Assembly: GCF_001578775.1 (NCBI RefSeq) | Contig: NZ_KQ969062.1 | Coordinates: 441,539-505,538 of the forward strand | Length of the DNA stretch: 64,000 nt | DNA from: Streptococcus cristatus | GTDB lineage: Bacteria; Bacillota; Bacilli; Lactobacillales; Streptococcaceae | Reading direction: 5' to 3' | Part shown: piece after piece, positions 1 through 64,000 of the stretch | Position numbering within the stretch: position 1 is the stretch's first letter | How the letters are laid out: each line of letters starts with the position of its first letter | Notes under the pieces: generated by a model | What the model was told of the DNA's origin: nothing | The model's input: only the letters and a program-made list of their open reading frames with translations | The model's database searches: none | Position numbers and translations under genes: made by a program

Positions 1-2
1 AG

Positions 3-1223
3 ATGCGCGACCTGGGCAATACTTTAATCGTGGTTGAGCACGACGAGGACACCATGCAGGAGGCTGACTGGCTGATTGATGTGGGACCAGGAGCTGGTGT
101 TTTCGGTGGTGAAATCGTTGCAGCCGGCACTCCTGCACAAGTGGCCAAGAGCAAGAAATCTATCACAGGCCAATACTTGTCAGGTAAGCGCGAGATCCCC
201 GTACCATTGGACCGCCGTGTAGGCAATGGCCGCTTTATTGAAGTGACAGGGGCTCAGGAGAATAACTTGCAGAATATCTCAGCTAAATTCCCCTTGGGCA
301 AATTTATCGCTGTGACAGGAGTTTCTGGATCCGGTAAGTCAACGCTGGTCAACTCTATTCTTAAAAAAGCCATTGCTCAAAAACTCAACCGCAACTCTGC
401 CAAACCAGGTAAGTTCAAGAAAATCAGTGGCATTGAGCATGTGGACCGCTTGATTGATATTGACCAAAGCCCGATTGGCCGGACACCGCGTTCGAATCCA
501 GCTACCTATACTGGAGTTTTTGACGATATTCGCGATCTGTTTGCCAAGACCAATGAAGCCAAGATTCGCGGCTACAAGAAGGGCCGTTTCAGCTTTAACG
601 TCAAGGGCGGTCGCTGTGAGGCCTGCTCGGGTGATGGGATTATCAAGATTGAGATGCACTTCCTGCCTGACGTCTATGTAGCCTGCGAGGTCTGCCACGG
701 CACCCGCTATAATAGCGAGACTCTAGAGGTTCACTATAAGGAAAAGAATATCGCTCAGGTTCTGGATATGACGGTCAATGATGCGGTAGAATTCTTCCAG
801 CATATTCCCAAGATTGCCCGCAAACTTCAGACGATTAAGGATGTGGGACTAGGCTATGTGACTCTAGGGCAGCCAGCCACAACCTTGTCAGGTGGTGAAG
901 CTCAGCGGATGAAGCTGGCCAGCGAACTTCACAAGCGCTCGACTGGTAAGTCCTTCTATATCTTGGATGAGCCGACGACAGGGCTTCATACAGAGGATAT
1001 TGCTCGCTTGCTTAAAGTCTTGGCTCGTTTTGTTGACGATGGCAATACAGTCCTCGTCATTGAGCACAATCTGGACGTTATCAAGACAGCTGATCATATC
1101 ATCGACCTAGGACCGGAAGGCGGTGTCGGTGGTGGTACGATCATTGCGACTGGTACACCAGAAGAAGTCGCAGCCAACACAGCCAGCTATACCGGCCAAT
1201 ATTTGAAAGGCAAGCTAAAATAA
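3..1223 (+). CDS. uvrA: UvrA, excinuclease ABC subunit A (3' part only)
   Basis: C-terminal ~406 residues of the DNA-damage recognition ATPase of nucleotide excision repair, truncated by the window edge; a full UvrA is about 940 residues. Visible are the tail of the first ATPase domain ([11 protein letters not shown]), the second Walker A ([11 protein letters not shown]), a C-x2-C...C-x2-C zinc module ([16 protein letters not shown]), the signature [12 protein letters not shown] and Walker B ([11 protein letters not shown]). The first Met is probably internal, since the family continues upstream. It ends just before a hairpin terminator shared with the convergent usp gene. Identification is secure. 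Confidence 0.97.
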
Positions 1224-1245
1224 GATTTTTATCCTGCTAAAACAT

Positions 1246-1280
1246 AAATCCCTCACTAGGCTAACCTAATGAGGGATTTT
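1246..1280. terminator. Bidirectional terminator between uvrA and usp
   Basis: Inverted repeat AAATCCCTCA ... TGAGGGATTT around a 15-base loop. It has A-rich sequence on one side and T-rich on the other, so it can end transcription from either strand. It lies between convergent genes. Confidence 0.85.
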
Positions 1281-1336
1281 AACTTATAGTTATGAGGGAA
1301 GTAGGGCATAGCTATCGCAGCAACCTACTAGATATT

Positions 1337-1792
1337 TTAGAATGTTTTCTCTTTGTCACGAACGACCAGTAAGTCCACTTTCGCGTGGCGAAGGATATAC
1401 TCAGATGATGAGCCGACTAGGAGGCGTTCAAAGGCATTGAGACCGGTAGCTCCGACCATAATCAAATCAACCTTGTGTTCGTCAGGAATGTCAGTCGCAA
1501 GGAGGGTTTTGGGATTGCCCAATTCAATGACGATATCGACGTATTTGACCCCAGCTTTTTGCGCCTTTTCCTTGTACTCTGTCATCAACTTTTGTGCTTC
1601 TTCTTGGAGATCTTCGTAGACCTCAGCGTCAAATGTTGAGACGCTTTGGAGAGCCCGGGTATCAATCACATGAGCAATTGTCAAACGAGAAGCATTTCTC
1701 AGCGCTACATTAACACCTTTTTCAAAAGCGAGTTCTGCTTCGCGAGAGCCGTCAACAGCGACCATGATATTTTCATATTTTTGTTGAGTCAT
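1337..1792 (-). CDS. Universal stress protein, UspA family
   Basis: A 151-residue cytosolic single-domain Usp. The nucleotide-binding motif G-x2-G-x9-G-(S/T) is visible near the C-terminus (GATGLNAFERLLVGSSS), as is the N-terminal strand MVAVDGSREAELAFEKG, so it is probably an ATP-binding Usp. Length is typical. It is monocistronic, convergent with uvrA and divergent from alaA. An AGGTAG-type ribosome site precedes the ATG. Its exact stress role cannot be read from sequence. Confidence 0.9.
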   Translation of the reverse strand: MTQQKYENIMVAVDGSREAELAFEKGVNVALRNASRLTIAHVIDTRALQSVSTFDAEVYEDLQEEAQKLMTEYKEKAQKAGVKYVDIVIELGNPKTLLATDIPDEHKVDLIMVGATGLNAFERLLVGSSSEYILRHAKVDLLVVRDKEKTF

Positions 1793-1850
1793 AAAGCTAC
1801 CTCCATCTTTTGTCGAATACTAGATTCGAGCTTCTTATATCTTCACTTAT

Positions 1851-1879
1851 ATTGTAAACCTTTTCAGAAAAAAAGTAAA
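1851..1879 (-). promoter_or_regulatory. Promoter of usp
   Basis: On the minus strand TTTACT, a 17-base spacer, then TACAAT. The spacer holds TTTTCAGAAAA, matching the 11-base core of the CodY consensus but not its outer bases, so CodY control is possible but weakly supported. A 6-bp inverted repeat (TCGAAT/ATTCGA, 1813-1829) lies in the 5' UTR. Confidence 0.7.
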
Positions 1880-1990
1880 GCTGCAAATGAAATTCAGAAA
1901 TCAAGTGAAATTATCATGATGGACAAGTGTATTTTCCTAAGTTATAAGCCTTATTTTAGTTGAAAGGAGCTTTCTTAGATTCTTCCTAAT

Positions 1991-2019
1991 TGTCAATCTT
2001 TTTTTCTGGTGGTATAATA
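1991..2019 (+). promoter_or_regulatory. Promoter of alaA
   Basis: TTGTCA, 17-base spacer, TATAAT with an extended -10 TG (TGGTATAAT). Confidence 0.85.
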
Positions 2020-2049
2020 AAATCATTCAGATGAATTGAGGAAAATAGG

Positions 2050-3264
2050 ATGAAAGAATTTAATAAGTCCAGCAAACTGGAACATGTAGCCTATGATATT
2101 CGTGGACCGGTGTTGGATGAAGCGATGCGGATGCGGGCCAACGGAGAAAAAATCCTCCGCTTGAACACGGGAAATCCAGCTGAATTTGGCTTTACCGCTC
2201 CAGACGAGGTCATTCATGATTTGATTATGAATGCGCGTGACAGTGAGGGTTACTCTGATTCTAAGGGGATTTTCTCAGCCCGTAAGGCCATTATGCAGTA
2301 TTGCCAGCTCAGAAATTTCCCTAATGTTGATATCGATGATATTTATCTTGGAAATGGAGTCAGCGAGCTGATTGTTATGTCTATGCAGGGACTCTTGGAT
2401 GATGGAGATGAGGTCTTAGTACCAATGCCGGACTATCCGCTCTGGACGGCTGCAGTTAGTCTGGCTGGTGGGAATGCTGTGCATTATGTCTGTGATGAGC
2501 AGGCAGAATGGTATCCAGATATTGACGACATCAAGTCAAAAATCACTTCTAATACTAAGGCTATCATTATCATCAATCCTAACAATCCAACAGGGGCACT
2601 TTATCCTAAGGAACTTTTGCTAGAAATTGTGGAAATTGCTCGCCAGAACAATCTTATCATCTTTGCGGATGAAATTTATGACCGTATGGTGATGGATGGG
2701 CATGTGCACACGCCTGTGGCAAGTTTGGCACCAGATGTTTTCTGTGTCAGCATGAATGGTCTTTCAAAATCTCACCGTATCGCTGGTTTCCGTGTTGGCT
2801 GGATGGTCTTATCTGGTCCTAAGACGCATGTCAAAGGCTATATCGAAGGTCTCAATATGCTGTCCAATATGCGTCTTTGCTCTAACGTTTTGGCCCAGCA
2901 AGTCGTACAAACATCACTAGGTGGGCACCAGTCAGTGGATGAATTGCTTTTACCAGGCGGTCGTATCTATGAACAAAGAAACTTCATTTACAATGCTATT
3001 CAAGATATTCCAGGTTTGTCTGCAGTCAAACCTAAGGCGGGTCTTTACATCTTCCCGAAAATTGATCGGGAAATGTACCGTATCGATGATGATGAGCAGC
3101 TTGTCTTGGATTTCCTCAAGCAGGAAAAAGTCCTTCTTGTCCATGGACGAGGCTTTAACTGGAAGGATCCAGATCATTTCCGAATCGTTTATCTGCCTCG
3201 GGTAGATGAACTAGCTCAGATCCAAGAAAAAATGACACGCTTCCTGCGCCAATACCGCAGATAA
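2050..3264 (+). CDS. alaA: Alanine-type PLP aminotransferase (AlaA/AlaT)
   Basis: A 404-residue fold-type I aminotransferase, close along its whole length to E. coli AlaA, including the diagnostic N-terminus SSKLEHVAYDIRGPVLDEA. It should interconvert pyruvate/glutamate and alanine/2-oxoglutarate in the cytosol. PLP contacts are visible: NPNNPTG (Asn179), DEIYDR (Asp207, Tyr210) and the Schiff-base Lys240 in SMNGLSKSHRIAGFR. It has its own promoter and terminator, so it is monocistronic, directly upstream of the nutritional regulator codY. Substrate is inferred from family. Confidence 0.9.
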   Translation: MKEFNKSSKLEHVAYDIRGPVLDEAMRMRANGEKILRLNTGNPAEFGFTAPDEVIHDLIMNARDSEGYSDSKGIFSARKAIMQYCQLRNFPNVDIDDIYLGNGVSELIVMSMQGLLDDGDEVLVPMPDYPLWTAAVSLAGGNAVHYVCDEQAEWYPDIDDIKSKITSNTKAIIIINPNNPTGALYPKELLLEIVEIARQNNLIIFADEIYDRMVMDGHVHTPVASLAPDVFCVSMNGLSKSHRIAGFRVGWMVLSGPKTHVKGYIEGLNMLSNMRLCSNVLAQQVVQTSLGGHQSVDELLLPGGRIYEQRNFIYNAIQDIPGLSAVKPKAGLYIFPKIDREMYRIDDDEQLVLDFLKQEKVLLVHGRGFNWKDPDHFRIVYLPRVDELAQIQEKMTRFLRQYRR

Positions 3265-3283
3265 GCATAAAATACAAGTCATA

Positions 3284-3331
3284 AACCGTTTAAAACAAAT
3301 TCGTCTTAGAATTGTTTTAAATGGTTTTTTT
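3284..3331 (+). terminator. Terminator of alaA
   Basis: Long hairpin with arms AACCGTTTAAAACAAATTC and GAATTGTTTTAAATGGTT, closed by a T7 run. Confidence 0.85.
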
Positions 3332-3346
3332 GATGAAGTGATTCTT

Positions 3347-3396
3347 TTCGCAATCGCCAAATTCTGAATCTTTCAGAATTGTAGCGAATTTTTTTT
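3347..3396 (+). terminator. Second hairpin plus T8 tract between alaA and codY
   Basis: A perfect 9-bp inverted repeat AATTCTGAA/TTCAGAATT with a 3-base loop (3360-3380) sits inside outer arms TTCGC/GCGAA and is followed by eight Ts. It looks like a back-up terminator insulating the codY promoter. The AT-rich palindrome could also be a protein site. Confidence 0.6.
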
Positions 3397-3404
3397 CAAT
3401 ACAC

Positions 3405-3449
3405 AATTTTCAGATAATTATTGAAAATTTCGGTCGATTATGGTACAAT
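3405..3449 (+). promoter_or_regulatory. codY promoter with CodY box (autoregulation)
   Basis: Promoter TTGAAA (3421-3426), 17-base spacer, TACAAT (3444-3449) with an extended -10 TG. Immediately upstream, AATTTTCAGATAATT (3405-3419) differs from the established CodY consensus AATTTTCWGAAAATT at one base. A second, weaker overlapping match (3415-3429) covers the -35. Negative autoregulation is the natural inference. Confidence 0.8.
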
Positions 3450-3476
3450 CAAGGGGACTAAATACGAGGTAAATGT

Positions 3477-4265
3477 ATGGCAAAACTATTAGAAAAAACA
3501 AGGAAGATTACTTCTATCTTGAAACGTTCAGAGGAGCAACTTCAGGAGGAACTTCCTTACAATGCGATCACTCGCCAGCTTGCTGATATTATTCATTGCA
3601 ATGCCTGCATCATCAACAGCAAGGGCCGTCTCTTGGGCTATTTCATGCGCTACAAGACAAATAATGATCGTGTAGAAGCCTTTTTCCAAGACAAGACTTT
3701 CCCCAAAGAATATGTCCAAGAAGCAAACATGGTGTATGAGACAGAGGCCAATCTGCCTGTAACTCACGATTTGACTATTTTCCCAGTGGAAACCAAGGAT
3801 GAATTTCCAGATGGTTTGACTACTATCGCACCGATTCATGTTTCAGGAATTCGCTTGGGCTCGCTGATTATCTGGCGCAATGATAAAGAATTTTTGGATG
3901 ACGACCTGATTTTGGTCGAGATTGCCAGCACAGTGGTCGGTATCCAGCTGCTTAACTTCCAGCGAGAAGAGGACGAGAAGAACATCCGTCGCCGGACAGC
4001 TGTGACCATGGCGGTCAATACCCTGTCTTACTCAGAGCTAAGAGCTGTTTCAGCTATTCTGGGCGAGCTCAATGGCAATGAAGGGCAACTGACGGCTTCT
4101 GTCATTGCTGATCGCATCGGGATTACCCGCTCAGTGATTGTTAATGCCTTGCGCAAGCTGGAAAGTGCGGGGATTATTGAAAGCCGCTCGCTGGGGATGA
4201 AGGGAACTTATCTGAAAGTACTGATTCCAGATGTTTTTGAGGAAATTAAAAAGAGGGATTACTAA
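3477..4265 (+). CDS. codY: CodY, GTP/branched-chain amino acid-responsive repressor
   Basis: Global regulator of nitrogen and amino-acid metabolism, 262 residues, usual length. The N-terminal GAF-type ligand domain occupies about residues 1-155, a linker helix follows, and the winged helix-turn-helix lies about 203-235 ([21 protein letters not shown] is the recognition region). The start follows a GAGGT ribosome site. Its stop overlaps the start of pncA by one base (TAATG), so the two are translationally coupled. CodY boxes are seen in this window at codY itself and at the aspartate kinase promoter. Confidence 0.97.
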
Positions 4266-4822
4266 TGGCAAGAGCGCTGATTTCCATTGATTATACAGTT
4301 GATTTTGTTGCAGACGAGGGGAAATTAACAGCAGGAGCGCCGGCTCAGGCAATTTCTGAAGCCATTGCTCAAGTGACCGAGGCAGCTTTTGATCGAGGGG
4401 ACTATATCTTCTTCGCGATTGATGCCCATGATGAAAATGACGCCTTTCACCCAGAAAGTAAGCTGTTTCCACCTCATAATATCAAAGGAACTAGCGGTCG
4501 CAATCTTTATGGTCCTTTGGCTGATTTTTATGACAAGCATCAAGCAGACTCTCGGGTCTTTTGGATGGATAAGCGTCATTATTCTGCTTTTTCTGGTACG
4601 GATTTAGATATTCGATTGCGGGAAAGAAAGGTAGATACAGTTATTTTGACAGGAGTCTTGACGGATATTTGCGTCCTACATACAGCGATTGATGCATATA
4701 ATCTTGGTTATCAGATTCAGGTGGTAGAGCCAGCAGTGGCTTCTCTGTCAGAGGAAAATCACAAATTTGCCTTAAACCACTTGCAAAATGTCCTGGGTTC
4801 GACTATAATAGATACAATTTAA
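4265..4822 (+). CDS. pncA: Nicotinamidase (isochorismatase-like hydrolase)
   Basis: Hydrolyses nicotinamide to nicotinate for NAD salvage. The 185 residues carry the triad Asp9, Lys103, Cys136 and the metal ligands Asp53, His55, His71, positions that coincide with those of the characterised S. pneumoniae nicotinamidase. Cotranscribed with codY (1-base overlap). The -10 and -35 of the following T-box promoter lie inside its last codons. Alternative: another cysteine hydrolase of the family, less likely given the residue match. Confidence 0.93.
   Translation: MARALISIDYTVDFVADEGKLTAGAPAQAISEAIAQVTEAAFDRGDYIFFAIDAHDENDAFHPESKLFPPHNIKGTSGRNLYGPLADFYDKHQADSRVFWMDKRHYSAFSGTDLDIRLRERKVDTVILTGVLTDICVLHTAIDAYNLGYQIQVVEPAVASLSEENHKFALNHLQNVLGSTIIDTI
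4781..4809 (+). promoter_or_regulatory. Promoter of the T-box/aspS transcript
   Basis: TTGCAA, 17-base spacer, TATAAT, embedded in the 3' end of pncA. Start expected near 4816. Confidence 0.8.
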
Positions 4823-5045
4823 GAGTAAAAGAGAAGCAGAGTAGGCTTGCTGACTTGCACAGAGAGTACTGATAGCTGAGAGCAGTACCAAGAAAGCAAA
4901 AACCGAAGAACATGTTTCGTAATCTTTTGTGTGATTAAGCACAGACGTCGCTCACGTTACGAGCTCAGAGGCTGCCTTTTAGGGTAGCGAATAACAGTGG
5001 TACCACGGCTTTCGTCTGTTTCAGAGACGAAGGCCCTTTTCTTTT
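4820..5045 (+). ncRNA. T-box riboswitch, specifier AAC (Asn)
   Basis: Senses uncharged tRNA. Stem I can be drawn: lower helix GAAGCA (4833-4838) with TGTTTC (4913-4918), AGTA on the 5' side of the specifier loop, upper helix TTGC/GCAA, and apical hairpin GTACTG/CAGTAC around an AGCTGAGAG-type loop. The three bases before the conserved purine next to the lower helix are AAC (4909-4911), an Asn codon. The T-box core GTGGTACCACGG lies at about 4997-5008, overlapping a terminator hairpin (GGCTTTCGTCT/AGACGAAGGCC) with T tracts to 5045. Antitermination should follow Asn-tRNA starvation. Confidence 0.88.
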
Positions 5046-5112
5046 GTAGCGATTCAAGTGAAGACGATGGAAGAACGTGGTAATATCCTGAACAACAGGG
5101 CGAAGCTACAAA
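5043..5112 (+). other. Leader segment closed by 8-bp complementary ends
   Basis: Between the T-box terminator and aspS, TTTGTAGC (5043-5050) is perfectly complementary to GCTACAAA (5105-5112), enclosing 54 bases. The left arm overlaps the terminator T tract. It could be an mRNA-stabilising or processing structure; function unknown. Confidence 0.4.
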
Positions 5113-5133
5113 TTGATGTGAGAGGGAAAGTAT

Positions 5134-6870
5134 ATGAAAGAAATTTTTATCGGAAACTATGGTTTAGAGCAGGTCGGACAGACCATGACCGCAACTGGCT
5201 GGGTGGCCAACATCCGCAATCATGGTAAGCTGGCCTTTATTGAATTGCGGGACCGCGAGGGCTTGCTTCAGGTCTTTGTTGGCGGTGAGATTGAAGATTT
5301 TGCTAAGCTGGAAAAAATTGGCAAAGAGGATGTCATTGCGGTGACGGGGCAAGTCGTTCAGCGGGAAGAGCGCTTTGTCAACAAGGCCATCAAGTCTGGT
5401 CAGGTTGAGCTAAGGGCAGAGAAGATTGAGGTCATTGCTAGCAGTAAGCCTCTGCCTTTTGAGTTGGACCAGCATGCCCATACTGGGGAAGACCTGCGTC
5501 AGAAATACCGTTACCTGGACTTGCGGCGTGAGAGGATGACACATAACCTCAAACTGCGCCATCAGGTCACATCAACTATTCGGGAATATTTGAATGGTTT
5601 GGACTTTTTGGAAGTGGAGACGCCTTATCTGACCAAGTCAACTCCTGAAGGAGCTAGGGATTTCTTGGTGCCTAGTCGGGTCTTTAAAAATCAATTCTAC
5701 GCGCTGCCGCAGAGCCCTCAGATGCTCAAGCAGTTACTGATGGGAGCTGGCCTCGAGCGCTATTATCAGATTGTTCGTTGTTTCCGTGACGAAGATTTGC
5801 GGGGCGACCGTCAGCCAGAGTTTACCCAGGTGGATTTGGAGTTGAGTTTTGCCAGCGAGGAAGAAATCCGAGCTCTGGTTGAAGCTATGCTCAAAGCAGT
5901 TGTCAAGAAAACTCATGGTTTAGAGTTGACAGAAGCTTTTCCGACTATCAGCTATGAAGAAGCTATGAGCCGCTTTGGTTCTGATAAGCCAGATACACGC
6001 TTTGGTTTAGAGCTGAAGAATTTGACGGATTTGTGCCAGTCCAATGACTCTCTTCTCATCAAGAAAGCCTTGGACAACCAAGAGGAAGTGATGGGAATCT
6101 GTGTGCCAGATGCGGCTAGTGTTTTTAGCAAGAAACAGCTCAGTCACTACTATCAAGAAATGAAGGAATTTGGCTGCAGTCGTTTCGCCAGTCTAAAGGT
6201 TGAAAATGGCCAGTTAATTGGAGATTTGGCTAGCACCTTTGAGGCTGAGAGTCAGGATTTACTAGCACGTTTTGAGGCCAAGGATGGAGATTTGATTCTG
6301 CTAGTTATGGCTAAGAAGCGTCGGGCTCAGGAAGCTTTGGGACATCTGCGCATAGAAGTCGCAAAGGCTTTGGATTTGATTGACCCGAGTCTGCTTCATT
6401 TTCTCTGGGTTGTGGATTGGCCACTACTGGAGTGGAATGAAGACCAAAACCGCTATCAAGCCATGCACCATCCTTTCACACAAGGCATTTTTGAAGAAGG
6501 TCAGGAGCCAGATCAATACCGCAGCCATGCCTACGACATCGTCTTGAATGGCTATGAAATTGGTGGGGGGAGTCTACGGATTCATGACAGGAAGGCTCAG
6601 GAAGCGATGTTTGAGCTATTGGGCATGAGCCGAGAAGACTATGAGCGGGACTTTGGTTTCTTCCTAGAGGCTTTGGAGTACGGCTTCCCACCACACGGTG
6701 GCTTGGCTCTTGGCTTAGATCGCTTGGTTATGATTTTGGCTGGGGAAGAAAATATTCGCCAAGTCATCGCTTTTCCGAAAAATGGTACTGGTTTTGACCC
6801 TATGCTGGAAAGTCCAAGTCTGGTGGATCCAAGACAAGTGAAAGAACTGCATTTGGAATTGAAGAATTAG
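5134..6870 (+). CDS. aspS: Aspartyl-tRNA synthetase, probably non-discriminating
   Basis: Class IIb synthetase, 578 residues, bacterial type: N-terminal OB anticodon domain (TGWVANIRNHGKLAFIELRDREG), class II motif 2 (FRDEDLRGDRQPEFTQVDLE), a GAD insertion domain, and motif 3 (GLALGLDRLVM). His30 in the anticodon domain corresponds to the His found in bacterial non-discriminating AspRS (His31 of P. aeruginosa) rather than the Leu of E. coli. Together with an Asn-specific T-box upstream and gatCAB downstream, this suggests the enzyme charges tRNA-Asn with Asp for GatCAB to amidate. The start has an AGAGGGAAAG ribosome site. Confidence 0.9.
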   Translation: MKEIFIGNYGLEQVGQTMTATGWVANIRNHGKLAFIELRDREGLLQVFVGGEIEDFAKLEKIGKEDVIAVTGQVVQREERFVNKAIKSGQVELRAEKIEVIASSKPLPFELDQHAHTGEDLRQKYRYLDLRRERMTHNLKLRHQVTSTIREYLNGLDFLEVETPYLTKSTPEGARDFLVPSRVFKNQFYALPQSPQMLKQLLMGAGLERYYQIVRCFRDEDLRGDRQPEFTQVDLELSFASEEEIRALVEAMLKAVVKKTHGLELTEAFPTISYEEAMSRFGSDKPDTRFGLELKNLTDLCQSNDSLLIKKALDNQEEVMGICVPDAASVFSKKQLSHYYQEMKEFGCSRFASLKVENGQLIGDLASTFEAESQDLLARFEAKDGDLILLVMAKKRRAQEALGHLRIEVAKALDLIDPSLLHFLWVVDWPLLEWNEDQNRYQAMHHPFTQGIFEEGQEPDQYRSHAYDIVLNGYEIGGGSLRIHDRKAQEAMFELLGMSREDYERDFGFFLEALEYGFPPHGGLALGLDRLVMILAGEENIRQVIAFPKNGTGFDPMLESPSLVDPRQVKELHLELKN

Positions 6871-7072
6871 CCAGAAATATGGTAAAATGAAATGATGCGA
6901 ATTCCTGAAGAAATCAGGAAGAAGCTAAAGAAAGAGGTCGCAGCTACGAGAGCTTGGTGCCTCTATCTTAGCAAAACAATGCGAGTTAAATACCTCGAAA
7001 ACAAAGATCTTTCTTAGATTTATCGTTTTCGGTTGGTATTCAGGCTCGTCTATCTTATGAAAGGAATCAGAA
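6859..7072 (+). promoter_or_regulatory. Promoter and ~180-base leader before gatCAB
   Basis: TTGAAG (6859-6864), 18 bases, TAAAAT (6883-6888) with an extended -10 TG. The leader contains hairpins TTCCTG/CAGGAA (6902-6920) and CGAAAAC/GTTTTCG (6996-7031). I find no T-box core in it, so its structure is unexplained. Confidence 0.5.
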
Positions 7073-7375
7073 ATGAAGATTACTCAAGAAGAAGTAAGTC
7101 ACGTTGCAAAACTGTCAAAACTGGCTTTTTCACCAGAAGAGACAGATGAGTTTGCGACAACCTTGTCTAAAATTGTCGACATGGTCGAATTGCTCAATGA
7201 AGTGGATACGGAGGGTGTGCCTTTCACTTCCAATGTGGCAGCTAACATCAACTATATGCGAGAAGATGTGGCTCAGCCGGGCTGGAACCGAGAAGAGCTT
7301 TTCCAAAATGTACCTGAAAAAGAGCGGGGCTACATCAAAGTGCCTGCCATCCTAGATGACGGAGGAGATGCCTAA
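7073..7375 (+). CDS. gatC: GatC, Asp/Glu-tRNA amidotransferase subunit C
   Basis: Small 100-residue scaffold that wraps around GatA and stabilises the GatCAB complex. It shows the family pattern [21 protein letters not shown] and a C-terminal LREDVAQ-like stretch (MREDVAQPG). The stop overlaps the gatA start by one base (TAATG), so the subunits are translationally coupled. Confidence 0.95.
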
Positions 7376-8841
7376 TGACTTTTAATCACAAGACCATTGA
7401 AGAACTGCATGACCTGCTGGTCAAAAAGGAAATTTCTGCAGTTGAGCTGACCCAGGCGACCCTGGACGATATCAAGGCGCGGGAGGCTGCCGTGGACAGC
7501 TTTATCACGGTCAGCGAGGAAGAAGCCCTGGCCCAGGCTGCTGCCCTGGATGCCAAGGGGATTGATGCGGACAATCTCATGAGCGGGATTCCGCTGGCGA
7601 TCAAGGATAATATCTCTACCAAGGGTATCCTGACAACAGCTGCTTCAAAAATGCTTTATAACTATAAGCCGATTTTTGATGCGACCAGCGTGGAAAAGCT
7701 CTACGGCAAGGATATGATTATCGTGGGCAAGACCAACATGGACGAATTTGCCATGGGTGGCTCCAGTGAAAATTCTCACTTCAAGACGACCAAGAATGCC
7801 TGGGATGCTAGCAAGGTTCCTGGTGGCTCATCTGGTGGTTCAGCGACAGCTGTTGCTTCTGGTCAGGTTCGTCTATCACTAGGTTCAGATACGGGTGGTT
7901 CTATTCGCCAGCCGGCTTCCTTTAACGGCGTAGTCGGCCTCAAACCAACCTACGGACGGGTTTCCCGTTTTGGTCTCATTGCTTTTGGTTCTTCTTTAGA
8001 CCAGATTGGGCCTTTCTCTCAGACAGTTAAGGAAAATGCACAGCTTCTGAATGTTATTTCTGGTAATGATCCTAAGGATTCTACATCATCACAAGAAGCT
8101 GTGCCAGACTTTACAAGCAAGATTGGCCAAGACATCAAGGGGATGAAGATTGCCTTGCCTAAGGAATACATGGGTGAGGGAATTGACAGCAAGGTCAAGG
8201 AAACGATTCTGGCAGCAGCCAAGCACTTGGAAAGTCTAGGAGCTATCGTTGAAGAGGTTAGCCTGCCTCACAGCAAGTACGGCGTGGCAGTCTACTATAT
8301 TATTGCTTCCTCTGAGGCTAGCTCTAACCTGCAGCGCTTTGACGGTATTCGCTATGGCTATCGTGCAGAAGGCATTGAAAATCTAGAAGATGTCTATGTT
8401 AAATCTCGTAGCGAAGGCTTTGGTGAAGAGGTGAAACGCCGCATCATGCTGGGAACTTTCAGTTTGTCATCTGGTTACTACGATGCTTACTTCAAGAAGG
8501 CTGGTCAGGTTCGTACCTTGATTATGCAAGATTTTGCCAAGGTATTTGAAAAATATGACTTGATCTTAGGTCCAACTGCACCAACTGTTGCTTATGACTT
8601 AGGCAGTCAAAACCAAGATCCTGTGGCTATGTATCTGGCGGACCTTTTGACCATTCCAGTCAATCTGGCTGGCCTACCGGGGATTTCAATCCCGGCTGGC
8701 TTCGTAGATGGTCTTCCTGTCGGCCTGCAGTTGATTGGTAACCACTTCGATGAAGCGACTATCTATCAGGCAGCCGCAGCATTTGAAGCAACGACTGACT
8801 ACCACAAACAGCAGCCAGTTATCTTTGGAGGTGAAAAATAA
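7375..8841 (+). CDS. gatA: GatA, amidotransferase glutaminase subunit
   Basis: Amidase-signature enzyme releasing ammonia from glutamine to amidate Asp-tRNA-Asn and Glu-tRNA-Gln. 488 residues, usual length. The Lys-Ser-cisSer triad is visible as Lys77 (LAIKDN), Ser152 (PGGSSGGS) and Ser176 ([12 protein letters not shown]). Overlaps gatB by one base. Confidence 0.97.
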
Positions 8842-10274
8842 TGAACTTTGAAACAGTTATCGGACTGGAAGTCCATGTTGAATTGAAGACCAATTCAAAA
8901 ATTTTCTCACCGGCTCCAGCTCACTTCGGTGAAGATCCAAATGCCAACACCAATATCATCGACTGGTCCTTCCCAGGTGTTCTGCCTGTTATGAACAAGG
9001 GTGTCATCGACTATGGAATCAAGGCTGCTCTGGCTTTGAACATGGACATTCACCAGAAGATGCACTTTGACCGCAAGAATTACTTCTATCCGGACAATCC
9101 AAAAGCCTATCAAATTTCTCAGTTTGATGAGCCGATTGGCTACAATGGCTGGATTGAGATTGAACTAGAAGATGGCACGACCAAGAAAATCCGTATCGAG
9201 CGGGCCCACTTGGAAGAAGATGCCGGAAAGAATACCCACGGCAGCGATGGCTACTCTTATGTGGACCTCAACCGTCAAGGGGTGCCGTTGATTGAGATCG
9301 TATCGGAAGCAGATATGCGCAGTCCAGAAGAAGCTTATGCCTATTTGACTGCCCTCAAGGAAATCATCCAGTACACGAGCATTTCGGATGTCAAGATGGA
9401 AGAGGGCTCCATGCGGGTGGACGCCAATATTTCCATCCGTCCTTACGGCCAGAAAGAGTTTGGTACCAAGACTGAGCTGAAAAACCTTAATTCCTTCAAC
9501 TTTGTCCGCAAGGGTCTGGCCTTTGAGGAAAAACGCCAAGCTGAAATCCTACGCAGCGGTGGTCAAATCCGTCAGGAAACCCGTCGTTATGACGAAGCGA
9601 CTGGCGAAACCCTGCTCATGCGGGTCAAGGAAGGTTCAGCGGACTACCGTTACTTCCCAGAGCCTGATCTGCCTATCTTTGAGATTGAAGATGCTTGGAT
9701 TGAGCAAGTACGCAGCAGTCTGCCAGCCTTTCCAAAAGAGCGCCGTGCCAAGTATGTGGGCGATTACGGCCTATCTGACTACGATGCCAAGCAGCTGACC
9801 GCGACCAAGGCTGTGTCAGACTTCTTTGAAGCAGCTGTTGCTGCAGGTGGAGACGCTAAGGCTGTCTCTAACTGGCTCCAAGGAGAAGTGGCTCAATACC
9901 TCAATGCAGAAGGTAAGACTATCGCTGAGATTGAGCTGACGCCTGAGAATCTGACTGAAATGATTGCCTTGATTGCAGACGGAACGATTTCTTCTAAGAT
10001 CGCTAAGAAGGTCTTTGTCCATCTGGCTAAAAATGGCGGTTCTGCTAAGGAATATGTACAGAAAGCAGGCCTGGTTCAAATCTCAGACCCTGCGCAGCTT
10101 CTGCCAATCATCCAAGAAGTATTTGCCAACAACGAAAAAGCTATCAATGACTATAAGGGTGGCAATAAGAATGCGGCTAAGTCCCTGATCGGTCAGCTCA
10201 TGAAAGCAACCAAGGGCCAAGCCAACCCACAAGTAGCACAAAAACTGCTGAACGAAGAGTTGGAGAAATTATAG
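8841..10274 (+). CDS. gatB: GatB, amidotransferase tRNA-binding/kinase subunit
   Basis: 477 residues. The N-terminal cradle domain opens with [20 protein letters not shown] and holds [20 protein letters not shown], and the C-terminal helical and YqeY-like tail (about 330-477) contacts tRNA. It phosphorylates the misacylated Asp or Glu and uses ammonia channelled from GatA. Last gene of the operon, followed by a terminator at 10284. Confidence 0.97.
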
Positions 10275-10283
10275 AAATAAGCA

Positions 10284-10316
10284 GAAAACCAGTCGTGAGG
10301 CTGGTTTTCACCTTTT
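10284..10316 (+). terminator. Terminator after gatB
   Basis: GAAAACCAG/CTGGTTTTC hairpin with an 8-base loop, then ACCTTTT. Confidence 0.85.
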
Positions 10317-10364
10317 ATTTGAATGGTATTTATGGTAAAATAAATAAAAAATAAAGGAGTTCTT

Positions 10365-10721
10365 ATGTCAGAAATTAAAGTAAAACGCGGAACAGGCTTT
10401 GTAGGGATCATTGGGAATTTTCCAATTTTAATCAATGGTCAAAAGGTTGGTACAATCCAGAATGGCGACGAGGCGGCCTTTCCTATTGAGGGAGAAGAAG
10501 CGGTTGTTCGTGTAGGAGCAGCTCCTATGAGAACCAAGCCAGTGACAGTTAAAGCAGGGCAAACCTTGCTGGTTGAAACAAATTTTACTAATTTTTCTAT
10601 CTGTCTAGGAGTTTTGTTGCTCGGCCTGTTCTTTGGTGGTCTAGTGCGTGCAATTCTCTTAATTCTTTATATTGTTTTAATGTTTCTTCTGCCTTTTTAC
10701 TCAGCTAGGATTGAAGAATAA
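10365..10721 (+). CDS. Hypothetical protein, beta-rich domain plus C-terminal membrane segments
   Basis: 118 residues, not recognised. Residues 1-70 look all-beta (KVKRGTGFVGIIGNFPILINGQKVGTIQNGDEA, loosely PEGA-like). Residues about 78-112 are very hydrophobic and can form one or two membrane spans. A TGG-extended TAAAAT (10336-10341) and an AAAGGAG ribosome site precede it. The next gene is a paralogue of the first domain (shared R-x-TGxVGxxxN and INGQ/LNGE-type loops). Confidence 0.75.
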   Translation: MSEIKVKRGTGFVGIIGNFPILINGQKVGTIQNGDEAAFPIEGEEAVVRVGAAPMRTKPVTVKAGQTLLVETNFTNFSICLGVLLLGLFFGGLVRAILLILYIVLMFLLPFYSARIEE

Positions 10722-10769
10722 ACTGAAGAGTTTTTGTTGATAGGTTAGCTTGAAATAAAGGATTTTTTG

Positions 10770-11063
10770 ATGCCAAAATTTACCATTACGCGTGCTACCG
10801 GTATGGTCGGAGTAGCTCAAAATGTTGCAGTATATCTAAATGGTGAACTTGTGGATAGACTTGCGAATGATGAAAGTAAAACGCTGACTTTTGAGGGAAA
10901 CAGTGTTGAACTACAGGTTGGACAAAGCTTTATGAAATCGCATAAGATTCAAGTGAAAGATGGTCAGAAAGTACTCGTTACAGCTTCTGGAATGCGGGCT
11001 ATGCTAGGAATTATTGGGCATATCTTAGGTTTGCCTTATTTACTTCTTGAGATAGAGAATTAA
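10770..11063 (+). CDS. Hypothetical protein, paralogue of the preceding gene
   Basis: 97 residues from the ATG at 10770; an in-frame TTG one codon earlier is less likely because AAAGGA (10757-10762) is better spaced to the ATG. The same beta-rich domain is present (TRATGMVGVAQNVAVYLNGELVDRL) but with only a short hydrophobic tail. Function unknown. Tandem duplication inferred from the shared pattern. Confidence 0.7.
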   Translation: MPKFTITRATGMVGVAQNVAVYLNGELVDRLANDESKTLTFEGNSVELQVGQSFMKSHKIQVKDGQKVLVTASGMRAMLGIIGHILGLPYLLLEIEN

Positions 11064-11090
11064 ACATCTTTAAGCTCAACTAAATCATAA

Positions 11091-11121
11091 AAGATCAGTC
11101 AAAACAGACTGATTTTTCTTT
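11091..11121 (+). terminator. Terminator
   Basis: ATCAGTC/GACTGAT stem with a 6-base loop followed by TTTTCTTT. Confidence 0.8.
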
Positions 11122-11166
11122 ATGGTTTATGTTATAATGATCAGAGCTAACAGAAAGAGGTTTGAG

Positions 11167-12078
11167 ATGTCAAAAGTTTTGAGGGGAACCCTTTATACCT
11201 TGGCCGCGGGGATTGCTTGGGGCTTATCGGGAACGAGTGGTCAATATCTGATGGAGCATGGTTTTTCGGCACTGAGCTTGACCAATGTGCGCTTGTTGCT
11301 AGCGGGTTTGGTTTTGATGATGTTGGCTTATGCGACAAATAAAGATTCTTTTAAAGAGATTTGGAAAGACAAGAGCTCTCTTCTACACATTTCACTTTTT
11401 GCAGTTCTAGGCTTATTCATCAATCAATATGCATATTTAGCGGCCATTCATGAGACGAATGCAGGAACAGCAACGGTCTTACAATATCTCTGTCCAGTGG
11501 GAGTCTTGGTATACACTTGTATCAAAGATAGAGTAGCACCGACTGTGGCTCAGGTCTGCTCTATGATTTTGGCTATCGGAGGAACCTTTCTGATTGCGAC
11601 CCACGGTCAGATCAATCAGCTCTCGATGACGCCAAAAGGCTTATTTTTAGGTATTTTCTCAGCCTTTACTTATGCACTTTATATTCTTTTGCCGATTGGG
11701 CTCATCAAAAGGTGGGGAAGCATGCTGGTTATCGGGATTGGCATGACCATTGCAGGTATCTTGCTCCTTCCTTTCAGCGGTATTTTCCAGCATCAGTGGC
11801 AATTCCGTTTGGATATCCTTCTAGCCTTGGTCGGCATCATTGTCATCGGGACAATCTTTGCTTACACCGTCTTTTTGAAGGGAACAAGCTTGGTTGGCCC
11901 TGTTAAATCTAGTCTTTTAGCTTCGATTGAGCCAATTTCAGCGGTCTTTTTTGCCTTTGTCATTATGAATGAACGCTTTTATCTACTTGATTTTGTAGGT
12001 ATGGGCATGATTTTGCTAGCTGTCCTATTGATATCTGTCAAGGACTTAATCTTGGAAAAGAAAAAAGGTTTATTATAA
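11167..12078 (+). CDS. EamA/DMT-family transporter
   Basis: 303-residue inner-membrane protein with about ten predicted spans in two EamA repeats (first at about 5-135, second at about 150-290). I choose the ATG at 11167 because an extended -10 (TGTTATAAT, 11130-11138) lies inside the longer reading frame and GAAAGAGG precedes 11167. Substrate unknown; relatives export amino acids or metabolites. The last three codons fall in a 34-bp tandem duplication. Confidence 0.88.
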   Translation: MSKVLRGTLYTLAAGIAWGLSGTSGQYLMEHGFSALSLTNVRLLLAGLVLMMLAYATNKDSFKEIWKDKSSLLHISLFAVLGLFINQYAYLAAIHETNAGTATVLQYLCPVGVLVYTCIKDRVAPTVAQVCSMILAIGGTFLIATHGQINQLSMTPKGLFLGIFSAFTYALYILLPIGLIKRWGSMLVIGIGMTIAGILLLPFSGIFQHQWQFRLDILLALVGIIVIGTIFAYTVFLKGTSLVGPVKSSLLASIEPISAVFFAFVIMNERFYLLDFVGMGMILLAVLLISVKDLILEKKKGLL

Positions 12079-12128
12079 GCAAGAAAGAATAAAGAAAAAA
12101 GGTTTATTATAAGCAAGAAAGAATAAGG
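12061..12128 (+). repeat. 34-bp tandem duplication across the EamA stop codon
   Basis: Unit 1 (12061-12094) and unit 2 (12095-12128) differ at one base. Each contains GGTTTATTATAAGCAAGAAA. Unit 1 includes the gene's stop codon, so the second copy is untranslated. Confidence 0.9.
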
Positions 12129-12160
12129 AAAGACCTGGCTCCATATAGAGCTAGGTCTTT
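12129..12160. terminator. Bidirectional terminator between eamA and aspartate kinase
   Basis: AAAGACCT ... AGGTCTTT inverted repeat, extended by an imperfect GGCTC/GAGCT pairing, between convergent genes. Confidence 0.85.
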
Positions 12161-12178
12161 GTTGTTTACTTATTCGGT

Positions 12179-13546
12179 TTATTCATCGCTTTCTGAGCTG
12201 CCAAAGAATGCTTTGTACAGAGCACGGATGGCCTCTTTTTCTTGGTTCTTATTGACAACAAACATGATAGAAACTTCACTGGAACCTTGTGACATCATTT
12301 GGATATTGATTTTGTTGTCAGAAAGAGCTCTAGTTGCAGTAGCGGTCACCCCGATATGACTTTTCATTTTTTCGCCGACAATCATGATAATAGAGAGGTC
12401 ATGCTCAATCTCAGCATAGTCTACTTCTGCTTTTTGTACAAGCTGGCGTAGAATCTCTTCTTCTTTGATTGGAGTTAATTCACGTTCACGAAGGATGATG
12501 GAAAGATCATCAATTCCTGTTGGCATATGCTCCCAACCGATATTTAGATCTTCCAAAATCTGAAGCGCCTTTCGGCCAAATCCAACTTCTCGGTTCATGA
12601 GATACTTGGACATGTTAATGCTTACGAAGCCAGAATCACCAGCGATTCCTACAACAGGGGGATGATCTTCGCTATGTTTATGGACGATGCGCGTACCGGG
12701 GTGTTCTGGATTATTGGTATTTTTGATAACGAGTGGAATTTTTCCGCGATAGGCTGGAAGCAGGGCTTCATCGTGAAGGACAGTAAAACCTGCATAGGCT
12801 AATTCCCGCATTTCACGGTAAGTAAGCTCGGCGATGGAACGTGGCTTATGAATAATCCCAGGGTGAGCAGCAAAGATGCCGTCTACATCAGTGAAATTTT
12901 CATAGACATCAGCTTTGACACCAGCTGCAATAATTGATCCTGTAATATCTGAGCCACCACGAGAAAAAGTACAGATTTGTCCATCTTGAGTGACACCAAA
13001 GAAGCCAGGGATGACAAGGACTTCATCGGAATGGATTAGTTCTTCCAATTTATCATAGCTTGAAGGAAGGATCCGAGCATTTCCTGGTTCGCTTGAAACC
13101 ACTAGCCCAGCTTCTCTAGGATGGACGTAACGAGCCGGAATGCCGTTGTGGTTAAAGTAAGCTGCGATGAGCTTAGCATTGTTGTTTTCACCAGCTGCTA
13201 GGAAAGTATCGTAAAGAAATCCATTATTTTCAATTGGCAGAGTAGCTAGGGAGATGATGCTCTTAGAGATTTTTTCAATAATTGCAGATTTCAGGCCTAG
13301 CTCAGAGACCATATCGGAGTAGCGTTTAATAATCCAATTTTGCTCCTTGGAAACATCATTTCCTGCAATGTACTGGCGATAATACTTAATCAGGGCATCG
13401 GTGACTTTTGTATCCTGGTCATCTCTTTTTCCTGGTGCGGAAACGACGACGAAACGACGCTCAGCATCAGACTTTACAATATGTAAGACTTTTTCTAATT
13501 GTGAAGCAGAAGCAAGTGAACTTCCGCCAAATTTTACAACTTTCAT
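12179..13546 (-). CDS. lysC: Aspartate kinase
   Basis: 455 residues, monofunctional; catalyses the first step to lysine, threonine and methionine. N-terminal kinase motif KVVKFGGSSLASA, catalytic FSRGGSDITGS and DVDGIFAAHP, then two ACT domains (about 310-455) for allosteric control. The start at 13546 is chosen over a 35-codon longer frame because AGGAGTTTCT precedes it and the promoter lies in the longer frame. A CodY box sits in the promoter. The symbol thrA is also used in streptococci. Confidence 0.92.
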   Translation of the reverse strand: MKVVKFGGSSLASASQLEKVLHIVKSDAERRFVVVSAPGKRDDQDTKVTDALIKYYRQYIAGNDVSKEQNWIIKRYSDMVSELGLKSAIIEKISKSIISLATLPIENNGFLYDTFLAAGENNNAKLIAAYFNHNGIPARYVHPREAGLVVSSEPGNARILPSSYDKLEELIHSDEVLVIPGFFGVTQDGQICTFSRGGSDITGSIIAAGVKADVYENFTDVDGIFAAHPGIIHKPRSIAELTYREMRELAYAGFTVLHDEALLPAYRGKIPLVIKNTNNPEHPGTRIVHKHSEDHPPVVGIAGDSGFVSINMSKYLMNREVGFGRKALQILEDLNIGWEHMPTGIDDLSIILRERELTPIKEEEILRQLVQKAEVDYAEIEHDLSIIMIVGEKMKSHIGVTATATRALSDNKINIQMMSQGSSEVSIMFVVNKNQEKEAIRALYKAFFGSSESDE

Positions 13547-13574
13547 AGAAACTCCTAAACATGATTTAGGAAAA

Positions 13575-13603
13575 ATTATAACAAAATTCTGAAAATTTTG
13601 CAA
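13575..13603 (-). promoter_or_regulatory. Aspartate kinase promoter with embedded CodY box
   Basis: Minus strand: TTGCAA, 17 bases, TATAAT with an extended -10 TG. The spacer is AATTTTCAGAATTTT (13583-13597), two mismatches from the CodY consensus, placed to block RNA polymerase. A 6-bp inverted repeat CCTAAA/TTTAGG (13554-13570) overlaps the ribosome site. Confidence 0.75.
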
Positions 13604-13709
13604 ATCTATCAGAAGCACCGCTTTATATAAATTTATTGCAAAAATAAGCAAAAAACGAATATAAAATCAAATTTTCCAGTTTTTGTTTTCTTTCTTACAT
13701 CTTTTATGC

Positions 13710-13738
13710 TAGAATAAATGTAATTTGACTATCAAATT
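13710..13738 (+). promoter_or_regulatory. fabM promoter -10 and FabT-type palindrome
   Basis: Extended -10 TGCTAGAAT (13707-13715), no good -35. AATTTGACTATCAAATT (13722-13738), a FabT-like palindrome (TTTGA-N3-TCAAA), covers the start region. Repression by FabT-acyl-ACP is inferred. Confidence 0.7.
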
Positions 13739-13791
13739 ATTTAATTATGAAATAAAATGGCTGTAATTACCCAGTCTGGAATGGAGTTAGA

Positions 13792-14583
13792 ATGACTTTT
13801 AATGGTATTCTTTATAAGGTAGTTGATGAAGTGGCGACTATTACCTTCAATCGTCCTGAAGTTTCAAATGGTTTCAATATCCCTATGTGTGAGGAGATTT
13901 TAGAAGCGATTGAGCTGGCCGCAAATGATGAGGCAGTGAAGTTTCTAGTGATCAATGCCAATGGGAAGGTCTTTTCTGTCGGTGGCGACCTAGCTGAGAT
14001 GCAAAGAGCTGTCAGTGCTGACGATATTCAATCCTTGGTAAAAATTGCAGAGCTGGTCAATGATATTTCTTTTGCCATGAAACGACTACCCAAGCCAGTT
14101 ATCATGAGTGTGGATGGCCCTGTTGCTGGTGCAGCTGCCAATATGGTCGTGGCTGCAGATTTCTGCATTGCGACAGAAAAATCTCGGTTCATTCAAGCTT
14201 TTGTGGGAGTGGGCTTAGCGCCAGATGCCGGTGGACTTTATCTTTTGACTCGGGCAATTGGTGTGACTCGGGCGACTCATTTGGTCATGACGGGAGAGGC
14301 CTTGACTGCTGAGAAGGCTCTGGATTATGGTTTGCTCTATAAGGTCTGTGAAGTAGAAAAACTGGAAAAAACAACGGAACAGTTGCTGAAGAAGCTAAAA
14401 CGCGGTTCGCTGAATTCTTACAGAGCTATGAAAGAAATGGTCTGGAAGAGCCTGTTCAGCGGTTGGAAAGAATATGCGGAGTTGGAGCTATCTTTACAGA
14501 AGTCTCTTGCTTTCACTGAGGACTTCAAAGAAGGTGTCCAAGCTTATACTGAGAAGCGTCGTCCACAATTTGCAGGTAAGTAA
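13792..14583 (+). CDS. fabM: FabM, trans-2-decenoyl-ACP isomerase
   Basis: 263-residue crotonase-fold enzyme. In streptococci FabM isomerises trans-2 to cis-3-decenoyl-ACP, the branch point to unsaturated fatty acids. The enoyl-CoA hydratase core is visible: [11 protein letters not shown] oxyanion loop and the [20 protein letters not shown] helix. Context, first gene of the fab cluster upstream of fabT, supports this over a beta-oxidation hydratase. Confidence 0.92.
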
Positions 14584-14604
14584 GGATTTGCAGGATAAGA
14601 AAAT

Positions 14605-14679
14605 TGTTTGAAAATCAAATAAATTTTCAAAAGGACTTGCAAATTATTTTGAGATCTGATAAAATTTGAATGTCAAAGT
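14605..14679 (+). promoter_or_regulatory. fabT promoter with two FabT boxes
   Basis: Promoter TTGCAA (14637-14642), 17 bases, TAAAAT (14660-14665), extended -10. FabT-type palindromes TTTGAAAATCAAA (14607-14619) upstream and TTTGAATGTCAAA (14665-14677) overlapping the -10 and start. Autorepression of fabT and control of downstream genes is inferred. Confidence 0.75.
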
Positions 14680-14700
14680 ATTTATGAAGGAGGTGTTGGT

Positions 14701-15135
14701 TTGAATTATCAATTAGTCAATGATTATTTAACATCCATTTTTAATAATGTTTTGGTTATTGAAGAGTCCAGCCTCCGAGGCAGTCAATTTAAAGATGTCT
14801 CCATTAAAGAAATGCACACTATTGATGTTATTGGTACCATGCCTAATGCGACTCCAAGCGATATTTCAAAGGAATTGTTAGTCACTTTGGGGACTGTCAC
14901 AACCAGCTTGAATAACTTGGAGCGTAAAGGGTATATCGAGCGTCGCCGTTCATCCATTGACCGTCGTGTAGTTCATCTGAGTTTGACTAAGAAGGGGAGG
15001 CTCTTGTATCGTCTTCATAAACGATTCCACAATCGCATGGTCATGCAAGTAGTGGAAGGAATGTCCTCAGAAGAAAAAAATGCAATGCAAAAAGGTTTGC
15101 AGAACTTGTATAATTTTTTAGAGGAGTTGAAATAA
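14701..15135 (+). CDS. fabT: FabT, MarR-family repressor of fatty acid synthesis
   Basis: 144 residues, the length of pneumococcal FabT. Winged helix-turn-helix with recognition segment [26 protein letters not shown] (shown in the genome at about residues 59-84) and wing [19 protein letters not shown]. It uses long-chain acyl-ACP as corepressor. The start is TTG, supported by a strong AAGGAGGTG site 7 bases upstream. One-base overlap with fabH. Confidence 0.94.
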
Positions 15136-16109
15136 TGAACTATGCAAGAATTACTCAAGTAGCTCATTATGCTCCAGAGCAGGTTGTCACAAATGATGAT
15201 CTGGCCAAGATGATGGATACAAGTGATGAATGGATCTCAAGTCGAACAGGTATCAAACAGCGACATTTATCCCGGACTGAGTCAACAAGTGATTTAGCTA
15301 CAAGGGTTGCTGAGCAATTGCTAGAAAGGGCCCAACTGTCTGCTGTTCAGCTTGATTTTATCATTGTTGCGACGATCACTCCGGATTCTATGATGCCGTC
15401 AACTGCAGCTAGGGTGCAGGCCAATATTGGAGCTACCAAAGCTTTTGCTTTTGATTTGACGGCAGCTTGCAGTGGCTTCATCTTTGCCTTATCAACTGGA
15501 GAAAAGTTCATTTCCTCTGGTCGCTATCAAAGAGGTTTGGTGATCGGTAGCGAAACGCTTTCGAAAGTCGTTGATTGGTCGGACCGTGCGACGTCAGTCT
15601 TATTTGGTGATGGGGCTGGGGGAGTCTTGCTTGAAGCGGCAGAAAAGCAGTATTTTTGGGCTGAAAGTCAGTTTACTGATGGCTTGAGAGGTCAGAGTTT
15701 GACCTGTGGTGGACTTGGTTTGTCCTCTCCATTTTCGGAAAAGCAAGTTGATGATCGCTATTTGAAAATGGAAGGCCGAGCAATCTTTGATTTTGCTATT
15801 CGCGATGTGGCACAGTCTATCAAAAATACCATTGAAGAGAGTCCATTTTCAGTGGAGGAGCTTGATTATCTGCTCTTGCATCAGGCCAATATCCGAATTT
15901 TAGATAAAATGGCTAAGAAACTCGGAGTTTCTCGGGAAAAACTACCTGCCAATATGATGGAATATGGTAATACTAGTGCAGCTAGCATCCCGATTTTATT
16001 ATCTGAGTGTGTCCAACAGGACTTGATTAAGCTGAACGGGGATCAGACTATTTTATTGTCAGGTTTCGGTGGAGGTTTGACATGGGGCACGCTTATTGTT
16101 ACAATTTAG
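15135..16109 (+). CDS. fabH: FabH, beta-ketoacyl-ACP synthase III
   Basis: Condenses acetyl-CoA (or other primers) with malonyl-ACP to start fatty acid synthesis. 324 residues with the Cys112-His249-Asn279 triad ([27 protein letters not shown]). Cotranscribed with fabT. Confidence 0.97.
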
Positions 16110-16163
16110 TTAATCATGTGGAAACACATAGATAAAAAATATATTTTTTAAAGGAGTCTATCC

Positions 16164-16388
16164 ATGGCAGTATTTGAAAAAGTACAAGAAATTATCGTTG
16201 AGGAACTTGGTAAAGAGCCATCAGAAGTTACACTTGAGTCAACTTTCGATGATCTTGAAGCAGATTCATTGGATTTGTTCCAAGTAATTTCAGAAATCGA
16301 AGATGCATTTGACATCCAAATCGAAACTGAAGAAGGCTTGAAAACAGTTGGTGACTTGGTTGCCTACGTAGAAGAAAAAACAAAATAA
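16164..16388 (+). CDS. acpP: Acyl carrier protein
   Basis: 74 residues, acidic, four-helix ACP. The phosphopantetheine site is Ser35 in EADSLDLFQ. Strong AAAGGAG site. It is followed by a hairpin that could trim read-through into fabK. Confidence 0.96.
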
Positions 16389-16397
16389 TAAAGATTT

Positions 16398-16427
16398 GAG
16401 AGTATCGCAAGATATTCTCTCTTGTTT
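16398..16427 (+). terminator. Attenuator-like hairpin between acpP and fabK
   Basis: 9-bp stem GAGAGTATC/GATATTCTC with a GCAA tetraloop, followed by a T-containing but not continuous tract (TCTTGTTT). Probably a partial terminator that would leave acpP mRNA in excess. Confidence 0.6.
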
Positions 16428-16434
16428 AGGTAAT

Positions 16435-16451
16435 AGTTTGAATTTCAAAGT
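16435..16451 (+). promoter_or_regulatory. FabT box upstream of fabK
   Basis: Palindrome TTTGAATTTCAAA (16437-16449). Established pneumococcal work places a FabT site before fabK, matching this position. I see no confident -35/-10 pair. Confidence 0.75.
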
Positions 16452-16517
16452 AAAAAGGCTGCTATCTAGCGGTTTGAGCTCAAGCTATTACTTAAGCAAT
16501 GATTAGAGGAAGGTATT

Positions 16518-17492
16518 ATGCAAACACGAATTACAGAATTATTAGATATTAAATATCCTATTTTCCAAGGTGGTATGGCTTGGGTCGCAGATGGTGACTT
16601 GGCTGGTGCTGTTTCAAAGGCTGGTGGTCTTGGGATCATCGGTGGCGGAAATGCTCCTAAGGAAGTGGTGAAAGCTAATATTGACAAGATTAAGTCTTTG
16701 ACGGATCGTCCTTTCGGTGTCAATATCATGCTTTTGTCGCCTTTTGTAGATGACATTGTGGATTTGGTGATCGAAGAGGGTGTAAAAGTGGTAACGACTG
16801 GTGCGGGCAATCCAAGCAAGTACATGGCTCGTTTCCATGAAGCAGGTATTACGGTGATTCCTGTTGTACCAAGTGTGGCTTTGGCTAAACGGATGGAAAA
16901 AATCGGAGCAGATGCCGTCATTGCTGAAGGGATGGAAGCTGGTGGTCATATCGGTAAGTTAACAACGATGACCCTGGTTCGTCAGGTTGTAGAAGCAGTT
17001 AACATTCCAGTTATTGCGGCTGGTGGTATTGCGGATGGATCTGGTGCTGCGGCTGGTTTTATGTTAGGAGCAGAAGCGGTTCAGGTCGGGACGCGCTTTG
17101 TTGTAGCTAAGGAATCCAATGCCCATCAAAATTATAAAGATATGATTTTGAAGGCTCGTGATATCGATACGACAATTTCTGCTCAACACTTCGGTCATGC
17201 GGTTCGTGCGCTCAAGAATAAGCTGACTCGCGATTTTGAAAAGGCTGAAAAAGAAGCCTTCAAGCAAGAAAATCCAGACTTGACTGTTTTTGAAAATCTG
17301 GGTGCTGGTGCTCTGGCCAATGCAGTTGTCCGTGGCGATGTGGAAAATGGTTCCGTCATGTCCGGTCAGATTGCCGGCTTGGTCAGCAAGGAAGAAACAG
17401 TCGAAGAAATCCTCAAGGATATCTATTATGGCGCTGCTGAGAAGATTCAGCAAGAAGCAAAACGTTGGGCAGGAGTAACTAGAAATGACTAA
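16518..17492 (+). CDS. fabK: FabK, enoyl-ACP reductase II
   Basis: FMN-dependent reductase that completes each elongation cycle; it replaces FabI in streptococci and is triclosan-resistant in the family. 324 residues with the nitronate-monooxygenase-like TIM barrel: YPIFQGGMAWVA start, EGMEAGGHIG and AAGGIADGSG phosphate/flavin loops. It overlaps fabD by 8 bases. Confidence 0.96.
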   Translation: MQTRITELLDIKYPIFQGGMAWVADGDLAGAVSKAGGLGIIGGGNAPKEVVKANIDKIKSLTDRPFGVNIMLLSPFVDDIVDLVIEEGVKVVTTGAGNPSKYMARFHEAGITVIPVVPSVALAKRMEKIGADAVIAEGMEAGGHIGKLTTMTLVRQVVEAVNIPVIAAGGIADGSGAAAGFMLGAEAVQVGTRFVVAKESNAHQNYKDMILKARDIDTTISAQHFGHAVRALKNKLTRDFEKAEKEAFKQENPDLTVFENLGAGALANAVVRGDVENGSVMSGQIAGLVSKEETVEEILKDIYYGAAEKIQQEAKRWAGVTRND

Positions 17493-18405
17493 GACAGCCT
17501 TTCTATTTGCTGGTCAGGGAGCCCAATATCTGGGAATGGCTCGTGACCTCTATGAGCAGTATGATGTGGTTAAGGCGACTTTTGAGGAAGCGAGTCAAGT
17601 TCTGGGCTATGATGTTCGGGCATTGATTGACCAAGATGAAGAAAAACTCAACCAAACTCGCTATACTCAACCAGCAATTTTGACAACTTCTCTTGCTATT
17701 TATCGCCTGCTGGCTGAAAAAGGAATCCAGCCTGATATGGTGGCTGGTCTTTCTCTGGGCGAATACTCTGCCTTGGTAGCTGCTGGTGCGCTGGACTTCA
17801 AAACAGCGGTAGCTCTAGTCGCTAAACGCGGAGCTTTCATGGAGGAAGCAGCTCCTGCTGGCTCTGGAAAGATGGTTGCGGTCCTAAATGCGGACGTGGC
17901 TCTTATTGAGGAAGCCTGTCAGACAGCTAGTCAGCTAGGAGTGGTCTCTCCTGCCAACTACAATACTCCAGGTCAAATCGTCATTGGGGGAGATGTGGCA
18001 GCGGTGGATAAAGCGGTAGAACTCCTCAAGGAAGCAGGTGTGAAACGCTTGATTCCGCTAAACGTTTCTGGTCCGTTCCATACAGCTCTCTTGAAACCAG
18101 CCAGTGAGCAATTAGCTCAGGTTTTGGCTGAAACAGAATTTGCTGATTTTCAGCTTCCGCTAGTGGGCAATACAGAGGCGGATATCATGGAAACTGGCAG
18201 AATTAAGGAATTGTTAACTCGTCAGGTCATGGAACCGGTTCGTTTCTACGATAGTATCGCTAAAATGCAGGAAGCTGGTGTGACTGAGTTTATCGAGATT
18301 GGTCCAGGTAAAGTATTGTCTGGCTTTCTGAAAAAAATTGATAAATCAGCAGTTGTTTATCATGTTGAAAGTGTGGAGACTTTGACAGCCCTACTGGAAA
18401 AATAA
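17485..18405 (+). CDS. fabD: FabD, malonyl-CoA:ACP transacylase
   Basis: 306 residues. Nucleophile Ser90 in GLSLGEYSAL, N-terminal LFAGQGAQYLGM and C-terminal GPGKVLSGF are all family hallmarks. Supplies malonyl-ACP to FabH and FabF. Confidence 0.97.
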   Translation: MTKTAFLFAGQGAQYLGMARDLYEQYDVVKATFEEASQVLGYDVRALIDQDEEKLNQTRYTQPAILTTSLAIYRLLAEKGIQPDMVAGLSLGEYSALVAAGALDFKTAVALVAKRGAFMEEAAPAGSGKMVAVLNADVALIEEACQTASQLGVVSPANYNTPGQIVIGGDVAAVDKAVELLKEAGVKRLIPLNVSGPFHTALLKPASEQLAQVLAETEFADFQLPLVGNTEADIMETGRIKELLTRQVMEPVRFYDSIAKMQEAGVTEFIEIGPGKVLSGFLKKIDKSAVVYHVESVETLTALLEK

Positions 18406-18417
18406 TGGGGAATACCA

Positions 18418-19152
18418 ATGGAATTAAAGAATAAAAATGTTTTTATTACTGGCTCTAGCCGTGGGATTGGTCTGGCTATTGCCCATAAGTTTGCAAGTGC
18501 AGGTGCCAATATTGTCTTGAACGGTCGCGGTCAAATTTCAGACGAAGTTTTGGCTGAGTTTGCTGGCTATCCGGTCAAAGTCGTGGCTATTTCAGGCGAT
18601 GTGTCTGATGGTACTGATGCTAAGCGAATGATCGATGAGGCGATTGTGGCTTTGGGATCTGTAGATGTCTTGGTCAATAATGCTGGAATTACCCGTGATA
18701 AGATTATGCTCAAGATGACAGAGGAAGACTTCGAGCAAGTGCTGAAGGTCAATCTGACTGGAGCCTTTAATATGACGCAAGCCGTCTTGAAACCAATGAC
18801 CAAGGCTCGTCAGGGAGCAATTATCAATCTATCAAGTGTTGTCGGTTTGACTGGTAATGTCGGTCAGGCCAACTATGCAGCTTCTAAAGCTGGCTTGATT
18901 GGATTTTCTAAGTCGGTTGCTCGTGAGGTAGCTGGGCGCAATATTCGTGTCAATGTGATTGCCCCAGGCTTTATCGAATCGGATATGACAGACGGGCTTT
19001 CTGAAAAAATCAAAGAAGCTTCTCTGGCTCAAATCCCAATGAAACGGTTCGGCAATACCGAAGAAGTAGCGGATGTTGCCCTATTCTTAGCAGATCAGGA
19101 ATACCTTACTGGTCAGGTCATCGCGATTGATGGCGGACTGACAATGCAGTAA
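18418..19152 (+). CDS. fabG: FabG, 3-oxoacyl-ACP reductase
   Basis: 244-residue short-chain dehydrogenase using NADPH. Cofactor motif TGSSRGIG (11-18), NNAG (87-90), active-site Ser139/140 and Tyr153-x3-Lys157 (YAASK). Twelve bases after fabD. Confidence 0.97.
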   Translation: MELKNKNVFITGSSRGIGLAIAHKFASAGANIVLNGRGQISDEVLAEFAGYPVKVVAISGDVSDGTDAKRMIDEAIVALGSVDVLVNNAGITRDKIMLKMTEEDFEQVLKVNLTGAFNMTQAVLKPMTKARQGAIINLSSVVGLTGNVGQANYAASKAGLIGFSKSVAREVAGRNIRVNVIAPGFIESDMTDGLSEKIKEASLAQIPMKRFGNTEEVADVALFLADQEYLTGQVIAIDGGLTMQ

Positions 19153-19203
19153 TTACATGCATTTGGATTTGACAGTTTACCAATTATCATAAAGGAGTTC
19201 ACT

Positions 19204-20436
19204 ATGAAACTAAATCGAGTTGTTGTGACAGGTTATGGCTTAACCTCTCCCATCGGAAATACACCAGAAGAATTTTGGAATAGTTTAAAAGAAGGTAAGA
19301 TTGGAATTGGTCCCATCACCAAGTTTGACCACAGTGATTTTGCTGTTCATAATGCGGCAGAAGTCCAAGACTTTCCTTTTGATAAATACTTTATCAAGAA
19401 AGATACCAATCGTTTTGACAACTATTCTTTGTATGCCTTGTATGCAGCTCAAGAAGCGGTGACAAATGCCAATCTTGATGTAGAATCAATCGATAAAGAC
19501 CGCTTTGGTGTCATCGTGGCTTCTGGTATCGGTGGTATCAAGGAAATCGAAGATCAAGTTATCCGTTTGCATGAAAAAGGTCCAAAACGCGTTAAGCCAA
19601 TGACTCTTCCAAAAGCTTTGCCAAATATGGCTTCAGGAAATGTTGCTATGCGCTTCGGAGCAAACGGGATTTGTAAATCAATCAATACAGCTTGTGCCTC
19701 ATCAAATGATGCGATTGGGGATGCTTTCCGCTCTATCAAGTTTGGTTTCCAAGATGTCATGTTAGTTGGTGGATCAGAAGCTTCTATCACTCCATTTGCC
19801 ATTGCTGGTTTCCAAGCTTTGACAGCTCTTTCTACGACAGAAGACCCAACTCGTGCTTCTATTCCATTTGATAAAGATCGTAACGGCTTTGTCATGGGAG
19901 AAGGTTCTGGTCTGTTGGTGCTTGAAAGTCTGGAACATGCTGAAAAGCGTGGAGCGACTATCTTGGCTGAAGTAGTTGGCTATGGAAATACTTGTGATGC
20001 TTACCATATGACTTCACCTCATCCAGAAGGTCAAGGTGCCATCAAGGCAATTAAATTGGCTTTGGAAGAGGCGGAGATCTCTCCAGAGCAAGTAGCTTAT
20101 GTCAATGCCCACGGTACTTCAACTCCTGCTAATGAAAAAGGAGAAAGTGGTGCGATCGTAGCTGTTCTTGGTAAAGAAGTACCTGTATCTTCAACCAAGT
20201 CCTTTACAGGACACTTGCTTGGGGCTGCAGGAGCGGTAGAAGCCATCGCTACAATTGAAGCCATGCGTCATAACTATGTACCAATGACAGCTGGAACAAG
20301 TGAATTGTCAGACTATATCGAAGCGAATGTCGTTTATGGACAAGGCTTGGAGCAAGAAATCCCTTATGCTATTTCAAATACCTTTGGTTTTGGCGGTCAC
20401 AATGCTGTTCTGGCATTCAAGCGTTGGGAGGGCTAG
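19204..20436 (+). CDS. fabF: FabF, beta-ketoacyl-ACP synthase II
   Basis: 410-residue elongating condensing enzyme. Cys164 in NTACASSND, His in VNAHGTSTP and His in FTGHLLGAAG form the Cys-His-His triad. In streptococci, which lack FabB, it elongates both saturated and unsaturated chains. Abuts accB. Confidence 0.97.
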   Translation: MKLNRVVVTGYGLTSPIGNTPEEFWNSLKEGKIGIGPITKFDHSDFAVHNAAEVQDFPFDKYFIKKDTNRFDNYSLYALYAAQEAVTNANLDVESIDKDRFGVIVASGIGGIKEIEDQVIRLHEKGPKRVKPMTLPKALPNMASGNVAMRFGANGICKSINTACASSNDAIGDAFRSIKFGFQDVMLVGGSEASITPFAIAGFQALTALSTTEDPTRASIPFDKDRNGFVMGEGSGLLVLESLEHAEKRGATILAEVVGYGNTCDAYHMTSPHPEGQGAIKAIKLALEEAEISPEQVAYVNAHGTSTPANEKGESGAIVAVLGKEVPVSSTKSFTGHLLGAAGAVEAIATIEAMRHNYVPMTAGTSELSDYIEANVVYGQGLEQEIPYAISNTFGFGGHNAVLAFKRWEG

Positions 20437-20934
20437 ATGAATATCAATGAAATTAAAGACTTGATGGCTCAGTTTGACCAGTCAAGCCTGCGTGAATTTT
20501 CTTATAAAAATCAAAGTGATGAATTGACTTTCAGCAAGAATGAAAGTTCTGCCGCAGTCGCAGCAACTCCATCAGTCAGTGCAGCTCCAGTTGTAGCTCC
20601 TGTGCAGCCAGCAAGCGCACCTGTATCTGAGACAGTTTCCCAAGCAGCTCCAACTGCAGCACCTGAGGTGGCTCCAGAGGCTCCAGCTCCAGCTGCTGAA
20701 GGCGATGTCGTGGAAAGTCCCTTGGTTGGTGTCGCTTACTTAGCATCTGGTCCAGATAAACCAGCTTTTGTCAGTGTAGGGGACCAAGTTAAAAAAGGTC
20801 AAACCCTGATGATTATTGAAGCCATGAAGGTCATGAATGAAGTTCCAGCACCTAAAGATGGTCTGGTAACGGAAATTCTGGTTCAGAATGAAGAAATGGT
20901 TGAGTTTGGGAAAGGGCTGGTACGCATCAAATGA
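20437..20934 (+). CDS. accB: AccB, biotin carboxyl carrier protein
   Basis: 165 residues. N-terminal helical part, a Pro/Ala-rich flexible linker (about 40-90) and C-terminal biotinyl domain with the biotinylated Lys131 in EAMKVMNE. Overlaps fabZ by four bases (ATGA). Confidence 0.96.
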
Positions 20935-21353
20935 TTGATATCAATGCAATAAAAGAGGCGCTTCCGCACCGCTATCCTATGTTGTTGGTGGACCGTGTAT
21001 TGGAAGTCAGCGAAGATGAGGTTGTCGCTCTGAAAAATGTGACAATCAACGAGCCATTCTTTAACGGACATTTTCCCCAGTATCCAGTTATGCCGGGTGT
21101 CTTAATCATGGAAGCACTGGCTCAAACGGCTGGTGTGCTGGAATTGTCTAAAGAAGAAAACAAGGGCAAACTGGTCTTCTATGCTGGCATGGACAAGGTT
21201 AAGTTCAAGAAGCAAGTTGTGCCAGGTGACCAGCTGATTATGACAGCCAAGTTTGTCAAGCGTCGTGGCACTATTGCAGTGGTAGAGGCCAAGGCCGAAG
21301 TTGATGGTAAACTTGCAGCCAGCGGAACCTTGACCTTTGCGATTGGTCAATAA
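20931..21353 (+). CDS. fabZ: FabZ, 3-hydroxyacyl-ACP dehydratase
   Basis: 140-residue hot-dog-fold dehydratase. The active site His47 ([13 protein letters not shown]) and Glu61 (MEALAQ) are present. It works between FabG and FabK in the elongation cycle. Confidence 0.96.
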
Positions 21354-21371
21354 GAAAGAGGAGATTTCACC

Positions 21372-22739
21372 ATGTTTCGTAAAATTTTAATTGCTAACCG
21401 TGGGGAAATTGCGGTCAGAATTATTCGTGCAGCTCGCGAGCTAGGAATTGATACAGTCGCTGTTTATTCAACAGCTGACAAGGAAGCGCTCCATACTTTA
21501 CTGGCTGATGAGGCAGTCTGCATCGGGCCAGCCAAGTCTACGGATTCTTATCTGAACATGAATGCCGTCTTATCTGCTGCTGTTCTGACAGGTGCAGAAG
21601 CCATTCACCCTGGTTTTGGTTTTTTGAGCGAAAACTCTAAATTTGCGACCATGTGCGAAGAAGTCGGAATTAAGTTTATTGGGCCTTCAGGTGCTGTTAT
21701 GGACATGATGGGGGACAAGATTAATGCTCGGGCTCAGATGATTAAGGCGAAAGTGCCAGTTATCCCAGGTTCTGATGGGGAAGTTCATACCTCTGAAGAA
21801 GCCTTGGAAGTAGCCGAAAAAATTGGCTATCCAGTCATGCTCAAAGCTTCTGCTGGTGGCGGCGGCAAGGGCATTCGTAAGGTTGAAAAGTCTGAGGATT
21901 TAGTAGCGGCCTTTGAGTCTGCTTCTAGTGAAGCCAAAGCGGCCTTTGGGAATGGTGCCATGTATATGGAGCGAGTCATCTATCCAGCTCGCCATATTGA
22001 AGTGCAGATCTTGGCAGATCAGCAGGGGCATGTGGTTCACTTGGGCGAGCGGGATTGCTCTTTGCAGCGGAATAATCAGAAGGTGCTGGAAGAAAGTCCA
22101 TCTGTGGCAATTGGGAAAACCCTGCGCCAGCAGATTGGGGAAGCGGCTGTTCGGGCTGCTGAGTCAGTCGGCTATGAAAATGCCGGAACGATTGAGTTTC
22201 TGTTAGATGAAGCCAAGGGTGAATTCTACTTTATGGAGATGAATACTCGCGTGCAGGTAGAGCATCCAGTGACTGAGTTTGTCACCGGTGTGGATATTGT
22301 TAAAGAGCAGATTAAGATTGCGGATGGTCAGGAGCTGTCCTTTAGTCAAGAAGATGTTGAAATTCGCGGCCATGCGATTGAATGTCGGATCAATGCTGAA
22401 AATCCAGCTTTTAACTTTGCACCGAGCCCAGGCAAGATTTCCAATCTTTATCTGCCAAGTGGCGGAGTGGGACTGCGTGTGGATTCAGCAGTCTATCCTG
22501 GCTACACCATTCCTCCTTACTATGACAGTATGATTGCCAAAATCATCGTTCACGGGGAAAATCGCTTTGATGCCCTGATGAAGATGCAACGGGCTCTCTA
22601 TGAGCTAGAAATCGACGGTGTCGTGACTAATAGCAGTTTCCAGCTGGATTTGATTTCAGATCCTAATGTGATTGCTGGTGATTATGATACAGCCTTTCTC
22701 ATGGAGAAGTTCCTTCCGGCTTATCAAGAGAAAAAATAG
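21372..22739 (+). CDS. accC: AccC, biotin carboxylase
   Basis: 455 residues, ATP-grasp subunit of acetyl-CoA carboxylase. FRKILIANRGEIAVRIIRAARELG start, GGGGKGIR glycine-rich loop, EMNTRVQVEHPVTE metal/bicarbonate site. An intercistronic hairpin separates it from accD. Confidence 0.97.
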   Translation: MFRKILIANRGEIAVRIIRAARELGIDTVAVYSTADKEALHTLLADEAVCIGPAKSTDSYLNMNAVLSAAVLTGAEAIHPGFGFLSENSKFATMCEEVGIKFIGPSGAVMDMMGDKINARAQMIKAKVPVIPGSDGEVHTSEEALEVAEKIGYPVMLKASAGGGGKGIRKVEKSEDLVAAFESASSEAKAAFGNGAMYMERVIYPARHIEVQILADQQGHVVHLGERDCSLQRNNQKVLEESPSVAIGKTLRQQIGEAAVRAAESVGYENAGTIEFLLDEAKGEFYFMEMNTRVQVEHPVTEFVTGVDIVKEQIKIADGQELSFSQEDVEIRGHAIECRINAENPAFNFAPSPGKISNLYLPSGGVGLRVDSAVYPGYTIPPYYDSMIAKIIVHGENRFDALMKMQRALYELEIDGVVTNSSFQLDLISDPNVIAGDYDTAFLMEKFLPAYQEKK

Positions 22740-22747
22740 ATGACAAG

Positions 22748-22780
22748 GAGTGATTTTGTTTGAAAGAAGCAGAATCACTC
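22748..22780 (+). other. Intercistronic hairpin between accC and accD
   Basis: Perfect 8-bp inverted repeat GAGTGATT/AATCACTC with a 17-base loop and no T tract. It could be an RNA processing or stabilising element. It lies nine bases past the accC stop. Confidence 0.55.
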
Positions 22781-22804
22781 TACAATTTGATGAAGGAGTA
22801 AGCA

Positions 22805-23668
22805 ATGCCTTTGTTTTCAAAAAAGGATAAATATATTCGGATCAATCCTAATCGTTCCTCTCGTGCCTTGCCTCAGCCAAAACCAGAAGTTCCAGATGAG
22901 CTTTTTTCCAAGTGTCCAGGTTGTAAGCATACCATTTATCAAAAGGATTTGGGGGCAGAGCGTGTCTGTCCAAGCTGTGGCTACACTTTTCGGATTTCAG
23001 CTTTTGAGCGTCTGAGTTTGACGGTGGATGAAGGAAGCTTTGAGGAATTGTTCACAGGTATTGAGACGACAGATCCCTTACATTTTCCAAATTATCAAGG
23101 AAAACTGGCAAAGATGCGGGAAAAGACTGGTCTAGATGAGGCTGTTTTGACTGGAACCGCTATGATAAAAGGCCAAAAATTAGCCCTTGGGATCATGGAT
23201 TCTAACTTTATCATGGCTTCCATGGGAACGGTTGTGGGTGAAAAGATTACCCGCCTCTTTGAGTTTGCGACAGAGCATAAGCTGCCGGTTGTCCTCTTTA
23301 CGGCTTCTGGCGGTGCTCGTATGCAGGAAGGTATCATGAGCCTGATGCAGATGGCTAAAACCTCAGCTGCTGTGCAACGTCATTCAAAGGCTGGTCTTTT
23401 TTACCTGACTGTTTTGACAGATCCGACTACAGGCGGTGTCACAGCTTCCTTCGCTATGGAAGGGGATATTATCTTGGCAGAAGCGCAGGCTTTGGTAGGC
23501 TTTGCCGGTCGCCGGGTCATTGAGTCTACTGTACGGGAAAAATTGCCAGATGATTTTCAAAAGGCAGAGTTTTTACTGGAGCATGGCTTTGTTGATGCGA
23601 TTGTAAAACGTGGTGAATTGCGGGATCGGATTGCTACTCTCTTGAGATTTCATGGAGGTGACCAATGA
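22805..23668 (+). CDS. accD: AccD, carboxyltransferase beta subunit
   Basis: 287 residues. N-terminal zinc ribbon (CPGCKHT ... CPSCGYTF, about 39-60), then a crotonase-like carboxyltransferase domain with [12 protein letters not shown]. Forms the heterotetramer with AccA. Overlaps accA by four bases (ATGA). Confidence 0.97.
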
Positions 23669-24435
23669 CAAAAATCAGTCAGATTATCAAAGCAGCGCGT
23701 GATCAGTCCCGTTTGACGGCTCTGGATTTTGCCCAAGGAATTTTTGATGATTTTGTGGAATTGCACGGAGATCGTGGTTTCCGTGATGATGGTGCTGTTA
23801 TTGGCGGTATCGGAACCTTAAATGGTCAGCCAGTCACAGTGGTCGGCATTCAAAAAGGTCGCAATTTGCAGGATAACTTACGGCGGAACTTTGGTCAGCC
23901 CCATCCAGAAGGCTATCGCAAGGCTCTACGTCTCATGAAGCAGGCTGAAAAATTTGGCCGTCCAGTCGTGACCTTTATCAATACGGCTGGTGCCTATCCT
24001 GGTGTCGGTGCTGAGGAGCGCGGACAGGGTGAAGCAATTGCCCGTAATCTCATGGAAATGAGTGATTTGAAAGTGCCCATTATTGCCATTATCATCGGCG
24101 AGGGTGGCTCTGGCGGGGCACTGGCCTTAGCAGTTGCTGATAAGGTCTGGATGCTGGAAAACTCTATGTATGCCATTCTCAGTCCAGAAGGCTTTGCCTC
24201 GATTTTATGGAAGGATGGCAGCCGAGCAATGGAGGCGGCGGAGATGATGAAAATCACCTCGCACGAACTTTTGCAGATGGGTGTCGTTGATAAGGTCATC
24301 CCTGAACGCGGCTTTAATAAAAATGAGCTCTTAGCTGCAGTCAAGCAAGAGATCAGTACTGAACTGGCGGAACTTTCCAAACTTTCTCTCGAGCAACTTT
24401 TGGAAGATCGCTATCAACGTTTTAGAAAATATTAG
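23665..24435 (+). CDS. accA: AccA, carboxyltransferase alpha subunit
   Basis: 256 residues; shorter than the E. coli protein at the N-terminus, as in other streptococci. [19 protein letters not shown] and the oxyanion loops [17 protein letters not shown] and [11 protein letters not shown] are visible. A decayed copy of its last ~30 codons lies at about 25226-25318. Confidence 0.97.
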
Positions 24436-24437
24436 CC

Positions 24438-24461
24438 AGAAGCCTTAGGGCTTCTTTTTCT
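24438..24461 (+). terminator. Terminator of the fab/acc cluster
   Basis: AGAAGCC/GGCTTCT stem followed by TTTTTC. Confidence 0.85.
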
Positions 24462-24618
24462 TGCTTGAGAGAGGTATGGGGGCAGTTAAGGTGGGTAATA
24501 TATTTTGGTTTGACATGTAGCAATATATTCTCTTTATAGAGGTCATATAAAATATATATTATACAAGTCATTGGTCCTATGTTAAGATAGTTTCTAATTA
24601 AAAGAAATGAGGTTTCAT

Positions 24619-25167
24619 ATGTCAGAATTTACTATCCATACGATTGAGTCTGCACCAGCTGAGGTGAAAGAGGTTTTAGAAACGGTTCAAAAAGATAACG
24701 GTGGGTACATTCCTAATCTTATCGGTCTTTTGGCCAATGCACCAACGGCTTTGGAAACTTATCGGACGGTTGGAGCTATCAATCGCCGTAACAGCCTGAC
24801 ACCGACTGAGCGTGAAGTAGTGCAGATTACGGCTGCAGTTACTAATGGTTGTGCTTTCTGTGTGGCGGGCCATACAGCCTTTTCAATCAAGCAGATTCAA
24901 ATGAATGATGATCTTTTGGAGGCTCTGCGCAATCGAACTCCGATTGACACCGATCCGAAGCTAGATACGCTTGCTAAATTTACCATTGCTGTCATCAATA
25001 CTAAGGGACGGGTCGGAGATGAGGCTTTGGCAGACTTCCTAGAAGCAGGCTATACACATGAGAATGCTCTGGATGTAGTTCTGGGTGTCAGCCTTGCGAC
25101 CCTTTGCAATTATGCCAATAATCTAGCCAACACGCCAATTAATCCGGAATTGCAGCCTTATGCTTAG
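24619..25167 (+). CDS. AhpD-like carboxymuconolactone decarboxylase-family protein
   Basis: 182 residues from ATG 24619, chosen over an ATG at 24607 because GAGG (24609-24612) serves as its ribosome site. The AhpD-type redox signature is present: E upstream, then C-x2-C-x3-H (NGCAFCVAGH), suggesting a peroxidase-associated disulfide reductase. Possible promoter TTGACA (24509-24514) with a weak -10. No partner peroxidase is nearby. Confidence 0.85.
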   Translation: MSEFTIHTIESAPAEVKEVLETVQKDNGGYIPNLIGLLANAPTALETYRTVGAINRRNSLTPTEREVVQITAAVTNGCAFCVAGHTAFSIKQIQMNDDLLEALRNRTPIDTDPKLDTLAKFTIAVINTKGRVGDEALADFLEAGYTHENALDVVLGVSLATLCNYANNLANTPINPELQPYA

Positions 25168-25225
25168 CCTTTGAGGGGGTGAAAGGGCTTTTTAGAACGA
25201 CCCATTCTTTTTCATTGACTACAAG

Positions 25226-25318
25226 TCGAGTAAGAAATCAGTGCTGAACTAGCAGAACTTTCTAAATTTTCTCTTGCCTAACTATTGGAAGAATGTCATC
25301 AATACTTTAAGGAATGAA
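25226..25318 (+). pseudogene. Decayed duplicate of the accA 3' end
   Basis: Ungapped hand alignment to accA 24341-24430 gives about 67 of 90 identical bases. In the accA frame it reads VE*EISAELAELSKFSLA*, then LLEECHQYFKE*, against [19 protein letters not shown] and [11 protein letters not shown]. Two Gln CAA codons have become TAA. No start codon or ribosome site. A relic, not a gene. Confidence 0.85.
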
Positions 25319-25408
25319 AAATTGTAAAACATAGTGCAAAAAAACTTACAGAACTTCAATTAGTGTAAACCATAAATAACCACATCAATAGATAACCAAG
25401 GAAATTCT

Positions 25409-25438
25409 ATGAGCTACTATCATCTTACCTTTGAATAA
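25409..25438 (+). pseudogene. Possible relic of an IS30-type transposase start
   Basis: Behind AAGGAAATTCT, nine codons read MSYYHLTFE then stop. IS30-family transposases often begin MSYxHLTxFER. Nothing after the stop is convincing, so this is only a suggestion. Confidence 0.3.
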
Positions 25439-25493
25439 ATTATCTGTCTAACCTTTTGGGGTTAATAGAATATTCAAAATTTTTCATAAAACA

Positions 25494-25522
25494 TTGACAA
25501 AAACCGAATATTATTTTAAAAT
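25494..25522 (+). promoter_or_regulatory. Promoter of the glycine riboswitch transcript
   Basis: Consensus TTGACA, 17-base spacer, TAAAAT. Confidence 0.85.
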
Positions 25523-25594
25523 AATAGAAAATTTAGAATAAACACCGAATGAAGTTTTTCAGAAATAAGAGTTTGAGCCTTATGACTGTGAAAT

Positions 25595-25746
25595 GGACGG
25601 AACTCTGGAGAGACCATGATTGGCACCGAAGGGGCAAGGCAGGCAACTGCTCAAACTCTCAGGTAAAAGGACAGAGCAAGGGAAGGACAGGAAACGGTCG
25701 TTCTCAGGCATCCAGAGTACATGTTTACACATGTACTTTTCTTTTT
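25595..25746 (+). ncRNA. Glycine riboswitch with terminator
   Basis: Core elements of the glycine aptamer are present: GGAGAGACC, CACCGAAGGGGCAA and CTCTCAGGTAAAAGGACAG. P1 can be CTCTG (25603-25607) with CAGAG (25672-25676). I see one clear aptamer, not a clear tandem. The expression platform is a perfect GTACATGT/ACATGTAC hairpin (25717-25736) followed by TTTTCTTTTT. CTCTGG (25603) can also pair with CCAGAG (25712), a possible switching helix. Confidence 0.9.
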
Positions 25747-25774
25747 CTCGGTGTGGAAAAGGAGCAGAAGATTT

Positions 25775-27106
25775 ATGTTGAAATTGTTGAATCAAATTGA
25801 TTCTTTGGTCTGGGGGCCTCCCCTCTTGATTTTATTAGTTGGAACAGGGCTTTATCTGACACTTCGTCTGAGGTTGCTACAGATTTCGCGCCTTTCTCGC
25901 GCCTTTCGCTTAATTTTTGTTTCCGGTGAGGATCATCATGGAGACGTGTCTAGCTTTGCAGCTCTTTGTACAGCATTGGCAGCCACGGTTGGCACGGGGA
26001 ATATTATCGGTGTAGCGACTGCCATAAAAGTTGGTGGACCGGGCGCCTTATTTTGGATGTGGCTAGCGGCTTTCTTTGGAATGGCAACCAAGTATGCCGA
26101 AGGTTTATTAGCAATCAAGTATCGTTCCAAGGATGCCCACGGAGCCGTTGCTGGTGGTCCCATGCATTATATCTTACTGGGGATGGGAGAAAAATGGCGT
26201 CCACTGGCTATCTTCTTTGCTGTAGCGGGTGTCTTGGTGGCTCTTTTAGGGATTGGGACCTTCACACAGGTGAATTCCATTACAGAAGCTATGCAGAATA
26301 CGATTCAGTTGCCTCCAGCTGTGACTGCCTCTATCTTGGCTATTTTGGTGGCTCTAGTTATTTTTAGCGGTATTCAGTCGATTGCTCGAGTGTCGACCAA
26401 GGTTGTGCCTTTTATGGCGGCTATTTATATCTTGGGGACTGTGACTGTATTAGCAGTCAATATAGATCGTTTGCTGCCAACTCTTCAGCTAGTCTTTAGT
26501 TCTGCCTTTAGTCAGACAGCTGCTGTTGGTGGCTTTGCTGGTGCAACCATCCAGATGGCGATTCAAAATGGGGTCGCACGCGGGGTATTCTCCAATGAAT
26601 CTGGTTTAGGATCAGCACCCATTGCAGCGGCTGCAGCTAAGACCAAGGAGCCTGTCGAACAAGGTTTGATTTCTATGACGGGAACCTTTATCGATACTCT
26701 GATTATTTGTAGTCTGACAGGTCTAACAATTTTAATCACAGGAGTTTGGGATAGCAATCTTAACGGTGTGTCCTTGACTCAGGCAGCCTTTGCGACTGTC
26801 TTTGCTAATTTTGGTCCAATCCTTCTATCCGTTTTTCTAGTTCTGTTTGCTTTTACCACTATTTTAGGCTGGAACTACTACGGTGAGCGCTGCTTTGAGT
26901 TCCTTTTTGGTGTTAAATATATTCGCTTGTACCGAATCATCTTTGTCGCTATGGTGCTCTTAGGGGGCTTTATTGAGCTTGAAGCAGTTTGGGTCATTGC
27001 CGATATTGTCAATGCCTTGATGGCCTTGCCAAATCTTATTGCTCTTTTGGCCTTGTCTCCGGTTATTATTGCTGAAACCAAAAAGTATTTTGACAAGAAG
27101 GGCTGA
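25775..27106 (+). CDS. Sodium:alanine/glycine symporter, AgcS family
   Basis: 443 residues, about ten membrane spans; start at 25775 after AAAGGAG, because the longer frame begins inside the riboswitch terminator. Family motifs: GTGNIIGVATAI, GGPGALFWMW and SNESGLGSAPIAAAAAKT. The glycine riboswitch upstream points to glycine (or alanine) as substrate. Monocistronic, terminator at 27145. Confidence 0.92.
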   Translation: MLKLLNQIDSLVWGPPLLILLVGTGLYLTLRLRLLQISRLSRAFRLIFVSGEDHHGDVSSFAALCTALAATVGTGNIIGVATAIKVGGPGALFWMWLAAFFGMATKYAEGLLAIKYRSKDAHGAVAGGPMHYILLGMGEKWRPLAIFFAVAGVLVALLGIGTFTQVNSITEAMQNTIQLPPAVTASILAILVALVIFSGIQSIARVSTKVVPFMAAIYILGTVTVLAVNIDRLLPTLQLVFSSAFSQTAAVGGFAGATIQMAIQNGVARGVFSNESGLGSAPIAAAAAKTKEPVEQGLISMTGTFIDTLIICSLTGLTILITGVWDSNLNGVSLTQAAFATVFANFGPILLSVFLVLFAFTTILGWNYYGERCFEFLFGVKYIRLYRIIFVAMVLLGGFIELEAVWVIADIVNALMALPNLIALLALSPVIIAETKKYFDKKG

Positions 27107-27144
27107 GTTTCCATTTGCTGGATTTTTGAAAGAAGATTTTCTTG

Positions 27145-27176
27145 CTAAAGCTGCTTTGCCAGCTTTAGTTTTTTTA
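27145..27176 (+). terminator. Terminator of the symporter gene
   Basis: CTAAAGCTG/CAGCTTTAG, 6-base loop, T8-type tail. Confidence 0.9.
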
Positions 27177-27254
27177 TGGGCGAGAAATCTCTCGTCTTTT
27201 GTTATTGGTCAAAACATGGTATAATGAAGTATTAAGATTCTAGGAGGAAATGAC

Positions 27255-27728
27255 ATGCGTTGTCCCAAATGTGGCGGAAGCAAATCAAGTGTGGTTGACA
27301 GCCGGCAGGCAGAAGATGGAAATACAATCCGTCGCCGCCGTGAATGCGAGGAATGCCAGCATCGTTTTACAACTTATGAGCGCGTGGAAGAAAGAACCCT
27401 AGTCGTTGTCAAAAAAGATGGAACGCGTGAGCAGTTTTCTCGGGATAAGATCTTTAACGGAATCATCCGTTCCGCTCAGAAGCGTCCGGTCTCAAGTGAC
27501 GAGATCGAAGAATTGGTCAATCGGATTGAGCAAAAACTTCGCAGTCAGAGTGAAAATGAAATTGCCAGCGAATATATTGGCTCTCTGGTCATGGATGAGC
27601 TGGCCGAGCTGGATGAAATTACCTATGTCCGTTTTGCCAGTGTTTATCGGAGTTTCAAAGATGTTGGCGAGCTGGAAAGCCTTTTGAAGCAGATCACCAA
27701 GGGTTCTAAGAAGAAAAAGGAAAAATAA
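27255..27728 (+). CDS. nrdR: NrdR, repressor of ribonucleotide reductase genes
   Basis: 157 residues: N-terminal zinc ribbon (CPKCGG ... CEECQHRF, residues 3-36) and ATP-cone domain (about 49-140, [16 protein letters not shown]). Promoter with TGG-extended TATAAT (27220-27225). It heads a cluster with the replication genes dnaB and dnaI, as in other streptococci. Confidence 0.97.
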
Positions 27729-27734
27729 GGGCTT

Positions 27735-28889
27735 ATGAAACCAAATGATCATTTTTCTTTCTTGTCTAATAACCAGGTCAGTCAAGATATGAGCGGGCTG
27801 ACCCGTTATTATCTACCTATTGTGGGCAAGGATGCAGTGGCGCTTTATCTTTATCTGGTTTCTTTTGGGGATAATGGAGCTCAGCAGCGACTTTTCAGCC
27901 ATATTTTAAATCATCTTGATTTTGGTATGGAAGTGTTGGAGAGAAGCTTGGAGCGCCTATCAGCTATTGGCTTGCTAGAGCTTTACCAGACGGAGACGGG
28001 ATTTTTCATCCGACTCTATCCAACCTTGTCCGCTGAGGACTTCTTTGCTCATCATGTGTACAGTAGTCTTTTGGAGAAAAAGATTGGTCAGGCGGCAGTA
28101 GATAAGCTACGACCGGAAAATCCAGCTGGACAAAAAATCGGTGCTTCTTTTAGCCAGATTTATGGCATGGATGACATCAGTCTGACGAGAACTAGTCGCC
28201 AGAATGATTTTGACTTGACGCATTTTAAACAGAGAATGGCTCAGGATGGCTTGCGTTTTGCAGATGAGAAGTCGGACCTCTTGGACTTGTTTGCTATTGC
28301 GGAGCAGAAGAAATGGACGTGGTACGAGACCTATGTCTTAGCGCGTGAAACGGCTGTGTCACATGTGATTTCGACGAAACGGATGCAGCAAAAGATTCAG
28401 CAGAAACCAGTCTCGGGAGATTTTTCTCAGCAAGAGCAGTCTATTATCCGTGAGGCTAAAAGCAAGCAGCCCTTGTTCTTTTTGGCAGAAATCAAGAAAA
28501 CCCGTCAGGCGGCCATTACGCGTAGTGAACGGAAGTTGATTCAGGATTTGGCAGAGATGGGGCTTTTGGATGAAGTTATCAATATCATCCTGCTACTGAC
28601 TTTTAATAAGGTGGATTCAGCCAACCTCAATGAAAAGTATGCCCTCAAGGTGGCCAATGACTTTTCCTATCAAAAGGTGACCTCGGCTGAAGAGGCAGTC
28701 CTAAAAATCCGTGAGCGTAATCAGCAGACGAATAGTCGTCCTGCGCAAGTCAGCCCAGCTGCTGCTAAAAGCAATGTGCCAAACTGGAGTCAGCCGGATT
28801 ACAAAAATGAAACCAGCTTAGAAAAACAAGCGGAACTAGAAGAGCAAAAAAGAAGGCTTTTAGCGAGACTGGAAGAGGGAGGCGATTAA
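27735..28889 (+). CDS. dnaB: DnaB, replication initiation and membrane attachment protein
   Basis: 384 residues; the Firmicute primosome protein that with DnaD and DnaI loads the replicative helicase, not the helicase itself. N-terminal winged-helix part (about 10-110) and C-terminal DnaB/DnaD-like domain, ending in a charged tail (KQAELEEQKRRLLARLEE). Six bases after nrdR and directly abutting dnaI. Confidence 0.93.
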   Translation: MKPNDHFSFLSNNQVSQDMSGLTRYYLPIVGKDAVALYLYLVSFGDNGAQQRLFSHILNHLDFGMEVLERSLERLSAIGLLELYQTETGFFIRLYPTLSAEDFFAHHVYSSLLEKKIGQAAVDKLRPENPAGQKIGASFSQIYGMDDISLTRTSRQNDFDLTHFKQRMAQDGLRFADEKSDLLDLFAIAEQKKWTWYETYVLARETAVSHVISTKRMQQKIQQKPVSGDFSQQEQSIIREAKSKQPLFFLAEIKKTRQAAITRSERKLIQDLAEMGLLDEVINIILLLTFNKVDSANLNEKYALKVANDFSYQKVTSAEEAVLKIRERNQQTNSRPAQVSPAAAKSNVPNWSQPDYKNETSLEKQAELEEQKRRLLARLEEGGD

Positions 28890-29789
28890 ATGGAAAAAAT
28901 AGGACAGGCAATGCCTCATATGAATAAGGTGAAGCAGTTTGATTATCAAAAATTAGTCCAGCAGATTTTAGCAGATCCAGATATCGCTGCCTTTATCAGT
29001 CGAGAACAACTGTCTCCAATCGAAATTCAGCGTAGCATTTCTAAGTTCAATCAATACATTACCGAACGAGATCGTTTCCTGCTAGAAGATCAGAACTATA
29101 TTGCTAAGGGTTATAAGCCAATTTTGGTGAAAAATGAAGGCTATGCGGATGTTGCCTATGAGGAAACGCCTGAGTTGATCGAGCAGGAGAGACAGGAGGC
29201 GATTAGAAGCCGTCTCAACCTCATCAATTTACCAACCAGTCTAAAAGAAGCTAGTTTGGCCAAAGTAGACTTAGACGATGTCGGTCGTTACAAGGCTTTT
29301 GAACTCTTGACCAGTTTTGTTGCGGATTTTCCGCATTATCAAAAGGCTGTTTACCTCTACGGAGATTTCGGCGTGGGTAAGAGCTACATGATGGCTGCGC
29401 TGGCGCATGATTTGTCAGAAAAACGTAGTGTCTCAACGACTCTGCTCCACTATCCGAGCTTTGTTTTGGATGTTAAGAATGCGATCAGTTCTGGCTTGGT
29501 CAAGGACAAGATTGACCAGGTCAAGACAGCTCAAGTGCTGATTTTGGACGATATCGGTGCAGAGCAGTCTAGCCCCTGGATGCGCGATGAGATTTTGCAG
29601 GTTATTCTCCAGCACCGTATGCAGGAAAATCTGCCAACTTTCTTTACTTCTAACTTTAGTTTTGCAGATTTGGAGCGTCACTTTGCTAATTCTAAGAATG
29701 GCGATGAGACCTGGCAAGCCAAGCGGGTTATGGAGCGGATCAAGTTTTTGGCTCAAGAAGTGCATCTAGAAGGAGAGAACCGTCGATGA
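28890..29789 (+). CDS. dnaI: DnaI, helicase loader ATPase
   Basis: 299 residues. N-terminal helicase-binding domain (about 1-110) and AAA+ domain with Walker A (YGDFGVGKS) and Walker B (VLILDDIGAE). Loads the replicative helicase with DnaB and DnaD. Overlaps the next gene by four bases (ATGA). Confidence 0.96.
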   Translation: MEKIGQAMPHMNKVKQFDYQKLVQQILADPDIAAFISREQLSPIEIQRSISKFNQYITERDRFLLEDQNYIAKGYKPILVKNEGYADVAYEETPELIEQERQEAIRSRLNLINLPTSLKEASLAKVDLDDVGRYKAFELLTSFVADFPHYQKAVYLYGDFGVGKSYMMAALAHDLSEKRSVSTTLLHYPSFVLDVKNAISSGLVKDKIDQVKTAQVLILDDIGAEQSSPWMRDEILQVILQHRMQENLPTFFTSNFSFADLERHFANSKNGDETWQAKRVMERIKFLAQEVHLEGENRR

Positions 29790-30502
29790 ATGAAACAATT
29801 AACTTGATGAAAGCTCATACGTCTATTCGGCGCTTTACAGAAGAGCAAATTTCGAATGAAGAACTACGCGCCATTATCGATGCTGGACGTGCTGCTTCCA
29901 GCTGGAAAAACTTCCAGTCCTACTCTATCATTGTGGTGCGCAGTCAGGAGAAAAAAGAAGCCCTTTTTGAGTTGGTTCCGCAGAAAGCAATTCTTCAGGC
30001 TTCAGCATTTTTGCTTTTTGTTGGCGACCTCAATCGTGCTCAAAAGGGCGTTCAATTGCAAACGGATGGTTTTTACCCTGAAGGAACCGAAAATATTCTC
30101 ATTAGCTCGGTAGATGCTGCTTTGGCAGGGCAAAACACCCTCTTAGCAGCTGAAAGTCTGGGTTATAGCGGTGTTATTATTGGTTTAGTCCGCTACGAAG
30201 CTTCAAAAATTGCCCAGCTCTTTAATCTGCCAGACTATACTTATCCAGTTTTCGGCATGGCTTTAGGAAAGCCCAATCAAAACCATGCTTTCAAGCCACG
30301 CCTGCCGTATGAAGCGGTGGTCTTTGAGGAAGAATACTGTGAGCAACTCAGCTCAGTCATCGAGGTCTATGACCGTGTGCAGGCTGAGTATGCTGGTGAG
30401 CGAGCACAGGATACTTGGAGCCAGCGTTTGGCAGCCCAATTTGGTCAGGAGCCAAATCAAGCGATTGACCAACTGTTCAAAGAAAAGAAATTAAAAAAAT
30501 AA
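29786..30502 (+). CDS. Nitroreductase-family NAD(P)H oxidoreductase
   Basis: 238 residues, FMN-binding nitroreductase fold of the NfsA/FRP subgroup: SIRRFTEEQIS at the N-terminus and AAESLGYSGVIIGLVR in the middle. Likely reduces flavin, quinones or nitro compounds; substrate unknown. Translationally coupled to dnaI, followed closely by der. Confidence 0.85.
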   Translation: MNETINLMKAHTSIRRFTEEQISNEELRAIIDAGRAASSWKNFQSYSIIVVRSQEKKEALFELVPQKAILQASAFLLFVGDLNRAQKGVQLQTDGFYPEGTENILISSVDAALAGQNTLLAAESLGYSGVIIGLVRYEASKIAQLFNLPDYTYPVFGMALGKPNQNHAFKPRLPYEAVVFEEEYCEQLSSVIEVYDRVQAEYAGERAQDTWSQRLAAQFGQEPNQAIDQLFKEKKLKK

Positions 30503-30544
30503 GGCGGGGCTCAGCTCTGTCCCAAAGAATGAAAGAGGAAAAAC

Positions 30545-31855
30545 ATGGCTTTACCAACTATTGCCATTGTCGGCCGTCCCAATGTCGGCAAGTCAACGCT
30601 ATTTAACCGGATTGCGGGTGAGCGGATTTCCATTGTCGAAGACGTGGAAGGGGTTACTCGTGACCGCATCTATGCGACGGCAGATTGGCTGAATCGTAAG
30701 TTTAGTATCATTGATACAGGCGGAATTGACGATGTTGATGCGCCTTTTATGGAGCAAATCAAGCACCAAGCTGAAATCGCTATGGACGAGGCTGATGTTA
30801 TCATTTTTGTCGTGTCTGGCAAGGAAGGTATCACGGATGCGGACGAGTATGTGGCTCGCATGCTCTACAAGACCCACAAGCCGATTATCTTAGCGGTTAA
30901 TAAAGTGGATAATCCCGAAATGCGCAATGAAATCTATGATTTCTATGCTCTAGGCTTGGGCGATCCATTTCCAGTATCTTCTGTCCACGGGATTGGTACA
31001 GGGGATGTTCTAGACGCTATCGTTGAAAATCTTCCACATGAGGAAGTGGTTGAAAATCCTGATATGATCAAGTTTAGCTTGATTGGCCGGCCTAATGTCG
31101 GCAAGTCCAGCTTGATTAATGCCATCTTAGGTGAGGATCGGGTCATTGCCAGTCCAGTGGCTGGTACCACGCGTGATGCTATTGATACGGTCTTTACGGA
31201 CAGTGAAGGTCAGGAATTTACCATGATCGATACGGCTGGTATGCGCAAGTCGGGCAAGGTATATGAAAATACGGAGAAATACTCTGTTATGCGGGCTATG
31301 CGGGCGATTGATCGCTCAGATGTCGTTCTGATGGTGCTTAATGCTGAAGAAGGAATTCGTGAGTACGACAAGCGAATCGCTGGCTTTGCCCATGAAGCAG
31401 GAAAAGGAATGATCATCGTCGTCAATAAGTGGGACACGCTGGAAAAAGACAACCATACTATGAAAGACTGGGAAGAAGATATTCGTGACCAGTTCCAGTA
31501 CTTGTCTTATGCGCCGATTATTTTTGTCTCTGCCCTGACCAAGCAGCGTCTCCATAAGCTGCCAGACATGATTAAGCAAATCAGTCAGAGTCAGAATACC
31601 CGTATTCCATCAGCAGTGCTCAATGATGTCATCATGGATGCTATCGCCATCAATCCGACACCGACTGATAAGGGCAAGCGTCTCAAGATTTTTTATGCGA
31701 CTCAGGTTGCGACCAAACCGCCGACCTTTGTCATCTTTGTCAACGAAGAAGAGCTTATGCACTTCTCTTACCTGCGTTTCTTGGAAAATCAAATTCGCGA
31801 GGCCTTTGTCTTTGAAGGAACACCGATTCACTTGATTGCAAGGAAGCGGAAGTAG
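30545..31855 (+). CDS. der: Der (EngA), double GTPase for 50S ribosome assembly
   Basis: 436 residues with two tandem GTPase domains (P-loops GRPNVGKST at about 8 and GRPNVGKSS at about 181, NKVD and NKWD G4 motifs) and a C-terminal KH domain. Usual length. AAAGAGG site upstream. Confidence 0.97.
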
Positions 31856-31968
31856 GACTTGCTTTGGACTATTTATAAAGAAAAAACAAGAGCGATTTCA
31901 GGGAATTCATGGGCGGAAGCTTATCTTTAAAACCCTAAACTTGCTAGCTCAAAATTTGGAATAGACTG

Positions 31969-32011
31969 ATGAGGGAAACTGAATTGGAAAATTGGGTTTC
32001 TCTCATTTTTT
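31969..32011 (+). terminator. Terminator downstream of der
   Basis: Long hairpin ATGAGGGAAACTGAATT / AATTGGGTTTCTCTCAT with a GGAA loop and T6. It lies 114 bases past der. The rest of 31856-32144 holds only a TGG-extended TAAAAT (32090-32095), probably the mvaS promoter. Confidence 0.8.
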
Positions 32012-32144
32012 GATGATGAGCTTTCTCCGTCTCAGGTCGGATTTGGGCTTAAAAAATGGTTTTTAAAAGAGTTTTAGCCTTAATTATGGTAAAATAATGT
32101 CTGAATACTATTAGCTATCAAATGAATTGAATGAGGTCTTTATG

Positions 32145-33323
32145 ATGAACATCGGAATCGATCAAATCGGTTTTGCGACTAGCAATTATGTTTTAAAATT
32201 AGATCATCTGGCTGAGGAGCGGGGCATTGATCCCAACAAGCTCAGCAAGGGATTATTGATGAAGGAGATCAGCATTGCTCCTTTAACTGAGGATATTGTC
32301 ACTTTGGGTGCGACAGCGGCTGAGCAAATCTTGACTGTAGAGGACAAGAAGGTCATTGATATGGTCATTGTCGCAACAGAGTCTAGCATCGACCAAAGCA
32401 AGGCGGCTTCGGTCTTTATTCATGGTCTTTTAGGCATTCAGCCCTTTGCTCGTAGCTTTGAAATTAAAGAGGCCTGCTATGGAGCAACTGCTGCTCTAGA
32501 CTATGCCAAGCTGCATATCAGACAATATCCAGAAAGCAAGGTCTTGGTCATCGCTAGTGACATTGCCAAATACGGGGCAGAGACGCCAGGCGAGCCGACT
32601 CAAGGCGCAGGCGCTGTCGCTATGTTGATCAGTCAAAATCCACGCATCCTTGAATTCAATGAAGATAATGTGGCTCAGACTCGTGATATTATGGATTTCT
32701 GGCGTCCAAATTATTCGACGACTCCTTACGTCAATGGTGTTTACTCAACCCAGCAGTACCTGGATTGCCTCAAGACGACTTGGAACGAATACCAAAAGCG
32801 TCATGGTTTAGCTTTGGGAGACTTTGCGGCGGTTTGTTTCCATCTTCCCTATCCCAAATTGGCGCTTAAGGGGCTGAATAAAATTATGGATAAAAGCTTG
32901 TCTCAGGAGGAGCAAAAAGGCCTGCAAGAAAACTTTGACAAGTCTATTCTCTATAGCCAAAAGGTCGGGAATATCTATACAGGCTCGCTCTTTCTGGGGC
33001 TCTTGTCCCTCTTAGAAAACTCTGAGAATCTTAAGGCTGGTGACAAGATTGCTCTCTTTAGTTATGGTAGTGGTGCTGTGGCCGAGATTTTTAGTGCCAA
33101 TCTGGTAGAAGGTTATGAAAAACAGCTGATAACTAATCGTTTGGAGAAATTAAATCAACGTCAAGAACTGACTGTTGCTGCTTATGAAGAGCTTTTCTTT
33201 GCAGAAGCCCAGCTAGATGAAAACGGATCAGCTGTTTTTACTGACTACGATGACCAAGTTTACGCCTTGGTTCAAATCGACCAACACCAGCGCAAGTATA
33301 TCAAAGTTGAGAAACCATCATGA
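32145..33323 (+). CDS. mvaS: Hydroxymethylglutaryl-CoA synthase
   Basis: Condenses acetyl-CoA and acetoacetyl-CoA in the mevalonate route to isoprenoids. 392 residues from ATG 32145 (MNIGIDQIGFATS, as in pneumococcal MvaS); ATG 32142 is equally in frame. Catalytic Glu79, Cys111 (KEACYGATAAL) and the His of VCFHLPYPK match the E. faecalis enzyme. Overlaps mvaA by four bases. Confidence 0.95.
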   Translation: MNIGIDQIGFATSNYVLKLDHLAEERGIDPNKLSKGLLMKEISIAPLTEDIVTLGATAAEQILTVEDKKVIDMVIVATESSIDQSKAASVFIHGLLGIQPFARSFEIKEACYGATAALDYAKLHIRQYPESKVLVIASDIAKYGAETPGEPTQGAGAVAMLISQNPRILEFNEDNVAQTRDIMDFWRPNYSTTPYVNGVYSTQQYLDCLKTTWNEYQKRHGLALGDFAAVCFHLPYPKLALKGLNKIMDKSLSQEEQKGLQENFDKSILYSQKVGNIYTGSLFLGLLSLLENSENLKAGDKIALFSYGSGAVAEIFSANLVEGYEKQLITNRLEKLNQRQELTVAAYEELFFAEAQLDENGSAVFTDYDDQVYALVQIDQHQRKYIKVEKPS

Positions 33324-34600
33324 AAATAAATTGGACCGGATTTTCTAAAAAAACGCCTGCAGAGCGGCTAGAGTTTCTGAAAGCCCATGAACTACTCCAG
33401 ACTGAGAATTGGCAAAATCTTGCTAATCAAAGCCATTTACCGCTGGAGACAGCCAATCAAATGAGTGAAAATGTGCTTTCTGTTTTGGCTTTACCTTATT
33501 CGATTGCACCGGACTTTCTCATAGATGGGCAGGTTTATCAGGTACCTTTTGCAACAGAGGAGCCCTCTGTCGTTGCTGCTGCTAGTTTCGCAGCAAAAAT
33601 CATTAAGCGCAACGGCGGTTTCAAGACCAAGATTCATAATCGGCAGATGGTTGGGCAGGTCGCACTCTATGATGTGCCCGATGTAGCTAAAGCCTTAGAG
33701 CAAATCCAAAATGAGAAGTCAGCTTTATTAGAATTGGCAAATCAAGCCCATCCTTCCATCGTCAAGCGAGGAGGTGGGGCGCGTGATTTGAGAACGGATT
33801 TCCTGGAGGGAGAGACGGACTTTCTAGTTGTCTACCTTGTCGTGGACACTCAGGAAGCTATGGGTGCCAATATCCTTAATACAATGCTAGAAGCCCTAAA
33901 AGAACGGTTAGAGGAGTTAACAGGTGGACAGAGCTTGATGGCCATCCTGTCTAACTATGCGACTGAAGCGCTTGTAACAGCCTCTTGTGAAATTGATTTC
34001 CACTCACTCAGTCGAGACAAGGCAGAAGCTGAACGAACTGCTCAAAGAATCGCTTTAGCTAGTCAGTTTGCAAAGCAGGATCCTTATCGGGCCAGCACGC
34101 ATAATAAAGGCATTTTCAACGGAATTGATGCAGTTCTTTTGGCGACAGGTAATGACTGGCGCGCTATTGAAGCAGGGGCCCATGCCTATGCTGCTCGTGA
34201 TGGCCGTTATCAAGGATTGAGTAACTGGGAGGCCAATTTAGAGGAAAGAAAACTCCATGGCCAGTTGACTTTACCCATGCCGGTTGCGGCTAAGGGAGGC
34301 TCCATCGGTCTTAATCCAATGGTTGTCGCCAGTTTTGATTTATTGGGGCAACCGACAGCCAAAGAATTAGCTTCGATTATCGCTTCTGTCGGCTTAGCGC
34401 AAAATTTTGCAGCTTTAAGAGCGCTGGTGACCACGGGAATTCAGGCTGGCCACATGAAGCTCCAAGCCAAATCTCTAGCTTTATTGGCAGGTGCTCAGGA
34501 AGATGAGATTGCTACTGTCGTTGCAGAACTTCTCAAAGAGAAGCAATTTAATCAGGCAAAAGCTAAGGAAATTCTAACCAAAATGCGTAAAGAAAAATGA
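33320..34600 (+). CDS. mvaA: Hydroxymethylglutaryl-CoA reductase, class II
   Basis: 426 residues. Reduces HMG-CoA to mevalonate. Typical segments: FATEEPSVVAAASFAAK, FNGIDAVLLATGNDWRAIEAGAHAYAA (split here over about 267-293) and LPMPVAAKGGSIGLNP. Its TGA stop lies inside the left arm of the terminator hairpin. Confidence 0.95.
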   Translation: MKINWTGFSKKTPAERLEFLKAHELLQTENWQNLANQSHLPLETANQMSENVLSVLALPYSIAPDFLIDGQVYQVPFATEEPSVVAAASFAAKIIKRNGGFKTKIHNRQMVGQVALYDVPDVAKALEQIQNEKSALLELANQAHPSIVKRGGGARDLRTDFLEGETDFLVVYLVVDTQEAMGANILNTMLEALKERLEELTGGQSLMAILSNYATEALVTASCEIDFHSLSRDKAEAERTAQRIALASQFAKQDPYRASTHNKGIFNGIDAVLLATGNDWRAIEAGAHAYAARDGRYQGLSNWEANLEERKLHGQLTLPMPVAAKGGSIGLNPMVVASFDLLGQPTAKELASIIASVGLAQNFAALRALVTTGIQAGHMKLQAKSLALLAGAQEDEIATVVAELLKEKQFNQAKAKEILTKMRKEK

Positions 34601-34627
34601 GTCAATATGTATTGACTCATTTTTTAT
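34592..34627. terminator. Bidirectional terminator between mvaA and the ThrE pair
   Basis: Perfect 11-bp inverted repeat ATGAGTCAATA/TATTGACTCAT with a 2-base gap, A5 on the left and T6 on the right. The left arm contains the mvaA stop codon, and the stop of the minus-strand gene at 34617 lies in the right flank. Confidence 0.9.
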
Positions 34628-35075
34628 AGTGAAGAGGATGCTTCTTCAGATAGCTGTAAATCTTTAAGACAACCGTCCCGCTAGCCATGCCGATAGAGAT
34701 GACCAAGGCTAGGATGACGACCAAGGTAGCATTGACCATAGCATGACTGTAATCACCTGTCACAAAGAAAGCAGTTGTCCGGTAAGAAATATATCCGGGT
34801 ACTAGAGGCGCTAGAATAGCCAAAATAAAGACGACAGCTGGCGTTCTGTAGATGATGCTGAGGATTTGGCTGGCACAGGAACCAATGATAGCAGCCACAA
34901 AGGTTGCAATGATGACATTGGTCGGTCCCTTGAGCAAGAGATAGAGTAGCCAAGTAGCCATTCCTAAAACTCCGCCAGGAATCAGCATACTACGCTGGAC
35001 ATTTAGAACGATTAGAAAAGTGATGATAGCCAGTAGGCTGGCCAGAGCTTGTAGTAAGAAAGTCAAGATTGTCAT
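34617..35075 (-). CDS. ThrE_2-type threonine/serine exporter subunit (DUF3815)
   Basis: 152-residue membrane protein with about five hydrophobic spans. Matches the small half of split ThrE exporters by pattern (SLLAIITFLIVLNVQ, LAPLVPGYISYRT). Paired four bases downstream of the large half, so the two probably form one transporter. Substrate inferred. Confidence 0.8.
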   Translation of the reverse strand: MTILTFLLQALASLLAIITFLIVLNVQRSMLIPGGVLGMATWLLYLLLKGPTNVIIATFVAAIIGSCASQILSIIYRTPAVVFILAILAPLVPGYISYRTTAFFVTGDYSHAMVNATLVVILALVISIGMASGTVVLKIYSYLKKHPLHYKK

Positions 35076-35079
35076 AGGC

Positions 35080-35853
35080 TTATTTCATAAGAATGAGGGC
35101 GACAGAGGTACCAGCACCGAGAGCAAGGGTAATGAGGAGCGATTCAAAGAGTTTGCTCATTCCAGAGTTGATATGGTTGGTCATGATATCTCTAACTGAG
35201 TTGGTCAGAGCGATTCCTGGAACGAAGGGCATGACAGCTCCTGCGATAATCAAGTCTGCTGTCGAATCGAATCCCGAATAGTAAGCCCAAATCTGGGCTA
35301 ATAATCCGAAGACAAAAGCTCCAGCAAAGGCCGAAACAAAAGGAATTCGAATATATTTATCGACATAAAGGGAGAAAGAGAAGCCAAATAGAGTCGCGAT
35401 ACCGGCTCCAAGAGCATCGTAAAAATTTCCACCGAACATGATAGAAAAGAAAGGAGCACTGAGTGTAGCTGCTGCGATGAGTTCTCTTTTGCTATAGGGA
35501 ACCCCTTTCGTTTTAAGTGCCCTTAGCTGTTCAAGAGCCTCTTCCAAATTGATTGCTCCACTGACTAATTGCCGAGAAACCTGATTGACATCGCAGACTT
35601 TCTCGATATTGTAGTTCATATGGATATTTCGCTTCATTCGAGAAATATTAGTATTTTCAATTGAAAAGAATATGGCAACGGGCATGGCTAAGGCATTGCA
35701 GTCCAGGATGCCTTGCGAATGGGCAATCCGAATCATGGTGTCTTCGACCCGATAAATCTCTGAGCCGCTTTGTAATAGCAAGGTTCCAGCTAGCATGATA
35801 ACATCGACGGCCAGATTAAGATTTTTTTCATCTGTAGACATTTTCTCAGCCAT
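35080..35853 (-). CDS. ThrE-type threonine/serine exporter subunit (DUF1212)
   Basis: 257 residues from ATG 35853, preferred because AAAGGGGATATA stands before it, while the upstream in-frame ATG (35871) has no ribosome site. N-terminal cytosolic part with the family signature LLQSGSEIYRVEDTM, then about five membrane spans. Promoter with an extended -10 TGTTATAAT (minus strand, 35886-35894). Confidence 0.85.
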   Translation of the reverse strand: MAEKMSTDEKNLNLAVDVIMLAGTLLLQSGSEIYRVEDTMIRIAHSQGILDCNALAMPVAIFFSIENTNISRMKRNIHMNYNIEKVCDVNQVSRQLVSGAINLEEALEQLRALKTKGVPYSKRELIAAATLSAPFFSIMFGGNFYDALGAGIATLFGFSFSLYVDKYIRIPFVSAFAGAFVFGLLAQIWAYYSGFDSTADLIIAGAVMPFVPGIALTNSVRDIMTNHINSGMSKLFESLLITLALGAGTSVALILMK

Positions 35854-35927
35854 TATATCCCCTTTTTTCATTTCACAATAACTCTATTATAACACAAATG
35901 CTCAAAGCTATCTCTCCAAAGTAAAAG

Positions 35928-35954
35928 AAAACCAGCTGATTTTCAGCTGGTTTT
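35928..35954 (-). terminator. Terminator of pflB
   Basis: Perfect 12-bp inverted repeat AAAACCAGCTGA/TCAGCTGGTTTT with a 3-base loop; read on the minus strand it is followed by CTTTTACTTT. Confidence 0.85.
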
Positions 35955-35971
35955 ACAATTAGGAAAGAGGC

Positions 35972-38287
35972 TTAGCTAAGTGCATCATCCATAGAAAGAA
36001 CTTCGTGGAAGACACGTTGTGTCAATTCAGTTTTTTGTTCTGGAGTGAGATATTTAGTGTTTACACAGTATCCAGAGATACGTACGATAACGTCTTCGCC
36101 AGACATGATCTTGTCATAAACATCTTGCAAGTCCATAACGTTCAAGTTAACGTGTTGTCCACCGTTTTCAAAGTAACCATCAAGGATTGTTACCAAATTA
36201 TCAACTTGTTCGTCACGAGTCTTACCAAGAGCACGAGGTGAAACTTGAGTTGTCAATGAGATACCGTCAGCTGCGTAGCTGAAGTCAAGACTAGCAAGTG
36301 AGTTCAAGTTTTGCAACCAACCACCTTTCGCTTTGTTAGATGGGTTAGCACCTGGTGAGAAGAATTCAAGTTTAGATAAGTTCACAGAACCATCTTCGTT
36401 GAGGTATACACCTTTATGGACTGGTGAGTTACCAGTCTGTTTAGAGTAAGCAACGTTAGATGTGATGGTCAAAAGTGATACTGTAGCTTCAGCGTCTTTG
36501 TAAAGTTTATGGCTACGTAGACGAGTTGTGTAAGCTTCGATCAACCATTCTGCCAATTCGTTTGAACGTGGGTCATCTTCACCCCAACGTGGGTATTCAC
36601 CGATTGTTTCGTAATCGTAGATGTAGCCATTTTCGTCACGGATTGGTTTAACGGTAGCGTACTTGATAGCTGACAATGTGTCAACAGTGTTAGCGAATCC
36701 GCAGATACCGAATCCCATGTTAGCACGTTGTTTAGTTGGCAAGAAGGCCATTTGAACAGCTTCGTAGTTGTACTTGTCAGTCATGTAGTGGATGATGTTC
36801 AAGGCATCTACGTAAGTGTCAGTCAACCAGTCCAGAGATTTTTCAAAGTTCGCTTTAACAGATTCGAATTCAAGAACTTCGTCACGGATAGGATCGATGT
36901 CAAATACTTTGTAGTCTTTATGCACATCATCGTAACCACCGTTCAAACCAGTAAGAAGGGCTTTAAGAACGTTTACACGAGCACCGAAGTACTGAATGTT
37001 GTGGCGTTGTTCTTCGTTTTCTGGGTCAAGTGGTGACACACAGCATGAGATACAGCTCATTTCTCCGTATCCGTCTTTAGCCATTGTTGTTACACCTTCG
37101 TATTGGATAGAAGAGTGTTTGTGGCTCATGTGCATACAGTAGCGACGGAAGTTGTATGGCAATTTGTCAGTCCAGAGAACTGTCAAGTTTGGCTCTGGAG
37201 AGTTACCGATGTTGTCAAGAGTGTTCAAGAAACGGTAGTCCATCTTCGTAACACGGTGGCGACCGTCGTTCCCCATACCAGCCATAGAAGTTGTGATGAA
37301 GGTTGGGTCACCTGAGTACAATTGGTCATAAGCTTTTGTACGAGCAAACTTCACTGTACGAAGTTTCATAACGAAATCATCAACAAATTCTTGGATTTCT
37401 GATTCAGTAAATGTACCACGAGCAAGGTCACGTTCTGCAAAGATGTCGAGTACGATTGGTACACGTCCTAGAGATGTAGCAGCACCGTTGATAACACGGC
37501 AGACAGCCATGAAGGCGATGTTAACCCATTGGATGGCTTCTTTCGTATTCATCGCTGGTTTGCGGACATCAACTCCGTAAAGGTCACCCAAGCGAACGAC
37601 TTGTTGCAATGCTTGATATTGAAGATTTACTTCTTCACGAAGACGGATTGTTTCTTCGTCGATTTCTTTGATTGCATTCCAGTCGTTGACTTTTTCTTGC
37701 ATCAAGTAGTCTGCACCGTAAAGAGCAAGACGTGCGTAAACACCGATGATACGTCCACGTGAGTAGGCATCTGGAAGACCTGTTACAGTGTGGGCGTGAC
37801 GAGCACGGCGGATGTTAGAAGTATAAGCACGGAAAATACCGTCGTTAACAGTTGTCACATATTTTGTGAAAATTTCGTGAACAGCTGGATCAGGTTCATA
37901 ACCATTTTCCTTCAAAGTTGTTTCAGCCATACGGATACCACCTTTTGGCATGAAGTTCAATTTGAAGAGTTCATCGTTTTGAATACCGTAAATTAGTTCG
38001 TTATCTCTGTCGATATAACCAGCAGGGATATCTGCAATAGATGTTGGACGAGTGTCCATTGGGAAACGAGTTTCTTCGTAGTGAGCTTTTGTTTCTTCTA
38101 CGATTTTTTTGATATGGAGTGAGCGCTCAGTAGGACCTGCCAAGAAGCTTTCATCTCCATCATAAGGTGTGTAGTTGGCTTGAACGAAGCGAGAAACACT
38201 TGCTTTCTCTTTCCAGTCTTCACCTTTGAAGCCTTCCCAAGCCTTGTCAAAAATGTCTTGAGCTTCCACAACTGTTTTAACAACCAT
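35972..38287 (-). CDS. pflB: Pyruvate formate-lyase
   Basis: 771-residue glycyl-radical enzyme cleaving pyruvate with CoA to acetyl-CoA and formate; the anaerobic mixed-acid branch of streptococcal fermentation. The adjacent catalytic cysteines ([10 protein letters not shown]) and the radical Gly in [12 protein letters not shown] near the C-terminus are present. The activating enzyme PflA is not in the window. Codon use is that of a highly expressed gene. Confidence 0.96.
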
Positions 38288-38337
38288 TAGATTTTCCTCT
38301 TTATTCTAGCAACATAAACTGTTACATTTATAATTAA

Positions 38338-38366
38338 AGTATATCATAAGGTAATCGGTTTCACAA
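38338..38366 (-). promoter_or_regulatory. pflB promoter with a cre-like site
   Basis: Minus strand TTGTGA, 17 bases, TATACT, with an extended -10 TG. TGAAACCGATTACC (38350-38363) matches 13 of 14 positions of the CcpA cre consensus TGWAANCGNTNWCA and lies between -35 and -10, so CcpA repression in glucose excess is inferred. Confidence 0.75.
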
Positions 38367-38615
38367 ACGAATTTCAGAGCTAAAAGAGGCTTTCTTTTAT
38401 AATACAGATTGATATTTTATTGCAAACTGTTTTATAATTTTGAAAATGGTAAATGAAAATAGTAGAAAGAAGCTGATAAGTTGAATTATTTTGTACTTGC
38501 TTTGAACGTTACTATGGAGAATTTGTCCAATACGGAAATTCCTATTTTATTACTTTGTCTATGCATCTCAGAAAGTTTCTCACATTTTCCGGTCTTGCTT
38601 TTGAGTAAAAATCCT

Positions 38616-38643
38616 TTGAAACTTGCTTTAAAAATGATAAAAT
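38616..38643 (+). promoter_or_regulatory. Promoter of dinB
   Basis: TTGAAA, 16 bases, TAAAAT with an extended -10 TGA. The 38367-38615 stretch between pflB and here shows no convincing gene. Confidence 0.7.
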
Positions 38644-38678
38644 TTGCTAAAGAGCTATTCTAACTTATAGGAGACGGC

Positions 38679-39743
38679 ATGCTAATTTTTCCGCTAATCA
38701 ATGACACATCGCGAAAGATCATTCATATTGATATGGATGCTTTTTTTGCTTCGGTCGAAGAGCGGGACAATCCTAAGTTAAAGGGGCATCCGGTCATCAT
38801 CGGCAGCGACCCACGCTTGACTGGCGGTCGTGGTGTCGTCTCCACCTGCAATTATGAGGCCAGAAAGTTCGGGGTTCATTCGGCTATGAGCTCCAAGGAA
38901 GCCTATGAGCGTTGCCCGCAGGGAATTTTCATCTCAGGGAATTACGAAAAATACCAAACAGTTGGCTTGCAGATCCGAGAGATTTTTAAACGCTATACGG
39001 ATAAAATTGAGCCCATGAGCATCGACGAGGCTTATCTGGATGTGACGGAGAATAAGCTAGGGCTTAAATCTGCGGTCAAGATAGCCAAGTTGATCCAGCA
39101 CGATATCTGGAATGAATTGCAGCTGACGGCTTCGGCAGGTGTTTCTTATAATAAGTTTCTGGCCAAGATTGCCAGTGATTATGAGAAACCGCACGGTCTG
39201 ACGGTTATTTTACCCGAAGAGGCAGAGGCTTTTTTGGCGTCTATGGACATTGCCAAATTTCATGGGGTGGGGAAGAAGAGTGTTGAGAAACTGCATGATA
39301 TGGGGGTCTATACTGGCGCAGATTTGCTCAAGATACCGGAAATGACCTTGATTGATAAGTTCGGCCGCTTTGGCTTTGATCTCTACCGGAAAGCGCGTGG
39401 CATCAGCGATAGTCCGGTCAAGTCCAATCGTATCCGCAAGTCTATCGGTAAGGAGCGAACCTATGCTAAATTGCTCCATGGCGAGGAGGATATAAAAAAA
39501 GAACTATCTCGCTTGGCAGCTAAGGTCGCTCTCAGCTTAGAGAAACACCAGAAAGCTGGCAAGACGGTTGTCCTCAAAATCCGCTATGCTGACTTTTCAA
39601 CCCTAACCAAAAGGAGGACCTTGGAGCAAGAAACGAAGGAAGTCGAAGTGATTGAGCGGGTTAGTCATGAAATCTATGACAGCCTGGAAGAGCAGCCGCG
39701 AGGCGTTCGCTTATTAGGACTGACAGTGACGGGGTTTGGATAA
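38679..39743 (+). CDS. dinB: DNA polymerase IV (Y-family translesion polymerase)
   Basis: 354 residues. Catalytic carboxylates in [13 protein letters not shown] and [11 protein letters not shown], helix-hairpin-helix about 180-215, little-finger domain 240-350. Error-prone bypass of lesions; monocistronic. Confidence 0.95.
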
Positions 39744-39753
39744 GAATGTAAAA

Positions 39754-39790
39754 GAGTCTGGGACACAACTGTCTCAGACGCTATTTTTAT
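39754..39790 (+). terminator. Terminator of dinB
   Basis: GTCTGGGACA/TGTCTCAGAC hairpin followed by GCTATTTTTAT. The GTCTGGGACA arm resembles the first hairpin of the 175-bp repeats at 51098 and 54418. Confidence 0.75.
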
Positions 39791-39845
39791 AGGGAATATT
39801 TGATAAGGCACTCTGTAAACTTTTATGACAGCTTCAAAGGTAGAC

Positions 39846-42230
39846 CTAGGCATCTGTTTCTATTTGGTTGTCATTGTCAAATATACTGTGGATATCCTCC
39901 TCGGTCAGTCCGATTAGAGGATCGATTGTTAGGATATTTTCCTCCGTAAGGATATAGTTTTCCACAGGCGATTCGCTGTTATCCACAGGATTGTGGATAA
40001 TTTCTTGAGAGGGTTCTACATCTTCAAAGCGCTCAATCAGATAGGTTTTGCGAGCTGTTCCGGTATTTTTTACGGCGTAGTCAAAGGCTGACTTTTCCCC
40101 AAGTAGGATTAGTTTGCTCTTGGCTCGGGTAATAGCAGTGTAGACCAGATTGCGCTGGAGCATGCGGTGGCTGCTGCGGGTGATAGGCAGGATGACCACG
40201 GGAAACTCGCTACCTTGAGACTTGTGGATGCTCATGGCATAGGCTAGGCGAATTTTGTACCATTCGCTGCGCTGGTAGCTAATTTCATTGCCGTCAAAGT
40301 TGATGGTTAATTCGTCCTGCTTGGACTCGGTGTACTTAGCTGGGAGCAGGTTGACGATGTAGCCTAAGTCACCGTTAAAAACATTGCTTTCGGCATCATT
40401 GACCAAGTGGATAACCCTGTCTCCTTGTCGATATTGGCAATCGGGTGCTTCAAAGGTCAGCTGGTCTTTTTCCACAGGATTGATGAGATTTTGCATGAGG
40501 CTATTAATCTGGTCAATACCGGCCTGTCCGCGGTACATGGGAGCCAGCACTTGCACATCTTGAGCTGGGATGCCGCTGCGAATAGCTGCGCTGGCGATTC
40601 GTTCAATCATGGGCGGGATGTGTTCATTTCGAGCTTCAAAATAAGAACGATCCGCTTTTTTCTCAGTAAAATCTTCTGGTAGTAGTCCTTTTTGGATTTG
40701 ACTAGCCAGAGTGACAATGGTCGAATCTTGGCTCTGACGGTAAATTTTTTCCAGCTTGGTTTGGGGGATACTCGGTATTTGCAATAGGTCAGCTAATACC
40801 TGCCCAGGACTGACAGAGGGTAACTGCTCTGCATCCCCAACCAAGAGCAGTTTGGTATTGGTGGAGATATTGCTGAGGAGCTGATTGGCCAGCCAAGTGT
40901 CCACCATGGAGAACTCGTCCACGATGATAAAGTCAGCATCCAGATAATCATCCAAATGACTGGTATCATCATCTCCAGTCATACCGAGATGTCGGTGGAT
41001 CGTAGCGCTGGGTAGTCCAGTCAGTTCGTTCATACGGCGAGCAGCTCGACCAGTCGGAGCAGCAAGGAGAATGGGCAAATCTGCCTTCTTTTTCAAATCC
41101 AAGTCTCGAAGCTGGCTATAGACAGCGATGATACCATTGATGACGGTTGTTTTTCCTGTTCCTGGTCCACCAGTCAGGATGAAGACTTTTTGTGTAATGG
41201 CGTCGAAAATAGCCTGCTTCTGAATCTGATCATAGTGGATGCCTAGGTCATCTTCAGCTTGGCTGATGGCATCGAGGATTTTTTCGTTTTCAAAGCGATC
41301 CTGATGGCCTTTTTCCAAGAGGCGGACCAGATTGCTGCGGATACCTTCCTCGGCAAAGAAGAGGCTGTTTTCAAAAATCTTAGTCTCAACATTTTGGACT
41401 TTGTCTTCTTCAATCAGGTGAGCTAATTCATCGGCTACCAGACTAGGGTCTAGCTCTACTTGGCGCGAACTCTCCAGAAGATCAATCGTATGTGCCAATA
41501 GGTCTCTGGCTTCCAAATAGGTATCGCCAGTTTCCATGGATTGGGTCAGGAGGGTATGAATCAAGCCAGCCCGAAAACGCTCAGGGGCATCACTTTCAAT
41601 TCCCAACTGCTGGGCCAGCTGGTCAGCAATTTTAAAACCGATACCTTGGATATCTTCAACTAGTTGGTAGGGATAGTGCTCGACAATTTCCAGCGTTTCT
41701 TCCTTGTAGGTTTCCTGAATCTGAAAGGCTAGTTTGTTGGGAATGCCGTAGGCAGCCAGTTTGGCTAAGACCAGCTCTGTTCCATAGTTGAGTTGCAGTT
41801 TGGCCACAAAGGCTTCTCGGTTCTTGGCAGAAAGGCCAGCGATTTCTTTAAGTTTTTCTGGCTCAGCTAAAATCTTATCAATGGTTTCATCCCCATAGAG
41901 TTCCACAATTTTTTGAGCTGTCTTGACCCCGATGCCTTTAAAGTGGTCACTGGAAAAATATTTAACCAGCCCTTTGCTAGTCGGTTTTGCCCTCTCGTAG
42001 CGGGAAATTTTTAGCTGCTGTCCGTACTTTGGATGTTGGACTAGGTTGCCCCAAAATGTATAATCCTCGCCTTCGATAATATCGGCCATGGTTCCGGTCA
42101 CGATAATCTCAAAATCATCAAAATCTTCACAATCCGTGTCTTGGATATCCAAGAGGAGGATTCGAAAGAAATTGCTGGGATTTTCAAAAATGATGCGCTC
42201 AATAGTGCCTGAAAAATAAAATTCTGTCAT
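39846..42230 (-). CDS. recD2: RecD2-type SF1B DNA helicase
   Basis: 794 residues, the AddAB-independent RecD family of Firmicutes. N-terminal OB/HhH region (about 75-200), Walker A GGPGTGKTT, Walker B IIVDEFSMVD, and the C-terminal SF1 motif VIxIHKSQGSE-like (AMSIHKSQGSEFPVV). Unusual acidic C-terminal tail of about 50 residues. Role in repair of stalled forks inferred from the family. Confidence 0.93.
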   Translation of the reverse strand: MTEFYFSGTIERIIFENPSNFFRILLLDIQDTDCEDFDDFEIIVTGTMADIIEGEDYTFWGNLVQHPKYGQQLKISRYERAKPTSKGLVKYFSSDHFKGIGVKTAQKIVELYGDETIDKILAEPEKLKEIAGLSAKNREAFVAKLQLNYGTELVLAKLAAYGIPNKLAFQIQETYKEETLEIVEHYPYQLVEDIQGIGFKIADQLAQQLGIESDAPERFRAGLIHTLLTQSMETGDTYLEARDLLAHTIDLLESSRQVELDPSLVADELAHLIEEDKVQNVETKIFENSLFFAEEGIRSNLVRLLEKGHQDRFENEKILDAISQAEDDLGIHYDQIQKQAIFDAITQKVFILTGGPGTGKTTVINGIIAVYSQLRDLDLKKKADLPILLAAPTGRAARRMNELTGLPSATIHRHLGMTGDDDTSHLDDYLDADFIIVDEFSMVDTWLANQLLSNISTNTKLLLVGDAEQLPSVSPGQVLADLLQIPSIPQTKLEKIYRQSQDSTIVTLASQIQKGLLPEDFTEKKADRSYFEARNEHIPPMIERIASAAIRSGIPAQDVQVLAPMYRGQAGIDQINSLMQNLINPVEKDQLTFEAPDCQYRQGDRVIHLVNDAESNVFNGDLGYIVNLLPAKYTESKQDELTINFDGNEISYQRSEWYKIRLAYAMSIHKSQGSEFPVVILPITRSSHRMLQRNLVYTAITRAKSKLILLGEKSAFDYAVKNTGTARKTYLIERFEDVEPSQEIIHNPVDNSESPVENYILTEENILTIDPLIGLTEEDIHSIFDNDNQIETDA

Positions 42231-42246
42231 TGTTTATATATGCTCT

Positions 42247-42283
42247 TTAAAAAGCAAACCCAGCTGAGTAGTCAACTGAGTTT
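42247..42283 (-). terminator. Terminator after lepB
   Basis: On the minus strand AAACTCAG ... CTGGGTTT stem followed by GCTTTTT. Confidence 0.7.
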
Positions 42284-42305
42284 GGATGGAGTATACTCTT
42301 AAGTA

Positions 42306-42938
42306 TTAGTAAGTCTTGAAAGGTAGGATTGGCCAGATGCGGAATTTAGCTTCGCCTTGAATCTGACTGGATTTAAAGGCACCTACTTGACGGCTATCCT
42401 TGGACACGATGCGATCGTCACCTAAAAGCAGGTACTCATCATCTAGGAGTTTGATGGTAAAGACGGGGCTACCTTCCTTGTCCACGGTAAAGGCTTGGGC
42501 TTGAGAGGCCAGCTTGCGGAAGAAAGTTCCGTTGTCCGTGTAATCCTTGCCTACATAAGTAGATTGGAGCTTGTCTTTTTTGAATTTCTTGATGTATTCT
42601 GTTAAGTAAGATTCATCAGTTTTTTTACCATTGATATAAAGGGTGTCGTTTTCGTACTGAATGGTATCGCCCGGAAGACCAATCACTCGCTTGACGACTT
42701 CTTTCTTTTTGCCATCGTCATCCTTTTCAGAGGCTACGACAATATCGAAGCGATCAATGGACTGGTGTTTCAAAACCATCAGATACTCCCCATTGGCTAA
42801 GGTTGGGTCCATTGAGTGGCCGTCTACCTTGACAGGTGCCCAGAGCAGCCAGCGAGTGAGTAAGATAACAGAGATAATCAGGGTAAAGACTCCCCACTCC
42901 TTGAGGAAGGCACGGAAGTCAAAGCGTTTGTTTTTCAT
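42306..42938 (-). CDS. lepB: Signal peptidase I
   Basis: 210 residues. One N-terminal membrane span (about 16-34), then the extracytoplasmic protease domain with Ser42 (GHSMDPT) and general-base Lys83 (VVKRVIGLPGD) and the box GDDRIVSKDSR. Removes signal peptides of Sec-exported proteins. Three bases downstream of rnhC. Confidence 0.95.
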   Translation of the reverse strand: MKNKRFDFRAFLKEWGVFTLIISVILLTRWLLWAPVKVDGHSMDPTLANGEYLMVLKHQSIDRFDIVVASEKDDDGKKKEVVKRVIGLPGDTIQYENDTLYINGKKTDESYLTEYIKKFKKDKLQSTYVGKDYTDNGTFFRKLASQAQAFTVDKEGSPVFTIKLLDDEYLLLGDDRIVSKDSRQVGAFKSSQIQGEAKFRIWPILPFKTY

Positions 42939-42941
42939 AGT

Positions 42942-43826
42942 CTACCTTTCTAAGAGCTTTTTAGCTTTTTCTGTATTTTTAAAATGAAGTTTAGCAGTAT
43001 GCTGGAGGCCAGCCATTCCATAGGCTTGGAGGATTTGGCTAGCAACCTGGTCACTCTTGCTCCCAGCTCCACTCGGAAGGGTGTAGCCAAGTTCTTGACT
43101 TAAATTTTCCAGATTTTCCAGGAAGAGGTCACGGGCGATAATGGAGCTAACAGCGACAGCTAGAAACTTTCTTTCTGCTTTCTCAATGAGGCTAACAGGA
43201 TTTGGAAAATGATTTTTTTCATTTTGCAAGTATTTGTCATAATTCTGCTGACTGGTAAAGGCATCGATGACTATTTTTTCTGGTGTCAAACCTTTTTGTA
43301 ACAGCAGATAAATGGCTTGATTGTGAAGGGCCACCTTGACAGACACGGCATTGTAACCAGAGGCAATCACTTCGTTATACTTTTCTGGAGACAGGAGCAG
43401 AGTCTGATGTTGGATTTCTTTTTTCAGAATTGGTGCCAGCTGCCGAATCTTAAGGTCGGTCAAGGCCTTCGAATCGCCCACGCCCAACTTGCGCAAGAAA
43501 GTGTGTTGTTCTGGGCTGACGAAGGAAGCAACAACTGCTAAACCACCAAAGTAAGAGCCATTTCCGACCTCATCAGTACCAATAAGAGCAATATTCTGAG
43601 TAGTGTCGACTGTTTCTTCGACTTGGTGGCCGAAAAAAGCAGCATAATGCCTGGCTTTTTCTCCTTGGAAAAGAACCTTACCAGAAGTATAGATACTAAC
43701 AGTTGCCTGGTTTAATTTCAGTAAGTATTGGATATACTGATTTTTACTGGGCACAAGCTTGTCTTGATATTTCTGGACAAAAGCCTGAATTTCTTCTTGT
43801 TTAGGACTTAAAGTTATACTTTCCAT
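42942..43826 (-). CDS. rnhC: Ribonuclease HIII
   Basis: 294 residues. N-terminal TBP-like substrate-binding domain (about 1-85) and RNase HII-type catalytic domain with the acidic site in [14 protein letters not shown]. Removes RNA from RNA/DNA hybrids. The -10 TACAAT (minus strand, 43834-43839) ends only seven bases before the ATG, so its mRNA may have no leader. Confidence 0.94.
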
Positions 43827-43916
43827 AGCCCCTATTGTACCATAAAATGAAACTAGGGAAAATGGGAAAAATAGGATATTTAAAAGATTATGAAAAAATT
43901 ACACATTTTTCTTCCC

Positions 43917-43963
43917 AACATGACATCAATGTCATGTTGAACCATATATGGTTGTTGTATAAT
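43917..43963 (+). promoter_or_regulatory. Bacteriocin promoter with ComR-type box
   Basis: Perfect inverted repeat with arms AACATGACAT and ATGTCATGTT two bases apart (43917-43938), matching the published ComR-box pattern AACA-n-GACA-N4-TGTC-n-TGTT. Its centre is about 42 bases before the expected start. Then a 14-bp palindrome AACCATATATGGTT (43940-43953) and TATAAT (43958-43963). The only -35 candidate, TTGAAC, is 15 bases away, fitting an activator-dependent promoter. The regulator is not in the window. Confidence 0.75.
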
Positions 43964-44051
43964 ATAGGTGTTGGGTCAATGTTTGAAAAAAACTGACCGC
44001 AAACAATATATTAACAAGGTTAAGAAGACCTTGTAAAAAAGGAGAACACAT

Positions 44052-44225
44052 ATGGAAAACTTTGCTATGATGGACAACCAATTTGCTGCGTTGACTGAAG
44101 AAGAAATGATGATGATCGACGGTGGATGGTCATTCTACGGTGTCCCTGTTGATATTTTCACAGTATCATTGGCTATTTTGGGTGGCTCATTGGTTTCAGG
44201 CTTCTTAGTAGGACTTTTTAGCTAA
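44052..44225 (+). CDS. Double-glycine bacteriocin-like peptide 1 (57 aa)
   Basis: Short gene behind AAAAAAGGAG. The 25-residue leader ends MMMIDGG and carries Phe-15, Leu-12, Met-7 and Ile-4 relative to the GG cut, the pattern recognised by ComA-type C39 peptidases. The predicted mature peptide (32 residues) starts WSFYGVPVD and ends in a hydrophobic Gly-rich segment with GxxxG-like spacing (LGGSLVSGFLVGLF), suggesting a membrane-active class II peptide. No homologue recalled. The two hairpins in its leader RNA (GGTCA/TGACC, ACAAGGT/ACCTTGT) are unexplained. Confidence 0.85.
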   Translation: MENFAMMDNQFAALTEEEMMMIDGGWSFYGVPVDIFTVSLAILGGSLVSGFLVGLFS

Positions 44226-44256
44226 TTAGTATTTCAAATAGAAGAAGGTGAATTTC

Positions 44257-44517
44257 ATGAACAAAGATTTTAAATCATTGGATCAAAAATTTATGCCACT
44301 TACTGAAGCTGAATTGGTTGAAGTAGAAGGTGGATGGGTCGGTGGTGACCTTGTACGTGCCGTATTTGATATCGGTCGTGAAGTTGGTCGCACTGTACGT
44401 GGACTTGCTGTTCGTGCATATGGTCGTATTCGTTCTAGAATTGGATCAGGATCTGGTTCTAGCAACGGTGGTGGCACTAACAACGGTGGTGGCGCAGACC
44501 AAGGAATTTTTAACTAA
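44257..44517 (+). CDS. Double-glycine peptide 2, Arg-rich with a Gly/Ser/Asn tail
   Basis: 86 residues from ATG 44257 (GAAGAAGG site eight bases upstream; an in-frame GTG at 44248 is within that site). Leader of 26 residues ends LVEVEGG with Phe-15, Leu-12, Leu-7, Val-4. The mature 60-mer has eight Arg, no Lys, net positive, in an amphipathic stretch, then a low-complexity tail (GSGSGSSNGGGTNNGGG). Unusual for a class II bacteriocin; it could instead be a signal or a two-peptide partner of peptide 1. 31 bases after peptide 1, same transcript. Confidence 0.8.
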   Translation: MNKDFKSLDQKFMPLTEAELVEVEGGWVGGDLVRAVFDIGREVGRTVRGLAVRAYGRIRSRIGSGSGSSNGGGTNNGGGADQGIFN

Positions 44518-44537
44518 TATTTTTTGTTTCGACATAG

Positions 44538-44575
44538 AGCCTCTTGTTCGTCTTGATTGGGACAAGAGGCTTTTT
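44538..44575 (+). terminator. Terminator after the peptide genes
   Basis: GCCTCTTGT/ACAAGAGGC stem followed by TTTTT. It separates the abundant peptide mRNA from comAB. Confidence 0.9.
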
Positions 44576-44710
44576 AGTGTAGAATGGTCTGATAAAGTTA
44601 CTTTATGTCTGTTTTTTAAGTAATTTTATGTTTACATGGAGTAAAACGACTGATACCATTGGAAAAATACGCCATATTAGTGTATGATAGAGATATCTAT
44701 TTTTTGCTCG

Positions 44711-44802
44711 TTGTGAAAGTTTTCTTCCTAATTTATACTTGTTTTTTTGCTAGAGAGAACCGCTATGGATAAAGTTGACAAGCAGTTTTTATTGAATAGT
44801 AT
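44711..44802 (+). promoter_or_regulatory. Two candidate promoters before comA
   Basis: TTGTGA (44711-44716), 17 bases, TATACT (44734-44739); and TTGACA (44775-44780), 16 bases, TAGTAT (44797-44802). I looked for a ComE-type direct repeat and for a second ComR box here and found neither. Confidence 0.6.
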
Positions 44803-44823
44803 GTTTACTAATTAGGAGTTTTT

Positions 44824-44871
44824 ATGCGAGGGTCGTTCTCCATAAAAGCAAATTTACACTTTTGTGAATAA
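44824..44871 (+). CDS. Possible 15-residue peptide upstream of comA
   Basis: MRGSFSIKANLHFCE then stop, with AGGAG (44814-44818) five bases before the ATG and ending ten bases before comA. It could be a leader peptide coupling translation to comA. A second frame (44765-44815, MDKVDKQFLLNSMFTN) has no good ribosome site. Neither resembles ComS or SHP pheromones closely. Confidence 0.35.
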   Translation: MRGSFSIKANLHFCE

Positions 44872-44881
44872 AGGAGTTTGT

Positions 44882-47035
44882 ATGAGATTTACAAAGCGTC
44901 ATTATAGGGCTCAAGTTGACGCGAGAGATTGTGGTGTAGCAGCGCTAGCCATGATATATGGCTATTATGGTTCCTATTATTCTTTGGCTAGTTTGCGTGA
45001 AATGGCCAAGACAACTTTAAGAGGAACAACTGCTTTTGGGCTAGTGAAGGTTTCGGAAGAGTTAGGTTTTGAAACACGAGCCTTTAAAGCAGATATGTCT
45101 TTATTTGATATGAAGGGCATCGTTTATCCTTTTATCGCCCATGTTATCAAAGATAAGAAATTGCTTCACTATTATGTTGTGACTGGGCACGATAAACATT
45201 CGGTTTATATTGCGGATCCAGATCCGGCTGTTAAAATGACCAAACTTTCTAAGGAACAGTTTGCGCAAGAGTGGACAGGTGTCTCTATTTTCATCGCCCC
45301 AGCGCCAGAATATAGACCACACAAGGAAAAGAAAAACGGTCTCTGGTCTTTTGTTCCAATTTTAATGAAACAAAAGGGACTGATTGCCAATATCGTTATC
45401 GCAACGATGCTGGTGACGATCATCAATATCGTGGGCTCTTACTACATGCAGGGGATTATTGATACTTACGTACCGAATCAGATGAGGAATACCTTAGGGA
45501 TCATTTCTCTCGGTCTAATAGTCGTCTACATTTTGCAACAGGTTCTAACTTATGCTCAGAGCTATCTGCTTCTCATCTTGGGCCAACGTCTTTCGATTGA
45601 TGTGATTTTGTCCTATATCAAGCATGTCTTTCATCTGCCCATGTCTTTTTTTGCGACGAGAAGGACAGGGGAAATCGTATCGCGCTTCAACGATGCCAAT
45701 AGTATCATTGATGCCTTGGCTAGTACTATTCTGTCCATCTTTTTGGATGTCTCTATCGTTGTCGTTATGGCAATTGTTTTGTTCTCGCAAAATTTCTATT
45801 TGTTCTTCATCAGTTTGCTCTCGCTGCCAATCTATATCGTCGTGATTTTTGCTTTCATGAAGCCATTTGAAAAAATGAATCGCGATACGATGGAATCTAA
45901 TGCCATTTTGTCTTCTTCTATTATCGAAGATATCAATGGTATTGAGACGATCAAATCCTTGACAAGTGAAGATTTCCGCTATCAAAAGATTGATAGAGAA
46001 TTTGTTGACTATCTGAAGAAATCATTTGCCTATAGTCGGATGGAAAACATCCAAATCGGCTTGAAGAAGACGGCTCAGCTCTTGCTGAATGTTGCAATCC
46101 TTTGGATGGGAGCCCTTTTGGTTATGGACAATAAAATGACCTTGGGGCAATTGATTACTTATAATACTTTGCTGGTTTATTTCACAAATCCGCTGGAAAA
46201 CATTATCAATTTACAAACCAAGCTTCAGACTGCACAAGTTGCCAATAATCGCTTGAACGAGGTTTATCTGGTTGACTCTGAATTTATGGATAAAAAAGCG
46301 ATCCGTGATTTGAGCATGACCAAGGGCGACATTGAGTTGAAAAATGTCAGCTACAAGTATGGCTATGGACGAAACGTTCTGTCAGATATTAATTTGACCA
46401 TTGAAAGAGGCAGCAAGGTGGCCTTTGTAGGAATTTCTGGTTCTGGAAAGACGACTCTTGCTAAGATGATCGTGAACTTTTACGATCCAAACGAGGGAGA
46501 AATTCTGGTTAATAATATCAACCTCAATCAGATTGATAAGCATGTCTTGCGCCGTCATATCAATTACTTGCCGCAACAGCCTTATGTCTTTAATGGGACC
46601 ATCTTAGAGAATGTTCTCCTAGGTGCCAAGCCTGGAACGACTCAGAAAGAAATCATTCGGGCGTTGGAAATTGCAGAAATCCGTGAAGATATTGAACGGA
46701 TGCCTTTGAATTACCAAACAGAATTGACATCGGATGGTTCAGGAATTTCAGGTGGTCAGCGTCAGCGCTTGGCCTTGGCTCGGGCTCTTTTGACCGATGC
46801 TCCTGTTTTGATCCTTGATGAGGCGACCAGCAATCTGGATATCTTGACAGAGAAAAAGATTATTGACAACCTTTTGGAGTTGGACAAGACCATCATTTTC
46901 ATTGCCCATCGATTGACTATTGCGGAGCGATCTGAAAAAGTGGTTGTTCTGGACAAGGGTGAAATCGTGGAGCAAGGAACGCATGAAGAGTTGGTTGCTC
47001 AGGATGGCTTCTATGCTCATCTGGTGAATAGTTAG
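44882..47035 (+). CDS. comA: ComA, C39-peptidase ABC exporter for double-glycine peptides
   Basis: 717 residues, the exact length of pneumococcal ComA and very similar throughout. N-terminal C39 cysteine protease (Cys in VDARDCGVAALAM, His in LLHYYVVTGHD, Asp in IADPDP), six-span membrane domain (about 160-440), and ATPase with Walker A GISGSGKTT, signature ISGGQRQRLALA, Walker B VLILDEATS. Cleaves after GG while exporting the two peptides next door and possibly the competence peptide. Start 44882 follows AAAGGAG. Confidence 0.94.
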   Translation: MRFTKRHYRAQVDARDCGVAALAMIYGYYGSYYSLASLREMAKTTLRGTTAFGLVKVSEELGFETRAFKADMSLFDMKGIVYPFIAHVIKDKKLLHYYVVTGHDKHSVYIADPDPAVKMTKLSKEQFAQEWTGVSIFIAPAPEYRPHKEKKNGLWSFVPILMKQKGLIANIVIATMLVTIINIVGSYYMQGIIDTYVPNQMRNTLGIISLGLIVVYILQQVLTYAQSYLLLILGQRLSIDVILSYIKHVFHLPMSFFATRRTGEIVSRFNDANSIIDALASTILSIFLDVSIVVVMAIVLFSQNFYLFFISLLSLPIYIVVIFAFMKPFEKMNRDTMESNAILSSSIIEDINGIETIKSLTSEDFRYQKIDREFVDYLKKSFAYSRMENIQIGLKKTAQLLLNVAILWMGALLVMDNKMTLGQLITYNTLLVYFTNPLENIINLQTKLQTAQVANNRLNEVYLVDSEFMDKKAIRDLSMTKGDIELKNVSYKYGYGRNVLSDINLTIERGSKVAFVGISGSGKTTLAKMIVNFYDPNEGEILVNNINLNQIDKHVLRRHINYLPQQPYVFNGTILENVLLGAKPGTTQKEIIRALEIAEIREDIERMPLNYQTELTSDGSGISGGQRQRLALARALLTDAPVLILDEATSNLDILTEKKIIDNLLELDKTIIFIAHRLTIAERSEKVVVLDKGEIVEQGTHEELVAQDGFYAHLVNS

Positions 47036-47049
47036 AAAGGAGAAAGAAG

Positions 47050-48405
47050 ATGGAAGAACATTACTTAGAGAGTGCTGAATTTTATAACCGTAGATATTCT
47101 AGCTTTTCTGTGCGCGTGATTTTACCGACTTTCTTCTTGTTGATTTTTGTGGTCTTATTCTCCCTATTTGCTAAAAAAGAAATCACTATTACTTCAGGTG
47201 CTTCTATTGAGCCTAGCAAGATTCTGGCTAACATCCAATCAACCAGTAACAATGCCATTGTCACTAATAATTTGAAGGAAAACAAGATTGTTAAAAAAGG
47301 GGATCTTTTAGTTCAGTATAAGTCTGATAGTGAAAATACTCAAAAAGAAACCTTCTCCTCTCAAGTAGAAAGCTTGAAGGAGCAAAAACGTCAATTGGAG
47401 CTGCTGCAAGAAAGTCTGAAGACGGGGACTAGCCAGTTTTCAGGAGAGGATCGCTTCGGCTATGAGCAAGCATTTAATGATTACAAGAATCAAGCTGCGA
47501 GTATCCGTAGTAATACTGAGCAGCAAAATTCGACCATTGCTTCTCAAAATTCAGCAGCTAGCAATTCACAGGCAGAGCTGGGGAATTTGATCAATGAAAC
47601 AAATGCCAAATTAGCAGATTACCAGACCCTTAGAAATGCTATCCAAAATGGGACAAGTGTCCCTTCGACTAATGCCGGCTATAGCATCTATCAGGCTTAT
47701 GAGACACAAGCTGCTGCAGATAGTCAAGGTCAGCTAAAGAGTCAGGTTCTTTCGCAAATTGATAGTCAGATTTCTCAGTTTGAATCAGCTCTTGCAGGTT
47801 ATCGGGTGCAGTATGCGGGCTCTGGTGCTCAGCAAGCCTATTCTGGTAGCCTGGATAGCCAGCTTGAGTCTTTGAAAGCTCAGCAGTTGACTAAAGTTGG
47901 TCAAGAATTGACGGCCTTGAATCAAAAGATTTTAGAAGTTGAAAATAATCTCAAGGTGCAAGGTGGTATCACTCAAAAGGGCATGATCACAGCAACTGAA
48001 GATGGTATTCTCCATCTAAATCCTGAAACAGCAGGAGCGAATCTGGTTCCCGAAGGGAAGTTACTCGCTCAGTTGTATCCTGTTTTGACCAAGGAAAAAA
48101 AGGTTGTCATCACAACCTATGTGACCTCGAAAGATGTAGCTAGTCTGAAAAAAGGTGAGACTCTGCGTTTCACTGCAATGGATGGAAATAATAAAGAATT
48201 TGTTCTCAAATCTAAAATTTCAAACATTGACAACAATGCGACGAAAACGGAAAAAGGCAATTTCTTTAAGGTGGAAGCTGAAATAAGCTTAACGGATGCC
48301 CAAGCCAAGAAGATGCGTTATGGTATTGAAGGTCGTGCGGTAGTCATTACAGGAAGCAAAACCTACTTTGACTATTACTTGGATCAATTCTTGAGAAGAG
48401 ACTAA
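47050..48405 (+). CDS. comB: ComB, accessory protein of the ComA exporter
   Basis: 451-residue HlyD-type membrane-fusion protein: one N-terminal span (about 20-42), long periplasm-like coiled coil (about 90-290) rich in Gln/Ser, and a C-terminal beta domain. N-terminus LESAEFYNRRY and IEPSKILANIQSTSNN are close to pneumococcal ComB. Same operon as comA, 14 bases downstream. Weak hairpin at 48456-48482. Confidence 0.93.
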   Translation: MEEHYLESAEFYNRRYSSFSVRVILPTFFLLIFVVLFSLFAKKEITITSGASIEPSKILANIQSTSNNAIVTNNLKENKIVKKGDLLVQYKSDSENTQKETFSSQVESLKEQKRQLELLQESLKTGTSQFSGEDRFGYEQAFNDYKNQAASIRSNTEQQNSTIASQNSAASNSQAELGNLINETNAKLADYQTLRNAIQNGTSVPSTNAGYSIYQAYETQAAADSQGQLKSQVLSQIDSQISQFESALAGYRVQYAGSGAQQAYSGSLDSQLESLKAQQLTKVGQELTALNQKILEVENNLKVQGGITQKGMITATEDGILHLNPETAGANLVPEGKLLAQLYPVLTKEKKVVITTYVTSKDVASLKKGETLRFTAMDGNNKEFVLKSKISNIDNNATKTEKGNFFKVEAEISLTDAQAKKMRYGIEGRAVVITGSKTYFDYYLDQFLRRD

Positions 48406-48581
48406 AGAAAGAATGTTTAATAAGTCTTGATTGAAGTTCTTATCTCGCAAATATGAAAAACCAAAGTACAACCATGGTTTTTACAGATCCCTAAAAGATA
48501 GAGGAAAAGAGTTTGTTTGTTACCCTCTTGTTGACTAAATGAGGATCCCGTTTTATTTGGCGATTTATCATACAAAAAATC

Positions 48582-48602
48582 GAAGCCGAAAGGCTTCTTT
48601 TT
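48582..48602 (+). terminator. Terminator between comB and the tetR operon
   Basis: GAAGCC-GAAA-GGCTTC hairpin followed by TTTTTAT. Confidence 0.85.
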
Positions 48603-48607
48603 ATACT

Positions 48608-48662
48608 TGTTTTTTAATGTTCTGTGTGATATTATATTTTAAGAAACATATGTTGTGCAACA
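48608..48662 (+). promoter_or_regulatory. tetR promoter and candidate operator
   Basis: TTGTTT, 16 bases, TATTAT with an extended -10 (TGATATTAT), followed by the palindrome TGTTGTGCAACA (48651-48662) just past the start site, a likely operator for the encoded TetR. Confidence 0.6.
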
Positions 48663-48684
48663 ATCGTATCTAAAAGGAGTTTTG

Positions 48685-49263
48685 ATGCCACCTAAAAATA
48701 AATTTACTCGTGATGAAATTATCCAAGCAGCTCTAGGGATTGTCAGGGAAGACGGTTTAGCTGGTTTGACCGCTCGTTCTCTAGCGGAACGATTACAGTC
48801 TAGCCCCAAGGTTATTTTCGGTCAGTTTGAAAATATGGAGGATCTAAGTCATTCGGTTGTTCGGGCGGCTGAATTCGTTTTGGTCCAATATATTCGTTCG
48901 GCTTTGGAGCGAGCCAAGCCTTTCAGAGCAGTTGGCATGGCCTATATCCTTTTTGCCAGTCAGGAGCCTCAGCTTTTTAAAATTCTCTATCTAAATCCTC
49001 ACAAGCACCCCATTGAGTCTTTCAAGAACTTTTTACCTCAGAAAGACCATAGTTATCAGCAGATATTAGAGTCGATTGTGGAGGATTATCCCATGTCCAT
49101 AGAGAGTGCAGAGTTCGTTTATCAGCATTTATTTATCTATTCTCATGGTTTGGCTAGCATGATAGCATCGGGTATTTATTCTTTTAGTCAGGAGGAAGTG
49201 ACAGAGCGCTTAACGCAAGTATTTACTGCCCTCCTAAAGGAAATGAAAGGAAAGCAAGAATGA
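48685..49263 (+). CDS. TetR-family regulator
   Basis: 192 residues from ATG 48685 (AAAGGAG upstream). N-terminal helix-turn-helix FTRDEIIQAALGIVREDG ... LTARSLAERLQSSPKVIFGQF; the ligand domain is not assignable. Overlaps the ABC ATPase start by four bases (ATGA), so it probably controls this operon. Ligand unknown. Confidence 0.9.
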   Translation: MPPKNKFTRDEIIQAALGIVREDGLAGLTARSLAERLQSSPKVIFGQFENMEDLSHSVVRAAEFVLVQYIRSALERAKPFRAVGMAYILFASQEPQLFKILYLNPHKHPIESFKNFLPQKDHSYQQILESIVEDYPMSIESAEFVYQHLFIYSHGLASMIASGIYSFSQEEVTERLTQVFTALLKEMKGKQE

Positions 49264-49940
49264 TTAGATTAAAGGAAATTCGCAAATCCTACAATGGGAG
49301 AGAAGTTTTAAAAGGAATTGATTTGGAGATTGCTGACCAAGATTACTTGGTCATTTTGGGAGCTTCTGGATCTGGAAAGTCAACCTTGCTCAACGTTTTA
49401 TCAGGCCTAGAAAAGCCAGACAGTGGTCATGTGTACTACGGTGAGGAAGATCTATCCCAGCAGACAGAAGGTCAATTAACGGCTTTTCGTCGAGCGAAGA
49501 TTGCCTTTATTTTTCAGCAGTATTTCTTACTTCCAAATCTTACAGTGGAGCAAAATGTCAAAATGGGCGCCAACCTAGCAGGCAATCAAGATTATGTCCG
49601 TATTTTGGAGGCTTTAGGTTTAGGTGATAAACTTCAGCATTATCCAAGTCAGCTGTCAGGTGGTGAGCAGCAGCGGGTGGCTATTGCACGAGCCCTAGCT
49701 AAAAGACCGCGTGTCCTCTTTTTGGACGAGCCTACTGGAGCCTTGGACGAAGCAACAGGTCGTCAGATTCTAGCCTATATTTCAAGTCTTCAAGAGGAGC
49801 TAGGTTTTACGCTGGTCATGGTGACTCACAATGCAAATATTGCTCAGATGGCTAAGACTATTGTCCATATCAATAGCGGTCAGATTCAAAGCTTAGAGAG
49901 AAATAGCCAGCCCAAGACGGCCTATGAGATTGGATGGTAA
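49260..49940 (+). CDS. ABC transporter ATP-binding protein, MacB/LolD type
   Basis: 226 residues. Walker [11 protein letters not shown]-loop [11 protein letters not shown], signature [12 protein letters not shown], Walker [15 protein letters not shown]-loop MVTHN. Partner of the FtsX-like permease three bases downstream. In streptococci such pairs often give antimicrobial-peptide resistance; next to a bacteriocin locus an immunity role is conceivable but unproven. Confidence 0.93.
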
Positions 49941-49943
49941 GCT

Positions 49944-51095
49944 ATGTTTTCAATAAAAGATTTGTATAGATTAGTCGTTGTATCAATTATTAGCTTTTGT
50001 GCGGTCTTTGTGACCAATCTCTTCCTAAATTTTTATCTGGATATCCGTTTACTAGATCAAACAAATTGGTTGCCTGAGATTCGAGCTGCTTACGATGCTC
50101 AAGTTGCGATTTCTTGGTTGATTGCATCCATTAGCGGAGCTGTTTTATCCCTAACATCGATACTCCTTCTCTTTTTTTACATTCGGCAATTTATTGACCA
50201 GCATAAGCCAGAATTAGGAGTTTTAAAGGCTCTGGGCTATAAAAACTGGGAAATTGCTCGAAAGTTTTGGATTTTTAGTCTTCCAATTGGCTTGGGAACA
50301 GGCGCTGGCTATTTCTCTTCGTTTGTCATGATGCCGCATTTTTATCAGTTGCGTAATCAAAGCGGAGTTTTGCCTGAAATTACCATTCGACAACATTGGT
50401 CCCTTTTCCTGTTTCTCGTTGTCTTGCCAACTTTAGCCTTTGCTGCTTTAGCTGTTCTCTACGCTAGTTATTGTCTACGCTTGCCTGCTTTAGACTTGCT
50501 CAAGCGGGTCAGACCTAGTCGAAAGTCACCAAAAAGGAAAACAGTAAAGCAAATAAGGAAAGGCCGCCCCTTTTTAAAAGACCTTTCTGCCAGCCTGCTC
50601 TGGTCTAGAAAATTATTAATATTCTTTGTCATTTTCGGTTCAATGTGCTTTTCAGCTATGATTCAACTATCATTTGGTATGAAAGAATTGACAGATGAAA
50701 CCATTCAGATCATGATGATGTCAATCGGTACTGTCCTATCAGTAGCAATCCTCTATCTGTCGCTGGGAGTACTCCTGCAGGAAAATAAAGAAACCCTAGC
50801 TATTATGAAGGTTTTTGGTTATAGCAGAAATGAGTGCCATAAGAGTTTATTTGCTCCTTATCGTATTCTTGCTTTTTTGGGCTTTGTCTTAGGAACGGGC
50901 TATCAATACGGGATTATGCAGCTTTTACTCAGATTGATGGAAAAATCAATAGCTCAGAAAGTTGACTATGATTTTGATTTTGGAGTCTGCTTGATGACTT
51001 TGCTAGTCTTTGTCTTAGTCTATGAAAGTTTAATCTATTTATCCAGTAGAAGGATAGATCAACTGACTATTAAGCAGGTCATGTTGGGAGAATAA
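49944..51095 (+). CDS. FtsX-like ABC permease
   Basis: 383 residues, about eight membrane spans in two four-span halves; conserved stretches LGVLKALGYKNWEIARKF and LAIMKVFGYSRNECHK are the paired coupling motifs of this family. No large extracellular domain, unlike BceB. Last gene of the operon; the 175-bp repeat follows two bases after the stop and could act as its terminator. Confidence 0.88.
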   Translation: MFSIKDLYRLVVVSIISFCAVFVTNLFLNFYLDIRLLDQTNWLPEIRAAYDAQVAISWLIASISGAVLSLTSILLLFFYIRQFIDQHKPELGVLKALGYKNWEIARKFWIFSLPIGLGTGAGYFSSFVMMPHFYQLRNQSGVLPEITIRQHWSLFLFLVVLPTLAFAALAVLYASYCLRLPALDLLKRVRPSRKSPKRKTVKQIRKGRPFLKDLSASLLWSRKLLIFFVIFGSMCFSAMIQLSFGMKELTDETIQIMMMSIGTVLSVAILYLSLGVLLQENKETLAIMKVFGYSRNECHKSLFAPYRILAFLGFVLGTGYQYGIMQLLLRLMEKSIAQKVDYDFDFGVCLMTLLVFVLVYESLIYLSSRRIDQLTIKQVMLGE

Positions 51096-51097
51096 AA

Positions 51098-51272
51098 GAG
51101 GCTGGGACAAAAGTCCTAGCCTCTCAATTGTCTTTGGAATGTCGAGCAAGACGCAGTGGTTGAGTGGGCTCTACTACGCTGATTTCATCAGCTTTTACAG
51201 CCCTACTCAACTGTGCGGAGGTGGGACGACGAAATCGAATTCTAACGAATGACCGATTTCTGTCCCACTCTC
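51098..51272. repeat. 175-bp structured repeat, copy 1
   Basis: Differs from copy 2 (54418-54592) at three bases. Three nested inverted repeats: GAGGCTGGGAC...GTCCTAGCCTC; GTTGAGTGGGCT...AGCCCTACTCAAC enclosing GCTGA/TCAGC; and GTGGGAC...GTCCCAC. Its right end encodes the last ~20 codons and stop of the Nudix gene on the minus strand. Confidence 0.93.
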
Positions 51273-51734
51273 TTTTTTGCTGATGATATGCTGGATGCCT
51301 GTTTGGAGGTGCTTGAGGATGTGTGTGATTTCCTTTGGAAAAACTTTGTAGTTTTCCAAGTCTGTCAGGGGGATCCAGTAGACTTGTTCTTGCTTATGTT
51401 GGTAGTCAAATTGCTTGCCGTGAGGCTTCATCAGATAATAGAAGCAAATCTCATGACAGTCTAGTCCCTTGAGGACGCCGGTTGAGTTTGAAAATAAATT
51501 TTCATGGACAAAAGCCAGCTTTTCAATCTCATACTTTTGTCCTGTTTCTTCGAAAACTTCTCGCCGGACAGCTTCTTCGGAGGTCTCTCCAAATCTGACC
51601 GCCCCTCCCACTGAATAGAAATAGTCTTCGCTAGGAGAAGATATGACACAGAGGGCTTCCTCCTCAATGATAAGAGCAGCAGCCCGATAGCGAAAGCGCT
51701 CCTGTCCTTGCCTATAAGAAATATCCTTTGCCAT
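51207..51734 (-). CDS. Nudix hydrolase
   Basis: 175 residues. Nudix box G-x5-E-x7-RE-x2-EE-x-G is present (GAVRFGETSEEAVRREVFEETG, seen at about 43-64). Substrate unknown; family hydrolyses nucleoside diphosphates linked to other groups. The last ~20 residues (GTEIGHSLEFDFVVPPPHS) are encoded by the 175-bp repeat, so the native C-terminus was probably replaced. AAGGAGG site. Confidence 0.88.
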   Translation of the reverse strand: MAKDISYRQGQERFRYRAAALIIEEEALCVISSPSEDYFYSVGGAVRFGETSEEAVRREVFEETGQKYEIEKLAFVHENLFSNSTGVLKGLDCHEICFYYLMKPHGKQFDYQHKQEQVYWIPLTDLENYKVFPKEITHILKHLQTGIQHIISKKESGTEIGHSLEFDFVVPPPHS

Positions 51735-51755
51735 AGTATCCTCCTTGCGTTTTTT

Positions 51756-51784
51756 AGTTTACTTGATTTAGAGCTTCCTGTCAA
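51756..51784 (-). promoter_or_regulatory. Promoter of the Nudix gene
   Basis: Minus strand TTGACA, 17 bases, TAAACT. Confidence 0.7.
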
Positions 51785-51820
51785 CACTTTCTGTACCCAG
51801 ACAGTTCTATTCTTTCTCTC

Positions 51821-51849
51821 TTGCGACAGGCTTTTTTTCCTGTTAAAAT
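51821..51849 (+). promoter_or_regulatory. truA promoter, predicting a leaderless mRNA
   Basis: TTGCGA, 17 bases, TAAAAT with an extended -10 TG. The hexamer ends six bases before the truA ATG, so the usual start site falls on the A of ATG. No Shine-Dalgarno sequence is visible. Confidence 0.75.
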
Positions 51850-51855
51850 AATGAC

Positions 51856-52605
51856 ATGACTCGTTATAAAGCCCTTATTTCCTACGACGGACATGACTTT
51901 GCTGGCTTTCAGCGCCAGCCTCATGCTCGGAGTGTTCAGGAAGAAATTGAAAAAACCTTAACTCGTATCAACAAAGGCCAGCCCATTGTCATCCACGGAG
52001 CTGGTCGGACCGACAGCGGCGTTCATGCGCTTGGGCAGGTCATTCACTTTGACCTCCCGTCAGCTAGGGATGAAGAAAAGCTACGTTTTGCCTTGGATAC
52101 CCAGACGCCAGAAGATATTGATGTCATTTCTGTGGAGGAAGTGACGGAAGATTTCCATGCCCGTTACAAGCCGCACAGTAAGACCTATGAGTTTCTGGTG
52201 GATATTGGTCGGCCAAAAAATCCGATGATGCGCCACTATGCGACCCACTATCCCTATCCTTTGGAAATTCCTCTGATGGAGCAGGCCATTAAAGCCTTGG
52301 AGGGGACACACGATTTTACAGGCTTTACAGCCTCGGGTACCAGTGTGGAAAATAAGGTTCGTACGATTACAAAGGCCAGTCTGACTTTTGATGCGCAACG
52401 CAATTTTCTAGTCTTTACGTTTTCTGGCAATGGCTTTCTCTATAAACAAATCCGCAACATGGTGGGAACCCTGCTCAAGATTGGAAATAAGCGGATGCCA
52501 GTCAACCAAATCGAACGGATTTTAGAAGAAAAGGATCGGCAGCTAGCTGGGCCAACCGCAGCGCCTAATGGTCTTTACCTAAAGGAGATTATCTATGAAG
52601 AATAA
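51856..52605 (+). CDS. truA: TruA, tRNA pseudouridine(38-40) synthase
   Basis: 249 residues. Catalytic Asp in [16 protein letters not shown]-terminus [12 protein letters not shown] matches pneumococcal TruA, fixing the start. Modifies the anticodon arm of many tRNAs. Overlaps the next kinase gene by 11 bases. Confidence 0.96.
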
Positions 52606-53356
52606 GCTGATTTTAGCCCTTTCTGGCAATGATATTTTTAGTGGTGGTGGTCTTCATGCGGATCTGGCTACTTATACGGTCCATGGCCTGCATGGTTTTG
52701 TAGCGGTGACTTGCTTGACCGCTATGACGGATAAGGGCTTTGAAGTTCTTCCGACCGACGAGCAGGTCTTTGCGCAGCAACTCTCCTCGCTCAAAGATGT
52801 GCCGTTTTCGGCAATCAAGTTGGGCTTGTTACCAACGGTTGCCATTGCAGATCAGGTTCTGGACTTCATCAAAAAGCAAACGGGCATACCAGTCGTGCTA
52901 GACCCTGTCCTAGTCTGTAAGGAAACCCACGATGTGGAAGTCTCTGCCCTCCGAGATGAATTGATCAAATTTTTCCCTTATACGACCATTATCACGCCCA
53001 ATCTACCAGAAGCGGAGATCCTGACCCAGTCGAAGATCAAGAGTCTGGATGACCTCAAGGCTGCGGCTGTGACCCTCCATGAACTGGGAGCTCAAAATGT
53101 CGTGATTAAGGGAGGGAATCGTTTCAGTCAAGATCAGGCCCTTGATTTATTTTACGATGGCAAAGACTTTGTGTTGTTGGAAAGTCCTGTTTTACCAGAT
53201 AATAATACAGGGGCAGGCTGTACCTTTGCTTCTAGCATAGCTAGTCAGCTTTTGGCAGGCCAATCCCCTCTTGAAGCCGTCAACTATTCAAAAGATTTTG
53301 TTTACCGCGCTATCCAGCGCTCAGATCAGTATGGAGTTATTCAATATGAAAAATAA
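52595..53356 (+). CDS. pdxK: Pyridoxine/hydroxymethylpyrimidine-type kinase
   Basis: 253-residue ribokinase-fold kinase (ThiD/PdxK type): [28 protein letters not shown] and the anion hole [13 protein letters not shown]. Downstream ECF S component suggests vitamin B6 uptake and phosphorylation, as in pneumococcus; thiamin-pyrimidine kinase is the alternative. Overlaps truA and the next gene. Confidence 0.85.
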
Positions 53357-53828
53357 TCAGACAAGAAAAATCGCTTTGCTGGCTGTCATTACAGCCCTAT
53401 CCATTGTTTTGGGGAATTTTTTCAAAATCCCTACGCCAACTGGTTTTCTAACCTTGCTAGATGCAGGGATTTACTTTACCGCATTTTATTTTGGTCGTAA
53501 GGAAGGAGCCTTGGTTGGTGGCTTGTCTGGTCTCTTGATTGACTTGGTGGCAGGCTATCCTCAGTGGATGGTCTTTAGCCTCATCTGCCATGGCCTTCAA
53601 GGCTACTTTGCTGGCTTCACTGACAAGCAGCGTTACATCGGTTTGCTCTTGGCTGGACTTGCCATGGTCGGCGGCTATGCTCTCTTTGGTAGCATTTTGA
53701 GTGGACCAGGTGCAGCTATCGCAGCGATTTGGGGCAATGTCATGCAAAATATTTTTGGCTTGGTGGTCGGCTATGCCCTTTACAGAGCTTTTCCCCTTGC
53801 CTTGAAAAGAGCCCTTCAGCCAGAGTAA
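53346..53828 (+). CDS. ECF transporter S component (vitamin, probably B6-related)
   Basis: 160 residues from ATG 53346, overlapping the kinase stop by 11 bases. About six hydrophobic spans typical of S components (ALLAVITALSIVLGNFFKIP start). It would use the shared ECF ATPases and EcfT, which are not in the window. Substrate inferred from the adjoining kinase. Confidence 0.85.
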   Translation: MKNNQTRKIALLAVITALSIVLGNFFKIPTPTGFLTLLDAGIYFTAFYFGRKEGALVGGLSGLLIDLVAGYPQWMVFSLICHGLQGYFAGFTDKQRYIGLLLAGLAMVGGYALFGSILSGPGAAIAAIWGNVMQNIFGLVVGYALYRAFPLALKRALQPE

Positions 53829-53840
53829 GTGAGGTCAAAG

Positions 53841-54404
53841 ATGGATTTAGAGAAGCTTGAAAAGGAAACCAGACAGATTGCCACGGATGTCTTGGACAAG
53901 GCAGGTTTGGTCAAGGGAAATATTTTTGTCCTAGGTCTATCTTCTAGTGAAGTCATGGGGGGAAACATTGGCCAGCATTCCAGCAGGGAAGTCGGTCAGG
54001 TCATTGTCAAGACCTTGTTAGATATTCTGCAAGCGCGGGGGATTTACTTGGCCGTTCAAGGCTGTGAGCACCTCAACCGTGCCTTAGTTGTGGAACGAGA
54101 ATTGGCAGAAAAGAAAGACCTAGAGATTGTCAATGTCCTGCCTAGTCTACATGCAGGCGGGAGTGGCCAGCTAGCGGCTTTTGACTATATGCAGGATCCT
54201 GTGGAGGTTGAGTTTATCACAGCCCATGCTGGCTTGGATGTGGGAGATACGTCAATCGGTATGCATGTCAAGCATGTTCAGGTTCCGATTCGCCCTCAGC
54301 TGCGCAGTTTAGGTCAGGCTCACGTTACAGCCCTTGCCAGTCGTCCCAAGTTGATTGGCGGAGCTAGAGCGTCATATATTGAAGATAGGATTCGGAAATC
54401 TTAG
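53841..54404 (+). CDS. UPF0340 family protein (TIGR01440)
   Basis: 187 residues from ATG 53841, with GTGAGG (53829) as ribosome site. Recognised by [32 protein letters not shown] and [14 protein letters not shown]-like segments. Function unknown. Last gene of the truA operon, followed directly by repeat copy 2. Confidence 0.85.
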
Positions 54405-54417
54405 TAGAAGAGGAGAA

Positions 54418-54592
54418 GAGGCTGGGACAAAAGTCCTAGCCTCTCAATTGTCTTTGGATTGTCGAGCAAGACGCAGTGGTTGAGTGGGCTCTAATACGCT
54501 GATTTCATCAGCTTTTACAGCCCTACTCAACTGTGCGGAGGTGGGACGACGAAATCGAATTCTAACGAATTACCGATTTCTGTCCCACTCTC
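54418..54592. repeat. 175-bp structured repeat, copy 2
   Basis: Same length and fold as copy 1; three differences (51098-51272). It sits between the truA operon and tig. The rest of 54405-54831 holds only the tig promoter. Confidence 0.93.
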
Positions 54593-54766
54593 TTTTCCCA
54601 AATGGTAGACTTTGCTAGTCGATTCTCGTGTTGGCGAGGGAAATAATCCCACAGTGATAGGAAAATAGTGTCTGCTAAGAGCTGGGGAAATGGTCAAAAA
54701 AGAGCAAAAAGTGGCTTGGGTTTTGACTTGTGAAAGGGGAAAAAGGCGAAAAATAAAAGGTGTCGC

Positions 54767-54794
54767 TTGAAAAAACTGCTACTTATGTTATAAT
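54767..54794 (+). promoter_or_regulatory. Promoter of tig
   Basis: TTGAAA, 16 bases, TATAAT with an extended -10 TG. Confidence 0.85.
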
Positions 54795-54831
54795 GGATTG
54801 TATGCAAAAAATTTGAAGGAGAACTGACAGA

Positions 54832-56115
54832 ATGTCTGTATCATTTGAAAACAAAGAAACAAATCGTGGTGTATTGACTTTTACTATCGGTCAAGACCAA
54901 ATCAAACCTGCTTTGGATCGTGCTTTTAATGCAGTTAAGAAAAATATTGCTGTACCAGGTTTCCGTAAAGGTCATATTCCTCGTCCAGTCTTCAACCAAC
55001 GTTTTGGTGAAGAGTCACTTTATCAAGATGTCTTGAATGCATTGCTTCCAGCAGCTTATGAAGCAGCTGTAAAAGAAGCTGGTCTTGAAGTGGTTGCACA
55101 ACCAAAAATTGATGTGACTTCAATGGAAAAAGGTCAAGAATGGGTGATCACTGCTGATGTTGTGACAAAACCTGAAGTGAAATTGGGTGCTTACAAAGAC
55201 CTTGAAGTATCTGTAGAAGTTTCTAAGGAAGTTACTGATGCTGAAGTTGATGAGCGCATTGAGCGTGAACGCAACAACTTGGCTGAATTGGTTCTGAAAG
55301 ATGGAGCAGCAGCTGAAGGGGATACAGTTGTCATCGACTTTGTTGGTTCTGTTGACGGTGTTGAATTTGACGGTGGAAAAGGCGACAACTTCTCACTTGG
55401 ACTTGGTTCAGGTCAATTCATCCCAGGCTTCGAAGACCAATTGGTTGGTCACTCAGCTGGTGAAACAGTAGACGTTGTTGTAACCTTCCCAGAAGACTAC
55501 CAAGCAGCTGATCTTGCTGGTAAAGAAGCAAAATTCGTTACAACAATCCATGAAGTAAAAGAAAAAGAAGTTCCAGCTCTTGATGATGAACTTGCAAAAG
55601 ACATCGACGAAGAAGTTGAAACTCTTGCTGAATTGAAAGAAAAATACCGCAAAGAATTAGCAGAAGCGAAAGAAGCAGCTTACAACGATGCAGTTGAAGC
55701 AGCAGCGATCGATCTTGCAGTAGAAAATGCAGAAATCGTTGACCTTCCAGAAGAAATGATTCACGAAGAAGTTCATCGCGCTGTGAACGAATTCCTCGGC
55801 AACATGCAACGTCAAGGTATCTCTCCTGATATGTACTTCCAAATCACTGGTACAACTCAAGAAGACCTTCACAAACAATATGAAGCAGATGCTGCAGCAC
55901 GCACTAAGACGAACCTTGTTGTAGAAGCAGTTGCGAAAGCAGAAGGCTTTGAAGCTAGCGCTGAAGAAGTTGAAGCAGAAATCACTTCATTGGCAACAGA
56001 CTACAACATGGAAGCAGACCGCGTTCGCCAATTGCTTTCAGAAGAAATGCTTAAACATGATATCGCTGTTAAGAAAGCAGTTGAAGTCATCACAAGCACT
56101 GCTAAAGTAAAATAA
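54832..56115 (+). CDS. tig: Trigger factor, ribosome-bound chaperone
   Basis: 427 residues. Ribosome-docking signature [14 protein letters not shown] (about 44-57), FKBP-type prolyl isomerase domain (about 160-245, [19 protein letters not shown]) and helical C-terminal arms. Strongly biased codon use like the ribosomal protein genes. Monocistronic. Confidence 0.97.
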
Positions 56116-56155
56116 TAGCTTCTAGTCAGCCCTAGTGGATGACAAATGCAAGCAC

Positions 56156-56188
56156 AAGAGAGAACGATTTGTTCTCTCTTTTTTTTGA
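56156..56188 (+). terminator. Terminator of tig
   Basis: AAGAGAGAAC/GTTCTCTCTT with a 5-base loop and T8. Confidence 0.9.
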
Positions 56189-56240
56189 TGTTGGAGAGCT
56201 TGTTTCGAAATAAGAACTGTTCAAGAGAGATGCGGGCAAC

Positions 56241-56307
56241 CTAGGCCTCGGCTGGTCACTTTTCCTATAGATTCATGGTATTCTAGGCCTCGGCTGGTCA
56301 CTTTCCT
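56241..56307 (+). repeat. Direct repeat pair in the tig-rlmB gap
   Basis: CTAGGCCTCGGCTGGTCACT occurs at 56241 and again at 56283, 42 bases apart, both followed by TT(T)CCT. The remainder of the 456-base gap (56116-56571) shows only the tig terminator and the rlmB -10. Confidence 0.9.
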
Positions 56308-56556
56308 TTAGTTTTTAAGGTAAATGATACTTGAGATAGCTGTTGACCAAAAGCAAGTGTCTAACGAGAAGAGATGTCTCTTGTTTGGAAATCAGCTAGC
56401 AGAGCTGGCTAGTCTAGTTGTTTTCTAGGTCTCAAATAAGGAATTATTTCAAAAGCAAATAGGATAACAAAATGAAGTTTTTAGCTGATTGCTGAGAAAT
56501 GCTAGGTTGTAATAGAGAGATATTTAGCTTTTAGACAGATTTTTTTGGGGAGCTTG

Positions 56557-56597
56557 TGATATACTGTTAGTATGGAAAAAATGATATTGTTTACGGC
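56557..56597 (+). promoter_or_regulatory. rlmB promoter and frameshifted original start
   Basis: Extended -10 TGATATACT (56557-56565) ends six bases before ATG 56572, a leaderless arrangement. From this ATG the frame reads MEKMILFTACML and stops. One extra A in the six-A run (56576-56581) would instead give MEKNDIVYGVHAVTEAL, joining the rlmB frame and matching the known RlmB N-terminus. Confidence 0.75.
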
Positions 56598-57302
56598 GTG
56601 CATGCTGTGACCGAGGCCTTGATGGCCAATACGGGAAATAAACTTTACATTCAGGATGACTTGCGTGGCAAAAACGTGAGCAAGCTGAAAGATTTGGCGG
56701 CAGAAAAGAAGGTCTCTATCTCTTGGACCCCCAAGAAAACCTTGCAGGAGATGACGGATGGAGCCGTTCACCAAGGCTTTGTTTTGCGGGTATCGGAGTT
56801 TGCCTATGCAGATTTGGCGGATGTTTTGAAAAAAGCGGAGCAGGAAGAGAATCCTCTTCTGTTGATTTTGGATGGCTTGACAGACCCGCATAATCTGGGC
56901 TCTATCTTGCGCACGGCTGACGCTACCAATGTCACGGGAGTGATCATTCCCAAGCACCGAGCAGTCGGCGTGACACCAGTTGTGGCCAAGACCTCTACGG
57001 GCGCTATCGAGCACATTCCTATTGCCCGTGTGACCAATCTCAGCCAGACTCTGGACAAGCTCAAGGAAGCTGGCTTCTGGATTTTTGGGACGGATATGCA
57101 GGGGACGCCTGTTCATAAGTGGAATACGGCAGGCAAGCTAGCCCTCATTATCGGTAACGAAGGTAAGGGCATTTCCAGCAACATCAAGAAGCAGGTGGAC
57201 GAGATGCTGACCATTCCCATGAATGGCCATGTCCAAAGCCTCAATGCCAGCGTCGCAGCGGCCATTCTCATGTATGAAGTCTTTAGAAATCGGGTGGGCT
57301 AA
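56598..57302 (+). CDS. rlmB: RlmB-type 23S rRNA 2'-O-methyltransferase (5' frameshift)
   Basis: SpoU/TrmH-family enzyme; methylates G2251 in E. coli. From GTG 56598 it keeps 234 residues: the L30e-like substrate domain (about 1-75) and the knotted SAM domain with motif 1 NLGSILRTADA, motif 2 LIIGNEGKGIS and motif 3 IPMNGHVQSLNASVAAAI. The first nine residues of the family (MxxNDIVYG) are out of frame by one base. GTG 56598 has no ribosome site, so expression is doubtful unless the frame is restored or the read is in error. Confidence 0.85.
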   Translation: MHAVTEALMANTGNKLYIQDDLRGKNVSKLKDLAAEKKVSISWTPKKTLQEMTDGAVHQGFVLRVSEFAYADLADVLKKAEQEENPLLLILDGLTDPHNLGSILRTADATNVTGVIIPKHRAVGVTPVVAKTSTGAIEHIPIARVTNLSQTLDKLKEAGFWIFGTDMQGTPVHKWNTAGKLALIIGNEGKGISSNIKKQVDEMLTIPMNGHVQSLNASVAAAILMYEVFRNRVG

Positions 57303-57946
57303 TGCAAGTACTTGGAAGCTATCTGTTAGAGAAATATCAAACAGAAACGTTTGAACCGATCATTTATGATATCTATCATAATAAAAGAGAAGATAATTAT
57401 TGCTTTTGCTTTGAAATCACTGAGGAAGCAGATCAGTATCCCTTAGAGGATTTATTGATCCAATATTCCTTGAACTGCACGGATTTATACGGTCAAGGCA
57501 GTCAGGTAAATGGCGCTTTGAAATACCTAATTGAGGTCGAAACCTTATCCAGTGATAAGGCGGATCTCATCAGCATTCTCAATTTTTCTACAATTTTAAA
57601 TAAAGAGATTGTGAATTATGTAAAAGGAAAATATGAATGCCTTGCTGAAAAGAGATGTATAAGTTCCTTTTATATGGGAAATCAAAAAGTGGAAGTTCCT
57701 GTGCTTGCTTACCGAAGTGATAACACTGGGATGGTTTCTTTTCAAAATAAATATCCAGAAGGACAATTAACAAATTTATTTTTAGAAGATAAAAAATATG
57801 ATGTTGAGAGTGTGGATGGGGAATGGACCTGTATTGAATTGCTTAATGGCAAAGCAAACCTGATTTTAAAAAATTCACAAGATGAATATTTCCAATATAT
57901 TTTTGATTTGAAAGGCTTTCAAGGTGTTAGTCCTATTCTAGACTAA
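57302..57946 (+). CDS. Hypothetical protein
   Basis: 214 residues, not recognised. Soluble, acidic, with Cys/Phe-rich YCFCFEIT near residue 33 and a beta-rich C-terminal half. ATG overlaps the rlmB stop (TAATG), implying translational coupling. It is noticeably more AT-rich than its neighbours, so it may be an insertion. No terminator is clear in 57947-58089. Confidence 0.65.
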   Translation: MQVLGSYLLEKYQTETFEPIIYDIYHNKREDNYCFCFEITEEADQYPLEDLLIQYSLNCTDLYGQGSQVNGALKYLIEVETLSSDKADLISILNFSTILNKEIVNYVKGKYECLAEKRCISSFYMGNQKVEVPVLAYRSDNTGMVSFQNKYPEGQLTNLFLEDKKYDVESVDGEWTCIELLNGKANLILKNSQDEYFQYIFDLKGFQGVSPILD

Positions 57947-58089
57947 CCGAGCGAAACTAGCTTTCCTAAGAAGCAAGAAATTTCCAATAGCTAGTCCTGA
58001 TATGGTGGTAAGCAAATCACCACTACTAACCCGCTGATGTCCATGGAGAAGCCTTCTCTTTGGTAACTAAAAAATGATGGAGAAAAAAG

Positions 58090-58953
58090 ATGACCTTTAA
58101 AATTTTAACGGATTCGACGGCAGATCTGCCAGAAAGCTGGACCCAAGAACATGATGTGCAGGTTCTGGGCTTGACGATTCAGCTGGACGGGCAAACCTAC
58201 GAGACTGTCGGACCGGATAAGCTGACCAGTGAGCAGCTTTTAGCCAAGATGGAGTCCGGCAGCAAGCCAACTACCAGCCAGATCAATGTTGGCCAATTTG
58301 AAGATGTTTTCCGCCAGTATGCTCAGGAGGGCACAGCGGTTCTCTATGTGGCCTTTGCTTCAGCCTTGTCTGGAACCTACCAAAGTGCAGTCATGGCGCG
58401 TGAGATGGTCTTAGATGATTACCCTGAGGCAATCATCACTATCCTTGATACCAAGGCAGCTTCGATGGGTGAAGGGCTCTTGGTGATGAAGGCCGTAGAA
58501 GCTAAGGAAGCAGGTCAAAGTCTAGAGCAGACGGCAAACTTGCTCCAAAGTCTAGTGCCTAGAGTCCAGACCTATTTCTTAGTAGATGACCTCAACCACC
58601 TCATGCGGGGGGGCCGCATTTCCAAGGCAGCGGCTCTCATGGGAAGCTTGGTCAATATCAAGCCCATCATCGCAGTCACAGCTGACGGAAGTCTGGATTC
58701 GGTCGCTAAGGTGCGAGGCAAGAAGAAGGCGCAGGCTGAGGTGGTTCGGATGACCTTAGAGACGATTTCTGATCCACGGGTGGTGGTCGCCTATGCAGGT
58801 GAAAAAGAAGTCGCTGAAAATGTCAAGGAGCAGCTTTTGGCTTCTGGACAAATCACAGAAGTTCTTATCCTGCCTCTTGGTCCGGTTATTTCGACGCATA
58901 CTGGGCCAGGTACCCTAGGACTCTTTAGCATTGGCAGTGAACTTTCAGACTAA
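58090..58953 (+). CDS. DegV family fatty acid-binding protein (FakB type)
   Basis: 287 residues. N-terminal DSTADLPESW and GSKPTTSQIN (fatty-acid carboxylate contacts) and VDDLNHLMRGGRISKAAALMG are family hallmarks. FakB proteins present exogenous fatty acids to FakA for phosphorylation; the particular fatty acid is not readable. Separate transcription unit. Confidence 0.9.
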   Translation: MTFKILTDSTADLPESWTQEHDVQVLGLTIQLDGQTYETVGPDKLTSEQLLAKMESGSKPTTSQINVGQFEDVFRQYAQEGTAVLYVAFASALSGTYQSAVMAREMVLDDYPEAIITILDTKAASMGEGLLVMKAVEAKEAGQSLEQTANLLQSLVPRVQTYFLVDDLNHLMRGGRISKAAALMGSLVNIKPIIAVTADGSLDSVAKVRGKKKAQAEVVRMTLETISDPRVVVAYAGEKEVAENVKEQLLASGQITEVLILPLGPVISTHTGPGTLGLFSIGSELSD

Positions 58954-58997
58954 ATAGAAATGAAATCGTTATTTTATAAATAATTGCATCAAATATA

Positions 58998-59112
58998 TTG
59001 ACTTTTGGTTAGAAAATTTGGTATGATAGTAGGCGGTATTGTTTACCCCATTTGTAAGGCCCCGGAACCTTTCAAATAACTCGCGGACCGGAACATCCGC
59101 CCTGTAAACAAA
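58998..59112 (+). ncRNA. Promoter and L13 ribosomal protein leader
   Basis: Promoter TTGACT, 18 bases, TATGAT (59022-59027), extended -10. The leader folds with GGCGG (59033) to CCGCC and GTTTAC to GTAAAC (59102), with an internal CCGGAACC...GGACCGG element, the arrangement of the Firmicute L13 leader that binds the protein for autoregulation. Confidence 0.8.
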
Positions 59113-59136
59113 AACGATATTCATATAGGAGAAATC

Positions 59137-59583
59137 ATGAACAAAACAACATACATGGCTAAGCCAGGTGAAGTTGAACGCAAATGGTATGTAGTAGACG
59201 CTACTGATGTACCTCTTGGACGCCTTTCTGCAGTTGTAGCAAGCGTACTTCGTGGAAAAAACAAACCAACATTCACACCACACACTGATACAGGTGACTT
59301 CGTAATCGTTATCAACGCTGAAAAAGTTAAATTGACTGGTAAAAAAGCAACTGATAAAGTTTACTACACTCACTCAATGTACCCAGGTGGTTTGAAGTCT
59401 ATCACTGCTGGTGAACTTCGCTCTAAGAACGCTGTTCGTTTGATCGAAAAATCAGTTAAAGGTATGCTTCCACACAATACTCTTGGCCGCGCTCAAGGTA
59501 TGAAGTTGAAAGTATTTGTAGGCGCTGAGCACACTCACGCTGCACAACAACCAGAAGTTCTTGATATTTCAGGACTTATCTAA
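59137..59583 (+). CDS. rplM: 50S ribosomal protein L13
   Basis: 148 residues. [15 protein letters not shown] and [19 protein letters not shown] are conserved. Biased codons of a highly expressed gene. 18 bases before rpsI. Confidence 0.98.
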
Positions 59584-59601
59584 GGAAAGGAACAATAAAG
59601 T

Positions 59602-59994
59602 ATGTCACAAGCACAATATGCAGGTACTGGACGTCGTAAAAACGCTGTTGCACGCGTTCGCCTTGTTCCAGGAACTGGTAAAATCACTGTAAATAAAAAA
59701 GATGTTGAAGAGTACATCCCACACGCTGACCTTCGTTTGGTTATCAACCAACCATTCGCAGTTACTTCAACTGTTGGTCAATACGACGTTTTCGTAAACG
59801 TTGATGGTGGTGGCTACGCTGGTCAATCAGGCGCTATCCGTCACGGTATCGCTCGTGCCCTTCTTCAAGTAGACCCAGACTTCCGCGATTCATTGAAACG
59901 CGCAGGCCTTCTTACTCGTGATGCTCGTATGGTAGAACGTAAGAAACCAGGTCTTAAGAAAGCACGTAAAGCTAGTCAGTTCTCAAAACGTTAA
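59602..59994 (+). CDS. rpsI: 30S ribosomal protein S9
   Basis: 130 residues. [18 protein letters not shown] at the start and the basic tail [17 protein letters not shown], which reaches the tRNA P site. The gene's 3' end is a known integration target for streptococcal mobile elements, and an integrase relic lies just downstream. Confidence 0.98.
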
Positions 59995-60020
59995 GAACCA
60001 GCTACAATACAGCATTTACA

Positions 60021-60055
60021 ACACTTCATGGTTCACACCATGGGGTGTTTTTTTG
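60021..60055 (+). terminator. Terminator of rplM-rpsI
   Basis: Hairpin ACACTTCATGGT/ACCATGGGGTGT with a TCAC loop, then T7. Its loop overlaps the first TTCACACCA repeat. Confidence 0.85.
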
Positions 60056-60103
60056 ATGATTTTTAGCAAAATTCACACCACTTTTCACACCAAATTCACA
60101 CCA
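60032..60103 (+). repeat. Four TTCACACCA direct repeats (probable integrase arm sites)
   Basis: Exact copies at 60032, 60072, 60084 and 60095. The last three are 12 and 11 bases apart, about one helical turn, and the last touches the integrase stop codon. This is the layout of arm-type sites for Tn916/lambda-like integrases. Confidence 0.8.
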
Positions 60104-60310
60104 TTATTTATTTAGGGAGCGATAAGCAATCTCTCCAACAGCCATTGGAATCACATTTGAAGTGTTGACATAAGTCTTAGTTGTAATCGTATCACTATGG
60201 GTTAGTGCTTCAGAAATAGCTTCGATAGACGTTCCAGCCTGTTTAGCAAGTGTGGCTCCTGTATGCCGTAGCTTGTGTAAGCTCTGGGTGTCGCTTTCTG
60301 ATATTTTTCC
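60104..60310 (-). pseudogene. Tyrosine recombinase (integrase) C-terminal relic
   Basis: The minus strand reads SLHKLRHTGATLAKQAG, then TSIEAISEALTHSDTITTKT, then YVNTSNVIPMAVGEIAYRS and LNK-stop. It holds the LRHTGA box (Arg, His), the second His of ALTHSD and the nucleophile Tyr of TKTYVN. The rest of the ~380-residue enzyme is missing. Evidence that an element was once inserted at rpsI. Confidence 0.9.
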
Positions 60311-60420
60311 TCTTATTGTTATTGAATTTCCTTATCCTCCTAGCTAACAATATTGATACTGAGAAATACATTTTTTATCATTTAGAATATAAGTTTTAAA
60401 GTATGGAATTTAATCGATAG

Positions 60421-60449
60421 TTGGAAAAGGTTTTCGAGTATGCTATAAT
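60421..60449 (+). promoter_or_regulatory. Promoter of the two-gene accessory module
   Basis: TTGGAA, 17 bases, TATAAT with an extended -10 TG. Arms GAGTAT/ATACTC flank the -10 (60436-60455), a possible operator. The 60311-60420 stretch shows nothing else. Confidence 0.7.
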
Positions 60450-60520
60450 ATACTCCGCAGTATAATAGTTTGGTTTAACTTAACATTGCAAAATAAGTAT
60501 AAAAAGCTGAGGTATAAATT

Positions 60521-61144
60521 TTGAAGAAGTTGATTATAGTTTGTGATGAAAAACATAGAAAGTATGGAGATTATCTTTCGCAATTGATTAGTTTAGAAGA
60601 TGACACAGAAGATTGTGTTGTTGGAATAAAAGATGGCGAAGTTGCTACACAAGTATGGTCTGAAAAAGAGTACCAATCTAATGCACCTCAAATCTCGTCT
60701 TCGCAGTATATACTATTTATTGGTGAGAGTAAACTAATCAAAGAGAAAGGACTTCATATGAAAGCCGTGTTTTCAAAATACGGTATGCGATATGGATGGC
60801 TTGGGAAGCAAGCTATTTTAACGGTGGAAGAAAGTATATCAGTTAAAGAGTATGATGAATTTCTAAACTTTGCGCTTGACAATCAAGCGGATATAGAAAG
60901 ATTAGTAGAGAAAAAAGAGAATAAAAGCTTTGTTGATAAGGTGAAGGAAAATCCTATGGTAGGTGCAAAAGTAGCTGGAATTGCTGCTTTAGGAGTGTTG
61001 GGTGGAGCAGTCGGGCTATCCCCCATTATAGGATTAAAGATTAAGAGAACTATTGACTTGAAAAAAGGAATTAGGGAACAGCAATATAGTTGCGCAATAA
61101 TTAAGTTTTATTTAGAAGGTCTTTCGGCATTTTTAGGAATGTAA
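60521..61144 (+). CDS. Hypothetical protein A of the rpsI accessory module
   Basis: 207 residues from a TTG start with GCTGAGG upstream. The N-terminal ~120 residues look like an alpha/beta Rossmann-type domain (KLIIVCDEKHRKYGDYLSQL, SSQYILFIGESKL), TIR-like at most by outline; no catalytic residue can be assigned. Then a charged linker and a Gly/Ala-rich hydrophobic stretch (about 150-172) that may enter a membrane. Much more AT-rich than the core genes. Not recognised. Confidence 0.7.
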   Translation: MKKLIIVCDEKHRKYGDYLSQLISLEDDTEDCVVGIKDGEVATQVWSEKEYQSNAPQISSSQYILFIGESKLIKEKGLHMKAVFSKYGMRYGWLGKQAILTVEESISVKEYDEFLNFALDNQADIERLVEKKENKSFVDKVKENPMVGAKVAGIAALGVLGGAVGLSPIIGLKIKRTIDLKKGIREQQYSCAIIKFYLEGLSAFLGM

Positions 61145-61166
61145 TGTCAAAGGTGGTTGAATCCTT

Positions 61167-62675
61167 ATGTCAGATTTTGAAAATGGTTATAAGTTTTTTG
61201 GAAGCAATTCTGCGGGATTTGTAGGTGCTAACTACACAGCGGGCTATGTTGCGGATGTTGAAAATGAGATAGACAAACTAGTAAAGGATTTAAACTCTTT
61301 TGAAGGATTTAAAACTGCCTCTGAAAAGTTAAAAGGGGATATTGCAGAATTCTGGCATGCTGGTACTTTTAATATTAAAGCAGTAGTTGAAGGTTCAAAA
61401 AATAGAGCTTGGGTGGATAGAAGTCATGATTTCGCTTCGACTGATATTTCTACAAATTTTGGTGATAATTATGGGCTGAAATTCTATTCTTCAGGGCAAG
61501 AAAGTGCTAAGGCGCAAGCTGTAAGTGTTTTTCAACGATTTAATGAATACCGTTCAGGAGGTGGAAGTGATAGTCTAGAAACCTTCCTGTTGAAAAGAGG
61601 TTACAATGAAATCGATAAGATACTCAATGATCCGATTTATGCAGGGCAAATTAGAATAATTCCTAGAGATCAGCTTGAGGAGGCGGTTTCTTGGCTTCAA
61701 AAAATGATTAACACAGAATTAACAAGGAGACCTGAACAGGTTCAGCGTTATCGAGAGACACTGGCACTGTTGACTGATAGATTAAAGAGTAGCGATGGTG
61801 TGGAATCTATTCCTTTATCAAAACAGGAAGCGGAATCACTTGCAACATTGGCAAAGGAAGGAAAAGTTGATTCTGAAAAACTTGGGCTTACGCCAACTGA
61901 ATTAATACATTTTAAAAATATTTTAAAACAATCATTTAAAGCTGGAATGACTGCTGCAACTATCTCGGTGATGTTAAAAATTGCTCCAGAAGTTTACAAA
62001 GCTATATCCTACTTGATAAAAAATGGTGAACTTGATGAGAAACAGTTTCAAAAGATAGGTTTTGCAGCTTTATCGGGGGGAAGTGAAGGCTTTGTTAGAG
62101 GAACAATTTCAGCAGCATTGACTGCTTCTTGTAAAGCTGGATTCTTAGGAGAAACGGCTAAGATGATAGATCCAACAATTATTGGTACTTTTACTGTTCT
62201 TACTGTCAATGTGATCAAGAATGCTTTTCTAGTTTCTATTGGGAAAAAACAAACGCGTGACCTAACGGAGGAATTAGTAAGAGATATGTATATATCCACT
62301 TGCTCCTTAATAGGTGGGGGAGTTTCTCAATGCGTTATTGAAATTCCAGTATTTGGTTACCTTATTGGTAGTTTCCTTGGATCAATTTTTGGTTCTTTCA
62401 CGTATAATATTGGGCAAAAGGCTGTTGTTTCATTCTGTGTTGATTCGGGATTCACTTTGTTTGGATTAGTGACACAAGATTATACCTTGCCAAGAGAGCT
62501 TCTAGAAGAAATTGGAATTGAAACTTTTGATTATGAAACATTTGATATAGATACGTTTGAAGTGAACAGTTTTGATTTTGATACATTCGATGCAGATAGT
62601 TTTAAACCGGATACACTTAATATTACTTTTCTCCGGAGAGGTGTTATTGGGGTATCTACGATTGCTTATATTTAA
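61167..62675 (+). CDS. Hypothetical protein B of the rpsI accessory module, membrane core and pentad-repeat tail
   Basis: 502 residues, not recognised. Soluble N-terminal region (about 1-250, containing GDIAEFWHAGTFNIKAVVEG), a Gly-rich hydrophobic core (about 265-430) with several possible membrane segments, and a C-terminal stretch of five-residue repeats, (D/E)(T/S)F(D/E)x, seven in a row at about 452-486. 22 bases after gene A; ribosome site AAAGGTGG. Likely acts with protein A. A defence or toxin-like role is only a guess. Confidence 0.7.
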   Translation: MSDFENGYKFFGSNSAGFVGANYTAGYVADVENEIDKLVKDLNSFEGFKTASEKLKGDIAEFWHAGTFNIKAVVEGSKNRAWVDRSHDFASTDISTNFGDNYGLKFYSSGQESAKAQAVSVFQRFNEYRSGGGSDSLETFLLKRGYNEIDKILNDPIYAGQIRIIPRDQLEEAVSWLQKMINTELTRRPEQVQRYRETLALLTDRLKSSDGVESIPLSKQEAESLATLAKEGKVDSEKLGLTPTELIHFKNILKQSFKAGMTAATISVMLKIAPEVYKAISYLIKNGELDEKQFQKIGFAALSGGSEGFVRGTISAALTASCKAGFLGETAKMIDPTIIGTFTVLTVNVIKNAFLVSIGKKQTRDLTEELVRDMYISTCSLIGGGVSQCVIEIPVFGYLIGSFLGSIFGSFTYNIGQKAVVSFCVDSGFTLFGLVTQDYTLPRELLEEIGIETFDYETFDIDTFEVNSFDFDTFDADSFKPDTLNITFLRRGVIGVSTIAYI

Positions 62676-62724
62676 GTTGCAAAAAACTAAAGATACCTAT
62701 GTAATAGTTTCAACTAATTTATAG

Positions 62725-62751
62725 AAAGCATCTCCTTGTTGAGATGCTTTT
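62725..62751 (+). terminator. Terminator of the accessory module
   Basis: AAAGCATCTC/GAGATGCTTT with a 6-base loop. Confidence 0.8.
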
Positions 62752-62784
62752 GTTCTCTTCTGAAAAATTAATGCCTTAGCAATA

Positions 62785-62842
62785 TAGAAAAACACCCTCA
62801 TCCCTAGTTCTGCTAAAAGCATTGGATAAGAGTGTTTTTTTA
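62785..62842 (-). terminator. Terminator of csbD
   Basis: Arms AACACCCTCATCC (62791-62803) and GGATAAGAGTGTT (62824-62836). On the minus-strand RNA the two imperfect positions become G-U pairs, on the plus strand they are mismatches, so it serves the minus-strand gene. Confidence 0.75.
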
Positions 62843-62861
62843 TAAGAACGATAGACGCTGA

Positions 62862-63065
62862 TTATTCTTCGTCTTTTTTGATAATGTTTTTAACGCCTGC
62901 GATAGCACCTTCAACAGCGCCTTTTGCGTCTTCAGCGACTTCTTTCACTTTTGAAGCTACTTTTTCAGCAGTTCCTTCTGCTTGAGTTTTTGTATCGCCA
63001 GTAAGTTTACCGAAGCCTTCTTTGAGAGAACCTTTAGCTTGGTTGAATTTTTCTTCGATTGACAT
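62862..63065 (-). CDS. CsbD-family stress protein
   Basis: 67 residues, Lys/Glu/Ala-rich and soluble: [21 protein letters not shown] is the family signature. Function unknown; relatives are induced by general stress. GGAGGAAATTTCC site before the ATG. Confidence 0.9.
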
Positions 63066-63199
63066 GGAAATTTCCTCCGTTTATTTAGTGTATTATCTAA
63101 GTTGGATGCTGTTTGATACTCATTCAAGCGAGATAATAGATACAGTATAGACTCTTTGGTAACAAAAAGCAAATAACTGCTACGAAATGACAAAATATT

Positions 63200-63829
63200 T
63201 TAATAAGTCACGACATTAATTTCGCCTTTGTCATATTCTGCAATGAAGATATCGGAGACATTTTCAAAGCCTTCTTTTTGTAATTTGGACATCAACCACT
63301 CTTCTGACTTGCCGATAGTTTCTAAGATTTCAAGTTGGACAACTCCATCGGTAATGATCGGATACTTCGGATTTTCATCGCCAATTCTTACGATGATCAA
63401 TTGACCATTTTGCTCGATGACGGCTCTTTTGACTTCTTTTAATTGGAAGACTCCTTGGGAGCGTAATTTCAAAGCGACGTCTGATGCGGATAGCCCTTTT
63501 GAACGGCAGGCTTCAGGATCTAGTTTGCCGTTTTTGATGATAATGGTTGGTTTCCCGTCAATCAGATGTTTGATATAGGAAACGTTGGTGTTGAGCCATT
63601 TTAAGAGCAAGATCAGAATGGTCCAGATGATTAAGATGACTGCGTATTGAAGGATAGTAATGGAGCTATTGTAGATGACCCCGCCGATAATGCCACCGAG
63701 AACAAAGTTTTGTACTTGGTCTGTTGCGGAACTTGGTGCTAAATTCCCCTTACCTGTCACATTGATGACAAAAACGAGGGAAACAAGCCCCAAAGCTAAC
63801 TTAATTGCAATTGTAATAAAAAAGCTCAT
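63200..63829 (-). CDS. DUF421 (YetF-type) membrane protein
   Basis: 209 residues. Three N-terminal membrane spans (about 5-25, 42-65, 68-85) and a cytosolic domain with the family pattern GKPTIIIKNGKLDPEACRSKGLS. Its start overlaps the stop of the upstream gene by one base (TAATG), so the two are a unit. Confidence 0.9.
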   Translation of the reverse strand: MSFFITIAIKLALGLVSLVFVINVTGKGNLAPSSATDQVQNFVLGGIIGGVIYNSSITILQYAVILIIWTILILLLKWLNTNVSYIKHLIDGKPTIIIKNGKLDPEACRSKGLSASDVALKLRSQGVFQLKEVKRAVIEQNGQLIIVRIGDENPKYPIITDGVVQLEILETIGKSEEWLMSKLQKEGFENVSDIFIAEYDKGEINVVTY

Positions 63830-64000
63830 TATTTTTCAACCTCCACAAGTTCAACGTCTGATTTGTACAGTTCCATTTTTTCTAATAAATAACTATCCTG
63901 ATCGGTTCCGCTAATAGCACGGTAGAATTGCTTGCCAACCTTGATAATTGCGCCGTCTGTCGTAGCTGAAGTATTGACGTAGACTTCTTCCTTCTCAACG
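63829..64000 (-). CDS. DUF3290-like protein (3' part, cut by window edge)
   Basis: The last 56 or so codons are visible, reading VEKEEVYVNTSATTDGAII and on to YKSDVELVEVEK then stop at 63829-63831. In Lactobacillales DUF421 proteins are commonly preceded by a DUF3290 membrane protein, and the position and coupling fit that. The membrane part lies outside the window. Confidence 0.7.
   Translation of the reverse strand, partial: VEKEEVYVNTSATTDGAIIKVGKQFYRAISGTDQDSYLLEKMELYKSDVELVEVEK

Follow-up and report, generated by a model that had tools for sequence, protein, structure and literature searches.

The peptide locus and its promoter

The window, the whole 64,000-nucleotide stretch of DNA under analysis, which comes from the oral bacterium Streptococcus cristatus, harbors two small peptide genes that lie between a palindromic box and comAB:

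43917..43938, no strand: ComR-type palindromic box of 22 bp, AACATGACATCAATGTCATGTT, that is, AACATGACAT-CA-ATGTCATGTT
43940..43953, no strand: inverted repeat AACC-N6-GGTT in the spacer from box to -10 element, recognized by eye from the alignment
43958-43963, plus strand: -10 element TATAAT, starting 19 nt after the box, without a fitting -35 element
44052..44225, plus strand: peptide 1, class II bacteriocin-like, 57 aa, double-glycine leader
44257..44517, plus strand: peptide 2, 86 aa, double-glycine leader, basic stretch and variable Gly/Ser/Asn-rich tail
44536-44575, plus strand: terminator-like hairpin with T tail, between the peptide genes and comA (-21.2 kcal/mol, z -5.98)
44659..44688, plus strand: promoter-like sequence of comA, TTGGAA-18-TATGAT, matching the consensus at 9 of 12 positions
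44882..47035, plus strand: comA, peptidase C39 / ABC exporter (TIGR01193, 1132.9 bits; PF03412, PF00664, PF00005)
47050..48405, plus strand: comB, accessory protein (TIGR01000, 523.9 bits)

Both peptide genes encode the double-glycine leaders described in the first-pass annotation. Peptide 1 matches PF10439 (30.1 bits, cut-off 27.1) and TIGR03949 (24.7 bits, cut-off 21.5) and finds no match in the plasmid collection. Peptide 2 matches no family in the same two profile sets and is present in all 12 genomes that carry peptide 1. Compared with a class IIb two-peptide bacteriocin, the pair has both leaders but a family match on peptide 1 alone. No immunity gene is recognized between the peptides and comA when the ORF list is read.

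The box had been annotated as a perfect palindrome of the form AACA-n-GACA-N4-TGTC-n-TGTT, and AACATGACATCAATGTCATGTT indeed fits with 0 mismatches. A search for more copies finds it to be the sole exact match in the 2.2-Mb genome; across the genus, 67 of 284 genomes have an exact match, against none of the 284 for the backward control. When as many as 3 mismatches are tolerated, the mean over shuffled versions of the window is 0.27 matches (at least one match in 22 of 100), and the genome holds 12 places, four of which were examined for their surroundings besides the box of the window. The sites with 1, with 2 and one with 3 mismatches fall within open frames; the site at C4:23034 lies directly downstream of ComR1. 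The core TGACATNNATGTCA, at up to 1 mismatch, occurs at 17 genome places; five of the seven examined are within open frames, the other two being the box of the window and a site downstream of ComR2. The box also conforms to AACANGACA-N4-TGTCNTGTT, the ComR operator consensus of the first-pass annotation, which the boxes downstream of comR genes fit as well.

No -35/-10 pair using the TATAAT emerges from the promoter scan, in keeping with the earlier description of a -10 element without a proper -35. The "42 bases" given earlier as the distance to an expected start hold for the interval from the box center to the expected (estimated) transcript start, but not for the start codon of peptide 1, which lies 113 nt after the box. 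ComR promoters keep a fixed distance between box and -10 element, and the peptide promoter has it at 19 nt: across 41 comR loci the spacing is 19 nt in 18, 18 nt in 1 and 20 nt in 1, the remaining rows being two odd values and 19 without a score, in a set that used a poorer palindrome for ComR2 genes than the better one given by the 97-gene set described below. A T-rich spacer, reported as a ComR promoter feature in the accessible part of PMC6703854, is absent from the peptide promoter, where the spacer is GAACCATATATGGTTGTTG. The ACC-N6-GGT of this spacer is retained in all 9 box-bearing genomes (alignment, by eye). Sequence and spacing to the -10 element support the assignment of 43917-43938 as a putative ComR-type operator.

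Conservation of the box

Among 12 genomes of S. cristatus and relatives with these peptides, 9 keep the box; of the three others, two have another promoter, and in one a contig end interrupts the region, which leaves it undecided. The palindrome is thus conserved in relatives that keep the peptide genes, a point on which the first-pass annotation had made its reading depend. Within the 9 genomes, none of the 20 specified box positions varies, vs. 31 of 162 other compared promoter positions (p 0.027). One of them, S. cristatus S22 (G024), has the box, and neither mini-ComR (see below) nor full-length ComR was found in it; G024 groups with G019 in the peptide-locus tree and shows no such grouping in the xseA tree.

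The hairpin and comAB

The terminator annotated after the peptide genes is recovered as the hairpin at 44536-44575, which the terminator scan leaves unlisted, its loop of 10 exceeding the limit of 8. The promoter scan that gave the comA site found 13 such sites vs. 4.3 in shuffles. The order comA then comB after the terminator is likewise confirmed by the peptide-export transporter and accessory family matches, and a C39 peptidase ABC exporter with an accessory protein makes up a ComAB-type exporter. Control of comAB by the box, by contrast, is not upheld: the hairpin stands between them, and the hairpin and the promoter-like block upstream of comA are common to all 12 peptide-bearing genomes, box or no box. 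Some read-through past the hairpin into comAB may occur. The window contains no ComR_TPR or ComC-family match, in agreement with its reported lack of comR and comC; both occur elsewhere in the genome. This genome has one ComC-family peptide; with a 31-position model, no such peptide turned up in 7 of the 9 box-bearing genomes.

Candidate regulators

ComR is a well-studied streptococcal pheromone receptor. The regulator of Rgg/ComR type that the first-pass annotation called for exists in the genome, where two full-length proteins, ComR1 and ComR2, lie outside the window and match PF18710 (ComR TPR domain). The regulators considered below are:

G000:C4:39743-40660: ComR2, full-length, Ala class
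G000:C1:1540219-1540884: conserved Rgg, found in 12 of 12 peptide-bearing genomes
G000:C1:1660747-1660968, minus strand: mini-ComR (name coined here), 73-74 aa, outside the window

The mini-ComR gene lies between a gene taken for NAD(P)H-hydrate dehydratase and one taken for xseA. Its product is the ComR DNA-binding domain alone, intact and without the pheromone-binding TPR domain. Unlike ComR1 and ComR2, it does not match PF18710, so that we place it outside the ComR family, as a protein that would do the work of the DNA-binding half. Its ComR-type HTH is evident from solved sequences, alignment and Foldseek: all five matching solved sequences belong to ComR, among them two constructs of the DNA-binding domain, and the model (pLDDT 91.4) has ComR as its top Foldseek matches. 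Its RQLxR motif keeps Arg, Gln and Arg in every row of a 22-row alignment; mapped by motif spacing, these correspond to R33, Q34 and R37 of S. mutans ComR, of which R33 and R37 are essential for DNA recognition and Q34 contacts the TPR domain, according to the part of PMC8383118 available.

At ≥95% identity, mini-ComR occurs in 8 of 284 genus genomes, all 8 of which belong to the 9 that carry the box before the peptide genes, and in none of the other 275. In G021, G023 and G025 it is present and full-length ComR is absent; in a fourth of the eight, G241, the sole full-length ComR has a G...C-type box. With a pooled pN of 0.011 and pS of 0.204 (ratio 0.056; 28 pairs, 8 genes), mini-ComR is under strong purifying selection. 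G037, G273 and G068 also have short comR-like frames, but these were rejected as kin: they are full-length genes broken by a frameshift, and TPR-like sequence is present in a different frame. The short HTH frame of G217 has no TPR-like remnant. Among the literature matches listed, from a search in which most subscription journals are not covered, there is neither a natural HTH-only ComR nor a prior report of the S. cristatus peptide locus.

The residue before the second recognition Arg appears to go with the box class. The comparison used 97 ComR-like genes picked by HTH motif and length rather than by PF18710, from loci fetched largely by likeness to mini-ComR; 34 without a palindrome were dropped, leaving 63 with one downstream. 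Genes with Ala or Val have T...A boxes in 37 of 44 cases and those with other residues in 0 of 19 (Fisher p 1e-10, relatedness uncorrected). Mini-ComR has Ala and so belongs, by sequence, to the class with mostly TGACA...TGTCA boxes, as at the peptide promoter.

A proposed pheromone-blind regulator and its alternatives

Our main reading, at about even odds, is that the pheromone-blind mini-ComR serves a ComR-type operator and that a full-length ComR, in genomes that have one, acts there too. The palindrome would occupy the place of the -35 element, and transcription of the peptide genes would require a protein that bears the DNA-binding domain of ComR, of which mini-ComR would be the resident representative in the species complex. 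Mini-ComR retains the DNA-reading residues and is missing the TPR domain, which in ComR hides them until pheromone binds; because this domain is missing, it should bind the box without pheromone, possibly in the form of a small dimer, as stand-alone HTH controller proteins do. We infer such binding and dimerization, and activation is the preferred effect, since the promoter has no -35 element and is kept where mini-ComR is the only matching regulator found. Mini-ComR would fix peptide production at a level that does not depend on pheromone; a full-length ComR whose box class matches, where present (as here), would add pheromone-dependent control or compete. The peptides may be switched without sensing a pheromone signal.

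Several points count against mini-ComR: the box of G024 stands without mini-ComR or ComR, the peptide promoter is missing the T-rich spacer described for ComR promoters, and 7 of the 44 Ala/Val genes are without a T...A box. The nine box genomes are close relatives, so that the co-occurrence of box and mini-ComR may reflect common descent. As far as PMC8383118 was accessible, ComR dimerizes through its TPR domain and a swap of DNA-binding domains, for which reason a lone domain may bind poorly; a DNA shift is described there only with ComR plus XIP, and no DNA assay of the lone domain was found in that part.

Control by full-length ComR2 and its pheromone, with mini-ComR as a competitor or devoted to another target, would resemble S. 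salivarius, where ScuR and ComR drive bacteriocin promoters (PMC6703854, in the part available). ComR2 is of the Ala class, downstream of its gene stands TGACATTTCTGTCA at a distance of 19 nt from a TATAAT (by eye count in the 22-bp frame), and after the ComR2 box of G020 comes a 16-aa ORF ending in GGWWG (translated by hand). However, an ABC-transporter gene piece occupies the place of this ORF in G000, G019 and G022. Moreover, full-length ComR is missing from 4 of the 9 box-bearing genomes, which precludes a ComR circuit driven by pheromone as the general case, and in a fifth (G241) the only full-length ComR has a G...C-type box. This alternative is rather unlikely. Of the ComR/Rgg peptide circuit first proposed for the peptide genes, the operator type, the 9/12 conservation and the two regulators stand, whereas its generality does not, given those four genomes.

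Another regulator acting on the palindrome, either the conserved Rgg or a factor unrecognized by the models used, would account for the box of G024, which has no ComR-type protein that was found, and the extra ACC-N6-GGT repeat suggests more than one input. Yet the Rgg is set aside as box regulator by its presence in every peptide-bearing genome regardless of the box, and box sequence and spacing match those downstream of comR genes, which makes such a regulator improbable. The patchiness of full-length comR in the clade and the frameshifted comR in three other genus genomes checked could also point to a relict of a lost ComR circuit, now without a regulator in most strains. The invariance of the box beside a varying promoter (p 0.027) and the purifying selection on mini-ComR itself render this highly improbable.

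Relation to known systems

Restriction controller proteins act as dimers near -35. The HTH controllers C.BclI, C.AhdI and C.Esp1396I resemble mini-ComR in size and fold (TM 0.78-0.85, normalized to the model), but share 20-27% identity with it and have other targets. In pneumococcus, BriC is a double-glycine peptide linked to ComAB, as here, and is under ComE control; we know of no ComR box for BriC/ComAB. The salivaricin promoters of S. salivarius, under ScuR/SarF and ComR, are alike in having a palindrome at a fixed -10 distance and bacteriocin-like targets; in what is available of PMC6703854, the regulators are full-length TPR proteins and the spacer is T-rich, whereas the S. cristatus promoter has no T-rich spacer and the regulator of 8 of the 9 box-bearing genomes has no TPR domain. 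The paratox complexes 7N10 and 7N1N hold the same ComR domain, as 68-69 aa laboratory constructs in contrast to the natural 73-74-aa mini-ComR (PMC8383118, available part).

Tentatively, and at slightly less than even odds, this commensal clade may have reduced ComR to the DNA-binding domain and placed a bacteriocin-like promoter under it, so that a predation switch once gated by pheromone became pheromone-blind, whether as a controller-like activator or as a built-in antagonist of incoming ComR systems. The residue-to-box link, if it holds up, would make ComR targets predictable from sequence. With mini-ComR, nature provides a test of the capacity of the lone domain to act on transcription, and a conserved, naturally tailless ComR domain that works through a ComR box would show how a predation gene can be freed of quorum control and still retain the operator.

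Box and promoter layout

The first-pass description of the palindrome AACATGACATCAATGTCATGTT (43917-43938) holds exactly, and the accompanying elements were recovered as well: a TATAAT at 43958-43963, 19 bases past the box, with which a promoter scan pairs no -35; two double-glycine-leader genes (peptide 1 and peptide 2, 44052-44225 and 44257-44517); and a strong terminator-like hairpin, followed by comA and comB. In family searches, peptide 1 scores above threshold for both PF10439 and the lactobin A/cerein 7B model, and peptide 2 has no match. The stretch between box and -10 lacks the T-rich character reported for the spacer of ComR promoters (PMC6703854, excerpt). An AACC-N6-GGTT inverted repeat of varying centre occupies this interval (43940-43953) and is a possible second operator; in the alignment, ACC-N6-GGT is kept in all nine box-bearing genomes.

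The hairpin upstream of comA, together with a block carrying a promoter-like TTGGAA-18-TATGAT, is common to all 12 peptide-bearing genomes, box present or not; the two peptides are therefore most likely all that the box controls, read-through apart. Judged from adjacency, ComAB plausibly exports both peptides.

Conservation of the box

The window site is the only exact match to the box pattern in its genome; across the genus, 67 of 284 genomes carry it exactly (backward control, 0/284). When named genomes were searched for a tighter form, AACATGACATNNATGTCATGTT, 29 stretches emerged; they come from five assemblies of S. cristatus, from other streptococci, from an Enterococcus and from one further bacterium. 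Over the compared stretch, the S. cristatus loci are identical to G020, G021, G022, G023 and G024 of the genus set, and that of Streptococcus sp. Marseille-P6264 to G241.

Peptide 1 is found at ≥ 91% identity in 12/284 genomes, nine of which carry the box at the corresponding position, in line with the expectation that relatives keeping the peptides also keep the palindrome. In G125 and G131, TTGACA-17-TATAAT replaces it; in the remaining genome (G230) the contig begins 90 bases before the peptide 1 gene. A GAAAGCCCT/AGGGCTTTC inverted repeat flanks the -10 in G131 (L025) and G125 (L026), where the box is missing. Among the nine genomes, none of the 20 specified box positions varies, vs. 31 of 162 other compared promoter positions (p 0.027).

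Full-length candidate regulators

As anticipated, ComR/Rgg-type regulators are encoded in the genome: one Rgg and two full-length ComR-type proteins with the TPR domain PF18710, both on a contig other than that of the window, about 17 kb apart and each with its own downstream palindrome:

G000:C4:23055-23981, ComR1 gene (L047)
G000:C4:39743-40660, ComR2 gene (L048)

Rgg is present in 12/12 peptide-bearing genomes, and its presence thus does not follow the box. Full-length ComR occurs in 6/12; it was not found in four of the nine box-bearing genomes (G021, G023, G024, G025), yet G131 has one without a box.

The palindrome downstream of ComR2 is of the T...A type (TGACA...TGTCA). There, hand translation in G020 gives a 16-aa ORF ending GGWWG, which resembles WW-type ComS peptides. 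In G000, G019 and G022 a piece of an ABC-transporter gene occupies its place, and so the local pheromone gene seems to have been lost. The region of the two comR genes includes genes read as rpsJ, polA, adhE and ruvB. Near ComR2, L300 (G000:C4:34000-39800) holds two peptides of 48-49 aa that resemble each other at the N-terminus, a 454-aa ABC-exporter-like protein and a small protein that also adjoins comR in G020 and G131; it looks like a decayed peptide cluster. Elsewhere (L192, around G000:C1:1030174-1030248), a 43-aa double-glycine peptide adjoins a 444-aa histidine-kinase-like protein, likely a BlpC/ComC-type pair.

A stand-alone ComR DNA-binding domain

A loose-limit search with ComR2 as query uncovered mini-ComR, whose ORF is intact and encodes 74 aa (73 aa in G019 and G020); it sits between genes provisionally read as NAD(P)H-hydrate dehydratase and xseA. 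At ≥ 95% identity it occurs in 8/284 genomes, all box-bearing; among the matches listed, others reach at most 59%. These genomes form a small clade of relatives, and common descent may account for the co-occurrence. In G024, the ninth genome with the box, the flanking genes have no mini-ComR ORF between them; it keeps the box, and no partner regulator was found there. Pooled pN is 0.011 vs. pS 0.204 (28 pairs), which indicates selection rather than a fresh wreck. A further short HTH frame of ComR type, in which no trace of a TPR domain is visible, is L302 (G217:C1:14600-16700); L301, L303 and L304 (G037, G273, G068) proved to be full-length comR genes with frameshifts.

Mini-ComR matches five solved sequences, all ComR, two of them DNA-binding-domain constructs. 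Its predicted model (pLDDT 91.4) retrieves ComR first in structure searches, along with stand-alone controller proteins. The TPR domain of ComR keeps hold of the residues that read DNA, releasing them once the pheromone binds (excerpts of PMC6703854, PMC8383118); since mini-ComR does not match PF18710, we infer that it is pheromone-blind. ComR dimerises through the TPR domain plus a DBD swap (PMC8383118, excerpt), and the lone domain may therefore be weak.

Residue and box class

The Arg-Gln...Arg of the RQLxR motif, by our mapping R33, Q34 and R37 of S. mutans ComR, is invariant in an alignment of 22 rows (A1; seven mini-ComR). Among 97 distinct full-length ComR-like genes, a non-random, related set from loci gathered largely for their likeness to mini-ComR, 63 have a GAC-N6-GTC palindrome ≤ 250 nt downstream. 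With Ala/Val before the second Arg, 37/44 boxes are T...A and 1/44 G...C (GGACA-type); with other residues, 0/19 and 11/19 (Fisher test, kinship ignored). This residue is a possible specificity code. Across L012 to L275, Ala/Val goes mostly with TGACA; Gly, Thr, Gln and Tyr often go with GGACA, never with the symmetric TGACA form. ComR1 (Thr) and the G241 ComR (Gln) have G...C boxes; mini-ComR and ComR2 carry Ala, and both thus suit the window box. The spacing between box and -10 is 19 nt in 18 of 41 ComR loci, 18 and 20 nt once each and odd in two, with 19 loci giving no score.

Taken together, the sequences point to a ComR-type operator at bacteriocin-like genes, whose likely partner in this predicted circuit is the conserved, pheromone-blind mini-ComR; the patchy full-length ComR would act on top of it.
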